The notes under the pieces are model-generated. The model was not told the DNA's origin. It made no database searches and saw nothing but the letters and a program-made list of their open reading frames with translations. Of a stretch of 64,000 nucleotides of DNA, positions 1 to 64,000 are shown in pieces. A program made the position numbers and the translations under genes. The stretch is from the NCBI GenBank assembly GCA_003313425.1, contig NHZP01000005.1, forward strand, positions 1,550,001 through 1,614,000. Reading direction: 5' to 3'. The DNA comes from Pseudopyrenochaeta lycopersici (taxonomy: Eukaryota; Ascomycota; Dothideomycetes; Pleosporales; Pseudopyrenochaetaceae). Within the stretch, counting starts at the first letter, position 1. Each line of letters starts with the position of its first letter.

Positions 1-404
1 TGGCTGATCTATTCCTAACTAATACCGACCATCGGCGCAGCTCAGGAACGTTTAGACCATCAATTTCTTCTCGCTCATCATTTTCAAGAATTACGCCGCT
101 TCTGCAAGAACATTTGGAACACATAAAAATTAGAGTAGGACTGGAGTACCTTGGTAGTAGAATTCTACTTATGCGATGTGCTAACGTCTAGAGAGGCCCT
201 TATACTTCATTCTTGAATAGCTTGAGAAACCCATCAACTTCTGCGAAGGATATAGATTCCACTCTACGCTCATTTTCATCTACTAACATAACTATTACTA
301 TTGAACAAACATAATATCCCTTGCAAATACGCTCCAAATGAGGATTATAGTTAGTCAGGACTTGTATATCTTATGCACTATTAGCTGATAGCTTGTTTTA
401 CTCG
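1..404. other. AT-rich intergenic stretch
   Basis: AT-rich DNA with frequent stops in every frame. No gene, RNA or repeat was recognised. It borders the decayed transposase that starts near 405. Confidence 0.5.
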
Positions 405-1425
405 GTTTGGGTTGTACGGGCAGAGGCTAGCGGCCTTCCAGGCAGCTCGTATCACCCGCTCCAACAGTTCTTCTTCTCTTGCCTTATTGTACGACGTTAC
501 AAAGCGCACCTTCTTGATTGGTGCTGCGTCAATAACGGCTGAGAGACCTTGAATCTCGTCACAATAGCGTTATTTGAGCACAGAGAAAGAAGCCAGATTA
601 AGAGGCTGTAGTAGGTGTAAGGCGTAAGGTAGAAAATAGACAAAATCAACTCTGGGTTGCTTGAAAAGCCACATAAAGCCAATTATTGAGTGAGAGCCGT
701 GGTAGTCAAGACCAAGAAGTTGATCAGGCAGTACTTACGAAAGTGTTTAGTATGAAAATATAATGTAACTATGTATACTCAATCTGAATTGAAATCCATC
801 TATTCTCTCATGTACTGTCCAGCAAATTGGGCTCACTTTGTGCAGGAAACCAGGTAGTTTGTACAGCCCGTCCCTTGAAAACTACTATTAAAACTTACTC
901 TCAATCCTCTAGAGACTTTACTCAAGCTTTCGGGGTTTTTGAACCTGCCAGAACCTACGTGTTTGTACATTACCACAGTGTAGTCTAATACATACTCCAT
1001 ATTCTATATATCCTCCTAGCTCAAACAGTTCAATGAAGTTGCCTACAACGTCAGGACTAGCTGCTTAGGCTCTTAGGGTCTTAATAGATCGACCGAAAAT
1101 AGAGGCGGCGCGTGGTGATAGAAACTGAGATATCCACCCAGCGCCAAGTGGTGTGTAATCGTTGTTCACTTCTAAGATTCGGGTAGCCATTTCTCGTGCA
1201 CATGCATGTGTGATTAGTTGAGCCGCGCGAATCCTCATCAAGAATACGCTTAGCCAGAAAGTCTTCTTGCTCTAGAGCCAATCGCTGCTAGTCTTGGTGG
1301 GCTATTGCGTGGAATTGGTGACTGGCAAGGCGCGCTTGGAGCGACGATCGAGGAACGCCATAGGCCTTAGCAGCCTTTCGTTGGCTTGTAAAAACACCAG
1401 AATTGAGGTTTCAGATAGCATTTTA
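405..1425 (-). mobile_element. Decayed Fot1/pogo-like (Tc1-mariner superfamily) transposase relic
   Basis: Read on the minus strand and across frames, this stretch recovers the order of a Fot1/pogo transposase. First comes an HTH/CENP-B-like N-terminus (KAAKAYGVPRSSLQARL near 1390-1345, then LALEQEDFLAKRIL and DSRG). Next is the PLGAGWISQFL segment near 1150, then a degraded catalytic middle (a remnant of the NMDE block near 980). Last is the DDE-proximal LLGLDYHGSHS block near 700, followed by a conserved tail (DAAPIKKVRFVTSYN, then AAWKAASLCPYNP) ending near 405. Several in-frame stops and at least three frame changes make it inactive. The C-to-T type stops would fit repeat-induced point mutation, but I could not quantify that. 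No terminal inverted repeats were identified, so the element borders are those of the coding relic only. Confidence 0.8.
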
Positions 1426-1493
1426 CTTCAGACCTTCACGAGAGTCTATTTGGAGTAGGTGGTGTTGCTAATAGAAGTTTAGACGTTCAAAAG

Positions 1494-2424
1494 ATGGATG
1501 GATGCGTTGGGGGTTTGCGCACGGTGGGCGGCCCAGAAGTTTTGATCAAATGGATAGCCTACAGTACTCCATGGATGGGCGACCAGAGTACAGAACTTTT
1601 CAAGCGTATTGTTAATGTTGCGCAAACCCTACTATTGCTATATAGACCGTTCCCCAGATTGCAATGTACGGGCTTCTTTCATGAAATCAATCGGCGCGCC
1701 TTTGGGCTAGTCTACGAAGTTGCGTTCCATGTACATCCCACAATCAAAAGGATACTTCATCGACCAGCAATTATCTCCTTGAACAGTCTGAGAGAAACGA
1801 CAAAGAACGCGCGACACCGACCTGCTCTTGAGCATGTCTTCGATTTTGCACTCAATCTAGCGATGGCATTGCTGGAATTTCACAAAGCGGGCTGGCTTCA
1901 TAAGAGGCTCTTGTCATACTGCCTAATATTTGCTTCTCTGACGGATATGAAAGACGTACTCTGGAAGGATCAATTTTATGTATGTAGCTTTAACAACAGC
2001 TGCCCCAACGCCGGGATGTGTGCAGCAATGGCCTTTGTTAGAGTCCTAAAACTGAGATTCTGTATCAGCATCCTGGTTACGGGTGGAGCAAGGGCCGTTT
2101 CTGTCGCGCCTTCGACCAGTACCGGTACAGGCTTGGGATCATCTTGCTTGAATGAGGATTATGGAGATCTGCGCACCTGTGCACGAAATGATCGCAGGAA
2201 TGAAGCTCAAGAATCAGAAGGGCAAGATCTTGGGGAAAGGTGATACCCAGATATTTAGATGGCATCTATTACAGTATTACATCCCATTGCTTGATCAAAG
2301 AATTGGTTCGCACTATAGGATTGCCATTGAAAGATGTATTCTCGCTGAAGAGGATGAAAATAAAGCCGACTTGATCACTTTCGATGGGGTTTGTATTGAA
2401 AGACTGAGCAAATGCTATTTTTGA
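1494..2424 (+). pseudogene. Pseudogene of a fungal kinase-like protein (type seen with HeLo/prion-inhibition genes)
   Basis: The first open frame (1494-2243) carries a degenerate kinase-like fold: PEVLIKWIAY, then GFFHEINRRAFGLVYE, then FALNLAMALLEFHKAGWLHK, which matches the FHxxGWLHK catalytic-loop-like motif of fungal kinase-like proteins often fused to HeLo domains. The C-lobe continues in a second frame near 2063-2190 (QHPGYG, then FDQYRYRLGIILLE followed by a stop). It ends in a third frame at 2152-2424 (YYIPLLDQRIGSHYRIAIERC). Three frames plus in-frame stops show it is dead. The family assignment rests on motif memory. The direction and decayed state are clear from the sequence. Confidence 0.65.
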
Positions 2425-3511
2425 TATGCCGCGTAGACTATATTGCCTGGTGAATTGAATAAGTAGATAGTTTCCAGTTGTAGCCCTCATAAGCACCTCA
2501 AAGGAACTCGACCTTGCGATGGTGCAAATGCGTCCCGCCAGCCTGCCTGACAACGCAAACATAAGGAAATCTTCAAATTAAACTCAGCGCAACTTTTACT
2601 CTTTATAGTCGTTCTTTTTAGCATTGCTATTGAGGCAGCAATATGGGCTTTAGCAATCTAGAATACGTTAAATTCTTTGCTCATATACTCTAATCTTGTT
2701 TTAGGTGAGTCCTGTATAAACCTTAATATTAAGTTCTCTAGTTTATTAAGATATGTTCTAGACTTCTGCAGAATGCCTCGACTCTTATTGGGTTCGTTAT
2801 CTGACCAAGTCTGCGAATTAAAATACTTAGTATTTGGGGACGTTATAATGCTCCCAATCTCGTTAATGATACATTCCTTTTCGTCTTTAACTCAACAAAA
2901 TTTGCAGCTTTTGCCTGAAACGTGGTAATGTTAAGTGAGAATTGCGCCTGTGAAATGTCAACGTGCAGCTCAAGGCAGCATGGTATGAGCATTGTTTTCC
3001 GGGGAGCTTCTCTGTCATCTTAGTCAGGGCTGGCGTTGTGAATAAAGACTGTACAGACGAACTTGTCGTCCATGTATAGTTACGAGCTGGGCCAATGTGC
3101 TCAAAACTGTGATGGTCACTGACTTTTAGATGGAGCGAATGATTCGTCTTTTGGCGGCATATACCCTTTGGCCACTCATTCTTTCGTTTGTCTTCGGCTT
3201 CGGCCGGTATGACAGGTACGACAGGAATGAACCCTATGGTCTCTCTATATAGGTGGTGCTAACATCACGATACCCGCTTATTTGAGTAAATGGCATCTTA
3301 GGCAAAGTGGACAACCCTGTTAGGCAGCAGTCTCTGCGCGCCATCCCAATATCGATTGGAAACAGATTCTAAAGACAAGGAAATGCTGATTGGAAGCAAT
3401 TCTGAGTTATAAGAAATCTTTTGAAAATAAAGTCTATATGTTTCTGGTACAATTGACGCCTAAATAAAGCAAGGGATTAATCCCAGAATTGTCACCGTGT
3501 GGGCAGTGTGA
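2425..3511. other. Gene-poor AT-rich stretch
   Basis: No convincing gene. A minus-strand frame is open for about 80 codons around 2660-2895 without a start codon. A plus-strand 40-codon ORF at 3131 begins with a hydrophobic stretch. Neither could be assigned. Confidence 0.4.
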
Positions 3512-4072
3512 CTAGTCAATTGTCCCGTTGCTTATATCTTCGGCATCTAATCCACTACATGGCAATAGTCTGAATGCTCCCGGTGCAGCGCCTGCATGGG
3601 TCATGACACCACAGTACGCGCCGTCCCCGGCTCCGTTATTGTAGGGAGAGTATACAACCCTGTCAAGCCCTGCGCCAGCGCCATTGAAGAGCTTGTTTCC
3701 AGCTATGAGAGGAAACTCATAAAAAGTCCTACCATCGCATGCACCATTGAAATCAAGTACCGCGTTGTCCCCAAAAATATGAGGAAAATTGCATGGACAT
3801 TGAATTGGTGAGATTAATGGGAGATGCACTTATCAATGACAGAGGTTGGACATACCTAGAGTCCGAACCGGCGTATCAATGCCTAATTGAATCGCGGCTT
3901 CGATTTCGGGCTTGGCCCATTTGTATCCGGTTCCGCAATTAACAAACATATCGCTTGGAGGACCACTGAAGACTTCCATCTTGATCACAGTGGCGGCGGG
4001 TGCTGGAATGGCGAAGGCAGTGTGTGAAAGGGCAAGAGACAAGGTCAGAAGAGTGTATGGCGAGCAAAGCAT
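3512..4072 (-). CDS. Secreted guanyl-specific ribonuclease, RNase T1/N1 family
   Basis: Predicted extracellular endoribonuclease of the microbial RNase T1/N1/F1 fold, which cleaves RNA 3' of guanosine. The ATG at 4072 starts a signal peptide of about 21 residues ending near AFA. The exons I propose are 4072-3856 and 3828-3512, giving 177 residues. All four residues that form the T1 active site appear in family order: His89 in FPH, Glu110 in YEFP, Arg129 in LDRVVY and His150 in MTHAG. The two parts are in the same frame, separated only by tandem stops TGA TAA (3835-3830). These lie inside a 27-nt GTATGT...AAG stretch (3855-3829), too short for a normal fungal intron. Either an unusually short intron is removed or the gene is broken by nonsense codons. 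A TATA-like element lies about 70 nt upstream. Its secretion and location next to the RALF-like gene suggest an effector or antimicrobial role (inference). Confidence 0.75.
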
Positions 4073-4770
4073 GTTGAGGTTTTCTTTCGATAATGATTGA
4101 AATGTTGGAGAAGGAAGTGTTAGTGGCCGAAGTGATGGGAGCTTATAAACTTAGATAGATGCTTGAGCTTGAAGTAGATGAAATCCAACGTGACGAGGCT
4201 GATTTATACTTTTTCAACTTTTGAAGGGAGATTCTAGTAGTTGTAGAGGGCTTGAGTCGGGTACTACAATACTTGATCTTGGCGAATTTCTTAGTTGAGA
4301 TGCGATGCCTTCTGATTCTCAAAGCGCCTGGCAGGAGATTTGCTTACGAGTAATACAATGCAAGTGTTCAAGATGCTCCATCTGGGCACGAAAGGCCTGT
4401 TTCACCTTATCGATACCTCCATGCTAAAATTACAAAGTTAACACTCTGTTTGAGTCCTGTTCAAGGCCGGCACGGCTTGAGGTGTTAGCAGAAAGATTGT
4501 GGGTTCCAATAGGCGGAGCAGTGGTATTTATGTCATTTTCTGACGCTGCGCACGGGCCAGTTACATACGCTTTAGCCTCATTCCAGCAGCCGTCTCATTC
4601 GCCCGCCACACAACGTTTACCACAACGACCCTCTGAATCAATGCCGTTCGTTGCTCAACCTCAACCTCAGCCTCCACCTCAACCCTCAATTTCTACCCTC
4701 ACTGCTTAGCATTCTCTTTGGCACTAGAACTGTTAGGTTTAGTTTATTTAATCTCTGGTAAAACATACAT
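4073..4770. other. Intergenic between the RNase and the RALF-like gene
   Basis: Holds the RNase promoter. A short run of CAACCT/CAGCCT-like units near 4658-4690 encodes Pro-Gln in one frame but has no gene-like context. Confidence 0.5.
4142..4149 (-). promoter_or_regulatory. TATA-like element of the RNase gene
   Basis: The minus strand reads GTTTATAAGC, about 70 nt upstream of the ATG at 4072, a usual place for a fungal core promoter. Position and motif only. Confidence 0.4.
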
Positions 4771-4989
4771 TTAGTCGCCGCGGCACTTATTTGCCTTATT
4801 GCATCCGCGGTTGGGAGGGTTGACTTGGTCGCTAGTGCCGTCGCAGTTTGCGCTGGAGGCTGTACCAGCTTTGCACGGTACTTTGTTTGCTTGGAGAGCG
4901 CCGTATGAGATAACATCGCCTTGCGGTATAGCGATAGCAGAAGTGGTAGCGGCCAAAAGGGCAATTGCAAGGTGAGCAGAGAATTTCAT
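4771..4989 (-). CDS. Secreted RALF-like peptide (plant rapid alkalinization factor mimic)
   Basis: A 72-residue preprotein with no intron. Residues 1-20 are a signal peptide (Met-Lys-Phe then a hydrophobic core ending AIA). The mature peptide of about 50 residues carries the whole RALF signature in order: ISYGAL (27-32) matching the plant YISY block, then N-x-V-P-C39, Cys49, NPPNRGC63 and KCRG (68-71). The four cysteines (39, 49, 63, 69) have RALF spacing, expected to pair 1-2 and 3-4. Plant RALFs bind FERONIA-type receptor kinases and raise apoplastic pH. Fungal RALF homologues, such as that of Fusarium oxysporum, act as hormone mimics during infection. The upstream ATG in frame (5145) gives no signal peptide, so 4989 is preferred. 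The protein lacks the dibasic S1P-type cleavage site of many plant pro-RALFs and starts almost directly with the mature domain, as fungal forms tend to. Confidence 0.85.
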   Translation of the reverse strand: MKFSAHLAIALLAATTSAIAIPQGDVISYGALQANKVPCKAGTASSANCDGTSDQVNPPNRGCNKANKCRGD

Positions 4990-6384
4990 GATTGATATAA
5001 AAAGTTGGCCTAATAAAGGTCGAAGGTTGGAGTCGTAGACGAATTGATTTTTTGTAAGATTGTGAATGATAAGGAATGATACTTGAGATGATTCCACGAC
5101 GGGGCCACCTTTATATGCCTTCAGACGGCCCCTGACCACAACCACGCGTATAGCCTAAATCCTGAGCATAACAAAGGGGTTATCCGGCAGCACTTCACAT
5201 GTTAGTTAATATACATAAAGGACCGATACACTTCATTAGTAGCCATCTCTTGCCTAGTGAGGTTTCAAATCTTGCTTTCTATGGCTCGTATCAGCGGCAT
5301 TCTCACCAAAGATTTATAAAATTCTAGAAGACTAGTAGAGAGGTGCTTGGGTTGAATTTATTGGTGGCTCAATCTCTGGAAGACAATCTTAATGGTAATT
5401 TTCAAGTCAATTTCACGACAATTTCAGTCCAGTCTCGTCAATATCCTACGAAACTGTGAGAATCACTAAGCTTTCTCCGATTGCTCTCCGCAGGACTATT
5501 CTCTAGTTACACAAAGAGCACTCATTTCTCCTTGTAGCTATATTGTAGGCGTATCATACTTGGCACATGGGTGTGCTTGTTGTAATTATCTTTGCAAGCA
5601 GTCCTTGATCTCTGATACCTGCAAGGAGAAATGTGCTTAGACATGAGCAAAACGGTTCTTCAACCTGCTAGGATGGCTTGATCATCTCTGGGCCTAGATT
5701 TTGTGAATTGCGCAGTTTCATGTGTAGAATGCCCGCACAAAAGGCCGTACGAGGAATACATAGTGTGACGTTTATATCAACGATTTGGGCTAAGACGGGC
5801 CGACCTAGTACCACCGGCCCGGAAGAAACTGGTTTCGTTTTCCTTTCCTCCGAGGCTGAGGAAACCAAATTTGCGCTTAGTTCTTCACGTAGGAGAATAT
5901 ATTTGTAACTGATACGTGTTGGATTGTTATCCTTGGCAAACTTTGGGTGTTTGGCTAGGCATCAGCATCAAGGTCACGTAAATAGAACCAATGTTACTGG
6001 TGGTACGACCAAGACCTCCACGCCTATAACAAGTGGCATCCTAGGCGGGTGGGCCCCGGACGTATTGAGGTCCTATCTCTATCTTGAGTCATTGGGGGAA
6101 AGATACTGCTGACTTTATGTAGGTTATTGCTTCCGTTGGCCTAAACTTGGTTGCAGGGGCCTCTCCTCGCGATTTGCACCCCTGTTACACTGACTCGCTT
6201 TGGGAGGACCATGCCTCCGGTGCGATCCCATAGGCTAGGCACTATGATACAGCCAAGCAGAACTCTTAATGTTGGCATCCATTTTACCAAGGATTCCAAA
6301 TTTTTTATTGTGATGAAACCTTCAATCATTTTCATTGCATGCTTGATCTCTTCTTAAGAAATTTTTTGGTCTCTGCTTCAAGCA
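4990..6384. other. Intergenic between the RALF-like and UstYa-like genes
   Basis: About 1.4 kb. It contains the RALF promoter on the left and several short ORFs (for example 5678-5908 plus, 76 residues). I could not match any of them to a family and do not regard them as genes. Confidence 0.4.
5109..5117 (-). promoter_or_regulatory. TATA-like element of the RALF-like gene
   Basis: The minus strand reads GCATATAAAGG, about 120 nt upstream of the ATG at 4989. This supports the shorter start, because the longer in-frame ATG (5145) would lie upstream of it. Confidence 0.45.
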
Positions 6385-7355
6385 ATGGCACATAGAGCTG
6401 GTGCTAATGTCGAACACGTCGCACGGCAGGCAAGTTTCGAGGAGGACACGGCTCTTATGATCGAGCACTCCCCCTCCAAGCTAAGGGCTTTCAGCGGCGA
6501 GAGTCTCAGCAGCTTCTTCCTGTCTCTTGTTTGCGGTATACTCATTGGAGTGCTTGTGACCTTTAGCTTCCTTGCTGGTGTCTCTTGCGATATTGGCCAG
6601 TTCACCTCAGTTGCTGGTAAAACACATGATAAAGTCAAAACAATGATTGGTGGAGAGTTCAATGGACTTGTTCCCGAACGTACGTATTATTTTCTCAGGA
6701 AAGCCTGTTCAGAGGAAATAGCTGATAAGATCCTGTAGTTCCAGAAATAATGGTAGAGTTCTGGAATGACTCATCATTTGTGCCTACATTCGATATCACT
6801 TATCGAAATATAGGTTATGCTGAAGCGATGAATAGCATCGATCCGACCTGGCACAGTCTCTTCCCAAGTAGGTGAAAGGTCTACACTTAAATCAGCGTCT
6901 CTTAACTCACAAATGCCGATTCCCAGAGCAAGAAGGGTTCATTCCTGTCGCGCAACCACTAAATTACAATCTTCCTCCATCAGCAAGACAGGATCTTAAT
7001 GGTGAATACTGGAGTATATCAGCATTCCATCAGGTTCACTGCCTTGTACGTGTCTATACACGAGGCGCTGGACCAACCAGAGTTCTGACAATTCAACACC
7101 TAGTATACAATCATGCAGAGCTGGCTTCAGTTCCACTACGCGATAGAACAGGAAAGCATAGCTGAGCATGTCCTTCACTGCTTCGACTACGTTCGAATGG
7201 GGCTGATATGTACTGCGGACCAAGCACTGGATGGATCAGATCCTTTTTTGGCCGCTCGAGGCCTCAACGGCACCCAAGGCCTAGGTACAACACATGTCTG
7301 CAGAGACTGGGGAGCATTGCTACAATGGGTAGAGAATGCTACACAACCGTTGTAA
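6385..7355 (+). CDS. UstYa-family (DUF3328) oxidase
   Basis: Four exons: 6385-6679, 6739-6867, 6927-7045 and 7104-7355. The introns are 58-59 nt with canonical borders, giving 264 residues, normal for the family. A membrane segment (FFLSLVCGILIGVLVTF, about residues 50-70) anchors the N-terminus. The first HxxHC motif (HQVHC) ends exon 3 and the second (HVLHC) lies in exon 4. They are followed by the usual C-x-A-D-x-A-L and GTTHVCRDW blocks. UstYa proteins act in fungal secondary metabolism, for example oxidative cyclisation of ribosomally made peptides (ustiloxin) or halogenation and hydroxylation in other pathways. Both metal-binding motifs are intact, so it should be active. No precursor peptide with repeated cores and no other biosynthetic gene is visible nearby, so its substrate is unknown. 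Confidence 0.88.
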
Positions 7356-10300
7356 AGACGCTCTCTGGCAGAAATACAAAGGGAAACAATGATACCGCTA
7401 CTGTCTATGCCTCATGTCTGCTGTATTTCGAGGACAATACCTCGGCAATCATGAATGAATAGATGAAAACACGATAAAAGGCATGGAACTTTTCTTAGGA
7501 TCATAATTATGAGAGTAGAATCGCAAGGAAAGCATGTAAAGAGATGACTACACAATGTAGAAGAGAATATAAACAAAGCTTACTACATGTTTAGAAGATG
7601 CAGTCTGAAAATCAGTTGCTCATTATCCGTTCTAGGCTTAGTTCAAACACCGTAGTACGTATCCTATGAACCCGGGCTTATCCCTCGTTCCATTTGTGCA
7701 ACTTGCTAATCAAACCGATGCAATTAGACACTGCTCACTAGAAGAAGGAAGTCGAAGAGGCTTCACGCTCTCTGGCCCTGGCTGCTGACACGGCCATTTC
7801 TCAATCATCGTGTCTGCTTCCGTGGCGAAGGCCAGTAGCGTTTCATCGATTCGCAAGTCATCACCCCCGAACAGCTTGAGTAACAGCGTATTCGTTTTCA
7901 TGGAAGGCCCTGGCCGCCAAGCGGCTTGGACCTCAAACGTCAGATGCGCCTAGTTCCACGGCATTCGCCCGGGGTTGTTACCTTACTCATTGCAGGTTGT
8001 CAGTCCGTTCATGAGAAACACCTTCTCCTAAAGCCCTGCTTTGTATCAGCCCATTTCATGGCTAGCCCCAGCACACTCGGGCCGTAGAGCTCGCCTCTAA
8101 CCAGCATTCCAGCTCATCCGGAGAAGCCTTCGATGGGTATTGCCAGGCACGGACGCTCGCTACGAAGGCGCTCGTATTTTTTGAGCGCTAGAGCTACACT
8201 TGATTTGGCCTAGGGTCTACTTCAAAGTGTGGTCGGTAGCTGGAATTGGCGTCAGGGGTCGAGGGTGTGCGCTTGGTGCTCCACCTTGCCCACGTGGTTT
8301 TCTGCCACTTGGCGGGCATGTCCCCCGCGTACCAGCAACCCTCTGTCCAGCGTTCGTCGGTTTCATAGTCCCCATGCTCTTGCTCCTGCTTGTTCGCTGA
8401 ACGTTTTTAAGTCCCGCTTGTCTACGCATCGCAGTACTAAAAGACGACGACTCCATAATGCCAAGCGATGAACAATGGAAACGGTAACGTTTGTCAACGT
8501 TTGCCTCAAAGCTTGATGTGATAATGCCTTCCTGCACTTCAGAAACAAAATACGCTGCCTAACAGAATATCCCATCCGAATTAGCGTTTACTTACTTCGG
8601 GTAGATAGTGGCAATTGCAAACTTGTCGCCTCTGTACGAACAGACTTCCCATGCGGGTTGGGCTGCATCTTTTTATGGCAATGCCACCAATGTGTATTCT
8701 CTGGATATATCTGCATACAGAATAGCCCCTTAGAATTCTTTTGACAGTCCGGTAGTTTAGCGTATTATTGCTCGATCCATACAAGAATCGAGGATTTTCT
8801 CTACATTAGATATGCTGTTAGCTGCTTGCTAAACGGTTCGTAAGCATAGTAATTCGACCGGGCTGTGAACGTGGCAAATACCAATATAAAAATGAAAGAC
8901 AGCCTTCAGGTTGAGTAATTGATGTTAAGTGGGCAATACGAATAGTATAGAAGACTTGTTGGCAAATCTTACACGAGTAATAAAATCCCTTACACATAAG
9001 TATTGTAGAACATTCTATTTGATGATATCAAAAGCACAGCAAACGACATGCTGAATTTGATATCACAATAGTTACGGATCAAGAGAGGCTATTGATAAAA
9101 TTGATAACAGCAATAGCTATTCTGTGTATCTCTGAGAGGTAATATACAGCAATATGAACAACGGTTGACAAAATTGTTGATGGTGCAGAGTTTAGTTGTC
9201 GAAAGATATTGTTGGCGAAGGCCATTGAAGCATCCTAGAGCGGTATCGCAGTATCTAAGGCTAGCCGTGTAGAACGATCTGTGCTATGGTAGCAGGGCAT
9301 AAGAGAGATGAAATTACATTGAAGTAGGATAATTACTACCGTAGCTACGCAGGTAGGTGCTGGCAAAGTTGAGGATGACACCTAAGACGATCTTAGACAA
9401 GAGCTGGGTGCAGGCATAGAGGACGAGATGTCTGTTGAAGATGACAGAGAGATAAAGAAAAAGGCACCAAACGAAATCTGGAATGCCCGGACTGGAGGAA
9501 CTGTAGGGGCTTGATGAGCTTGATAAATTTGTCTAGCATTGAAAACTGCTGGTTACGGGGGTTTATCATTTCGTCGTCGACCGCTTGCCATTGCATTGAC
9601 TAGACCCGGCCTGACAGTCGCCGCGCAATGTACTTGGACCTTGCCGCAGTAGCTACATTGACTGCAACAATTTCCCTACTTTAAAACTACGCATGTGTAT
9701 CTCAAACCTTCACCGCAACGACAGTTTGGTGAAACTCGAAGAGAAGAGTCCACAGCAGGACTGCCTGAACTTGACGGTGTTGAGCGTACGCTAAATGCAG
9801 CCGAACGAACTTCTGGGGAACTGGACGATAGCGGACCGCTGGAGGAACTTGGCCGGCCAAATTTTTTTACTACTGACTGATATCTACTGCTACAATATCT
9901 AAACGTCTAACTGTAGTACCTATATTGTGAGCAGCAGTTTTTATACTTGGATCTGAGACAAGCTAGTTAATTCTATGACCATAAATTGTAGACTTACAAA
10001 GTCTTTGAAAAGTTTCAGATATAAACAATCTTTCTGAATTCTATTATTGAACCATACTAGACTTTTCCTTTTTTTTAAGCTACTTTAATATTTACGATAT
10101 TGTTACTAACAGTTGTCAGGCCACCAGGCCGAGAGCGGAGGTAGGCTGCTACACAGCAAGCAGGATAATACTGTTCAGCGTGATCTGTACATAGCAGATC
10201 ATTGTTATCTTCTGGTTGGCTTAGCGCATTGGAAGCAGACCTGCTCTAATAACAGTATTTATTAAGACAAGTCATAAACCAAAAAAGATAGATCTTAAAC

Positions 10301-10789
10301 GCTATTTCGACAAGTCAATTACTACTTCAAATTTTATAGTAAATGTCATAGTACTTGTTTATACTACTATATACCAGTATAATACGCTAAGCTGTGTTAA
10401 ACCTGGTAGCTTTAGTCAAGCAAAAATACATATAGTCTTATCTAAGTATTTTAGAGTTTATTTTGGAAGAAGAGTTACGAAACACAATTACAGTGTCATA
10501 CTTTATTCTAAATACTAGGTTATAATACATAGGAATAGATAAGTGGGTGTTAATGATTAGGTTTTAGATCATAATTTTCAAATTTCGGTTTCTGATCTTC
10601 ACATGCTAATAATCTACCGTACATGGTAGAGATGAAGGCATAGTAATTCTGTAAAACGTGTTACATATTCGGATATCGTACGAGTATTTCTGCCTACCCC
10701 GAGCGCCTTCTCACTAAACGCCAAGCTCTTCGTCATGAACTTTGGCCGTAGAAACGGAAATATTTAATACAAGGGTCAACTGAAATGGC
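7356..10789. other. Gene-poor relic region
   Basis: About 3.4 kb with no intact gene. 7.7-8.2 kb holds a decayed frame (listed separately). 8.2-8.6 kb is more GC-rich and unassigned. 8.8-10.7 kb is strongly AT-rich with stops in all frames, the look of mutated old repeats. No LTRs or inverted termini could be defined. Confidence 0.5.
7710..8195 (-). pseudogene. Unidentified decayed coding relic
   Basis: On the minus strand a protein-like frame runs from about 8195 to 7990, reading KKYERLRSERPCLAIPIEG, a stop, then MLVRGELYGPSVLGLAMKW. After further stops it is followed by a 63-codon ORF (7901-7710) beginning MKTNTLLLKLFGGDD. The amino-acid texture looks like former coding sequence, but I do not recognise the family. 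Stops and frame changes mean it is not functional. Confidence 0.3.
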
Positions 10790-13562
10790 TCAAATTTTTT
10801 CCTCCAACCGCGCCGTCATGCCCGTAACTGTCGTCGTTTTGGCCACCTCACGCTCCCTGATATGAAGTTCTCGCTCTGTGTTCTTCTGAATTGCCACCTT
10901 TTGCGCCTCAGTCAGTTGATCGAGGACCTTGGATGCTCCCTCCTTTGTTTGGCCATTGAATAGGAGCTCAAACTCCGTCTTTGTAGCGATGGCAAGCTGA
11001 TCTTCGAGTGCTTTTAAAGCTTTTGTGCCAAGCTCTGACACCGCCTTTTGGAATTGCGCATCCTTATCCATCTTTGTCTTTTTCGCAACTTGCTGATCGT
11101 GCTCAGCATCAACTTCCTCAGCTTTACGCTTAGCAGCCTTCATCGCATCCTTCTTCGCCTTTGCAGCAAGATAGCGCGCAGAATGTCCCAGCGCTCTGCC
11201 TTCTTTCGTCAAAGGTTGATCCACATTAAGCGGCGGTGCAGTAAAGAAAAGTATGCGGCCCTTTTCGTCTCGCTGAAATTGCTCGCGAATATCGTGCGGG
11301 ATGCTCGCGTTCGCGTGATCATTCAAAACGTAGACCTCGACGGCTTGAGGTGCCTTGTACCCGGCAGGCGGCTGCTGGACGTATGGTTGTTGGTAGCCTG
11401 GCGCAGGTCGAGGGGTTTGGAATGATTGCATGGGAGCAGTTGGCTGGGGAGCAAAGGGAACATGAGGTGTCATAGGCTGGTACGAAGGCACCTGGGGTGC
11501 TTGTTGATGAACATGTGGCGCAGGTGATTGTGAGTGAGAGTGGTAGTGCGGTGCATGTGTAGGGGTATATGCTGGGGCAGTATGGTGCTGCTGAGGGGTT
11601 GGGGCTGGCATGGGTGTCAGAGAAGGTGCTTGCGCGATGGGGTAATTTCTTGATGAGTCATAGCCGTGAGATGGAGCTGTAGGTAAAGTAGGCGTAGGAA
11701 TCACAGGCGCTGGTGGGGGTGTTGGTGGAGGGGGTGGTGTGGGTTCAGGCGGTGGTGAGTCCTGAGAGGATTGTCAGCTATCAGTGCATGGACAACTGGG
11801 AATAGGGAGAAATTACCTTAGGGTCACGGGGGCGACGATGGACAGCACCAATCTTTGGAGGGGCATTCTCAGCACCCCATTCCGGTTTTGGAAGATCATC
11901 GTCCTCCTTTTGCTCATCTTTAAGCATGTATGCAATCGGACTCGGCACCTTCTTCAGTTTCCTTGGCGCATCGAACAGATCCATTACGTAGTCCTTGTCT
12001 CGAACTTCATCGGGTAGACAGCTGGCCCATGTCTTGATCTTGTTCAACTTATGGTTCTCCTCGTTGTAGCGGGCTTCGCAAACGTAAATCTCCTTGTCCG
12101 GGGGAAAGTCGCGAGGGCGGCCCTTGTTGTATCGCGTTACAAACATGACGAAGCAACGGTCGACAACTTCGTCAATGCGATGATCGCGATACTGTCCCGT
12201 TTTCACAACCTCATTTTCGAGGAAATGGCGGTCGAAACGATGTACAGTCTGCTCTGGGCGGTAGTACCAGCACGCATTGACCCACTTCCCGCCTTCTGCA
12301 TCTTGCCACGTTCGATAGATTTGCGCCACAATGGGCTTTGTGAGGTCGTTCGCATTCTGGATGTGGACCCAGTCACCGACTTTCCACAGCTCACCATTGT
12401 GCAGGATACCATTTGGCATGGGTATGCGACCCTCCTCCATGACGTAGTCGGTGTCGGGCTTCTCTTTCTCGGCCTTTGCAATTTTCCGTGATTCCTTTTG
12501 CAGGTGAACGGCGTCCTTGAAGATTTGACTGTCCTCCTCATTGTATTGCTTCGCGTTCTCGAACATGAGTTCCACGTCCACCATGAAATGGTCGACGGAG
12601 TTGTACTTCTTCCGCTTGAGTTTGCGTTTCAGGATGTCCATGGCCATGGGAGTCTTAATCTCGGCGTGGTATTCTGGCATCACAGCTTTGTCAGGGACAC
12701 GCTCGAATGCACTGACCATGAGCTTGTTGGCCTGGTTCCGAGGTTTCCTGATGCCCTTCATGATGGTCTTGATTCGAGCTTCCATGGGAGTGTCCACCCG
12801 CGGCGGTCGTCCACGCTTCTTTCTCGACTCGGGATCATCGTTCTTGGCGTCTTCTTTGGCTGCTCTCGAGCCGCCTTCACGCTTAGTGATGGCGGCAGTG
12901 GATCGCGGGCCGCGCCTCCTCTTGCGCTTGCCTTCATCTTCCTCATCGTCGTCTTCCTCTTCATCGACCTCGAGCTCTTCTTCATCGTCTTCCTCCTCAT
13001 CCTCTTCCTCTTCCTCTGGAAGGAGTGGGTCTTGCTCAGGAATCTCGCCGAGGTAAGGCAGAGTCGCGACTGCCTCTGTAATGACCTTTTCATCAACCAA
13101 CCGCTTCAGCTCTTTCTCGATGACTTTCTTGACCTCGAGGGCATCCACGTACGCCTGCGAGTCCTGCCTGTTGTACACTTGCGCATTGTGGGGAATGAGC
13201 GCAAGGTCGCGCACGAATTCGGAAAAGTCCTTGTACTCTCTCTGCGCCACCTTGCCCTTTATTGTGCTCAAGGCCATGGGCTCCTTGATGATATCGTAGT
13301 AGTCGGGCACCGCGCGCTTGTTGACCTTGCGCTGGAAAAGCTTCGTGGGGTCGTAGCCACTGTACAATCCTTTAGCCACTGCGCATGGTACTCTAAATCC
13401 GCCGTGCGAGACTTACTCATCGATTCTGTAGTCGTATACGTTCTTCAAGAAGTTGGACATGGACTCCCATTCCTGCGCCGTAATGGAGGACGCTGCGCCG
13501 GCAGACTCAGCTGTCTCCGTGGTCGGCACAGGCGTCGAGCTGGGCGCACGTCCGGACGCCAT
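10790..13562 (-). CDS. RSC1: RSC chromatin-remodelling subunit, two bromodomains plus BAH domain (Rsc1/Rsc2 type)
   Basis: Nuclear subunit of the RSC nucleosome-remodelling complex that reads acetylated histones. Exons on the minus strand: 13562-13417, 13359-11817 and 11761-10790, giving 886 residues. The introns are 57 and 55 nt with good branch sites. Bromodomain 1 spans about residues 50-132 (PDYYDIIKEPM and HNAQVYN). A long Glu/Asp tract with a basic KRKRRRG cluster follows. Bromodomain 2 spans about 250-340 (MPEYHAEIKTPM and NAKQYN). The BAH domain is about 380-500 (GDWVHIQN, then CWYYRPEQT). A Pro/Gln-rich disordered segment and a charged, helix-rich tail complete it. This is the fungal Rsc1/2 architecture. 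The acidic tract produces long antisense ORFs that are shadows. It shares a divergent promoter with OTU1. Confidence 0.93.
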
Positions 13563-14062
13563 GGTTTTACTGTTGCCCCCGATGTTGTGTGTGGCGGTGT
13601 TGACGATGCGCAATTGTCTTGGGCTCGGGGAGCTGTCGCGTCGTCAATGGAGTAGTCGCGACGGCCAATGGCCCCTGCGCGCGGCTGTACTTTTCTCCGG
13701 TCCCTGGCGCAGATCCTCGGGAGTCCGCGTTCGGCCTGTGCTTCGGGAACATTCACTTGCGACCGGCCACATGTTGACGCCATCAATCGCCTTCAAGCGC
13801 CTGTATATAGCTGACAAACGATTCTTTGATCGCCTTAAGTATTCTATCTGTGCTCCCATGCGTGAAATATCCCTTTAGCACCCAATACCCACTCATCACA
13901 GCTTCTCTTACCCATAGCTCTCTACGGCCACGTCCTAGAACGCCCCACTACCTCGCCAACCCGCCCTCCCTCCTCCTTCAGCCACTTCATCATTCCAAGC
14001 CATTTCACTGCTCTCACAATTTCAGCGCCCGCCGTTCCATCAGTACCATCAGTCCCATCAGA
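13563..14062. promoter_or_regulatory. Divergent promoter region between RSC1 and OTU1
   Basis: 500 nt separating two head-to-head housekeeping genes. Pyrimidine-rich tracts precede the OTU1 start (about 13910-14050). No specific operator was identified. An in-frame upstream ATG at 13826 would add 79 residues to OTU1, but it lies before the conserved MPIRIRL start. Confidence 0.5.
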
Positions 14063-15061
14063 ATGCCCATTCGCATCCGATTACGAGCGCCTAACGGCCA
14101 GCACACCCTCTCCCTCGACGACAACGCGGCTGTGTCGGACCTTCTCTCGTCGATAAGCGATTCAACAAACCTGCCATTATTTGAGCTGAAATGGAACTTC
14201 CCGCCGCAGCCACTCGACCCTTCTCTATATGGCTTGTCAACACTACTCAAAGACACCGATCTCAAGCTCAACGGCGCTCAGATCACGGTCATCGCACAAG
14301 CTACTGGTGATCCCAGCGAGCAGATGCAGGAGGAGGAGGAGACGAGCCAGAAAGCACAGTCGTCGTCTCAATCCGCACCGCTGTCGTTGCAGCGAAAACA
14401 ACAGTCGGCGCTAAAGGACACACCAGAAGTGCTCGTGCCCGACCGCGGCGGCACCATTGTATTGCGCGTCATGCCAGATGATAACTCATGCATGTTCCGA
14501 GCTGTGGGCAGTGCTGTTCTCACTGACTCCCTCGACTCTATGACAGAACTACGATCTCTCGTTGCTCAAGCTATCCAAAAAGATCCTGAATACTATAACG
14601 AAGCCATCCTCCAGCGATCACCTGACGAGTACTGCAAATGGATATCATACTCTGATTCCTGGGGTGGAGGCATTGAGTTGAGCATTCTGTCCCAGGAGTT
14701 TGACATTGAAATAGCCAGCATCAACGTCCAAGACTTGAGAGTAGATCGATTTAACGAGGGGAAATCGCGTCGCTGCATACTCGTTTACTCTGGCATTCAC
14801 TACGACACCATTGCCTTTGTTCCGAATGGCGTTTCGCCTTTGGACGCCGAGAATGATATCAAGCTTTTCGATGCAAACGACGATGTCATTCTTCAGGCTG
14901 CTCGAGAGCTTTGCGGACAACTGAAGAAGCAGCATTACTATACCGACACACAGAAGTTTGATATCAAGTGCAATACTTGCGGATGGAAAGGCGCTGGTGA
15001 ACAAGCAGCGGTTCAGCATGCCACAGAGTCTGGGCATACTGACTTTGGCGAGGCAAGTTGA
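14063..15061 (+). CDS. OTU1: Ubiquitin thioesterase OTU1 (YOD1 homologue)
   Basis: Deubiquitinating cysteine protease that works with Cdc48/p97, for example in ER-associated degradation. It has one exon and 332 residues, within the usual size. The N-terminus (MPIRIRLRAPNGQ...) is the UBX-like domain that binds Cdc48. The OTU domain carries Asp140 and Cys143 in PDDNSC and the catalytic His246 in GIHYD. The C-terminal C2H2 zinc finger reads CNTCGW followed by H-x5-H near residues 305-325. I chose the ATG at 14063 because family members begin with this motif. The longer frame from 13826 lacks conserved features, although a mitochondrial-like leader cannot be excluded. Confidence 0.93.
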   Translation: MPIRIRLRAPNGQHTLSLDDNAAVSDLLSSISDSTNLPLFELKWNFPPQPLDPSLYGLSTLLKDTDLKLNGAQITVIAQATGDPSEQMQEEEETSQKAQSSSQSAPLSLQRKQQSALKDTPEVLVPDRGGTIVLRVMPDDNSCMFRAVGSAVLTDSLDSMTELRSLVAQAIQKDPEYYNEAILQRSPDEYCKWISYSDSWGGGIELSILSQEFDIEIASINVQDLRVDRFNEGKSRRCILVYSGIHYDTIAFVPNGVSPLDAENDIKLFDANDDVILQAARELCGQLKKQHYYTDTQKFDIKCNTCGWKGAGEQAAVQHATESGHTDFGEAS

Positions 15062-15995
15062 GTCCCGGAATTTAACGTGTTGCCCACGCTTCTTGTTGCT
15101 TGAACTTTTATCAGAAATGAAGTATACCCATGTGATGGAAAATCAGTAGAAAGTTTAGATCGTGTTCATTTAGTTGTCGAGCTTCGCGATTGTTTTTGGA
15201 TCGTTCACTTCTCGATTTTCATTCCAACAACCACTAAGCAACGGGACGCCAATTTAGCATGTTGTATGACGGACGACTTACTTGAAGCAACGCACGTGAC
15301 ATAATACACTCCCATTCACCATGCCTTCCAAGGCCACCCCATGATTGCCAACTCCAAGAACACAACAAACCTTCTACAGCGTACACCTCAAACAAAGTTT
15401 GCGCATTGAACTCATGATTGCTCCTATAGGCCAGCTTCCGCCGACCGGGGACGGTTCACTCCCTGACGAAACCAATGGCAGGCGACCATTTCCCCGCCGC
15501 CAACCCTCCTAAGGCGACCAAAGAGAAACATGCAGGATTGCGGCGCGGTTGTTGAGGTAAAACGTTTGGCCTTTATTGGTTACTTTATGTTTCAGTTCTA
15601 TCGCTTTGGGTTTCAGCCTTGTCGCTCTCCTTTACTGAGCATAAAGGCTGACAGCGCACTGCTCGCAGGCGATGAAGTGCATCGCGGCTCAGAAGCATTA
15701 ACGGAGGGATGAAAGCGGAGGTATGGAAGCGCAGATATGGAAGCAGGGGGACGTGTATCGACAAGGGAGACGACAGCAGTTGATGCAGTGGCATATAATC
15801 AATGTCTAGTACTTCCCTTCGCGTGCAGCCCTAGTCCTGGACAATATCAAGGTAATATTTTGTGCTGAGGAGCAGCTTCGTTACATATTGAATATATTCA
15901 GACCGTTTCTAAAGCCACGTTAATCAGAAGCCAACCCCACGAATTGTCAGAGTTTGAGTACGAGAAGCTCGCATGACCCTCACAAGCTCCCTTGC
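15062..15995. other. Intergenic, OTU1 terminator side and upstream of the membrane-protein gene
   Basis: About 930 nt. No ORF of interest. It must contain the OTU1 3' end and the promoter of the gene at 15996. Confidence 0.4.
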
Positions 15996-18013
15996 ATGAT
16001 GTGGGAGCCATTCGGCACTGCGTCTGCGAATATGACCGCTTCATGGAGAACTGGACCGAACGAAAGAGGCACATTAAACATTCTGTCGACATGTCTAATT
16101 ACCCTAACTTTGTGTGTCTATACATGTCTTCATGTCGATATTCCGGAGCATGGCAAAACACACTGGGCCCAAATACTCAAAAGAAAGTTGCTCTGGTTGC
16201 TTCCTGGTATTTTCGCCCCGGAAATTGTATGTACCTATATTCGGTCACCGATACATCAGTTAATAGCTCTTAATAGGTTGCCTTCATTGCGCTCAGACAA
16301 TGGTTTTTCGCGAGAAACCTTGAGCTGCAGATCAAGATTGCTTTGGACCCTCTCCTCTCACGCTCATCAAAAGCCTCGAGCATACATGGTGCTTCGGATA
16401 ACCATGAACCGCTTGGCTCCAGAAGGGTCCATTCTTGGACACGGCTTCATGCACATTATGCTCTTATGGGTGGTTTCGCATTCGACACTAGCAAATTGCT
16501 GAATAATTTCCTGCCAGAAGGTCGAACTCGACTGACTTTGACGTCAACCGCGTTGCGCAAACTCGCCGCATACGAACCCGACCTTATTCCAGACATATCA
16601 ACGGAGCATATTCGGGACAAAAGCAAAGCGGACTGCTTCGCTAAGAGCATAGCGTGCTTTCAGGCCCTATGGTTTGTCGTTCAGGTGGTAGGACGACTGG
16701 CGGCTAAGTACCCAATAAGTTTACTGGAGATGAATACCTTCCTCCATGCTCTTTGCTGTCTGGCAATATATTTGGCATGGTGGAATAAACCATTAGACAT
16801 TCAACAGCCTACCTTGATCGACGCTTCGGAGGAGCCAGCTCGAAAGATTTGTGCATGGATGGTAATGCAAAGTGCTTTAGGATACCTTCCACCATACTAC
16901 TACAGTTACCATGGCTTCTTCGGTAATGGCCTAGTAAAAGCGAAGGGTTCCATCATGTTGCTGTACGAGGAAGACGCGATGCGGGGCTATGCTGGATACG
17001 AAAGCTATGAAAAAGCACGCTCTGAACTTGATGGCTTGGTCAAGTATAACAGCCGTCGAGGTCGGGCGGAAAGTGTCGATATGGACGCATCACTCGTCAC
17101 CTTAACTCCCTCGACCGAACAAGACATAAAGCTCCACACTGGCCAGAAGCTTTTTGGTTTCCGATTTATACCCATTTCCAATCTTCGGATCCCAATTCAT
17201 GGCACGTACGCACAATTGTCTCCAGCAGACGTAGAGTGCCTACGACTCGCACAAGCGCTGCGCGAGGAAGTGAATCCTATCTCAGGCTGGCAATTCGGGC
17301 CACTAAAAGAATGTCGGTACCCTAATACCAATATGCTCGTAGCGTGTGCTTCCGCGAGGTCTTACGATCCTATAAGGAGAGGAACGGACCAAGCGTTGAC
17401 GAAAAGAGAATGCCAGAACCGGAAGCACGTCATGGGTACGATGTTTGGGTCGTTGGGGAAAGAACTTAAGCTTGGAGGTTCTGTCGACTCCTCTTATTTG
17501 CCAATGACCATTGCTAGCAGTATTTACGGCGGCATCCATCTTCTTGCATGGAATGGTCCATTTCCTAGCATAGGGGAGACGATAATTTGGCGAATTTGTG
17601 CAGGGTCCCTTGCCGGCACGTTCCCTGTCATCGCCGGATCGTACCTTCTAATCCTCATGGCTGTGTACTTCATGATCATACCGCGGCAACTGTGGTCCGG
17701 GTCTACCTGGTTCCAAAGATGGCGAGAGAATTGCACCGCGCAAACTTGGTTGCCCACGCCTCCGATACTCTGGAAATCTTGGTGGGCAGAAAGGCGGGAA
17801 CGATATCTAAGATTTCTCACTAGGATCGCGGAACTTGAGGGACAATTACACACTCTTATTCTTCAGTATGTTTTGGTTTGTTGGAGCGGTCTTTATTGTG
17901 CGGCGAGAGTGTATCTGGTCGTAGAGAGTTTCAAGGGCCTCGCATATCTTCCAGACAAAGTATATCAGGAACCGGAGTGGAGTCAGTTCTTTGCGCATAT
18001 TGGCGCGGGATAA
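15996..18013 (+). CDS. Multi-pass fungal integral membrane protein of unknown function
   Basis: Two exons (15996-16226 and 16277-18013, with a 50-nt intron) give 655 residues. The intron is supported because it joins PEI to VAFIALRQW within a hydrophobic helix. About seven membrane segments are visible: TLNILSTCLITLTLCVYT, LLWLLPGIFAPEIV, a pair around residues 190-240, one near residue 480, CAGSLAGTFPVIAGSYLL and a C-terminal ILQYVLVCWSGLYCAA. The opening pattern (W-x-P-x-G then RGTLxIL plus a helix) is common in large fungal families of uncharacterised membrane proteins. No catalytic motif was recognised. The start is set at the first ATG before the conserved WEPFG-like stretch. A second ATG follows directly. 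Confidence 0.75.
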
Positions 18014-18489
18014 AGAATTGTAGATAATGACTTTAGGAATAGGCTGATAAAATCACCCATATGATCGGGTAACGAGTAATGTTCGTCTTCAAGACTGTAT
18101 ATGCACTTCAAGCTTCTTTAAATATGCGGTATTGAAAGCATACTCCATGAGATAAATTCAGAAGCCCTATGGTTTGGTTCGTGGTTACTTTGCAAAAATT
18201 AGTAGCCAGAAATGTGCTTGGTTTCTCTAAAAAAAGAAACTTCATTTTTCTGTCCATGGAAAGTCCGGTGATGAAAGAATAACAGAAAAACTGTCTTTTC
18301 CAGCAGTAAACTCCAAAAATTCCAACTTAAGTTGCTCATCTTATGCCATTCATATCATATGTGCATCAATACCCATCAAATGACTTTACCATCCATACGC
18401 CTACAAACTCCACAAAGCAGTCTCTGTTGCAAGATCTTCGGTATTCGAGTAAAGCCTCCTGACGGAACATCCCCAAAAGTCTTGATCCG
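18014..18489. other. Intergenic between convergent genes
   Basis: 475 nt between two facing 3' ends. AT-rich, with terminator or polyadenylation function expected. Nothing else seen. Confidence 0.4.
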
Positions 18490-20841
18490 TTATGTACCCC
18501 CAAGCTTTACCCTAACATCTCTTGATGCAACCTTTTTCCCATCCACATATGTCGCAAAATCCAGCTTACCAAGACCGAGGAGAGTCATCTGGACTTCAAA
18601 CTGAACAAACTTGTAGCGCTGTCCTTGAGCACCCTCCCTTGTATCGAGATCATTCCATCTGACTGGAAACGTAATGGTTGCACATTCATGGACGTCCTTT
18701 GTCCTTCGGGTCGGTTCGACATCCGCCTCACATTCGTAGATTTTTACCGAAAAGTTTGATCGCGGACGGCTCTCGGGATGGGATAACTCCCATGACATGC
18801 TCACAGGGTCTCCCTTGGAAACGTCATGACCCTGATCCGAATCAGCATAATAAACCACTAATGTTGGTGTAAATTAAATACCTTCCTAACATACCAGCGC
18901 ATCTGGTTGTGCGCTAGATCCATATGTCGGGCAGGGCATGCTCTTTTATCCTCTTCCTTATGCCTCGAGCTGTCAAAAGGCTCCTGTATCACCATGCCGT
19001 AATGAGCTTTCGAGATATAGGACGTCACTAGCGGGAACGGCTGATCGACAACATCGTCAAAGGTCAGGCCCTTTATGGCAGCGCCTCGGCAGATTGACGC
19101 CCATCTGATCTAGTGAGCCACAGGGTCCCTACGTACAGGATTATTGACCTACGTTTTGGCGCCCTCTGGTTGTATCACTTTGCTGTCGTCTGCTGGGAAC
19201 TCTGCGTGCAGTCGTTGATAGAGAAATTTATTGCCGCCCAGGCCTCCAACTAGGAGAATGGCTTTTGGCTTTCTCGACATTGTTTTTATTGTCGCACTAA
19301 CTTGCCTGTTCACGAGGAGGAGAATGTCACGCATGACAGGGTCAAAAATTTCCTTGATGATGTTCCTGTGACGGGCAGTTAGTACATACTTCGAGAGTGA
19401 TTGGCAGAACCCACGAGCTGAATCGCATTGTGTCTCCCGTGAGCTGATCCCTTCCTTTACCCCTCTTAAGCCTATTGAGCGGGTTCTTGATTATTTTAGC
19501 AATCTCGTGAGGAATGATGACAGGTATTTCAGATGTGTTGTTGTCGAATTGATTCTTGATCTGCTGTTCCCAAGTCTTCATCAACGTGCGGTGGACCTCT
19601 TTCGGTAGTTTGGAGAGTTTTTCTTTTCCGATCATGTCTTCCACATACTTCAAGAACCCTTCATCCAGGAAGATGGAGCCGCAAAGATCCACTAAACATA
19701 TTGTGAGCTAATTTAGTAAGATCCAGGAGGGACACTTACTTTCATTGCTTATTGCCTCTCCAAGGTGAATAGAGGGGTCGACTCTATCAACTTCATATGT
19801 GACGATATCCTATGCTCTTATTACTAATTCTTTTTTTCCTCGAAACCGACTTTTCTTACCACTGTACCACCACCGGCATCGCAAATGACGATAACATCAC
19901 CTTCCTAGAACCAATAAGAGTCGGACTGGTAATGCAGATCTGCCACATACCCTGATATTATGACGAACTGTGCCCTCAAAGAATGCAGCGACTGCTGCTG
20001 CCTCAGGCTCGCCAACAAACTCCAACTGTGTTGCGAGTCCTGCATCCGGGCGATCTAGTAGCCCAGCCTTCTTTGCAGCGATCTTCATTTGCTCTTGTGC
20101 CGACTTTGGCCAATTCGCAGGAACGCTTAGTACAATGCGAAACGGCATTCCTTCCATGCTATTTGGGTCTTGCCGTTTGATATCACTCAATGTGAACTCC
20201 CATAGCTTTTGCAAGTAGTCTGCAGTCACATCAACGGCTGACTTGTTGAACTTTTGGAGCATTTTTTTCGTGTGCTGAAGCTGTGTAGAATCGCGGACTT
20301 TTGGTGGCAGGCGCTCTTCTGCAAGGAGCAGCTTGAACCAGCTCACCCTTTCCGCATCGGGCGGTATCGCATATCCCCATTGCACTGTTCCTTTCGTATA
20401 AGCTACTTCGGTGGGGACTTTGACGGCTTTTTCCTTTGGCCAGTCTCTTACAGTGTGAATTTCGGGTTTGTGGGCTCCGGAGATTGCCCAAGAGACACCT
20501 GAATATCTGACATAGAAATGGAGTCAGCTGTAGTCGACATTTAAGCATATGGTGACTCACGTTGTTCCAAAATCAATACCAATGTTGATATGATTACGGT
20601 CCTGGTCCACAGCACTGTAGGACGTCCTCGAAGAGATTGGAGACTGAAGTGATGTTGCTTCCGAAAAACGAGAGAATGAGGAGATAGGCGATGATCCAAG
20701 CGCATGTGCTGGGGGTCTTCGAGGGACAAGTGCCAGAGGTGACACTAATGGTGTAGAAGGCAACTCCACTAGCTTTGGCGGTGCAGATGAGCCTTGATAG
20801 TATTCGAAAGGTAGAGGCAGATCTTCGAAGTCACCTTTCAT
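18490..20841 (-). CDS. HSPA12-like Hsp70-family ATPase
   Basis: Actin-fold ATPase of the divergent Hsp70/HSPA12 group that is expanded in fungi. Eight exons on the minus strand: 20841-20561, 20506-19951, 19904-19860, 19809-19740, 19691-19415, 19365-19153, 19104-18882 and 18831-18490. The introns are 46-54 nt, the total is 668 residues, and the frame is kept throughout. The N-terminal 85 residues are Pro/Ser-rich. The phosphate-1 loop IGIDFGTTYSG is at about 87-97, FVGEPEAAA marks the connect region, phosphate-2 is CDAGGGTV near 288-294, and the adenosine motif is LLVGGLGGNKFL. A C-terminal beta-rich part replaces the classic substrate-binding domain. No EEVD or organelle-retention tail is present, so the protein is probably cytosolic. 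The client or role of fungal members is largely unknown. Confidence 0.88.
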
Positions 20842-21581
20842 GTTGGCGTGAATTCTATTGACACTTCGTGGTGGGCATTAGCTTAGTTACAGTCTTAGAC
20901 CATACAGAAAGCTCGGGTAGTTATCATGAATAGCCAGAAGCAAGCAGGCCTTGTCCAGCCCCGAGGAGTGCAGAAGCAAGTGCGCATGTCGACCACCCAT
21001 TACTAGTCTTGGTCATGGTGTGCTCAGCCGTGTGATAGTCCAGCCTTTCCGCATACAGATTTTCATGCAAAATACAGTTCGAGATCCTCAGCATGTAAAA
21101 AAAACCACTCTATTGCATCCGCATTTGGAGCTCTATGGCGTCTGTCAGCAGCCACATGCCAAGACTAGCTGTAACAGAGCATGCAGGATCGTGCCTCAGC
21201 CTCGGCCACAAACAGAAGCGGGTAAAAAGAAGGCAAACTTACAGAAGAGGGGTCGAGGCCTGCAATCGAATGATCACAGCCAGCGAATCAGATCCAGCTC
21301 GAGGTGCATTGATCCGTCGGCGCATATGCTCTGCCCCCTCGTGGAGCCGCAAAAGCAAGTACATTGGTGCTATTGTGGTGCACACCTTGCTGCTGGTGAT
21401 TGACAAGTAAATGCGGCTGAGATATAATCTCCAGAAACAGCGCACATGCTAAACTGCGTTGCGATACCAGACATGATTGGCCATTCCGAAAAGGCTTCCT
21501 AGCTTTAACAAAACTGATCGACATCTGCGATGCAGTGAACCCGCTCTTTTCCCCATCATCAACCGACCTTTCCTATTCAAA
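20842..21581. promoter_or_regulatory. Divergent intergenic between the Hsp70-like and coiled-coil genes
   Basis: 740 nt between head-to-head genes. It holds both promoters. No recognisable heat-shock element array or other motif was singled out. Confidence 0.35.
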
Positions 21582-23513
21582 ATGCTCGAGATCACGCCTT
21601 CCGACACTTCACTGGGAAACAGAATCCACAAGAAAGACAAGAGGGAGAAAAGTTCGAATGTTTGGAAAGCTATTCGAAAGGCAGGCGAAAAGAAAACTCA
21701 AAATGGATCAAAACTTAGTCTCAGCAGTGATCAAGGACATAATCACTCAATGAATTCCCAGGGGCCAAGACGCTCATCGATGTCTTCAAAGAAGTCTCCT
21801 GCGATGACAAATGAGCATGCAGTTAGTAAAGACGATCCATTAGAACGAGCCCGAAAGGAAAGACGTGATCTTGAGGACGGATTGAGCAAAGAAAATGTGA
21901 ATTATTTCAATAATAAGGAGCTGCAACATGGCCAAACTTCCCAAGAACGGTTCCTGGGAGGCGTTACTCCGTCGAAGCAAATGACCCAAGAGACCCTCAA
22001 TCCGCGTCCATCTGTTGACAATACCAGTACAATTCCAGTCTCACTACGACCTGGCAAGAATCTTGCCTTGCCAAAAGAAAACTCTTTTCCTGAGTCTACG
22101 ACTCAACCAATCAATGTTGAACCGAGTCGCACACAGGAGCAACGACGAGCATTTGGAATAAATGACAATGGACTGAGCGTCTCCGCACCTGCACAATCTC
22201 AACAACCCCAACAAACTCACAATTACCAGAATTCAAACGCCGTTAGTTTTGCCCCGCAACAACAAACAGATTACTCGACTTGTCAGGGTATCCGGTTTCA
22301 TTCGCAAGCACAGGTGGTGAGGAAAGCAGACCCATGGATAATTGCGATACAGAAGACACACGAACAGAGTCTTCACGAGAAAGACGAACAAATAAGTCGG
22401 TTGCAGGCGCAGCTTGTTAACGCTCAGGCTGCTTGTGAGACTGCAATCTCCGAGAGAGCCCAGTTGAGTCAGAATAATCTCAACTTACAAGGAGATATAT
22501 CAAACTGGCGAAACCGGTTTCACGGAGTCAACAATGAGCTACTACAGCTGAAGAATGATCTTAAAAGTGCAGTAGATGATAACTGGTTCGTCAAAGAATG
22601 GCAAGACCTTCATGCAAAGATCGAGAATTTCTCACGCACGTACTTTGTTGGCCGCCCTACCAAAGGGTTTGGCGCCATAATGAATCGCGCGAAGGGTTCC
22701 GGTGCATCGAGGTTGGAATGCCAGTACGACCACGCTATCAAGCGACTCACTCGAAAGCATGCGGACTACACCGGGTCAGAAACCCAACGACCTTTCATTA
22801 TCCAGGCATTCATCTGGTGCATCTTAGCGAACGAAATCTTCGACCATATGAACTGTTTCAACGGTGGGCTTTATTGGTCTGGTCAAACACGTGAGCTGCT
22901 TGGTAAATTGGAAAGTGAGCTACGTGAAGATCCTTCTGTAGAATGGACGCAAATTTCGGCGAAAGATGTAAAAGATATGGAATACAACTCAGGAGAATTT
23001 CACAAATGGCGAGCAACAACAGCAATGCTATTATTGTCTAAGAGGCCTCTGGTCAAACGCATACAGAACATCAACTTCCTGGTGCAGGATATTGTCATAA
23101 ACATCATGGAGACACTATCAGCGCTCGTGAGAACGATGGGAGATGTAGAGCGCGCAATTGCTGATGAGAACATGCGAAATCAGCTCCAGAAAGTCCTGGA
23201 ACAAGCAATTCATTTGGACTCAGAGATCTATCAACATAGAGCGTGGATTTTCTGTGAACAAGGAAACTCAAAAAACGGTCACCCGCACCAGTCATATGGA
23301 TTTCGATTTGATCCCGAAGTCATGGAGATGGTTAATGGGCAGGATCAGGTGAAAGGTAGCCGTATAGAATTTTTGGATCCATATGTCGAGCTCATTTTAC
23401 AGCCTGCACTATGCAAAAAGGGAAATGAGTACGGTGAAGGGTATTCTACTCGGCAGGTATTGTGTCAAGCCAAAGTTATAGTTGGCGAGAGCCCGGTGAC
23501 GAGTCGATCGTGA
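21582..23513 (+). CDS. Fungal protein of unknown function with central coiled coil
   Basis: Single exon, 643 residues from the first ATG (21582). Residues 1-250 are low-complexity and polar (Ser, Gln, Lys, Asn-rich), probably disordered. About 250-330 is a coiled coil (EKDEQISRLQAQL, then NELLQLKNDL). The C-terminal 300 residues look globular and helical, beginning WFVKEWQDLHAKIENFSRTY and containing FIIQAFIWCILANEIFD and KWRATTAMLLLS. This layout recurs in uncharacterised proteins of filamentous ascomycetes. I recognise no catalytic motif, signal peptide or membrane segment. Septum, scaffold or cytoskeletal roles are possible but unsupported. Confidence 0.7.
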   Translation: MLEITPSDTSLGNRIHKKDKREKSSNVWKAIRKAGEKKTQNGSKLSLSSDQGHNHSMNSQGPRRSSMSSKKSPAMTNEHAVSKDDPLERARKERRDLEDGLSKENVNYFNNKELQHGQTSQERFLGGVTPSKQMTQETLNPRPSVDNTSTIPVSLRPGKNLALPKENSFPESTTQPINVEPSRTQEQRRAFGINDNGLSVSAPAQSQQPQQTHNYQNSNAVSFAPQQQTDYSTCQGIRFHSQAQVVRKADPWIIAIQKTHEQSLHEKDEQISRLQAQLVNAQAACETAISERAQLSQNNLNLQGDISNWRNRFHGVNNELLQLKNDLKSAVDDNWFVKEWQDLHAKIENFSRTYFVGRPTKGFGAIMNRAKGSGASRLECQYDHAIKRLTRKHADYTGSETQRPFIIQAFIWCILANEIFDHMNCFNGGLYWSGQTRELLGKLESELREDPSVEWTQISAKDVKDMEYNSGEFHKWRATTAMLLLSKRPLVKRIQNINFLVQDIVINIMETLSALVRTMGDVERAIADENMRNQLQKVLEQAIHLDSEIYQHRAWIFCEQGNSKNGHPHQSYGFRFDPEVMEMVNGQDQVKGSRIEFLDPYVELILQPALCKKGNEYGEGYSTRQVLCQAKVIVGESPVTSRS

Positions 23514-23965
23514 AACTCACGAATTTATTGTGGAACTTTTGTTATTGTGCTATTATGGGAGATATGAGAGCGTAAAAGGTTTCTATAGGTTGCCAGAATG
23601 ATCAAGGTCTGTAGACTGGTACCGTGCATATGTATCATAACTGAGAGACGTGATGAAACAGCCACAATATTTGTACACGCGCCTGGCACGAGAACACGCC
23701 GTCACTTGTCTTGGAAGGTTCCGCATCTACGTGAGAGTTCGATGTTTTGCGACAATGCTCCCTCATAGTTAAATATATTATATCATTTTTGACTGATGTT
23801 TATTTATTTTGTATCAAATATAACTGCCAACTAGACTACAGGGCGCAGAAAAAATTCATGGCGGTCAGTATATCAACATAGAGCTATGTATGGCAAGTCA
23901 TGGGACTTGGGGAGCGCAAAAGTTGGACATAGTGATGCACTTCCTACAGTTATGTCACTCTAGAT
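23514..23965. other. Intergenic between convergent genes
   Basis: About 450 nt, AT-rich in the middle (near 23770-23820), between two facing 3' ends. No gene. Confidence 0.4.
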
Positions 23966-26193
23966 TCAATATCCCATGAATGGTGCGCCAACATCTGCAG
24001 AATTGTTAGCCTGAAGACATCAAATCGGCCGAAGAGCTTACATAAAATCGCAGCTCCCCACCAAAGGCCGCCGATTTGAAGCACCGATGGAGGGCAGAAC
24101 CTGTCGCCAGCAGTCTTCACAAACCCATCCCAGAATGCCCACTGACTAGCGTACGCAAGCATACCCAGAAAGGTGCCAGCGAAGATGATTTTTGGTTCCC
24201 AATCCTGCCATTTGAGATTCAACACCGTTTTGTAATCCTCACGATTATTTGAGGAGCCATGACCACTCGAAGATGGAGGCTGATCTTGGGCATACGGAAC
24301 GAGAAGCGAGGAATGGCTACCGTCTCGACGGCTTGGTAAGGGTTCTTGTCTGCGAGGCAACCGATTTGGGAGAGCAACTGGCTGCTCACCGATGTGAACT
24401 TCGTCGAAATCCTCGTTCTGTGACAGAGAGTTGTATTTATTTCCGCTTGGAGTCCGTCGTTGAATGGAAGAATCACTGTGCACGTAGCCACCAGAGGCTG
24501 CACGATTGCTCCCGGATGCAGCAAGCGGTAAGGCGAGGGGCTGCTGCTCAAATTGGGAAAGCTCCGAATATCGACTGCGTCTGCTGCTATGTCGACCTGG
24601 AACTGCAAGCGGCTGTTCGTCGTATCCACCTGATCCATAATACTCAGTCGGTTGATTGAATGGGTCTTCCGGATCTACAGGCACTGGGGGTTCGAGATCA
24701 TCAGACGTTGGTTGGTCATGTGAGCTTGACTGTGACGACGACAGACTAGAGCCGGAAGCTTCGTCTGGATTTACAAGGTCCAACAGCCATTTAACTGGTG
24801 CTTTAGCAAGCTCAGGAACTACTTCCGACTTCGGGCGGAGGAAATTGTATATCCCCTTACGCCAAGCAGAGACCGCATCGTATACTGTACTAAAGAACAG
24901 CGCAACGAAGAACCATACTGCTACCAAAGGGATACACAACATAGTCCAAAAAAGCGCACCAAGATACATGTGTCGTGCATCTCCACCCCACATCTTTGGT
25001 CGAAGTTTGTGAACGATGAAGAAGTCTCTTTCTGCTCCTATGTGCGCGGTAGTCCCAAGAAAGTATGCTCCTAGCAATTGCATGATGGCTTCAGTAACTG
25101 CAGAAGTCACCGCGACGGAAGAAAGTACGAGTTTTGCGGCAGACAGACCATCGCCATCAGGATCAAACCCAAACAGCCTGATAAGCCATTTCTTCGGTGT
25201 TGAGGCCAGGAGACATGACAGCCAAGACAGTCTGGGTCGACAACAGAACAGTAGTGCCAGGCGAGCTAGTGAAACATCTTCATATCCTGGCGCACTCTTT
25301 ATGATATATGCTGCCAAAAAATTGAAGCCGAGTTGTGCACCGGCAAGAAAGGCCCCCATAATCACCGGGAAGCCCCAGCGGAGCTTGTCAGTAATTGGTG
25401 GATGAAATTGTCCACCGGATTGAATCTTCTCTTTAAGAACCTCGTCTTTTCTCTGCCTAAATTTGAGGCCAGTCCAAACAGATAGGAGAAAGTATCTCAA
25501 AACAGAACGATCGTTTTTTTCTTCGTGCCGAGCAATTCTCAGTCTGAGCCAGCCAACCCCAAAAGTAGCAAGCACCCAGAAGAAGTGCTCTCCGGCGTAA
25601 ATAGAGAGATACTTTGATGGTGCAGTACATTTCTGTTGATCTGGGGGAAGAGTATTGTTCTGGACCGTCCAGTTCCAAGGCATGATCCATTCTTGCCAGT
25701 CGAGGCATGCCATGCCACCACAGATGTCAAATTGTTGTCGCCATTCAGATCCGTTGCAAAGCATTCCAGTCCAGTCAGCCAGCTGGAATGGCTCATTATC
25801 TCGATTGCAACAACCTTCCTCGTCAAATAAAATTACATTTGGCGTAGCCTGGCAAAGTTTCGTTGCATTTAGAACTGGCCAGCCGCCGATGCGACACGCA
25901 GGGTCTGAATCACACGTCGAGCACCAGTTGTGCCTTTGATCGAAATGCGCAACAAATATATTCCAGTAAGTAGAGCAAGGGTATGTTGGTGGACATGATG
26001 AAGAGATTGTGCTATTGCTTTGGCCTTGCGAACAGCCTTCACGAAGGCATTGCGGTGCAGACTTGAGGAGGTCGGCGTGCTGTCTGTATGTTACGAGGGA
26101 GCCGCATTGAGCGAATACTGTAGCCGAAAAGTGTAAGAATAGGAGGATGAAAATCATTGTGCCTGCTCGAACTGGAACAAAAATGAATGCCAT
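23966..26193 (-). CDS. Secretory-pathway membrane protein with Cys-rich ectodomain
   Basis: The main exon is 26193-24042. I propose a small second exon, 23994-23966, after a 47-nt intron with a GCTAAC branch site, ending the protein in YVGAPFMGY, 726 residues in all. Without splicing the frame runs to 23950. A signal peptide of about 28 residues is followed by about 170 Cys-rich residues with N-glycosylation sites (around 15 Cys, for example CSTCDSDPAC). Several membrane helices follow (HFFWVLATFGVGWL, GAFLAGAQLGFNFLAAYI, LFWTMLCIPLVAVWFFVAL). A long Ser/Pro-rich loop (about 480-650) separates these from a final helix pair (IIFAGTFLGMLAYAS, GGLWWGAAIL). The topology suggests a plasma-membrane or endomembrane sensor-like protein of a fungal-specific family. 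Function unknown. Confidence 0.75.
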
Positions 26194-27169
26194 GGCTATT
26201 CACACGGCAACGAATGCAATGTTTTTTCGACTAATGCGTTCTTCGAATAGGAAATGTGGTGAATAGCCCCTCTCGACGCACATTTCACAGATATGATTTG
26301 ATCCACTTAGACCTCGCTTTTACTCATTCGCAGAGCCTGAGGTACCACGTCAGGCAAACAGCCAAAAATGGGAGCGCTTCGCCACCTCGAATTTCTTTTC
26401 CATCTTGCAGGCGGTAGGCTATGGCCGCTCGAATGGGTCAAAGAAAGAATGCGCCAAGTGTATTGATTTCGTGTTCATGAAAGCCACCAGAAGGACTAAG
26501 CCGCCCATGATGTACCCACGTATGATGCGCTTGGTAATATTACATTAGGGAAGCCTAGCACTAGACGCGGGAGTCGGCGCCACACCCGTTTCGTATCGAG
26601 GTTTGCAACGACATCGAGAAGGAATAATGCCGTATCCTCCCTCAATCTTTGCTTTTATGGCAGCACCGAAGAGATATGAATAGAACAAACGGAATAACTG
26701 TGTACAAAAGGGCCCATTGATAATTTAAAGATGGGACTAGGCTGGTATTATAAACTGCAATGGTGAGTGTAAAGCACGAGGCTGAGAACGCATGCTCTAA
26801 ACCCCTCTTTTTCTTAGCGCCAGCCACCTCGCTATCTCAGATCTCATATTACCATGAGATAAGACCTTCTATCCTATCAGGAATGCATGTAAGCGAAGGT
26901 GGTCTTACATTTCCGGCGAACTATCCTCGCATAGCATGCGGGCACTGCTGCATCTGCTCTACAACGCGGATGTGAAGCCGCCTCCGGTAGTGCGAAATGA
27001 GACCCGTAGGCCCAGGCATTGAGCTGAGCCTCGTTACAGATTTGGATGTGTCAACTTAGGGAGGTGGCTCGGAAAAGGTGGGCAACCATGGCTCATTACT
27101 CAAGAAGCGAAGGAAGTCAAATGTTCTTGGAATCGACAAATAATATCATCTACACTCGTTTCTGTCAGC
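26194..27169. other. Divergent intergenic
   Basis: Nearly 1 kb between head-to-head secretory genes. It holds both promoters. Short ORFs here lack family signals. Confidence 0.4.
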
Positions 27170-28052
27170 ATGAAGTCGCGGCCTTTGTATACGGTTGTGG
27201 CATTTCTGGCCTTCGCGGTCGGCGAAGTTGCGGCACAAAGTCTTAGGGAACAGGTGGGCAAACTACCCGTTTGTGCTGTGAGTGTAGATCTGGACTTGTG
27301 TGATAGTACGAGAAGTTAATGAGGTTGTACAGCAAGCTTGTATGACGTCTGCATTCCGTGAATGCCGATGTAAAATCCTCGACTTTTCATGTGAGTTCTC
27401 AACTACTGACTCTATTAAAGTAGATGATAGACTAACGTTCCCAGGCGGCTGTGGTGGCAAGATTTTCCGAGAGTCTTCAGAGGCCTGTAGTAGAACATCG
27501 TGCGATCTTCCTTACTTGAAGCCAGTCCTGGATGCAGTCGACGGGACATGTGGTGCCAATTCCGTTATACTTCCCTCGTCGTCATCAAGCGTACTTGAGT
27601 CAGTATCTGTATCACAAACAGACAGTCTCGCATCGTCAACCCTCCCATTGACGTCAGAACCGCCGATACCCAAAGCGTCTGAAGGTATCAATACTAGCGA
27701 CCTGGTCGGACACTCCAGCGCAGAGATCACAGGCCCAGTCGACAGACCGGTGGAAACGGGCGTGCCAGGGATACCCACGGCCTCAGGACAACCTTCAATA
27801 ATTGATAATTCAAGAGGCCCTGGCATAACACCAACAGAGCCGCTACTGCCAGCGACCACTACCACTTTCCGTCATACACACACCTTCTGTCACATAGGTA
27901 GTAATGGGACAGCGGGAGGCTGGAACGGTACGGCGCGGTGTACTGCATATTCTGGCCCAGAATACACCGCGGGAGCTGTGGCTGGGCAGAACTATGAGAA
28001 GTCTCGATTCTTGTCTGGTGTGTTTCTAGTGCTTGGGTGGTTTATAATATAG
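27170..28052 (+). CDS. CFEM-domain GPI-anchored surface protein
   Basis: Three exons (27170-27277, 27333-27390 and 27445-28052, with 55- and 54-nt introns) give 257 residues. A signal peptide (about 1-22, ending VAAQ) is followed by the CFEM domain (about 32-95). The cysteines run in the family pattern: PVCAQAC, then ECRC, then the DFSCGC pair created exactly at the second splice junction, then EACSRTSC and a later TC. An Asp precedes the central CxC pair, the position used by heme-binding CFEM proteins. A Ser/Thr/Pro-rich stalk follows. The C-terminus ends in a hydrophobic stretch (FLSGVFLVLGWFII), the usual GPI-attachment signal. CFEM proteins serve in heme or iron capture, adhesion or host interaction. 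Which applies here is not decidable. Confidence 0.85.
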
Positions 28053-28712
28053 GCTCAAAGAGCCGGATGCACCAAATCATTTCCGCTTTGGATTTCAAGC
28101 TTGGTTCATATACTCTCTAACTATAGAGAAGCACAATTCACATTTATAATATTTCAAAACATACTGACGTGCCGTTTCTTTAAACCGTGCCAGGTGTGAT
28201 GTTGTTGTCGTACGTGATGGGCAACTACCTTCCAGGGTGCATCATTCCATATCGTTAGATCTTTAGTCACCAAAATGAAAGCTCATCGAAATGAATACTT
28301 TATCAACTTGATATTTGAAAAAGATTCCGTAGCGCTAAGGGCCACACTAACATTGCACAGGGAGCAACAGGATACGTTCAAGATCCATTCGAAGACTTTG
28401 AGGTGATTCAAATCATAGTCCTAGTGACGCCTTCGTGCTACCAAAGATACTAGAATTACTGACAACCCTAGCCAAGAATACACTGCTGATATCACATCTC
28501 ACTTTACGCAAGTACTTTCTTTCTCTTGGGGCCACCTTCACTGTCGATTCTCTATCTAACATCCTGCCCCAGATTTTCCCATTCTGTAACTGTACTTGTC
28601 TTCTTCTCATAGACTTATTCAACAGTCAGTACCGCCAAGTCCACGTCAACTGCATAGTGAATCTGAATACAAGTATCACAAACTCGGCTCGGGAATATCG
28701 CGATTCGGAATT
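28053..28712. other. Intergenic upstream of the first BTB gene
   Basis: About 660 nt, AT-rich on the left. Contains the CFEM 3' end and the BTB promoter. No gene was recognised. Confidence 0.4.
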
Positions 28713-29435
28713 ATGGCGAATCCAATACCGCCTACGACGAGCACGTACATACTGCTAGATAGGCCCCAGCTCAGCAAGGCGCTCACGTAAGTTCTACTAA
28801 CTGAAACCTAGCCAGAACTAACAGCTTGATCCAGCCTGACGACAGAAACCGTCCCTGTGGTCATTGCCTCGAAAACTTTCCACTTGCATCTGTCGCTCTT
28901 GACGAGCCACTCCCACTTCTTCATCAAGGCAACGAAGCCCGAGTGGCGCACCGACCCTTCCAAGCCAATCGATCTCTCGGACGTGAATCTCGCCGCGTTC
29001 GAGAGCTACAGCCAGTGGCTGTATACGCAGCAGGTAGTCTTCCAAGGGACGACTGGTGCAGCATTCGAGCACCTAGCTCACATGTATGTGCTAGGCGAGC
29101 GACTCATGGACAGTGCGTTCCAGAACAGCGTGATTGACGGGGTGATAACGCACTGCAAGACGACGAAGAATTTCCCGCCAGAAACCGCTGTGCAGATTAT
29201 TTACGAAGGCACTGCGATGGGCTCGCCGGCTCGTCGGCTTCTCGTCGACTTCTGGACGTACGCGGCGTCGCGGAACTGGACGAGGACGACGGGCTTGATT
29301 ACGTCGACGAGTGTGGAGTTTGCCGAGGAGTTGATTAATGCGCTGCTGGAGGTGAGGAGGAAACCTGAGGAGTACCTGCCTCGGCCATGGATTGCGCGGC
29401 CAAAGTTCTACCACGCGGATGCGTTGAAGAAATGA
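28713..29435 (+). CDS. BTB/POZ-domain protein
   Basis: Two exons (28713-28786 and 28835-29435, with a 48-nt intron), 224 residues. The BTB fold is recognised from VIASKTFHLHLSLLTSHSHF (the usual FxVHxxLLxxxSxxF strand-helix), then the DLSDVNLAAFESYSQWLYT strand and helix, followed by LAHMYVLGERLMD. The C-terminal half (FPPETAVQIIYEGT, then ARRLLVDFW and EFAEELINALLEVRRKPE) is the short helical extension typical of fungal stand-alone BTB proteins. Such proteins can be adaptors for CUL3 ubiquitin ligases, but no extra domain shows a partner. The frameshifted gene at 41806 has the same organisation and is a paralogue. Confidence 0.82.
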
Positions 29436-29872
29436 ATACTGCAGGGGCGAGCAATGTAGATGCATGGGTCAAGTTGGCGATTAGCAATGGGTGGCATGAA
29501 GTCGCGAAGTTGGCAAGTAAGTTAGTTAAAGCGATTGTGTTGGTCACTGCAGCCACAAGAGCAATCTTTGGACAGAGAACGGGAAGACAGTGCATGGACA
29601 GCTACGGAAATATGGGAGTGACATATGCGAATACATCACCGACGCAAAGGTCAAAAATTTGATAGAATAGATAGATTGGAATATTCCCAATCCTCGTCAA
29701 AGTCATCCAGCCCCTCAAGACTGAAGTCATGATATCACGTGAACAAAAAAAGTAAACGCCAGAAAATGCCACTACAGGGATGCGCCCTTTCCAGGTATAC
29801 TCTACTCCAACAAAACGCCCTCGAGAGGTTACCGTGAAGGCAACCCTGATTGAACCAAAAAAGCTTGAACGT
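29436..29872. other. Intergenic between convergent genes
   Basis: 437 nt between the BTB and J-protein 3' ends. Nothing notable was seen. Confidence 0.4.
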
Positions 29873-31432
29873 CTAGAAACCGAAACCAGGGAAACCGCCA
29901 CCCTGCTGGAACTGGAAGCTACCACCAGGGAACCCGCCTTGCCTGAACATGAATTGCTGACCGCCTCCACCAAAGGGTGAGCCGTGGAAGGGATTACCCT
30001 GCTGCTCGGTGCTGTTTGGATCGTCACCGTGGTCAAAGCGCTGCTTGAGTTCAGGATCGGAGAGAACTTCGTAGGCCTCGTTGACGGCAGCCATTTTCTT
30101 CTGCGCATCTTCCGGGGTGATGTTGTTGGCCGTGGCTTTGTCGGGGTGGTAGAGCTTGCTCAGCTTTCGGTAGGCTTTCTTGATTTCGCGCTCGTCGGCG
30201 TCGCGGGTTATGCCGAGGACTTTGTAGTAGTCTTTTGTCTTTGAGCGTTTGAGGAGGGTGTGTGCTTTGTGGTGAAGTTCGTCCAGCTTCTGGTGGTGGT
30301 GGTGCTCCTTTGCGAGGTCAAGCGTGCGTACGCAGTCTTCGAATTCATCCGCTTCGAGCTGCTGCTGGGCCTTGTGGAGTAGGCCGTGGAGCGAGTGGGG
30401 ATTGAGTTGCAGGGCTTCCGAACAGTATGGAGTGCCTTTCTTGAGGTTGTTCATCTCGATGTAGGCTTCACAGGTCATCTCTACGATGGTCTGGTACAAG
30501 CCCTGGGGCGAGTTCTTGTAGATGTACCCTGCCTCGATGTAGTCCTGGAAGTCTTGCTTGACCTCTTTCAGGAGGCCGGGATCTTCCTCACCGCGGTCGA
30601 TGAGGAGCTTCGATGCGGTGGCGAATTGGCGCTTCTCGAAGAATGATCGCACCTTTTTCAGTGATTTTTCAAGATTCTTTTCACGTCTCCGGAGCTTCAT
30701 GCAAGCCTTTGAGTCGGGATCTGACTGCAGACATTGCGCGATGTGCTTGAGGCCCTTGTCGGTTTCACCCAGGGAGTAGAAGGCCATGGCGGAGCTCTGG
30801 AGGTGGGGCTCGATGTCGCCCGTGTTGATCTGGAGGAGATGTTGCAGGTCGCTGATGCCCTCGACAACCTCGCCCTTCTCGAAGCGACAGGTAGCGCGCA
30901 TCTTCCGGATGTCGTATGCTGCGCCGGCAACCAAGATGGCAGTTCCCGCGTGGGTGACGCATGCCTCCCAGTCGCCCTTGGAGACTGCCTCTTCGGCCAT
31001 AAGGGCAGCCGCCTGTGCCTCCTCGAGCTGGGCGATCTCATCGGCCTTGCCCGCGGCCTCGTAGTCCTTCCGTGCGGCAGCCCAGTCGGCCTTCCTGGCT
31101 TTGATCTTGGCCCTCTGCACCAAGGCGCCCTCGAAGCCGGGCTTCAGCTGCAGCACCTTGTCGAAGTCATTCTGGGCCTGCAGCGTGCGCCCAAGCGAGA
31201 GGTAGGCAGCGCCGCGCCTGAAGAAGGTGAGGTAGTTCTGCGGGTCGCGGGCGATGGCCACGTCGAAGTAGACGAGGGCCTCCTGCGTGTTGCCGGTCGC
31301 GAGCTTCACGCTGGCGTCTTTGATGAGCTGCGACACGGGCGTGTCTGCTGCAATGTCCGAGGGGGAGAGCGCGCGCGCGAGGGGGCTCGCTGACAGAAGC
31401 CCAAGGGCAATTGATGACAGCCGGATGATCAT
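29873..31432 (-). CDS. ER luminal J-domain co-chaperone with TPRs (DNAJC3/P58IPK homologue)
   Basis: Single exon, 519 residues. A signal peptide (about 1-22, ending ARAL) sends it to the ER. TPR repeats fill residues 30-395 (for example AIARDPQNYLTFFRRGAAYL and LQLNPHSLHGLLHKAQQ). The J domain follows at about 404-475 (KDYYKVLGI and YHPDKA, with the HPD motif that activates BiP/Kar2 ATPase). A Gly/Phe-rich tail ends in FPGFGF. Together with Kar2 it should bind misfolded secretory proteins during ER stress. The domain order and length agree with fungal and animal DNAJC3. There is no HDEL-type tail. It lies head to head with the GH5 gene. Confidence 0.93.
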   Translation of the reverse strand: MIIRLSSIALGLLSASPLARALSPSDIAADTPVSQLIKDASVKLATGNTQEALVYFDVAIARDPQNYLTFFRRGAAYLSLGRTLQAQNDFDKVLQLKPGFEGALVQRAKIKARKADWAAARKDYEAAGKADEIAQLEEAQAAALMAEEAVSKGDWEACVTHAGTAILVAGAAYDIRKMRATCRFEKGEVVEGISDLQHLLQINTGDIEPHLQSSAMAFYSLGETDKGLKHIAQCLQSDPDSKACMKLRRREKNLEKSLKKVRSFFEKRQFATASKLLIDRGEEDPGLLKEVKQDFQDYIEAGYIYKNSPQGLYQTIVEMTCEAYIEMNNLKKGTPYCSEALQLNPHSLHGLLHKAQQQLEADEFEDCVRTLDLAKEHHHHQKLDELHHKAHTLLKRSKTKDYYKVLGITRDADEREIKKAYRKLSKLYHPDKATANNITPEDAQKKMAAVNEAYEVLSDPELKQRFDHGDDPNSTEQQGNPFHGSPFGGGGQQFMFRQGGFPGGSFQFQQGGGFPGFGF

Positions 31433-31804
31433 GCTGAATGATTACGGCAGGAGCGGCGTGTCGTGAATGAGTGACTGTGGGGTGGGTGGATGGTCCGCAA
31501 AGGGAGGGAGCCGCGGGTGCACGAGTGGTCAGGGCATGGAAGGTGTGGTGGTCGAGTTTATATTTGGCCTCTAGCAGGTCAACAATTGAAAGTTGTCCTC
31601 TCGAGAGAATGAATGCACGGGCCACTCTGCATAACACCCCCCGGCCCGCTACTGCGCCTGGCGGTGATGACATCGGGACGCGAACGCCGCCGCCTCCAAG
31701 ACCCAAGAGATGCTAAAGCCACCAGATTCCCCTGCTGGCCGGCCGTGTCCTTCGTTCTTGCAGTTGCTCTGTTGCCGCCGTCTTTTCTCTGATTTCCTGT
31801 AAAT
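31433..31804. promoter_or_regulatory. Divergent promoter between the DNAJC3-like and GH5 genes
   Basis: 372 nt between two start codons. A TTTATATTT tract (about 31557-31565) could serve as a TATA-like element. No canonical unfolded-protein-response element was identified by eye. Confidence 0.4.
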
Positions 31805-34172
31805 ATGTCTGCCATCCGACTGCGCATAGACGGCCACACGTTCCGTGACGCCCAGAACCGGGAGGTGACGCTGCACGGGATCAATTGCGCAGCAGACGCA
31901 AAGTTCCCTGCTACTCCCAACCAACCCTCGCACATTTCCGACAACTTCTTCGACGGCGACAACGTGTCGTTTGTCAATCGCCCCTTCTCTGTAGATGACG
32001 CCGCGACCCACTTCTCGCGGTTGCGCAGCTGGGGCTACAACACCATACGCTACATCTTCACCTGGGAGGCAATAGAGCATGCTGGGCCGGGCAAGTACGA
32101 TGAGGAGTGGATCGACCACACAATTGCCGTGCTACGGACAGCGAAAGAGTATGGCTTTTACATCTTCATGGACCCGCACCAGGACGTTGTACGTTGCCCT
32201 GCCATCGAGGCGCATTGCTCCCAGTCTAATGAACATGCCAGTGGTCGCGCTTCTCTGGCGGCTCAGGAGCGCCTATGTGGACGCTCTACGCCTGCGGACT
32301 GGATCCCGAGTTCTTCGCCGTCACCGAAGCCGCCCTCGTCCAGAACACCTACCCCGAGCCTGCCTCATATCCCAAGATGATCTGGGCGACCAACTACACC
32401 CGGTTAGTCTGCCAGGTCATGTTTACCCTCTTCTTCGGAGGCAAGGACTTTGCGCCAAAGGCCATCATTGACGGCAAGAACATTCAAGACTATCTGCAAG
32501 ACCACTACATTGGAGCAATCGAACATCTGGCGAAGCGCATACACGAGGCAGGCGACCTATGGCACGATCCAATTGTGGGATGGGAGAGCTTGAATGAGCC
32601 CAACAGAGGCCTCATCGGTTTCCCAGACATTACTGTCATACCCCCCGAACAAAAGCTCCAGAAGGGCACCTCGCCGACGGCTTGGCAAGCAATGCTTACC
32701 GGATCGGGTAGGGCTTGCGAGATCGCGACATGGGACTTTGGTGGCATGGGACCGTATAAAAGCGGCTCCGTACTAATCGACCCGCAAGGCAAGACTGCGT
32801 GGCTGTCCAAAGACTACGACGACACAAAATACGGCTGGAAACGCGACCCGTCGTGGCAATTAGGCGAGTGTCTGTGGGCGCAGCATGGCGTATGGGACCC
32901 AGCGACCGACACGGTGTTGAGAAAGGACTACTTTGGGAAGGATCCCAAGAACGACGCCACTATCAACTATGAGTACTTCACGAACAAGTACTGGCTGCCC
33001 CACTACCGGAGTTATAGCAAGATGGTCAAGTCCATCTTCCCTGACTCGTTGATGTTTTTCCAACCCCCAGTTTTGGAGATTCCCCCCTCAATCAAGGGAA
33101 CCGAGGACGATGACCCCAACATTATTTTCGCACCCCACTTTTACGACGGCATCACCTTGCTGACCAAAAAGTGGAATCGAGTGTGGAACATTGACGTGTT
33201 TGGCGTGCTGCGAGGGAAGTATTTGACGCCAGCATTTGCCATCAAGATTGGCGAAAATGCCATCAGGAACTGCTTTGCGCATCAGCTAAAGGCGATCCGT
33301 GAGGAGGGGACAGAGTACATGGGCATCCATCCTTGCGTCTTCACTGAGATTGGCATCCCTTATGACATGGACGACAAGTACGCATACAAGACGGGCAACT
33401 ATAGCAGTCAAATAGCAGCATTGGATGCCAATCACTTTGCTCTAGAGGAGAGCGCGGCTAACGGGTTCGCATTGTGGACATATGTTGTGACGGTGAGTTT
33501 GGTTATCTTGATGCAATGGACCGTGCTAATGTTGTCCAGAACACGCATTACTGGGGCGACCAATGGAATGGTGAAGACCTGTCGATATTCTCATTAGATG
33601 ACAAGCCAGTTCCAGCAGGGGCCTTTTCATTATCTGACTCTCGCGCATCGCTCGATTTAGAATCACCGTCCTTCTCACGAGGACAGTCTAGTGAGACACT
33701 CAGCATCACCCCCTCTAATCTACGGAAAACCATGACAGAAGAGCGCATGAATTCAAGTAGAACAGAAGGTGATGTTCGCGGTCTGCGTGCAGCCGAGGCC
33801 TTCATCCGCCCAACGCCTGTCGCCGTACATGGAGACGTCTCATCGTACGGCTTCGACCTCAAGACGTGCACATTCAAGCTGGCGCTAGCCGCACCAAGTT
33901 CGACAGCAGAAGACGCGCCGACGTTCTGTTACCTGCCAGAATTCCACTTCCCATCACGACAGACGAGCGTAGAAGTCAGCGGCGGCAAGTGGACCATCAG
34001 CTCGGAGGAGGGCGATGGAGGGCTGCAGCAAATCCTGCGGTGGTGGCATGCCGAGGGCGACCAGACCATTGTAGTCAAAGGCGTGGTGCGCAAATCTGGG
34101 AACGCGCTGGGGACTGAAGAGGACGAGGGATATCTGCAGCAGTGCCAGAGGCAGAACTGTGCAGTCATGTGA
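31805..34172 (+). CDS. GH5 glycosidase, endoglycosylceramidase-related (EGCrP type)
   Basis: Three exons (31805-32188, 32242-33492 and 33540-34172, with 53- and 47-nt introns) give 755 residues. The TIM-barrel of family GH5 is clear: RLRSWGYNTIRY, FIFMDPHQDVWSRFSGG, the acid/base Glu247 in ESLNEPNRG and the nucleophile Glu497 in FTEIGIPYD. The length and the C-terminal beta-sandwich part after residue 560 fit fungal endoglycosylceramidase-related proteins (EGCrP), which hydrolyse glucosylceramide or steryl glucosides inside the cell. No signal peptide is seen, in agreement with that group. Which of the two substrates is used cannot be told. The protein ends in CAVM, preceded by a Cys in QRQNCAVM, so C-terminal prenylation (CaaX) is possible but untested. 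Confidence 0.87.
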
Positions 34173-34864
34173 TTGAATGTGATTGATATGGCGTGGAGTG
34201 GGCAAGGCCAGGGTTTTCGCCAATGTGTGGCGCAGTGATGTAATGTCATGCGATTGTCAGGTCACGCAGTCAGCATTTTTGGCGCGCTTGTTATTTGTTT
34301 CTGGATCTGGAGCACCTGACAATGACGGCTGTCTTTGAGCCAGTATAGCGGGCGTCACGGAGGGTTCACGGGTGTATATAGGAAAGCAATCGAGCAGTTT
34401 TTGCGAGCACGCAGCACGTCGTCTTGTCTGGCAGGCGAGCAGCTGACACCGCGTCGCTCCCACGCGCCAGAGGCTGCATGGGACGGCAGCCTACTACGCG
34501 CCTCTGTGACACCTGAGACGGGGAGGCGAGGGCATGCTGAGCGCCTCTGACTCCAGCGCGATACGGCGCATCGTGTTCTGAGGCCTTCCGAGTCATTGAT
34601 TCTGCGCTTGCAACCCTTCACCGCCGGGCGTTTGGTGCCAGAAATTGGGCGCCAAAGCTCTCCCACGACCACCTGGTCCCCTCCAACCCTTACCCGCTTG
34701 CGGTTATTCACGCCCCAAATTTCCAGGAAAGCCAAATCCACCACACCCAGAAACACCACCACGGGGGCGCCCCTACCCCCAATCCACAGTAATAGCTTCC
34801 GCGCGACAACCCTTCGTTCTAGCCTCAGCCCTGCCAGGCCCAGGCTCGAGCAGCCGCCTCCGTC
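34173..34864. other. Intergenic upstream of MSN5
   Basis: About 690 nt, GC-rich toward the MSN5 start. Long open frames on both strands here are composition artefacts. Confidence 0.4.
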
Positions 34865-37800
34865 ATGGACGCTGGCCCTGCCCACACCCCGCAAGCCGCC
34901 GTCACAAATGGCGGCGGCCCTGCCACGGCGCCCTCGGACCTCTCGCAGGTTCTGGAGGCCCTGCAAGCCATCTACGCCCCGAACTCGAGCAACGACACGC
35001 GCCGGCAAGCCACCGAGTACCTCGAGCAGGCGAAAAGACACCCCGAAGCTCCTTCCCACGGCCACACCCTCGCCCTCGACCGCGCGCAGCCCGCCCAGCT
35101 CCGCCACTATGGCCTCACCATGCTCGAGTACTCGATCCGCTATAGCTGGGAGGACTTCACCGTCGAGCAGGGGACTGCGCTGCGAGGCTACGCGATTGAG
35201 CTGGCGCAGAACATTGCGGAGAGCGACCCGAGCTATCTGAGGAACAAGGTCGCCCAGCTATGGATTGAGATCGCAAAGCGCAGTTGGGGCGCCGAGTGGC
35301 TGGATATGGACGAGCAGCTCGTCTCGCTGTGGACCAACTCGCTGCATCACCAGGCCGTTGTGCTGTACGTGCTGGAGACGCTGTCCGAGGAGGTTTTCAA
35401 CCGCGAGGATGCCACTGCAGGCCTGCGAGGCAGCGACCTGGGACGTGCGTGCGTCGAGATTTTCACCTCCATCACTGTACTGCAGGAGCAGCTGCCTACG
35501 AGGGACAAGAGCCTGGAGGTGAGGTGCGGCGACGACGGCTGGCTGCGGCGGTTATGTGACAACCTGGGCTGGTGTCTCGCACAGGACTATCAGAACCAAG
35601 AGCCTGTTCGGACAAGCGCAGTCAAGACGATGAATGCGCTGCGCGCGGCAATGCCGTGGATAATACCAAAGGCAATCTCGGCGACCCAGGTCATCGAGGC
35701 TGTTTGCAAGGCGCTCGCGGTTCCCGTCGTAGAGATGCAGCTGGTATGTCTTGCACATGCTTCTATGCGCATATTGCTAATACACACTAGGCCGCTGTCG
35801 AAGTCCTGCAAGCCATCTACACGCGCCACCACCTCCACAGCGACGAGTTTGTCGAACTGGTGTGCCCAATGTTCACACCAGGAAGCGTCTCGCTTCTGCG
35901 CGAAGTCTACAACTGGACCTTGGCAGACATGAACGTCAACGACATTGATGACCAAAAGTACACGCTGTGCAAAAAGCTGTCTGAGGTATGCTCACCCCTG
36001 CAATGATCGCCTAACCCCTGAAGCCTTACTAAGGGATGCAGCTGGCCAATAGTCTTGGACTGTTCATCGAGCAGAAACCTCAATCCATCCCCGAAGGCAG
36101 TGATCTAGCAGGCATGTTTGGCTTCCTCTACGATATTATGCGAAACCCAAGTCTTGTCGTTTCGATACCTGTTCTTCACTGCTGGACCAAGTTGTTGCGG
36201 TCGCGCATCGTGAGAGACTCTGATGCCGTCTCCTCTATGGTTGGCGGCCTCCTCGAGACGTGCTGTGCACGATTGATCCGGTACGAAGCGCTGCCAGAAG
36301 ACACCGAAGACGTCACTCTACAGTTCTTGAACGAGGACATTGACACAGTCCCCGAGCGACACGCTTTCTTGGGCAACTACCGAAGATTTTGTGCAGATGT
36401 CATTGAAGTCCTTGTTCGAAAGACACCAGTCGAGGCCATGGAACACATACTCGGCCAGGCAACGAACATGCTCCAAAACCTATACAACGACCAGCCACCT
36501 TTCCAACCTCAGACATTCTCCAAACACTCCACTCCAGTGCTTCAGGTTGATGCTCAAGTTACTGTCATCGAAGCCGCATTAAAAGGCTACATGAAGTGGA
36601 TCACGACACAGGGAGAGGACGCACAAGACGATGAGCGGAAACGAAACACCGTCGAGAACTCGCTGGAAGAGTGGGGCAGACAGATCCTGCAGGCACGGTT
36701 TGACGACCCCGAGATCGCAAGAAAAATTATCTCGTTAATGTCAAGCCTCTCGACGAAGGCTTTGGGTGACCGTCCTGCATTCGCACTCACTTTCCTCGAG
36801 TACATACTCACAATCAGGCTAGCAGACAACACTGCCTTCCCGCAATACTCGGATGCAGTCAAAGACCTCGAGCGTATATGTAGCTTGGAGATGCAGAAGC
36901 TGGCGATGAAGTTCGCCGATGACTTTATGAATGTCTATGAACAACTAGAAACTAAGGTCAATGAAATGATCAATGACCCTACGACTGACGAGCGCCAACG
37001 CATGGCATATTCCGCCTTTCTTTTCATCATTATTCATAGATCCACTACACTGGACCGCACGGCGCAGGAAGAGCGCATGAGACAGATGCTGAACCAGGTC
37101 AAAGACGCATGGCGCAACGAAGAATTCACCACAGCCATCTCGTCTTTCCAGTCCTTCTGTGGCATCCTGGGTATGAGCCAGTTGCCCGACTTTCTTTCCG
37201 CAAACAACTTCCGAGGGGTTCAAGATTGGTCTGACCAGCCACTTCCCATTGATGGCCAAACTCTGCAGGCTTCAATATTGGAAAGGTCGCAACATCTTCC
37301 ATTGCGACTTACGAAGACCTTGCTTGCTGCCTCGACGGAGAAGTTGCGTGATGGATCTCCAGCATACGAGATTGCTGCTATCCTGTGGGCTGAGGCAATT
37401 CCCGTCCTGCTTCCCAACCTCCTCCAGCTTGTTAGCCATGCGCAAGCATTTAATGATATAGACAGCAACTGGTCACATTTGCCCGCGGACCTACAGCAGG
37501 TCCTGCGAAGGGTCCTGACCGATCGGTTCTGGCAAGCTGGAATCTCGACAGAGAGCAGAGATGACTTCTTTGCAAGAGTGAGCGGATCAAAGTCTACCTT
37601 TGAGGGTTTTGCGTCCACTGTCAGAGGCACTGTGCGGCAGATTAGGGAGAGCTCATACTATATCCTCTACTCACTAACACGATTCCGAGATTTCTTCTAC
37701 GGAATTCAAGACTTGCCCGGACCGTTGAGCCAGGCGCTATTTGGCCACGCCGGCGCATTGACTGCTCACCACCTATCTGTCCTGCTGACAGTGTCAACAC

Positions 37801-38736
37801 ACCTCATCGAGGGATGTCCATCTCAGCTGAGACCTCATTTTCTCCCGCCAATGATACAGGGCTTGTTTAGGGAACTGGACCGGAAGATATCAGCAGAGTG
37901 GAGCGAGGTTGCTCGTCAAGTGGTGGAGTCGGGGGACAACGATAACTTGACAGATGAGATGAAGACAGAGAGCATCCTCCGTCAACTCACCTATTCATCT
38001 GTCTCGCTTGTCGCTGTCCTGCTCGATTCGAGACAGGGTAAGTTTGGTCTCAGAGACAAAGCGATCAGCTTTGTTAACTTTTTATATGCGTTGCTCACAT
38101 GTTATAGAATTTGCCCGGCAAGACGAACACATCCGTCGGGATGCAAACAGTCCACCAATGTGCGACTTCATCCTCGCCACTCCCTCCGTACTCGAGCCTA
38201 TCCTGCTTTTCTGCAATTCCACCATCCGCGTCCGCGACACTCGATCTGTTGTGACCATCGTTCGTGTCCTGCGCACTTTGCTTTCGCGATTCAAAGAGAA
38301 GAGCCCTATCAGGGACTACTACTGTAATGATATTCTCAAATCAGCTATTACCTCTCTCCACGAGCCTTACTTTGTAGATTGCCAGAAGGAACTGGCATCC
38401 CTCATTGCGGGCATTATCCACCTCGACGAAGACATCCCTCGGTCCATAATTCTCTCGCTGCCAGGCATGGGCGACCAGTACCGCGTGGATCGCCGGTTAG
38501 CGAAACTCAGGGGTGCTAATCGCCAGGACGAACGAATGCAGCGCAGCATAGTGCTGGATCTGCTAAGCAGTATCAAAGGAGTCAGCATCCACGAACAGGG
38601 CAAGATTCAGCGCCCGCAGCCAAAGAAGAAGAGCGTGCTCATGGAACAATATATGAGCGTGGACCAGCAGCCGGCGATTGTGCGGGGCACAAGCCCGGGG
38701 CTGGCAGGCGTGGCGGACATGTTTGGAGAGTCATAA
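34865..38736 (+). CDS. MSN5: Karyopherin MSN5 / exportin-5 homologue
   Basis: Four exons (34865-35743, 35791-35985, 36042-38037 and 38108-38736, with introns of 47, 56 and 70 nt) give 1232 residues, the size of Msn5/exportin-5. The N-terminal region matches the family, with LEALQAIYAPNSSNDTRRQA then HYGLTMLEYSIRYSW (importin-beta N-terminal, Ran-binding). A WIEIAKRSWG segment is followed by an Xpo1-like block. The rest is helical HEAT-type repeats to a basic tail (QRPQPKKKSVL). Msn5 exports phosphorylated transcription factors and imports some complexes in yeast. Exportin-5 in animals exports small structured RNAs. The cargo here is not evident. All splice joins keep frame and protein continuity. 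Confidence 0.92.
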
Positions 38737-39343
38737 AGAGGCTTTTGGGCATGAAACCTGGGAATGGAGGCTACTGGCGGTGTACGAAGCGCACCGAGAA
38801 AGACTTGTAATGAGACGGGTGTACGAAGATGTTGTTTTATGAGGGAGGACATCATTATTAGCTTTCAGGCATGCATAGCACGGACGCGTATCTTTTCCCA
38901 CCGTTGGTCGCATTTTTTACCTCGATACTTGGAGATGCTTGGAAGCTATCGTAGCTACCTAGCCGGCTTGTGGCAGTCCCTCCCCATTTACCTGTCAGAG
39001 TATCAATATTCATTACATTATCTTGGTAACATGTCTTTTCCCCATTTCAGACTGCTGTGATCTACACTCCATATGCAGGAAGTGGTGTGCGCTGACGTCA
39101 GCTGCAGATCTGGAGATGAGGGATGAATGCATGGCTTATCGATAGTGGAACTCATTGGTCCCAGGTCCGTTGCTGGTGTACCGTGACTGCAGGTCAGCAA
39201 TTCTACGTTCAGTGAGGTTGACTGGATTTGTAAACGTTAACTTTTCTTACTCTTCATTCTTCTCGTTCTCCACCCTTTTCTCAAATCTGTTGTTTCAGCT
39301 GCTCTCTCCAATCTCTCTAACTGTGCTGTACAAGATTGTCCCC
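38737..39343. other. Intergenic upstream of the 2OG oxygenase
   Basis: About 600 nt. A pyrimidine-rich leader lies just before the ATG at 39344. No other feature. Confidence 0.4.
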
Positions 39344-40425
39344 ATGGCGACGCACAGTGAGAAGGCGCCAATACCCATTGTGGACTTTGGCCAGTTTCTA
39401 AATGGCAGTAGGGAGGAGCAAGAGCGCGTGGCGAGGGAGATTGACGATGCGTTTCGTACGGTGGGATTCGTGTATCTGAAGAATCACGGTGTGGAGAGGG
39501 GAGTTGTAAAGGAGGCGTTTGAATGGGTGAGTTGCGTACATGTTGATAGGAAAGAATGTAGTATTAAAGCAAGATACAGTCAAAGAAGTTCTTCAACCTC
39601 CCTCTCGAAACTAAAATGCTGGCTCCTCATCCTCCAGGCGGAAGCCATCATAGAGGGTACTCGGCGCCCGGAGTAGAAAAGGTATCACAGCATACGTACG
39701 ACGCTGATGAAGTTGCCAAACTGCGCGAAATCCCAGACTACAAAGAGTCGTTTGAATCTGGGAATATCAACGACAAAGCACAACCCAACATCTGGCTGCC
39801 AGACGACAAACTCACAGGATTCAAATCTTTCATGCAGAATTACTTCACCACCTGTACACAACTCATCCACCACATCCTGGATGCCCTATCCATCGCCCTC
39901 AGCGTCCCTCCCCCAGGTCTCTCCCCCACACACTCCGAATCCCTCTTCCAACTTCGCCTCCTGCACTACCCCTCCCTCCCCGCAGATCAACTCGCTCAGA
40001 ACAAGCGCTCGAGAATAAACGCACACTCAGACTTCGGCACCCTGACCCTCCTCTTCCAGGACCAAGTCGGCGGCCTCGAAGTCGAGGACCCGCATCGCCC
40101 CGGCGTGTTCCGCCCTGCGCCGCCCATCGAGGACGCGGTGCTCGTCAACGTCGGGGACCTGCTGGCGCGCTGGTCCAACGACCGGTGGCGCAGCACTGTA
40201 CATCGGGTTGGACTGCCTGCTGTGTACGGACCTGGTGGGGAGGAGAAGGAAGGTGGAGGGGCTGTTGTGCCGGATCGCTACTCGATTCCCGTGTTTGCGA
40301 CCGCGGATATGGATACCGTTATCGAGGCGCTGCCCGGCTGCTGGGGCGAGGAGGTGCCGCGCAAGTATGAGAGCGTTACCGCGTGGGGGTATGTGCAGAT
40401 GCGGATGGCGGCGCTGTATGAGTAG
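39344..40425 (+). CDS. 2-oxoglutarate-Fe(II) dioxygenase, isopenicillin N synthase-like fold
   Basis: Two exons (39344-39526 and 39580-40425, with a 53-nt intron) give 342 residues. The N-terminal DIOX_N block (IPIVDFGQFLNG, then DAFRTVGFVYLKNHGV and KKFFNLPLETK) is followed by the catalytic core. The Fe(II) ligands are His210 and Asp212 in NAHSDFG and His269 in STVHRV. Arg294 in DRYSIPVF binds 2-oxoglutarate. All are present, so it should be active. Fungal members oxidise small molecules, including secondary metabolites, but the neighbours are housekeeping genes, so no pathway is indicated. The ATG at 39344 is chosen because the conserved N-terminus begins there. Confidence 0.9.
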
Positions 40426-41805
40426 AGGTGGGGAAGTAGGGGAGGTGTGGATGGGTCGGGTGGTGGGTATGCTAGATTTGAAGTTTGAGTGAGATTTCGA
40501 GAGGGTTGAGGAGTGTAGGTGGTGGTAAAATTGCAGATGGCATGGCTGAAATGTCGTTTCCTGGGCTCGATGGTAGCTTGAGATAGGAAGGGAGTAGTCT
40601 ACTAGAAGATGAGCAGTGACTGTAGAGGTAGTGAGCGCAGCTGGCATCATAATCTGAATCCCGTGGTTTCCTGCTTGATACCGCTCAACGATAAGTGTGG
40701 TATTTCCGGATCAGCAGCAACTTGAATGTAGACACCGAGTTGTTCGAGCTTTGTCCTGACAACGTGTAGACACATTTGCATCATTGGCACCCTGTCAGTC
40801 TTGTGGGGAGGAATCGGAATCTCCTCTGCCCACGGTTTGAGAACTTTTGGAAAATGGCTGCTATTTGATTGCAACCCCAACCAGCTTCGAGAGGACGAAC
40901 GGACTCTGAGGAACGTACTGCAACGACACTGTACCCATTCTGATCTACCATGTTTGAATATGCGGCATAGGACTTGGTAGGCACACCTGCTAGGTGTGAA
41001 AGTGCAACTAAGCTGCCGAATGCTACTCCTTGAGTCTAGCCAGGCTTGCAGTGCACAGTTGCGTTTGCGAAACAATTACCGAATAGCTCCCACATTTTGC
41101 AACTGAGTATTTGTTTACTCTTCTATGCTGTGGTTTTATTTGAACTTAATTAACCAAGTTCTGGGGAAATCAGATTCGTGCAATGCTGGCGACTCCACTA
41201 AATCGCTCCAGATGCCAGAATATGTAAGAAGAGAGACTAGGGGCAAAAACAGTGGTTTCGGAAATGTTTAGGGTGCTTAAATACGTTGCTTCGGGTTGAA
41301 ATGGTTTTGGTGGCCTTGCGGCGGAACTGCCGGCTTCGTTGTGCTTTCTCACGCAGTTTTATAATGGTGTGCATAGCCACGCAAGGTGAAGCTGCATCAT
41401 GTTTAGGTCGCTTCCTATGTCATTTTCCGTCTTTTCTTTAGATTCAAACTGAGTTTACCGCTCATCTAAAAACCTTTGCGCTGTTCGACGATCAAGCTTC
41501 CTCGCACTGCTGTGCCACATCCCTGCCTTAGCGCTGCCAGACAATTAACCACAGCAAGAAACTGCGACAAGTCAAGTATCATCCTCTACTATTGAATGGC
41601 TCCTGCAGAAAATTAATTGGCTCCGGGCTTCCCTTATTCCCCTATCGTCTAAATTGTCAATACGCGCGTGGTTGCGTGAAACAAGTAATGTGTTACAAAC
41701 CTGGATGCTGCTGAACGATCGAAGGGAAAATACATAAGACAGCCCTGGTACATTGTTTCAGTAGTCTCTCAATACTCGGAATTGTTTTTCTAATATCGAC
41801 AATTG
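40426..41805. other. Intergenic with a coding relic
   Basis: About 1.4 kb. The right half (41.1-41.8 kb) holds nothing identifiable. The left half contains the minus-strand relic listed separately. Confidence 0.4.
40781..41095 (-). pseudogene. Unidentified protein-like frame interrupted by one TAG
   Basis: From an ATG at 41095 the minus strand reads a protein-like sequence (MWELFGNCFANATVHCKPG, TAG at 41038-41036, then TQGVAFGSLVALSHLAG and PLEAGWGCNQIAAIF) for about 105 codons in one frame. Only one stop interrupts it, of the kind a CAG-to-TAG change would make. A short intron around the TAG was considered, but no clean borders were found. Family unknown. Confidence 0.3.
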
Positions 41806-42977
41806 ATGATGTTTCCAATCTCCACCATCGCAGATAGTATGCCCGTAGCAATCCCAAAGGCAACGGGTAATACCCATCGTGGCACACCATTTAATTTGGC
41901 TGATCGTCGGGTTCCGCTAGAAGATTGTCTGGAGTATATCTCACATTCTACTTTCAGTGCAGTCGCTAATTCACTCGAAGTTTTGGCAGATCCATCCTCG
42001 AAGTTCGTATTGGGAAAGGAGATGATCCAACAAGTTTCTTTGTACATGAAACCATCATAACCTCAAGGTCAAACTTCTTCAAGAGTGCTGTTGACAGCTT
42101 CATTTCCGGAAATAAAGAGCGTCGGGTGTGTCTTCCAGACGATGACGCTGAAGTCTTCCAACAGTACCTCAATCTGATATACACAAATCAGCTGGCGACC
42201 AAGGGCCAAAAGGAATGGCAAAGGCTGTGTCGCCTTTTTGTGCTCGCTGAGAAGCTACAAGATCTGAACGCGAAGAATCAAATAATTGATGGGATGCATG
42301 CTCTCTTTCACCAAAATGTCCTTACAAACCCATTGAGTATCGACATGACACCATCGCGTTGCGCCAAAGCCATTCAAGTGCTTTACGAAGGCACCCCACA
42401 AAATAGTCAAGCGCGAAAACTCGTCATAGATTTATACGCTGACTCTGGCAACGAAAGTTGGCTGCAGGGTGGGAAATCGAAACTACCCGAGGACTTTGTC
42501 TACGATGTAGCTGCCCGACTCCTGCAGAAAAGAGCGTCGACGTTGTTCGGAGCATCGATTAGTCGGGCATCATCGTATTACCACGAGGGAATCGTAGCTG
42601 AGAAGGTGACAACAGACGTCCTCCCAAAGGCAACGACGTCCGTCGATTACATATTCCAAGGCCACAGAATGTCAGACAAGCCCGCGGAGGAGCCGGAAGG
42701 AACGCCTGTGAGGAAAAAAGCACTATTGAAGGCTTTTCGAGTTAGGCCTCAGTCAGAACAGAACAGTCCTAAAGGAATCGAACAAGTTCTCCAGAGCGAG
42801 GATATGTTGAAGAAAGCAGAGGAAACGACTGACACGGCGCGCAAGGTGGCAGCAGAAATAACTCAGGCAACAGGTGTAGCATCTATGCAAGCAGAGCTGA
42901 ATAAAGTATCGACACCCTTTGGAGGTGGATTAGAAGGAGTGTTCAGTCCAGTGTACAATAACGTGGATGTAAAATAA
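41806..42977 (+). pseudogene. BTB/POZ-domain gene with a one-base frameshift
   Basis: The first frame (ATG 41806) reads into HSTFSAVANSLEVLADPSSKF. The BTB domain then continues in another frame with GKGDDPTSFFVHETIITSRS, then SNFFKSAVDSFISGN, ARKLVIDLYADSGNESW and on to the stop at 42977. One missing base near 42007-42009 accounts for the switch. No GT-AG intron that would repair it was found. Downstream, 280 codons are open with BTB features (VCLPDDDAEVFQQYLNLIYT) and a longer C-terminal tail than the paralogue at 28713. It may be a recent pseudogene, a sequencing error, or a gene starting downstream on a non-ATG codon. About 370 residues if the frame were continuous. Confidence 0.6.
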
Positions 42978-43230
42978 AGCCGTGTATATGTACAATAAGT
43001 CGACTAGATTTCATGCAATGTATCAATATGCTATGATTTTACAACATCAGCGGGGACCGAAATAAATTCGACAAATGAAGTTTTCAAATCCATATAGAGC
43101 AGTAAAACTGATCGATTCATGTGTCATTGCCACAGATTGTCGCTTGTAGAAGCATCCGAACGGGTCACGTGTTGATAAGATAAGCCGACTTTCACTTCGC
43201 GAACTTTTTCGACGGACCTTTGGCACAACA

Positions 43231-43819
43231 ATGGCGGTCCATAGAACAGCGAACGAAGGGGATAAGAAGCGCAGATCGAAGAAGAGAAAGTCAAGGCTTG
43301 AAGGTGGGATGGTGGATTGAAGAGCTACAAGTATAGTGATTGACTTGCGACTTAGTCTCCTCTTCAAGCGAAAGCGACAGCGATGTCGAAACAACAAAGG
43401 ATGAAAAGAGGGCCAGTCCCGTGGAAGAAAAGGTAGAGGTATGTGTTGTTTCTACACGGTATATCCCAAACTAAGTAGGATAGGTTACGCCACCTGTCCA
43501 GGACTCAACCTCCAAGCCATCAAAGAAGGAAAAAAAGAAACCCAAAGCCACTCCCGAGGAAGATGACGATACTACCATGACGGATGCGCCAGTTCAGGCT
43601 AATGCCAAGCCAAAACCTCTCACGCAGATCCAAGATGAGTTTAGTGCTGTCTACCTACGCAAAATTACCACCGAGTTGGCAGATGATCTCGACAAAGTCC
43701 GCGAGGCACAGGATTTCAAAGCAAGCAGTTTGCCAATGTTGATTCATGCATTGAAGCAAGGAGAGAGTTTGTTCACTGCTGAGGAGAAGCGAAGTGTTGT
43801 CGGTGGCACAGTGCTATGA
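43231..43819 (+). CDS. RSA3: Ribosome assembly protein RSA3 homologue
   Basis: Nucleolar factor for 60S ribosomal subunit assembly. Three exons (43231-43303, 43356-43438 and 43484-43819, with 52- and 45-nt introns) give 163 residues. The N-terminus is basic (KKRRSKKRKSRL, a nuclear/nucleolar signal). It is followed by a Ser/Glu-rich acidic segment and a Lys-rich stretch. The C-terminal Rsa3 domain is plain: FSAVYLRKITTELADDLDKV, then REAQDFKASSLPMLIHALKQG and LFTAEEKRSVV. It faces the minus-strand SKI3 N-terminal gene, 164 nt away. Confidence 0.9.
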
Positions 43820-43983
43820 GATTTCAGCAATTATTTGCATGGATGGTGTCATGGAGTTCAATATTGATATCATTTCAAGGGCTGGATTGTCCTTTACAAT
43901 CCAGATCAGCTATGCACCATTTTTTCTCTACATGCCTTCCAAACGCCGCTCCATGCAAGTCGTTAGCATTCCGTCATTGGAGT

Positions 43984-44895
43984 CTAATATGCTTCGACAT
44001 CCAGCCCCGACCTCCACTCCAGTTCAATCTGCCAGGCTAGTATGTAGGGATGCTTAATGACAACCATGTCATGCGCCAACTTCAGCACCTTGTCTCTCTT
44101 CTCTGCCTTCTCACCCGCAGGCAGCACAAGCAGAGTATCATACGCCCGCCCTAGAAGCTTCTCCTCATAGTCCCTCCGCAGATCGTCATCGTTTGTCCAA
44201 TTGATAATTTCCTCATATATGCCTTCCAGTGGGCTCGTTGCATAGATCTCGTTCTTGACCGACTTGGTGGTGCTCTCAAGGGTCGCGCCAATGCGTGTCT
44301 TGCGCTCGTCGATCAGCTTCTTGATTGTTTGGGCTTCTTGTGTCTCGTGAATCTCGGCGATACGTGTGTACGTCTTGGATGGGTCTGGTAATCGGCCTTC
44401 AAGATACGAGTATACAGGCGAAGAAGGCAGTTGTGTAGCGAGTGCTTGCGCGTACTGCGTTTTGGTGCCGTGCCTGCGGGCTTGGTCGACGAGCTTATCG
44501 ATTGCGGATTGGGAGCGGTGGGCGTCGTCGCTATTGCCATTAGTCCAGTCCTTATGGCTGCCAGCTGCAGGCGCATACAGGTTCATATAGATTTCGGCCA
44601 ATGTCAGCCCTACTTCGATATTCTCCTCCACCTTGGACGGGCCCAGGCCCTCGTACATGCCCCTCAGACCCAACCACGCCTGAGGGTCTTCAGGTTTGAT
44701 CTTGGTCGCGTCATTGTACGCTCTGGCCGCCTCTTCATAATTCTTTAGCCCATCATTTGCGCGTCCTAGGAATAATTTCGCAAAGTAGTTGTTGGCGTCC
44801 TTTTCGAGCACTGCGTTTGCGTGCTCCTTAGCTTCCTCCCATTTCTTCGTGTCAATGGCGGATTTAGCGGCCTTAAGCGACGTCTTGGTCGACAT
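43984..44895 (-). CDS. SKI3: SKI3 N-terminal part as a separate gene (TPR protein)
   Basis: Ski3 is the TPR scaffold of the cytoplasmic Ski complex (Ski2-Ski3-Ski8) that feeds mRNA to the exosome. This single-exon ORF of 303 residues matches only the start of Ski3. It has TPRs at about 1-75 (MSTKTSLKAAKSAID, LEKDANNYFAKLFLG and IKPEDPQAWLGL), a middle region with PSSPVYSYLEGRLPDPSKTY, then RKTRIGATLEST, EEIINWTNDDDLRRDYEEKL and a tail HPYILAWQIELEWRSG, stopping after DVEAY. In ordinary Ski3 the sequence continues straight into the LRQFVELFP segment, which here starts the plus-strand gene at 45227. The ORF is intact and there is no splice donor at its end. It looks like a 5' gene fragment flipped by a local inversion. 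Whether it is expressed cannot be told. Confidence 0.85.
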   Translation of the reverse strand: MSTKTSLKAAKSAIDTKKWEEAKEHANAVLEKDANNYFAKLFLGRANDGLKNYEEAARAYNDATKIKPEDPQAWLGLRGMYEGLGPSKVEENIEVGLTLAEIYMNLYAPAAGSHKDWTNGNSDDAHRSQSAIDKLVDQARRHGTKTQYAQALATQLPSSPVYSYLEGRLPDPSKTYTRIAEIHETQEAQTIKKLIDERKTRIGATLESTTKSVKNEIYATSPLEGIYEEIINWTNDDDLRRDYEEKLLGRAYDTLLVLPAGEKAEKRDKVLKLAHDMVVIKHPYILAWQIELEWRSGLDVEAY

Positions 44896-45226
44896 GGCGG
44901 GGTATAGTGACTGCCAAAAGGTGCTTGAGCCGTCAACACGGCGCTATATGCGTTATGAATGTTCCATTGAGGGGTGAAAGCTGGCGTGGAGGGGGCTAGT
45001 GGCATGTTTAATCGCAAGTCATGACGTTGCGCTAGTGCGGAATCTAACCTCAGCCCTACAGGAACACACAAACACCAACGGCGGCCATTCTCCAGTCCCG
45101 TGAGTGGCATCGCCTCACTCTTTTACACCTCTGCACGTTCCTTACGCCGCACATCTTTTCTCTAGTGAGCATTGCCTGGAGTTTTGCATAGCGCCGCAAG
45201 GGGCCAAAAAAGTTTCCGTAGGCGCC
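44896..45226. promoter_or_regulatory. SKI3: Bidirectional promoter interval between the two SKI3 parts
   Basis: 331 nt between the two start codons. If an inversion split SKI3, this interval is the old SKI3 promoter, still driving the N-terminal part. Its former distal edge now serves as promoter for the C-terminal part. No specific motif was identified. Confidence 0.5.
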
Positions 45227-48200
45227 ATGGCGTCACACGCGGACAGTGCGCACGACCTGCTCGATCTCGATATTTCGACATTGCGGCAGTTTGTGGAACT
45301 GTTCCCGACTGAAGGGCTTTCCAAAGTCATTACAGGTTACCTAAGCAGTGGTATATCAAAGTATCCGCTCACACAAGATGGCGACTCACAGGAAGGGCCG
45401 GACCTGAGCGAGGGTGGGGTAGCTCTAACGCAGGATGTACCGGTCTCGCAGGAGGACTGTCTGGTGTTGATGACTGTAAGCGATCAATCTTGAAGCCGTT
45501 ATTTGGCTCGACATGTGTCTTCAACTACTGATAGAATGACAGGAAGGCATATCAGAGGCCGAGAAATCGCCGCTTGCCCACTGCTTGCTTGGAGATTTCT
45601 ACCTCTCCCTAGAAGAATATGAAAGTGCCGTGGAAATCACAAGGAAAGGTCTGAAGTATGCTGCAGCTGAGGCTAAGAAGACTGATTTGTCTTTCCAGAG
45701 GTTGGTAGTGAGTACACTTTAACATCTAGCAGTGCGCTAATGTCTCCAGAACGCGCGATGCTCTAAATAGCACACTCGCAACTGCCTTGGTTTACCATCA
45801 AGCGCCAAGGAATCACCCCGAAGCCAAAGACATTTTTCAGTCAATTTTAAAGCGCAAGCCGCAATTCACTTCTTCTCTCATTGGTATCGGATTGGTCCTG
45901 GAGGAAGAGGGGGAGTATGAGCAGGCATTTCAATTCCTTGAGCAGGCTTTAGAGCAGGATCCCGAGAACGGCCGCATAGGTGCCGAGTCTGCTTGGTGCC
46001 AGGCTCTCGCTGGCGACTATAAAGCAGGCTTGGAAAGGCTTGAAAGCTACCTGGACTATCCCCAACTGGATGCTTCAAAGCAGCGCGGCCGAGAACTGCG
46101 TGCGCAGACCTTGTATAGGATAGGTGTATGTATCTGGGAACTGGACTCGTCCAAGGCTGCACGCAAAAACCGAAACGGAGCGTATGCGAAACTGCTCGCA
46201 GCGATCAAGGCGAATCCGAACTATGCGCCGGCATATACTCTGCTTGGTATTTTCTACGAGGACTACAACAAAGATCGAAAACGCGCTAGACAATGCTTTC
46301 AAAAGGCTTTCGAATTGTCACCGTCTGAAATCGTTGCAGCAGAACGTCTTGCCCGACTTTTTGCCAATCAAGGCGAATGGGATATCGTCGAAGTCGTCTC
46401 ACAGCGAGTGGTCGACTCGGGTAAAGCACGACAGATGCCAGGGTCGAAGAGAAAGGGCGTTAGCTGGCCATTCTCAGCGCTTGGCGTCGTCCAAATGAAC
46501 AAGCAGGAGTACCAGAAGAGCATCGTATCTTTCTTGTCAGCTCTCCGTATAAGACCAGATGACTACTACTCGTATGTTGGTCTTGGAGAGAGTTATCACA
46601 ATTCTGGGCGATATAATTCTGCCAGTCGCGCTTTCAACTACGCTGAAAATCCTACTGACGGCGTCGTCTTCAAAAAAGCCGCTGACGAGAGCTGGTTTAC
46701 GAAGTACATGCTCGCCAACGTCAACCGCGAATTGAGCGAATTTGACGAGGCTCTTCGAGGATACGAAGCAGTCTTGGTTGATCGGCCGAAAGAATTTGGC
46801 GTATCACTTGCACTTCTCCAAACCCTCGTGGAGAAAGGCTGGCATTGTGTCCAAACAGGGTTTTTTGGGGAAGCAATCGATAGCGCTAATCGAGCTATTG
46901 AAGTCGCTGCCACCATTGCTGAATACAAAGCGGACGCCTTCAACCTGTGGAAAGCCGTTGGCGATGCGTGTAGCTTGTTCAGCTGGGTGCAAGAGAAACT
47001 GACGCTTTTTCCTGCTGAAAACGTCGAAAAATTGTTGCGCAGCACGTCGGAGGTTGGAGTTGACTTCAATGCACACAAGGCTATGGATGGAATCGGACAA
47101 GATGCCCTGCTCTCACTTTCCGAGGGGAACGACTCCGCCCTCACAAAAGTGCTGAAGGCATCAATTCTCGCACAAAAGCGAGCAATCTCCAGCTGTGCTC
47201 ATGATATACACGCGCAAGCTGTAGCATGGTATAATCTCGGCTGGATCGAGTACCGAGCTCATGTATGTCTCGAGCAAGAGGGTACTGATGAGCCAAATCT
47301 TACGACCTTCCTTCGCGCCGCCATGAAGTGTTTCAAACAAGCTATTGAGCTTGAGGCTGGCAACGCCGAATTCTGGAACTCACTCGGTGTTATAACTACA
47401 ACGCTTAGTCCAAAAGTTGCCCAGCACGCCTTTGTTCGATCTCTACATCTCAATGAGCGTAGTGTACATACATGGACGAATCTCGGTGCATTGTACCTGT
47501 TGCAAAATGACCTTGAGCTCGCACACCAAGCCTTCTCACGAGCCCAATCTCAGGACCCTGATTATTCCCTCGCTTGGTTGGGCGAAGGCCTTGTTGCGCT
47601 TGTTACTGGCGACGCGATCGAAGCACTTTCCCATTTCACACATGCTTTTGAACTTTCAGAATCATCATTGCTCTTGACGAAACGTCAGTACGCGGTTTCG
47701 GCATTTGACTTCCTCGTTTCGTCGCCATCATCCAGGAGCAATATCACCAACCTTATTCAACCCCTCTTCGCTCTTCAACAGCTCAACATTCAAGCACCGT
47801 ACGACCTCTCGCACAAGCATCTCACTGCTCTCTTCTTTGAACGTATTGGCAACCACGACGCAGCTGTGAGTGCATTGCAGGCTGTTACTGAAAATGTGGA
47901 GCAGGAATACGAGAAGTCTGAATCACTACTGTCTTTGGCTCGTGTTGCGCAAGCAAAGACTGATCTAGCACGCAACCTGCTCGCTGTAGGATCCAATGAG
48001 AATGCAGTTGAGGAGGCAGAAACAGCGCTGGATCTGCTTTCCGAACTCGACAGCGATTCCAGCCAATCAGCGCTATCTGTCGAACAACTATCCAAAGTTA
48101 AGATATCAGCACGCCTTACGGCCGGACTAGCACATTATTTCAAGGGGGCACTTGACGCTGCAATCCCATACTTTCGCACCTCGATTGAATCCACCGGCGC

Positions 48201-48774
48201 CGACCCCGATATCATCTGCCTTCTTGCCGAGGTACAATGGGCAAAGGGCGGCGAAGACGAGAAGCAAGTTGCACGCGATCAACTTTTCAATGCGATTGAA
48301 AAGCATGAGGGTCATGTCGGTCTTCTGACCTTAATTGGTGCAATGACGGTGCTTGACGATGACTTGGAGACTATGGAAGCAATCAAAGACGACTTAGACC
48401 GCTTGCGCACAGACAAAGGTCTTAGCGACCAACAACTCGCTCGTGTGGAGGAGGTAGTCGAGGCTATCTCAATCTGTCTCGGAGGAAAGGAACAGGAGCT
48501 CCATGAAGCGCGACGGAGCATTATACTCGCGCCATGGAAGCATACAGGATGGTCAGAACTCGCCGATGCTGCCGATGGTGATATTTTTGCGAGCACGCTA
48601 GCGAAAGAAACAGCAACGAGAAATGCGCCTCCCCACGGGGCACTGGATGCAGTCAGCTTAGCAAGTGCGATAGCCTCCTCGGGTGATGTAAGAGATGCGC
48701 AAAGGGCGGTCATGCTTGCGCCTTGGTGCAAAGATAGCTGGACTGGATTGGTGGAGTATGTTAGGGCTGCTTGA
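45227..48774 (+). CDS. SKI3: SKI3 C-terminal part as a separate gene (TPR scaffold of the Ski complex)
   Basis: Three exons (45227-45475, 45543-45700 and 45750-48774, with introns of 67 and 49 nt) give 1143 residues. The second intron needs a GTTGGT donor, chosen because it alone keeps frame and continuity (FQR joined to TRDALN). After about 13 non-conserved residues (MASHADSAHD...) the protein enters Ski3 at LDISTLRQFVELFPTEGLSK. It continues through many TPRs (NHPEAKDIFQSILKRKPQF, then NPNYAPAYTLLGIFYEDY and FWNSLGVITTTLSPKVAQHAF) to the conserved C-terminus (AVMLAPWCKDSW). The part that contacts Ski2 and Ski8 should be here. With the minus-strand part (303 residues) the total is 1446, the normal Ski3 length. 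A local inversion of about 1.25 kb explains the split. Confidence 0.88.
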
Positions 48775-49519
48775 AGATATCTGGGAGGTTAATGGAGATA
48801 AATAGCCAATAATTCAAGCTGAACGAAGACATTTTGAGAGCTAGAGTTCAACTTCGACGGACCCTTGCGTAGCACTATTCACGACAGGGCATAGAGATCA
48901 TACTCCAGTATTTCTCGTCGAGCCTTTTTCTTGTCTGATCCTGGGTTTCAGTTTTGCCATCTTGAAGGGGTGAGAATAGCGGTGCCCTCAGAATGTATTC
49001 CATTCTTCCAGTCGAGTTGTCATCCCATTTGCGGATGTTGATCAGGTTAGTCCTAATGTGGGAAAACTTGATGCGGGACGAATCCTTCTCATTCAGCCCG
49101 CTGGTTACCATGCGACTACTGGCTACAATGCGAAATTATTCCTCACGCTTATTCTCTCATGTATCCTTAAGTCTTTGTACGATAGTTACAACAGAGCGCC
49201 TGCACGTCTTCTCTGTCTTGCGATACTTGTTCTCAAAGGTGTGAAATAGTCAGGCGGTATAGCAAGACGCAAGAGGAGATTGAATAGCCGCACTGGAAAC
49301 TTCAACGATACCTCGCGTTATTGCACAACGAGGGCCTGTTTCAGATCGTGGCATTTACTGTACATCAGCATGTCATACTCTAAGGCAACCAATGCGAAGC
49401 TTTCGTTCCGAGTTTCAAACTTTCGGCCCCCACGCCCTGCTTATAATTAAGATACAAGCCGCATCCGCAAATTCTAGCCTTCCCGGCGCACTCTCACTCG
49501 TTTTTCCGATACGATTCTG
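48775..49519. other. Intergenic upstream of the membrane-protein gene
   Basis: About 745 nt. Short ORFs only, none with a family signal. It contains the SKI3 C-part 3' end and the promoter of the next gene. Confidence 0.4.
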
Positions 49520-51585
49520 ATGCATTTCCCACTGCGTTTCCCAAAATCGAAAAAGCAAGAGAAGGTCTCCTATGCTGCGGTCGAGGTAGATCCAAATCGA
49601 TCAGACACCGATGTTTCGACTCAGGTGCCAGCAGTCGCTGCTTGGCCTACCGTACCACAGCGTATTTCAAGTGCCCCACTTTGGATAATTGGCGACTTTT
49701 TGCTGCTGCTCCTGCCCATCGCTTTCATTGGTATGAAGCACTTTATGAGTTCCAGCACAAATACTGACAGGATTCCAGCATTGGCTGGGCTAGCGTACAA
49801 GCTGGATCAAAAGCCAATCTCCCCGTATGGAGAACATATTCAAAATGCGATTTTGCTTGGTCCCACGCTGTTTCCTTTGGCGTTTGCTGCTTTGGGTGGT
49901 AGAAGCTTGAAAAAGATAGCGTTGTGGAAGGCGGAGAGAGGAACGACACTAGGGGTGAGTCTTTCCCTGCGTCTTGAAGCAGCAATTTGTATTGATTACT
50001 CTAGGCGCTTGAGCACCTCATTGGAAGCCAAAGCCTCGTTGCTGCCGTGGGGCATGCGATAACGCTTCATTCGCTGAACTTCCTTACGCTTGGCCTCCTT
50101 GTCCTCTGGGCACTCTCCCCTCTGGGAGGACAGAGTGCTTTGCGACTGATCCATGAGACCAACAGCACAATATCTGAGCTTGACCCTGTGTTCTACGCAA
50201 ATGTTGATGCCGGTAGTGATTTTCCGTCACAGCCCTACAACGAGGATGCTGTCAATCGGGTCAACGCGGTCCTCTCGACAAGCCTCATGACTGCAGATAC
50301 TCTGGAAGTCACTGCCGCCGATACATGGAGCCACCCCAAGTTACCTCGTATAGATGGACTCGAACAAGATGAATCTCGAAATTCCAGTGATCGACCATGG
50401 TTTCATGTTGAGAAACAAGTCAATCAGACATATGCGTCCCTAACTGGAGTCAATGTCATGAATCTGGTGCCGAAAGCCAACGCCAACTTCACTGTTCCTT
50501 ACGAGTATATGTACTTTGATTGCGCGTTGCATCCAAGCAGCAGTAAGACGAGCACTCTTGGAGTTATGGACTATCTCAATGATCTACAGAAGGCCGGCCG
50601 CCTACAATCCGGAGGTGTCTTCACAAACAAATCCAACTGGACGACAATCATGAAACGAGGTTTCTTCATCTACGGAATTAGCAACGGGATATCAGTTGAA
50701 AAGCTTTTATATGGCAGTCAATTCTTCGCTGGTAGTTTGTTCCTATTCGAGTGCTCGGTGAATAGCGTCTTGGTAGAGGCCAACATTGTCTGTGCGTCCA
50801 GTGAATGCGAGACTAGGCGTTTGCGGCGCCTTCGGATACCTCGTCAGGAACGGTACCAGCGGCACCTTCCATACGACGCCGTACATGATGGATATACCTT
50901 CAAATACTTGATTGTTCATCTCGCCAATATTGGAGGAACCACGTCCATTGAAAGACCCAATCCCATCGACGCCTACCTCTACGGTGCCACACCTTGGGGC
51001 GAAACTTTACCGGGAATGGCACCCAGACACAACTGGACAGAATACATGGAGGTACCTCAGAAATCCGTCGACATGTCGCGTCGGCTCACAAAACTTCTGA
51101 ACACCTATTGGGACGCATCACGCTGGCCTTTGGCAGTTACACGAAACGATCCCTTCGCCGAGGTATCAAGGAATGCTACCAGTGGCGAGCCATTCGCCAG
51201 ACTTACAATGAACAAAACTGAGGCCGTCATTACGCGCCAAGTTCTCATTTATAAAGCTAATGTACAGTGGGTCGCTTCTCTGGTCATTTGCTCCAGTATT
51301 CTTCTCATCTTAGGCCTTGTGAGTTTCTTCTTGTCGCTGAGAATTACGGCGCCGGACATCTTTGACTACGTTTCGTCATTTACTCGCGACAACCCGTACA
51401 TCAGCGCTCCCGCTGGTGGGTCAGGACTTGATGGCGCAGACCGAGCGAGACTGCTAAGGGATTTGGGTGTCCAATTAGGTGATGTAAGTCCTGGTTCGGA
51501 TGTTGGTTACATAGCGCTGAAAAGTGTGGAGAGTAAGGAAGATTGCCAAAAGGGCCGGGTTAAGAGGGAAAAGATGTACCGCTGA
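49520..51585 (+). CDS. Fungal membrane protein of unknown function with large ectodomain
   Basis: Two exons (49520-49954 and 50005-51585, with a 50-nt intron) give 671 residues. Three membrane segments lie near the N-terminus (PLWIIGDFLLLLLPIAFIGM, ILLGPTLFPLAFAALGG and LNFLTLGLLVLWALSPLGG). An ectodomain of about 400 residues with several N-x-S/T sites follows, then one C-terminal helix (VASLVICSSILLILGLVSFFLSL) and a short cytoplasmic tail. This layout, an N-terminal helix cluster plus large extracellular part plus one late helix, is frequent among uncharacterised ascomycete proteins. No enzymatic motif was seen. Confidence 0.78.
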
Positions 51586-52268
51586 GTGTTTCGCTTGATA
51601 CTAGTTGGGTTGGTAGCCTCAAATTGAGGTTCTGCGTTTCTACTCTAGTATTTACGTACGAGTAAATTGTATCTCTCAAACGAAGTCTGTTCTGAATGCT
51701 ATGTTCTCGTACAAGAACATTCGCTAACCTTGATTTTTGTGCCTGGCTTACTAACCGTCGTAGGAAGTGTTATTTGGTCTCCTATTGATCAGAATCTAAA
51801 ATGATTTTGCGGCATTGTCTCTATGTTATACCCTCATTCCGGCGGAATCATTCCAGTTTACTCGTGGGATAGATTTGCTGAACAGATTAAGTAAAAGACT
51901 TTGGTTGAGGAAATAATGAGCGACATTGATGGGCGTAGGTAATTTGGAAAACGGGCATCTGAGTTGTGCGAGAAAGAAAGTTATAGGCTGTAGGGTATCT
52001 TGGCACAGGAATTGGAAGAAAGGCTCTCTAAAGGGAAGACTTCCAAAGTCGAGTATCTATTCTAGACCTAGTTGTTGCCAGTTGACGATCCATTATAGGA
52101 TTTGCAGTGTATAAGTCACAGTCTACAAAAAATGAAAAGAGAATACTGTTTATCAGCGTCACGATAGGGTGATCTGATATTTGTATGGGCGCGCTTTACT
52201 TTTGATCATTGACGAATGGATTCTAGTTTTGATGTATGACCTTCTATATCCAAATCTAAGTGTCTTGA
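51586..52268. other. Intergenic between convergent genes
   Basis: About 680 nt, AT-rich. Nothing recognised. Confidence 0.4.
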
Positions 52269-53210
52269 TTAGAGGCTCTTCTCGATTTCTGCCAGGTCAT
52301 CCATTGCACTTTTCACAGCTGTTCTCACAGCCTCTCCGACGGGAATGTATGGCCGTCTCGGCTTCAATTTCTCCTCCGCACCCTCAATTCCCGCAGCTTT
52401 CGCACTATACTGGCCCACGGCATGTTTTGTTGGCGCTATCCCGGCTTTGGCCGGGCTTTCTGCGAGGGCGGCCTTACGGTGCAGCTCCAGTGCTTCTTGG
52501 GTCTTCCCGCTGGAGTAAAGTTCGTAGATTTTTGAAATGGTTTTCGGGAACACATTGCTGAATCCTGAGACACATCCAGCGCTTCCAACAGCTAGACTGG
52601 CAAGTAGCCAATCTGCCTGTCCCGCATATACTGAAAATGTGTCTGACGGTAGTTCTGCACAAAGGCGAGTGATCTTTGCAACGCTTCCGCAAGTGAGCTT
52701 TACGCCCACAATCTTTCCTGGATTCCGTTTTGCGAGCGCTGCAATACTGATGGAGTCGAGATCGACGCCATTGGACACACCTGGGAAGTTGTATATGACG
52801 ATTGGCAAGTCACTCTTCTGTGCAACCTCGTCATAGAAGCCTTCTACCACCTCTTTCGACGTCGCAGGTCCATAGTATGCTGCTGGTAGGAGTAACCCAT
52901 AGTCTGCTCCCGCAGCTATTGCGTCTTGAACGCTCTCAAGGACCTGCCGTACACTGAAACCGCTCACGCCCACCATCAACGGGTAATTAGGTCCGACAGC
53001 CTCCCTGGCAGCTTTCACGAGAGCAATTTTCTCCTCTCGTGTTAGCAAAAAGGCTTCAGCGTTGGATCCCAGCACTACAAGACCAGCTAGGCCGGATCTG
53101 GAGAGATAGGTGAAGTAAGTCTTCTGGGCGGCAAGGTCCACATCGCCTGTGGAGGGGTCATAGAATGTGACTGCGGGGCACCATACGCCAGGAGCTGGAG
53201 GAGGAGCCAT
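52269..53210 (-). CDS. DHDPS/NAL-family aldolase (4-hydroxy-2-oxoglutarate aldolase-like)
   Basis: Single exon, 313 residues, a (beta/alpha)8 class I aldolase. The substrate loop reads GSNAEAF (48-54) in place of the bacterial GTTGE. The catalytic Tyr140 lies in IYNFPG and the Schiff-base Lys171 in GVKLTCGS. Fungal members of this branch resemble 4-hydroxy-2-oxoglutarate aldolase, or the 2-keto-3-deoxy sugar-acid aldolases of pectin catabolism (the LraD/LGA1 group), rather than lysine biosynthesis. Fungi make lysine by the aminoadipate route, so a dihydrodipicolinate role is unlikely. The ATG at 53210 (MAPPPAPGVW) is chosen over the in-frame upstream ATG, whose extension is not conserved-looking. 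Confidence 0.87.
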   Translation of the reverse strand: MAPPPAPGVWCPAVTFYDPSTGDVDLAAQKTYFTYLSRSGLAGLVVLGSNAEAFLLTREEKIALVKAAREAVGPNYPLMVGVSGFSVRQVLESVQDAIAAGADYGLLLPAAYYGPATSKEVVEGFYDEVAQKSDLPIVIYNFPGVSNGVDLDSISIAALAKRNPGKIVGVKLTCGSVAKITRLCAELPSDTFSVYAGQADWLLASLAVGSAGCVSGFSNVFPKTISKIYELYSSGKTQEALELHRKAALAESPAKAGIAPTKHAVGQYSAKAAGIEGAEEKLKPRRPYIPVGEAVRTAVKSAMDDLAEIEKSL

Positions 53211-56200
53211 GATGACGATGATTGATGAATTGGAGTATGGCGAGGTTATGATATGGTGTTGGAGGAACAGGTGGGGGTCGATTGGTGGAATGGCGGGGTA
53301 AAGCAAGCAATGGAGAACGTAGACACAATGTAGCAAGGCCCGAATCCTTCCCGGCCCGATTGCTGATTGTAAAAAAAGACTGCGAGTAAAGAATCAGAGA
53401 ATTAATTCTTCCGTCAAAAGAAGTAGTGAGATGTTATGCAGAGTCGGGAGTGGTCCCGCTATCCTGCAATATCCGGCGGGTGCGATCCGACTTTTCCGGA
53501 CAAAGCTCCGTAACTCAACCCTTCTTCGGACTTCTACCCAATCCTCCCACACGCTCTTCATGATATGACTCATCTAACGAACTATCACCACGGAATTGCT
53601 GATTCTACGTGCAGCTCGCCGTATGTGTGGGCTGACTGGAGGTGGCTATCCGGTGTCTAGATTTTGCTTGGGCGATGACCTCGTGGGACGGGGTGGGGTA
53701 TGCCTACAAATATGGGAATTGATAAAGCATCGCCTCCCCTAAATACATTGCATGCCTCGCAGGGTTATAGAAATTCTGTGTAATTGGCAGATAAGTTTGC
53801 CTGCCACACTTATAATATGTAAGTCCTCGAAATATCCCCTTAACTGTAAAACCAACCCATACCGAGGAAACAAGTGGATAAGACTGTGTACCAATTGCTT
53901 TCCATGCTCTTTGAGCATAGACCAAAATTATGGTTAGAAAGGGCCCTTACAAACTTTCTTCAGGATTCTCTGAAATTTATTTCCTTTCATTCTTATGGCT
54001 CACATTCACCATGAAGACGCCATTCCTCGAGAGGGTAAAGTGACTAGGATATCCCAAGCTCCCGAATAGAAAGAAGTCTCAAACTCCGTGCCAAAAGGCG
54101 CGAGTTCATGGTGCTGGAAATAGGGATCCATTTCCTCCCCTTAGATGAGATGGGTATGCGAGTCTCTATTGAGAGACTAAGATCAGGAGATGGCTGAAAT
54201 AGCGTCCAAGAAGGCCGCTCGAGTACTGGATTGCGTGCAAAAGTTGACCTAACAAAACGCCATATGTATTTCGGCGTTATAGTGAGTCTCAAATGTACGA
54301 ATCAAGCAAAGCAGCCTTGCTTTCAAAATTGTGGTCGATCAATAACTATTACGTTTTCCTTCAGCCTTGCTCGGCAGGGAGGCCGACGCAGCCTCGAACA
54401 GCTGGTCATAGCGTGTCAACGCATGAAAATGCTTTAAACGGCGTAATAGTAACCACAAAGACTACTAACGGCATATCGCCGACCATCAAAGACGCTAGGG
54501 GTGGCTAACGTTTAGGCTGCAAGGGCTTGCTACGCTTCACAATTCTCTATGGAAAAGGCGTGGATGCCCGCCACTTGGGGTGGGTTATTCGGGCTTCAGA
54601 CCAGGACAGAATTTCGAATGGTGTTCCAATTGAGAAATAATTTGCAAGAGGTGCTCTTCTAACTACAGAATACCCACTTTCTGAATTCTGATGTCGGCCG
54701 CTATAATGTGAGCTTTCTGCAAGGAGTTGAAAAGATCGAAAACCGGATGTACAAGGTTCGGTCGCATCTGCCTAGTCTAGCCAGCGTTTGGGTCATGGAC
54801 CAAAAAAACGCGGCATTGACATGGAGTATGACAAGACGCCTCTCTGAGTTAACTTGGGGTACTTCATTAGAGCGGTGACATTCTATCGCTAGCCATGACC
54901 CACTTTAAAGGCTCGCATCTCCTGTCATAGTTCAGAATACCGCACATGTTGCTGTTACAATCGGAACGCGACCTCCTACTACAATAGTAAATATCAGCCC
55001 CAGGTGGCAAGTTGCTCATATCCTGGTTGCCTCCGTTTTCTTTCGTAATCGGAAACATTCGACTAGGATTCACAGTACCAAAAAACAAGTAAGGCAAACG
55101 CATCTGAGTTCAAGGGTTGCTGCTGCCAGTTTGTCGATCCCAAAAATCCACGTCTTGTTCAGATGAGAGATACCCCAGACCTGTCTAATCGCACTATGTC
55201 TGCATGCATGTTGGTAATGTTGGGGTGCGCATATATGCTTGCCGCTATCAGTCTAGTTCATCGACACGTACAAATCTATTACTTACGAAGGAGGCTGACC
55301 AATGAAGAAGGTCTGTCTTATCATGGCTGGGCTTGTTTAAAAACCCTTTCATCGGCAGAAGTGGTTCAGAATCTAGGTATTTTTGGTCGATAGAACGCAG
55401 AGTAACGCGGCCGCAATATATTCCTTGTCTGAAGATGGAACCTAAAAGAGACTGAAGTAAGGGGCTATGTTTGATGTCTTTGAACCTGGCGTAGAACAGT
55501 GAAGAATGTGGGAGAAGAAATTCTCTTACAACCTTGGTGCAATTCCACCAGCTGAATGTAATAGAACACTGTATGGCTTCTGTTAACATGTTATCATTAT
55601 TTCGACGCGATATAATCACAGAGATAATATAAACATTGGTTACACGCTCGAAGTTGTTTGGTGCCATGATGAAACCTTATACGAGAAGCCTACATCAAAT
55701 TCGGATGTTTCAAATCATTCAGGGCGGTCGACCCGAGACAAGACAGAAAATTTCGCAAAATTTGCTCAGACTATTCACAACGTCGTTCGGATCGATATAC
55801 AGAGCGCTAATCTAGAGCACACTCGTTCGCGAGGCTAGTATCGTATGTTTAATAAGGCTTGTGAAGTTCGCTACTATCTTAGTTTGTGGAGCTCTTTCCA
55901 AATGTTTTGCTAGTCATTCGTAAGTTTCCTTCAAGAATTGAGAAGCAACGCATTTGATACTAGTTTCATGCAAGAAGACAATAGTGATACTGCAGCTGAC
56001 TTCTCATTCTTATTCAGGGCCTCTTGGGTTGAAGAAACCGTATTTGGTAGTAGTTTGGATCCAGCACGATATATTGCATTTCGACAGTGCTACCGATACT
56101 AGCTGTACTCTATGTTGGTTGGGGATGTATTTAGCACATATACTAACCTGAATTCCCTTGGCTTTTCTTTGTCGATCTATGAGACGGAAGTGACATTGAT

Positions 56201-57132
56201 TATGAATTTCGAATTTGCACTTAGACAGTCAGGCGATCTCCCATTAGGTGAATTATTAATTCATTCACTGCGGATCGCTGTAATCCAAAACTCAGACATT
56301 TTTGTCCATTTTAATCCTGTAAATCGATGTGGTCGTTCATGAATGCAGCGCGCTAAGGCTCCTGATTTCGCAATGTTCTCACGTGTTTTTGCTAACCCGG
56401 TCGATAACTCATCGAATCTAACAGTCAATTGACCTAGATATGCGGGCATTTGAACATCAGTTGCCATTTTTGGGTCTTGTGCTGATATGACAGTTATGAA
56501 CCAATACGGGTTGCGGTTATGGTGGATCCACCTAACCACGCCCAATCACAGACCGCGGCTAGCATGCACAGCCTGCTACAAACTATCTCAGTACCTTTCC
56601 ACCGTCGGATAAGATGTGAGTTTGGGAAACGTAGCCGGATGGAGCGGACTTGGCTGGCAGAATTGAGGTCCGTTAGATCATCCATTACAGGGGTGCCTGG
56701 GTGGCCAAGCAAGCCACCCCGCACTTCGCATGGTGGGGAAAGGCTTGTAGTATCCACTGCCTTCCCTCCAGGGTTAGTTTCCACGGACATTAGGCGTTCG
56801 GGCAGCGGGCTGATTGTTCACCGAAACTGATGGTACGTACATTCTTCCGGCTGCAAAACATGTGCTGATCAAGGGACTGCAAGAAACATTGCCCCTGAGT
56901 GCACTGCGTCATGACAGTATAGTTCTGCATGCGCCGATCCACCGTAAATGGCATTATTAGAAGGGAACTTAAAAACCTCCCATCCCCCAAGGCATTGTTT
57001 TTATAGGCTATTCCTCATACCCTCGGTTGTTTCTCCCCTTAGCTGTCAATGCAAAAGCAAAACACAATTCGCTAATCTGATGTACGATTCTTGCAAAGCG
57101 CTTTTACAACAGCTTTGAGCTTACCGTCCAAG
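53211..57132. other. Gene-poor block of 3.9 kb
   Basis: No gene could be supported. Unassigned ORFs include a minus-strand 78-codon ORF (54867-55103) with four closely spaced Cys near its end and a minus-strand 139-codon ORF (55248-55667). The base composition is AT-rich and frames are short, resembling the left accessory block. A GTTTTTATAGG stretch near 56996-57006 may be the core promoter of the GH2 gene. Confidence 0.45.
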
Positions 57133-59778
57133 ATGTTATCGTACCTCCGGCGGATGTACAGCTCGTACGAGTTTGTTCTGCTAGGCCTATTAATGTCAGC
57201 AAATTTTGATGCAACATCAGCGCATGCAGTCGTCAAAGCTCGCGACAATGCAGCAGAACGTGAACGCATATCCATCAACAGGGGCTGGCGGTTTGAGCGG
57301 TTCACATCGAATCCAGACTCACTAAGTTACGATACACTCAAGCCATGGATCCTTCCCGCTGCGAATCCATTTCTCAGCGGGAGCAAGCATGAACGGCCTT
57401 CCGAAACGCCTCCGGGGGCGGATGTTAGCTATATACAAGCCGATTTTGACGACACTGCCTGGGAGGAGCTTGACTTACCGCATGATTGGGCCATCAAGGG
57501 GACCTTTGACGCTCCTGGGGTTGGAGGAGGCTTGGGTCGACTGCCAATTAATGGAGTCGGCTGGTATCGCCGAACCCTGTCGCTCGATGCGCACGCCGTG
57601 GCCTCGGGCAAATCAATATTCCTGGACATCGATGGAGCCATGTCGTATGCAGCTGTCTGGCTAAACGGCAACCTAGTTGGTGGATGGCCCTTTGGCTACA
57701 ATTCTTTCCGTCTAGATCTCACACCGTTTGCCAAAGCTGGGGACAATCACCTCGCCATTCGGGTTGATAACGCACTGGAGTCCTCGCGTTGGTACCCTGG
57801 TGCTGGTATATATCGTAATGTTTGGCTCGTGGTAGTCAACCCAGTCCATGTGGCACAATACGGAACCTATATCACGACTCGATCTATCTCTTCCCAGGAA
57901 GCTACAGTGGACGTGGCGATTGAGATTGAGAATAACGGGAACAGCAGTCGACAGGTTGAAGTAAACACCAAAATCTATGAGCTTGACTCAGCAAGCAGAA
58001 AAGCTTCTGGCAATGCGATAGCGACGCTTCCCACAGCAAGGGTGGATGTCACTGGCAGAGCGAAACAAGCTGTGAACGGTTCAGTTACAGTCTCAAATCC
58101 GAAATTATGGGGCCCGCCGCCAACCCAGAGGCCTAACGAATATGTTGCCATCACCATTTTATCGACCAATGGAACAGTAGTGGATACGTATGAGACTCCC
58201 TTCGGCATTCGCTCCGTACAGTACGATGCAAATAAAGGTGTTCTCGTCAATGGAGAAGCTGTCCGCATCTATGGTGCATGTAACCACCATGATCTCGGCT
58301 CGTTGGGCGCCGCATTCAACGTTCGCGCTGCCGAGCGTCAAATACAAATGCTCCAGGAGATGGGTGGAAATTCAGTCAGAACATCGCATAATCCACCTGC
58401 ACCAGAACTACTTGATATAGCCGACCGACTTGGATTCATGGTAATGAATGAGATCTTCGATACCTGGAATTACGCGAAGGTGGAAAACGATTTCCACCGC
58501 ATCTTCCCGGATTGGCATGAGCCGGATCTGCGATCATTCATCCGTCGCGACCGTAATCATCCTTCAATCATCTCTTGGAGCATAGGAAACGAACTTTCCG
58601 AACAGTCTAATGCAGAAGGAGGCGCAACTGGAAAGATGCTCCAAGACATCGTGCACGCAGAGGACCCCACGAGACTTGTGACCGTAGGAAAGAACAACGC
58701 TGGTCCAGGAACTGCTTTGGCGAACGCTATCGATATCATTGGCCTGAACTACCAGGGAGAAGGCAAGGGTAACTCTTGGTCAAGCACATTCCCAAGGTTT
58801 CACAGCACATACCCCAACAAGATGATCTGGAGTACCGAATCTGCATCAACACTAAGCTCCCGTGGAGTCTTCCTCTTCCCTGTCACTAAAAGCAAGTCCG
58901 CGGTTATTGGAGGCAGTCCCGGCGATGGAGCCGATCCTGTAACAAAACATGTCAGTGCGTACGAGCTTTACGCGCCCAGCTGGGCCGCATCGCCAGACAA
59001 AGTCTTTGAGCAGCAGGACAGAAATCCATACGTAGCGGGAGAATTTGTGTGGACAGGCTGGGACTACATCGGTGAGCCTACGCCTTATGATAACTCGAGC
59101 CGAAGCTCTTATTTTGGCATAATCGATCTCGCCGGTTTCAAGAAAGACAGATTCTTCTTGTACCAAGCCCGCTGGCGCCCAGAATTGCCCATGGCCCACC
59201 TTCTTCCACATTGGACATGGCCTGATCGCGTTGGACAAGTAACTCCTGTGCATGTCTTTACATCAGGCGACGAGGCGGAGCTTTTCGTCAATGGAAAGTC
59301 AGCTGGTCGACAGACAAGAGGACAATACGACTACCGACTCCGCTGGGATAATGTGACTTATGCGCCAGGCAATATCCGTGTTGTCACGTATAAGAATGGT
59401 GCAGAATGGGCAACCGCATCTCACCAGACAGTTGGCGCAGCGGCTTCGTTGAATATCACTGCCGACCGAACAAGCATTAGCGGTGACGGCCAAGATTTGT
59501 CTTTTATCACCGTCGCAGTCGTTGACGAAGAAGGCCACACAGTTCCGCAGGGAAGCAATGAGATTACCTTTTCGGTATCCTCTGGACCGGGTGAGATTGT
59601 AAGCACTGACAACGGCGATCCGACGGATGAGGTACCCTTCCCGTCGCTCAGTCGTAAAGCTTTTAGTGGACTTGCATTGGCGATTGTAAGGGCCAAGCCT
59701 GGGTCACAGGGAGAAATAGTCATCGAAGCCAAGGCAGATGGGCTTGCTGGTGGGCAGGTAGTCTTGCGAGCTGGCTAG
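57133..59778 (+). CDS. Secreted GH2 glycosidase, beta-galactosidase type with DUF4982-like and Ig-like tail
   Basis: Single exon, 881 residues. A membrane-type signal (about 10-33, ending TSAHA) predicts secretion. Domain order: the sugar-binding jelly roll (LDLPHDWAI, then GVGWYRRTL, WLNGNLVGGWPFGYNSF and RWYPGAGIYRNVWL), an Ig-like domain and the TIM barrel. The barrel includes NHHDLGSLGAAF and ALERQ-like AAERQIQMLQEMGGNSVRTSHNPP. The acid/base Glu487 lies in SIGNELSEQ and the nucleophile Glu569 in MIWSTESAS. C-terminal beta domains carry HWTWP, VHVFTSGDEAELFVNGKS and an invasin-like block with TADRTSISGDGQDLSFITV. This is the extended GH2 beta-galactosidase layout common in plant-biomass degraders. 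Substrate probably a galactoside side chain of pectin or arabinogalactan (inference). Confidence 0.9.
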   Translation: MLSYLRRMYSSYEFVLLGLLMSANFDATSAHAVVKARDNAAERERISINRGWRFERFTSNPDSLSYDTLKPWILPAANPFLSGSKHERPSETPPGADVSYIQADFDDTAWEELDLPHDWAIKGTFDAPGVGGGLGRLPINGVGWYRRTLSLDAHAVASGKSIFLDIDGAMSYAAVWLNGNLVGGWPFGYNSFRLDLTPFAKAGDNHLAIRVDNALESSRWYPGAGIYRNVWLVVVNPVHVAQYGTYITTRSISSQEATVDVAIEIENNGNSSRQVEVNTKIYELDSASRKASGNAIATLPTARVDVTGRAKQAVNGSVTVSNPKLWGPPPTQRPNEYVAITILSTNGTVVDTYETPFGIRSVQYDANKGVLVNGEAVRIYGACNHHDLGSLGAAFNVRAAERQIQMLQEMGGNSVRTSHNPPAPELLDIADRLGFMVMNEIFDTWNYAKVENDFHRIFPDWHEPDLRSFIRRDRNHPSIISWSIGNELSEQSNAEGGATGKMLQDIVHAEDPTRLVTVGKNNAGPGTALANAIDIIGLNYQGEGKGNSWSSTFPRFHSTYPNKMIWSTESASTLSSRGVFLFPVTKSKSAVIGGSPGDGADPVTKHVSAYELYAPSWAASPDKVFEQQDRNPYVAGEFVWTGWDYIGEPTPYDNSSRSSYFGIIDLAGFKKDRFFLYQARWRPELPMAHLLPHWTWPDRVGQVTPVHVFTSGDEAELFVNGKSAGRQTRGQYDYRLRWDNVTYAPGNIRVVTYKNGAEWATASHQTVGAAASLNITADRTSISGDGQDLSFITVAVVDEEGHTVPQGSNEITFSVSSGPGEIVSTDNGDPTDEVPFPSLSRKAFSGLALAIVRAKPGSQGEIVIEAKADGLAGGQVVLRAG

Positions 59779-60411
59779 GAGGTGAGAATGAGGATGAGTC
59801 ATGAGCTGAAATATCTCGTACTGAGCTGCAGATGAGAACTCGAAAGACTTTCGTAAATGAAGAAAGTCGTGTAGTGGGAAATATAAGAAACTTGCTGAAT
59901 AGCTTTGCACATGTGTGATGCGCTGTAGGATGTTTCATCTTCACGCAACAACCGCCCTTTCATGCCCATTTATTGTGAAGCTGTTAGCCTGATTTCATGC
60001 ATGAAGCTCTGTATCCAATGATGTATCCTTATTGCGCAGTCTCAGCATGATCTATATAGTCGCGTTGCGTTGCGTATGCTTTAGAATATAATGAGACAAT
60101 CTTGATAAATGTCGTTGGAAATTGCGATGTAAGGAAGTAAATTTTGATCTTCTGGCCAGTTTTCTTGCAGAAATGGGCAATAGCAACTGGCCAAGAACCT
60201 ATACAGTGCTGCAAATGATCGAACGTCTAGATGTCATGGACAGCTTCATTGAGCAGGACTTGCGCGACATCCATTTTCCTCATAATGGACGCAGGCTGCC
60301 GGTGTGTTTGGATGCGGATACATCGTCAAATATGAGCTCTCTAGTGTAAGAGCCTTTTAATGATGTTCTATTGCGAGCGGGTGTTGAATCATATTTCGCT
60401 ACTTCGCATAA
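59779..60411 (+). other. Intergenic with a possible small gene remnant
   Basis: Inside, 60122-60349 plus encodes 75 residues with a protein-like stretch (NWPRTYTVLQMIERLDVMDS, then FIEQDLRDIHFP) that resembles the leader of some Dothideomycete hypothetical proteins. It stops quickly and has no clear continuation. Probably a broken N-terminal fragment. Confidence 0.25.
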
Positions 60412-61035
60412 TGCGCAATTGGAAACTGGGTACGACAATGCCGAGGTTACTCAGCAATAAATACGGGAACTTCACAGCCAATACTCAACGCGGACTCGCC
60501 CCAGACAAAAACAGCCGAGGGCGGATTTAATCCTAACTCTCCGACTTCTAGCGCCGTCCAAGCCGTTGACAGGCTCCTTGGCCCTCGACGCGTGAACTCT
60601 GGGTTTGATGGAGCCAGATCTGCCCCAACCTTCAACCACGTAGATGCTCCCTGGCAACCAGCCTATCTGGCTGCATACAACATGAGCCTGCGAGAACGAC
60701 GCGGCTTTTACTCGGGACCTACTTACGAGTCTAATTACGAGCATTATGGCAAATTCATTGCCCCTTTGGCAACAGCGAACGCATCGGATGCCACTATCAA
60801 GGTTGAGCAAGCTCCAGAACAGCAGGCGGAAGGTGTTGCATTAAATATGAACGCTCCAACTGGGACTCTGAATCCAACACCGCATACACCGATTGAGGGG
60901 AACAGTTCACGCAAGGTCAAATTGAGACTGCTCCAAATCTCCGGGATTATACATATAGAAGATACCTCCATGTCGTTGAAAGGAGAGCATATAACAGCGA
61001 CATGTGATGGCAACAGCACAAGGTGGCGTCGATAG
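60412..61035 (+). CDS. Unidentified open frame, possibly a 5'-truncated gene
   Basis: A frame open for 207 codons with a coding-like texture from about 60450 (SPTSSAVQAVDRLLGPRR, then GFDGARSAPTFNHVDAPWQP and FYSGPTYESNYEHYGKF). The first ATG is only at 60682 (117 residues). The conserved-looking part starts before any ATG, so either an upstream exon is missed or the 5' end is lost. No family, signal peptide or membrane segment was recognised. It sits between two carbohydrate-degradation genes on the same strand. Confidence 0.3.
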   Translation, partial: CAIGNWVRQCRGYSAINTGTSQPILNADSPQTKTAEGGFNPNSPTSSAVQAVDRLLGPRRVNSGFDGARSAPTFNHVDAPWQPAYLAAYNMSLRERRGFYSGPTYESNYEHYGKFIAPLATANASDATIKVEQAPEQQAEGVALNMNAPTGTLNPTPHTPIEGNSSRKVKLRLLQISGIIHIEDTSMSLKGEHITATCDGNSTRWRR

Positions 61036-61464
61036 GTGGAATTCGGGCAATGTCACCCCGCTTCGGGCAAAAGCTGCCGAGCCGCAGACATGCAAACCCG
61101 GTTAGCGGGCCTTTGCAGCGACAATCCTCCTCCCACTTTGACAATGATGCATTGTGCCTGGACGATTGCAACATTGCGATTACGGTTCTCTATTCCATGT
61201 CCGGCAAAGTTTCATCGTTCCAGGTGAGCCCCAGGCGTGTCGTGACTCGACGGGCCTACACGAAGCACGGCCTCGGTGCAATGCGCGAGTTCAATTACCG
61301 GTGATGCGGGCAATAGGGCAGGGTGATAAATGAGAGCATCCCTACGATGTCCCTGGAGTCTCGGGGCAATCGACAAGGGCAGAGCAACCTGCATTGTATA
61401 ACCTAGCAAGTCTCATCCAATCCAACAAAGGATCGCGCGACACCTACGCCAAAAGTCACCCAAG
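61036..61464. other. Intergenic upstream of the DUF1961 gene
   Basis: About 430 nt. Expected to carry the promoter of the gene at 61465. No motif was singled out. Confidence 0.4.
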
Positions 61465-62166
61465 ATGCGCTCAATATTGCTGTCCATTCTTACGGCCGTG
61501 GCATCGACAGCCACGGCAGAGAAGCTTCTCTACCGCAATACCTTCAATGGCAGCGATGCCATCGCAAATTGGGTCGCCGAGGGCCCGCTGGAGGCTTCTG
61601 TTTCGAACAATACACTCGAACTGCGGGGTGCAGGTGGACCGAACGACTATTTTGTGTACTGGCTTCCGGAAGTCTTTCCAGACCGCATCCGCATCACTTG
61701 GGAGTTCTCGCCCATCCAGGAACCCGGGCTGGCAATGTTCTTCTTTGGTGCTGCATCGGTTACAGGCGGCAGCATCTTCGACAAGAGTCTTGCACCGCGC
61801 AACGGCTCATACCCGCAGTATCATTCAGGAGACATCCGCACGCTTCATGCATCCTACTTCCGCAGGCGCTGGCCCGAAGAGCGCGCCTTCCATCTAGCGA
61901 ATCTGCGCAAATCTCCAGGATTCCATCTTGTTGCCCAAGGCGCTGACCCGCTACCGCCGGTGCCCGACGCGAAGGGCGCTTTCTACAAGGTCGAAGTTGT
62001 CAAGGACAAGCGCGATGTTCGATTCTCCATCAACGGGCTGCTGCTATTCTCGTGGGAGGATACCAAGACGGATACAGGCCCGGTTGTGCGGGAAGGGCGC
62101 ATCGCCTTCCGCCAGATGCAGCCGCTAATCGCAAGATATCGGAATCTCGAGGTTTGGCAGCTATAG
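61465..62166 (+). CDS. Secreted DUF1961-family protein
   Basis: Single exon, 233 residues. The signal peptide (1-18, MRSILLSILTAVASTATA) is followed by a concanavalin-type beta-sandwich characteristic of DUF1961. Segments include LLYRNTFNGSDAIANWVAEG, LELRGAGGPNDYFVYWLPE, the family-typical GDIRTLHASYFRRR near 130-145, then YKVEVVKDKRDVRFSINGLL and FRQMQPLIARYRNLEVW at the end. In bacteria DUF1961 genes sit in polysaccharide-utilisation loci. The activity of fungal members is not established to my knowledge. Its position between a GH2 and a GH35 enzyme, all secreted and on one strand, suggests joint work on a galactose-containing plant polysaccharide. Confidence 0.8.
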   Translation: MRSILLSILTAVASTATAEKLLYRNTFNGSDAIANWVAEGPLEASVSNNTLELRGAGGPNDYFVYWLPEVFPDRIRITWEFSPIQEPGLAMFFFGAASVTGGSIFDKSLAPRNGSYPQYHSGDIRTLHASYFRRRWPEERAFHLANLRKSPGFHLVAQGADPLPPVPDAKGAFYKVEVVKDKRDVRFSINGLLLFSWEDTKTDTGPVVREGRIAFRQMQPLIARYRNLEVWQL

Positions 62167-62504
62167 GGAGATGCCAATGTGATTGTAATATGCGCGAAAT
62201 CGAGTTGCATCACCCCCGCACATGCCGGACATCTATTTCTCCGCCTCCAGATTATTCTCATGTCAATCTACTCCACAACAACGTAGCAAAGCATGTATAT
62301 TGTCACTGTTGCGGAGGTGGTAGGGATTTATCAACCGGGTCCATGTTAATAGCCTGATATGTAATTTTGACAGCATCTTGCCTATAGTGCCATGCAAGAC
62401 GGGACGTCCAATATAACATTTAGTGGAATGATTCCCTATAATATTTTTGTTAATAAGTCTCCATCGAAGCAACTCTTCCCCTAAATGTGAATAATTGAGG
62501 CACA
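62167..62504. other. Intergenic, DUF1961 to GH35
   Basis: 338 nt with the GH35 promoter. Nothing else recognised. Confidence 0.4.
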
Positions 62505-64000
62505 ATGAGAATCATTCGCGCATTCACCGGCCTCGTGCTGGCATCGCTCCATGTTCACCACATTACAGCAAGAGCACTGAGTGGAAAGCCGAGTGACTTC
62601 ATCATCGCGGAGAAGCGCGCTCCACTTCAAGACATTGTAAATTTTCGAGTTCGCCTCATACGAAAAGATTATTGAGATTCTATTCAGGTAACATGGGACG
62701 AGCACTCCCTCTTCGTACATGGCGAGCGGGTCATCTTCTGGGGCGGCGAATTCCATCCATTCCGGTACGTAAATGGATACTGGATGCATAGTTATATCTT
62801 TGGAATAACTGTGCTTACTATCTGCAGTCTACCAGTGCCCAGTCTTTGGCTGGATATATTCCAAAAGATAAAGGCCCTCGGCTACAACGGTATATCGTTT
62901 TATACTGCTTGGGTCCTCCATGAGCCCAAGCCTGGATCTTTCAGTGCCGAAGGCCTATTCGATTGGGAGCCGTACTTTGATGCAGCGAAGAAGGCCGGCG
63001 TGTATCTAGTCGCTGTAAGAGACTCGCATATAATGTTGCAGCATTGATTGACTGGTGATCCAGCGCCCTGGTCCGTACATCAATGCCGAAGTATCAGGCG
63101 GAGGGTTTCCTGGATGGCTGCAACGCATTTCTGGCAATCTACGTACCCCAGATGCAGATTACCAACAAGCGTCCAAACACTACATCGAGTCTATTACCCC
63201 CATCATTGCCAAAGCGCAAATCACTAACGGCGGACCTGTTATCCTCTTCCAACCCGAGAATGAGTACTCTATGGGCTTGAACAATGTCACTTTCCCTGAT
63301 GCTGATTACATGAATGGGCTTATGAAGCAGTTCCGAGACCTTGGCATTGTCGTACCACTTATCAACAATGTGGCATGGCCTAACGGAATCAATGCGCCTG
63401 GAACAGATGCCCCGGTAGACATCTACGGCCACAATGCGTATCCACTGGGTATGAATTGCACGAACCCCAGCTATTGGATTGATGATGCGCTGCCAACGAA
63501 CTGGAGAGCAACGCATCTCGAGCAGAGTCCAAATACGCCGTATATGTTAGTCGAGTACCAAGGTGGAGCATTTCAACCGTGGGGTGGCGACGGCTTTGAG
63601 AAATGTGCCGAGTTCACAAATCACGAATTTGAACGTGTCTTTTACAAGAATAATATTGCAGCAGGAGCCACAATCTTCAACGTTTACATGGTATGCCACT
63701 TTAACCCTTAGCTATTGATACGTGCTAATGGTGAAAGACTTTTGGCGGCACAAATTGGGGTAATCTCGGTAAGCATCTTTGAATAGGCTGCGAATGAGGC
63801 ATTTACTGACCGTGTTTGCGCGTCTCACAGGCCATGCTGGCGGATACACATCGTACGATTATGGCGCAGCTATTACCGAAGAGCGACAGGTTCATCGTGA
63901 GAAATATAGCGAGGCCAAACTAATCGCGAACTTTGTGCTTGCATCCCCAGCCCTGGCATCCGCAGTTCCAGGATCTGGCGAGACAGGCACCTACGCTGAT
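62505..64000 (+). CDS. lacA: Secreted GH35 beta-galactosidase (LacA-like), 3' end outside window
   Basis: Six visible exons: 62505-62636, 62688-62764, 62828-63014, 63064-63690, 63738-63768 and 63831 to the window edge. The introns are 47-63 nt and the frame is kept at each join. A signal peptide (about 1-22) is followed by the GH35 barrel: [20 protein letters not shown], then [39 protein letters not shown] and the acid/base Glu in [10 protein letters not shown]. The nucleophile Glu lies in [34 protein letters not shown], the best-known GH35 tract, is assembled across exons 5 and 6. About 400 residues are seen of an expected ~1000. Fungal GH35 enzymes release beta-linked galactose from pectin side chains and arabinogalactan. 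Third member of the apparent carbohydrate cluster. Confidence 0.92.

Follow-up and report, generated by a model that had tools for sequence, protein, structure and literature searches.

The window analysed here, 64,000 nucleotides of contig NHZP01000005.1 of Pseudopyrenochaeta lycopersici, carries the information for the protein Ski3 in two neighbouring genes which are transcribed away from each other. On the minus strand SKI3-N (43984..44895) encodes a protein of its own that corresponds to the N-terminal arm of Ski3. As given in the preliminary description, its open reading frame has 303 codons, ends with GLDVEAY and a stop codon and carries the Ski3 N-terminus. Within this frame lies a 48 bp in-frame intron (44531..44578, minus strand) with the signals GT..CTAAT..AG. 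The 16 residues encoded by it are missing in 18 of 21 aligned relatives, and the remaining three, all open reading frames from metagenomes, have dissimilar inserts at this site. Since the 303-codon frame includes this intron, which is probably spliced out, the product of SKI3-N probably has 287 and not 303 amino acids. An alignment with 34 one-piece Ski3 proteins places one break point at the very end of the gene, where the tail SGLDVEAY (43987..44010, minus strand) extends the protein by eight codons past the ancestral end ...LEWK/R.

The rest of Ski3 is encoded on the plus strand by SKI3-C (45227..48774), which starts, as previously described, with the ATG at 45227 and has a product of 1143 amino acids. 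To obtain this product two introns (45476-45542 and 45701-45749) have to be removed, leaving the exons 45227-45475, 45543-45700 and 45750-48774; for the second intron the donor GTTGGT was chosen as it keeps the frame and matches the relatives. The closest relative in the protein search likewise has 1143 amino acids and is covered to 100%. SKI3-C begins with a new head, MASHADSAHDLLD (45227..45265, plus strand), which is kept among the split species (30 species pairs), and the second break point lies nearby. It is followed by a first helical hairpin, LDISTLRQFVELFPTEGLSKVITGYLSS (45266..45349, plus strand), the putative docking element for SKI3-N. Both start codons are separated by 331 bp (44896..45226), and from its position this interval is probably a bidirectional promoter shared by SKI3-N and SKI3-C.

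Ski3, called TTC37 in humans, is the TPR scaffold of the Ski2–Ski3–Ski8 complex and a single chain in the solved structures from yeast (4buj) and human (7qdr). SKI3-N contains the Pfam domain TPR_22 (PF18833, E 1.2e-29); two of its stretches match residues 5-89 and 160-296 of yeast Ski3 and one stretch matches residues 31-116 of human TTC37. SKI3-C, searched with the 995-residue reading frame of the last exon, matches residues 483-1337 of yeast Ski3 (4buj_B, E 5.5e-88) and human Ski3 (7qdr_B, E 1.2e-46). The N-terminal TPRs with TPR_22 and the C-terminal TPR superhelix are thus both present, on separate polypeptides, and the one continuous polypeptide which we regard as customary but not as defining for Ski3 is replaced by the products of two genes. 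The combined length is normal, as had been claimed, with the correction that the intron reduces the sum from 1446 to 1430 amino acids (287 + 1143), compared to 1425 for the one-piece Ski3 of Macrophomina. A second complete SKI3 elsewhere in the genome would have spoken against a split gene. Searching the 62.7-Mb genome separately with each half (six frames, exon by exon, with only the best candidates scored) gave one match per half, no second copy and no colinear SKI3, and a search of the genome with the TPR_22 family gave a single match. The genome also encodes SKI2 on contig C3 (Ski2_N, PF17911, E 1.6e-39).

We then asked how widespread the two-gene arrangement is. Stand-alone N proteins of about 287 and C proteins of about 1143 amino acids are found across the Pleosporales, and stand-alone N proteins with the matching new end are also present in Gloniales and Mytilinidiales. 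One-piece Ski3 is found in Botryosphaeriales, Venturiales, Capnodiales, Eurotiomycetes, yeast and human. Among the best 120 of 158 matches to the N half, 102 are stand-alone proteins of at least 250 amino acids, and 118 have the end motif and terminate 3-15 residues beyond it. The best 120 of 1386 matches to the C half all have 975-1243 amino acids even though proteins of up to 1.75 times the query length were admitted; 72 of them fall between 1130 and 1165 amino acids, and the new head opens the sequence in 74. Another 44 of these 120 have a more internal start without the head, and these are no proof of a split on their own. With a joined N and C query 108 of the best 120 of 174 matches are one-piece Ski3 proteins, and no one-piece protein in these 120 carries a recognised Pleosporales name. 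N and C appear to share one contig in at least 35 named species, as judged from the equal size of the longest contigs, and among the matches listed the two have adjacent locus tags in at least six species. The N half has a mean column identity of 68% over 22 sequences. As far as can be read from these sequences, the two-gene state of Ski3 is an ancient and well-preserved split in a large fungal group and not specific for this strain. This distribution rejects the possibility raised earlier that the assembly is wrong here or that the gene broke recently in this strain: nothing was found in its favour, many other species have genes annotated as split in this way, with corresponding new ends, and the split proteins group together in the trees described below. 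We consider it practically excluded.

In a tree of 37 split and 34 fused sequences a single change of state suffices (SH-aLRT 84). The rows of this tree were picked by hand; the split rows comprise 30 of the 35 species pairs, the window and six N-only proteins filling only about 20% of the columns, and the fused rows are 34 of 108. We also calculated separate trees for both halves, leaving out 18 of the 120 N matches which are shorter than 250 amino acids and the fused protein P0250 (1118 amino acids). No fused sequence falls inside the split group, neither in the N tree (102 N-only and 107 fused proteins, support 0.998) nor in the C tree (120 C-only and 107 fused proteins, support 0.983), and the sister group of the split proteins differs between the two trees. 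Because no examined one-piece protein falls among the stand-alone ones in the tree of either half, the phylogeny indicates that there is one old fission, the one-piece state of the outgroups being ancestral and the two-piece state derived with a single origin.

The position of the break was examined in a structure model of the one-piece protein P0250. The break follows K280, between the helices 270-278 and 290-299, and according to this model it sits in an inter-helix loop, so that both halves would retain whole helices. In the model the counterpart of the SKI3-C hairpin consists of helices 290-299 and 304-313 and is followed by a low-confidence linker (321-340). The N part of the relative P0001, which is 96% identical, was modelled alone with a pLDDT of 93.7 and has yeast Ski3 as its best match; SKI3-N is therefore predicted to fold on its own.

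We next compared evolutionary rates in 31 split and 22 fused sequences, omitting 12 of the 34 fused ones (four from metagenomes and eight from outside the Dothideomycetes). For all five window sizes the biggest slow-down in the split species is at the junction; about 2% of all positions are equally low, likewise when residues 280-297 are omitted; the rate of the C hairpin by itself is not exceptional. Such a slow-down would be predicted for halves that still bind each other; a constraint acting on the new start itself, or a less certain alignment of this region, could produce it as well. In split species the rate of the N arm relative to the rest of the protein is about 18% higher than in fused ones. 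This slightly raised rate is what a decaying relic would show, but at least 102 stand-alone relatives of 250 amino acids or more exist, the N half has the mean column identity given above, and in pairs of matched distance the N/C divergence resembles that of one-piece proteins (the ratios are similar or lower in the split species, with only 3-11 fused pairs per matched bin). We therefore regard decay of SKI3-N as very improbable. The earlier suggestion that the N part is dispensable is likewise not supported, given the same split with matching ends in many Pleosporales and in the N proteins of Gloniales and Mytilinidiales, whereas the claim of a split SKI3 with both halves intact is borne out, with constraint supported for both.

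How could the gene have been split? We propose that the ancestral one-piece SKI3 underwent a single break early in the history of the pleosporomycetid fungi, and that its most likely cause was a small inversion which took in the promoter together with the N-terminal fifth of SKI3. Placed between the halves by the inversion, the promoter could drive both, and neither half would therefore have lost its expression. The layout is indeed as expected from the local inversion previously suggested: in the window, where the arrangement can be read directly, the relatives being known from their proteins alone, the halves are adjacent, head-to-head on opposite strands, complementary and without overlap. 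The event itself is, however, deduced from this layout. At the break points we found no inverted or tandem repeats. On the far side of SKI3-N the window contains Rsa3, but this expected ancestral neighbour was not confirmed upstream of one-piece Ski3, since in Neofusicoccum a protein with a SPIN90_LRD domain, which we take to be LDB17-like, is joined there. In the Aulographum record MAM33 is joined upstream of Ski3. LDB17-like and MAM33-like genes are located on the contig of the window, about 400 and 780 kb away, which is consistent with genes being reshuffled inside one chromosome and is no proof for or against the inversion. Possibly the gene was instead duplicated, the copies losing complementary ends, or one half was transposed, and the products could reassemble in these cases as well. 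Repeats or ancestral flanks proving an inversion did not turn up, but one inversion explains the complementary halves in the window, no leftover copy was found in the genome and, in the portion of the article available, intrachromosomal inversions are the main rearrangement reported for Dothideomycetes (PMC3516569); we consider duplication or transposition rather unlikely.

We conclude, with a probability of roughly three in four, that an inversion split SKI3, that both halves now use its promoter and that the products rebuild Ski3 non-covalently. The product of SKI3-N would adopt the fold of the helical N-terminal arm on its own. The product of SKI3-C would start with the two-helix hairpin on a flexible linker, and as this hairpin continues the solenoid of the N arm in one-piece Ski3, its packing onto that solenoid could join the two chains. 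The Ski complex would then have four kinds of subunits, Ski2, Ski3N, Ski3C and Ski8, and pass mRNA to the cytoplasmic exosome. The four-protein complex envisaged in the preliminary description is thus still the best reading, with reassembly as its conjectural part. It is also conceivable that both halves are retained while Ski3N acts independently, e.g., as a regulator that can be exchanged or as a factor facing the ribosome, without belonging to the complex permanently. For human SKI3 the N-terminal arm is described as flexible and unmodelled (PMC8860381) and several N-terminal TPRs are unmodelled in one map (PMC11540850), so that, as far as the available parts of these reports go, the core is visible without them; the slightly faster evolution of the N arm after the split points in the same direction. 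Against this, the slow-down is strongest in the sequence flanking the break on either side, the new ends have been conserved, and in the named species mentioned above SKI3-N and SKI3-C seem to have remained on a single contig; we consider an independent Ski3N rather unlikely. We speculate, with considerable doubt, that the Pleosporomycetidae at large have a four-component Ski complex with a separate, possibly exchangeable N arm and an unusually constrained new boundary, in which detachment of the arm may regulate how mRNA is handed over from stalled ribosomes to the exosome.

A continuous TPR solenoid has been cut at one loop and both pieces have been kept across several fungal orders. Since the human structures leave this flexible arm unmodelled, these fungi offer a natural experiment on its role. 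For the Pleosporomycetidae the split may serve as a derived character. It also illustrates how a gene could survive being divided by a small inversion, and it explains the 287-residue protein, often annotated as hypothetical, beside a truncated-looking Ski3 in many genomes. Among the top-listed papers on Ski3 and Pleosporales, Dothideomycetes, gene fission, and inversion or bidirectional promoters, in a search that covered few subscription journals, we did not find a split SKI3.

In comparison with Ski3/TTC37 of yeast (4buj) and human (7qdr), where there is one polypeptide, there are here two from two divergent genes. According to the accessible text, the fission of bilaterian mitochondrial cox2 (PMC5374615) similarly turned one subunit of a conserved complex into two complementary genes; that case is mitochondrial and, by its title, insertional, whereas here a nuclear TPR scaffold was split, apparently by inversion, in several fungal orders. 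In the part available, the gene fission described for eukaryotic folate biosynthesis (PMC4224340) resembles our case in that fissions and fusions serve as derived phylogenetic characters; there a multi-enzyme polypeptide is concerned, unlike the one continuous solenoid cut here. Finally, the mesosynteny of Dothideomycetes (PMC3516569) concerns gene order, and SKI3 is not mentioned in the examined portion of that text; the frequent intrachromosomal inversions reported there would be a ready source of the proposed break.

The minus-strand open reading frame at 43984-44895 (SKI3-N) and the plus-strand gene starting with the ATG at 45227 (SKI3-C, 45227-48774) were both confirmed in the sequence. 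SKI3-N encodes the N-terminal part of Ski3, as it contains the Pfam domain TPR_22 (E 1.2e-29), and two of its stretches match residues 5-89 and 160-296 of yeast Ski3, up to just before the break. The last-exon frame of SKI3-C alone matches yeast residues 483-1337 (E 5.5e-88), and the protein has 1143 aa once two introns are placed upstream of this exon; the donor of intron 2, GTTGGT, was picked for maintenance of the frame and agreement with the sequence of relatives. The preliminary description had given SKI3-N a product of 303 aa and the two halves a summed length of 1446 aa. The frame is present, but 16 of its residues, YAPAAGSHKDWTNGNS, are absent from 18 of 21 aligned relatives and, judged by the GT, CTAAT and AG signals, are an in-frame intron of 48 bp. 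The product therefore probably has 287 aa and the sum becomes 1430 aa, compared with 1425 aa for the one-piece Ski3 of Macrophomina. The other three relatives, all metagenome ORFs, carry unlike inserts at this site, which is what a conserved intron would give if an ORF caller failed to remove it.

A second complete SKI3 was sought in the genome (62.7 Mb, 188 contigs), and only a single match was found for each half; the TPR_22 family likewise gave one match. SKI2, the helicase partner, is encoded on a different contig.

The protein matches argue that the split is old and widespread. Among the best 120 of 158 matches to the N part, 102 stand-alone proteins have at least 250 aa and 93 measure 281-292 aa; a conserved end motif, followed by a stop 3-15 residues later, is present in 118. 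One-piece proteins lay outside the length limits of this search, and the C search, which admitted proteins to about 2000 aa, is the fairer test. Its best 120 matches (of 1386) all have 975-1243 aa, with 72 of them at 1130-1165 aa, and the new head (45227-45265) opens 74. The rest mostly begin further in without this head, whose SAHD motif is missing in 44; such headless proteins, many of them metagenome ORFs, are by themselves no proof of a split. The named species among the listed C matches are presumably all Pleosporales. In at least 35 named species among the listed matches the N and C entries lie on contigs of equal length, which we read as one and the same contig, and in six (Alternaria incomplexa, A. 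rosae, A. dauci, Plenodomus lingam, P. biglobosus and Boeremia exigua) the locus tags are adjacent (e.g., J4E90_000538/000539 and IAQ61_010083/010084); the tags of most other pairs are model numbers independent of position. Glonium (Gloniales), Lophium and Lepidopterella (Mytilinidiales) and Zopfia likewise have stand-alone N proteins with the identical end point; C parts of these fungi are absent among the best 120 of the 1386 C matches. In databases both the N and the C proteins go under "Superkiller protein 3" or "TPR-like"; other labels are "hypothetical" and "TadD" for N proteins (P0005 and P0009 are examples of the varied N names) and "protein prenylyltransferase" for C proteins. One Ski3 annotated as avocado (P0323, Persea americana, MRB53_038579) looks fungal and turned up among the fungal matches, so that the plant assembly is probably contaminated.

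With N and C joined into one query and the score taken over residues 1-360, 174 proteins matched. The best 120 comprise 108 one-piece proteins (94 with at least 1370 aa) and 12 C-only proteins aligning solely past the break. Macrophomina belongs to the Botryosphaeriales, as do, we assume, Neofusicoccum, Phyllosticta, Aplosporella and Diplodia; the other named one-piece taxa we take to be Venturiales, Capnodiales, Dothideales, Trypetheliales, Myriangiales and Eurotio-, Lecanoro- and Sordariomycetes. No name that we recognise as belonging to the Pleosporales is among the one-piece proteins in these best 120.

The trees point to a single origin of the fission. A single change between split and fused accounts for the labels on a 71-row tree (SH-aLRT 84), against a mean of 23.9 after shuffling. 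In larger trees, built separately for each half, all 102 N-only proteins group together (support 0.998), as do the 120 C-only proteins (support 0.983), and no member of a set of 107 one-piece proteins falls within either group. The sister group is Rhizodiscina and allies in the N tree and Lineolata in the C tree. Split proteins are present in Bipolaris (N and C, P0051 and P0143) and Parastagonospora nodorum (C-only, P0162, 1139 aa), which places the split before the two separated; PMC3516569 puts the separation of Cochliobolus and Stagonospora nodorum at 45-61 million years.

Flipping the segment from the end of SKI3-N to just before the start of SKI3-C does yield a colinear gene, as had been proposed. 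The split probably arose by such an inversion. With its two breaks in the loop and upstream of the promoter, it would have placed the promoter between the halves, whose start codons are 331 bp apart, and maintained expression of both. PMC3516569 describes intrachromosomal inversions as the main rearrangement in Dothideomycetes. Repeats were sought at both break points in the window and none were found. If the split is an inversion, Rsa3 (ribosome-assembly protein 3, PF14615), whose C-terminal part at 43577-43819 on the plus strand ends 164 bp from the convergent SKI3-N, should be the ancestral upstream neighbour of SKI3. The Ski3 record of Neofusicoccum (P0242) is joined to an upstream LDB17-like protein and that of Aulographum (P0264) to a MAM33-like one, both probably gene-model mergers of neighbours. 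MAM33 (at 815903) and an LDB17-like SPIN90_LRD gene (at 1192198) lie on the contig bearing the window, hundreds of kb from SKI3, as mesosynteny would predict. The window also holds a minus-strand gene for a TPR and DnaJ protein (29873-31432), similar to co-chaperones of the DNAJC3/p58 type, and a plus-strand Exportin-5-type gene over several ORFs (34865-38736).

The N arm seems to have undergone at most mild relaxation after the split. Over all pairs the median ratio of N to C divergence is 1.126 in split and 0.959 in fused species, and tree-based site rates give the split N arm 1.18 times the fused relative rate. At matched C-part distances of 0.3-0.4, however, the ratios are 1.116 (295 split pairs) and 1.111 (5 fused pairs), at 0.4-0.5 they are alike, and at 0.1-0.2 and 0.2-0.3 the fused ratios (3 and 5 pairs) are the higher ones. 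Around the cut the trend is the opposite. Residues 269-310 have a relative rate of 0.46 in split versus 1.23 in fused species, and none of the 1363 windows slowed more; the junction ranks first at window sizes of 15, 20, 28, 40 and 60, and values this low are reached at 2.1% of positions, also when residues 280-297 are removed. The C hairpin (45266-45349) alone, at 0.78 versus 1.03, is slower in split species, though not extremely so, with 13-39% of windows as low. A new protein interface would explain the slow-down at the junction, to which constraint on the start region could add. Most likely the two products rejoin non-covalently through the packing of the uncut protein, the C hairpin docking on its flexible linker onto the end of the N solenoid.

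None of the papers listed in literature searches describes a split SKI3. Ski3 is a single chain in yeast and human, and the preliminary description had stated this for yeast and animals; gene fission as such is known, and the split of SKI3, in which a whole lineage has a conserved complex subunit in two pieces, is apparently new.
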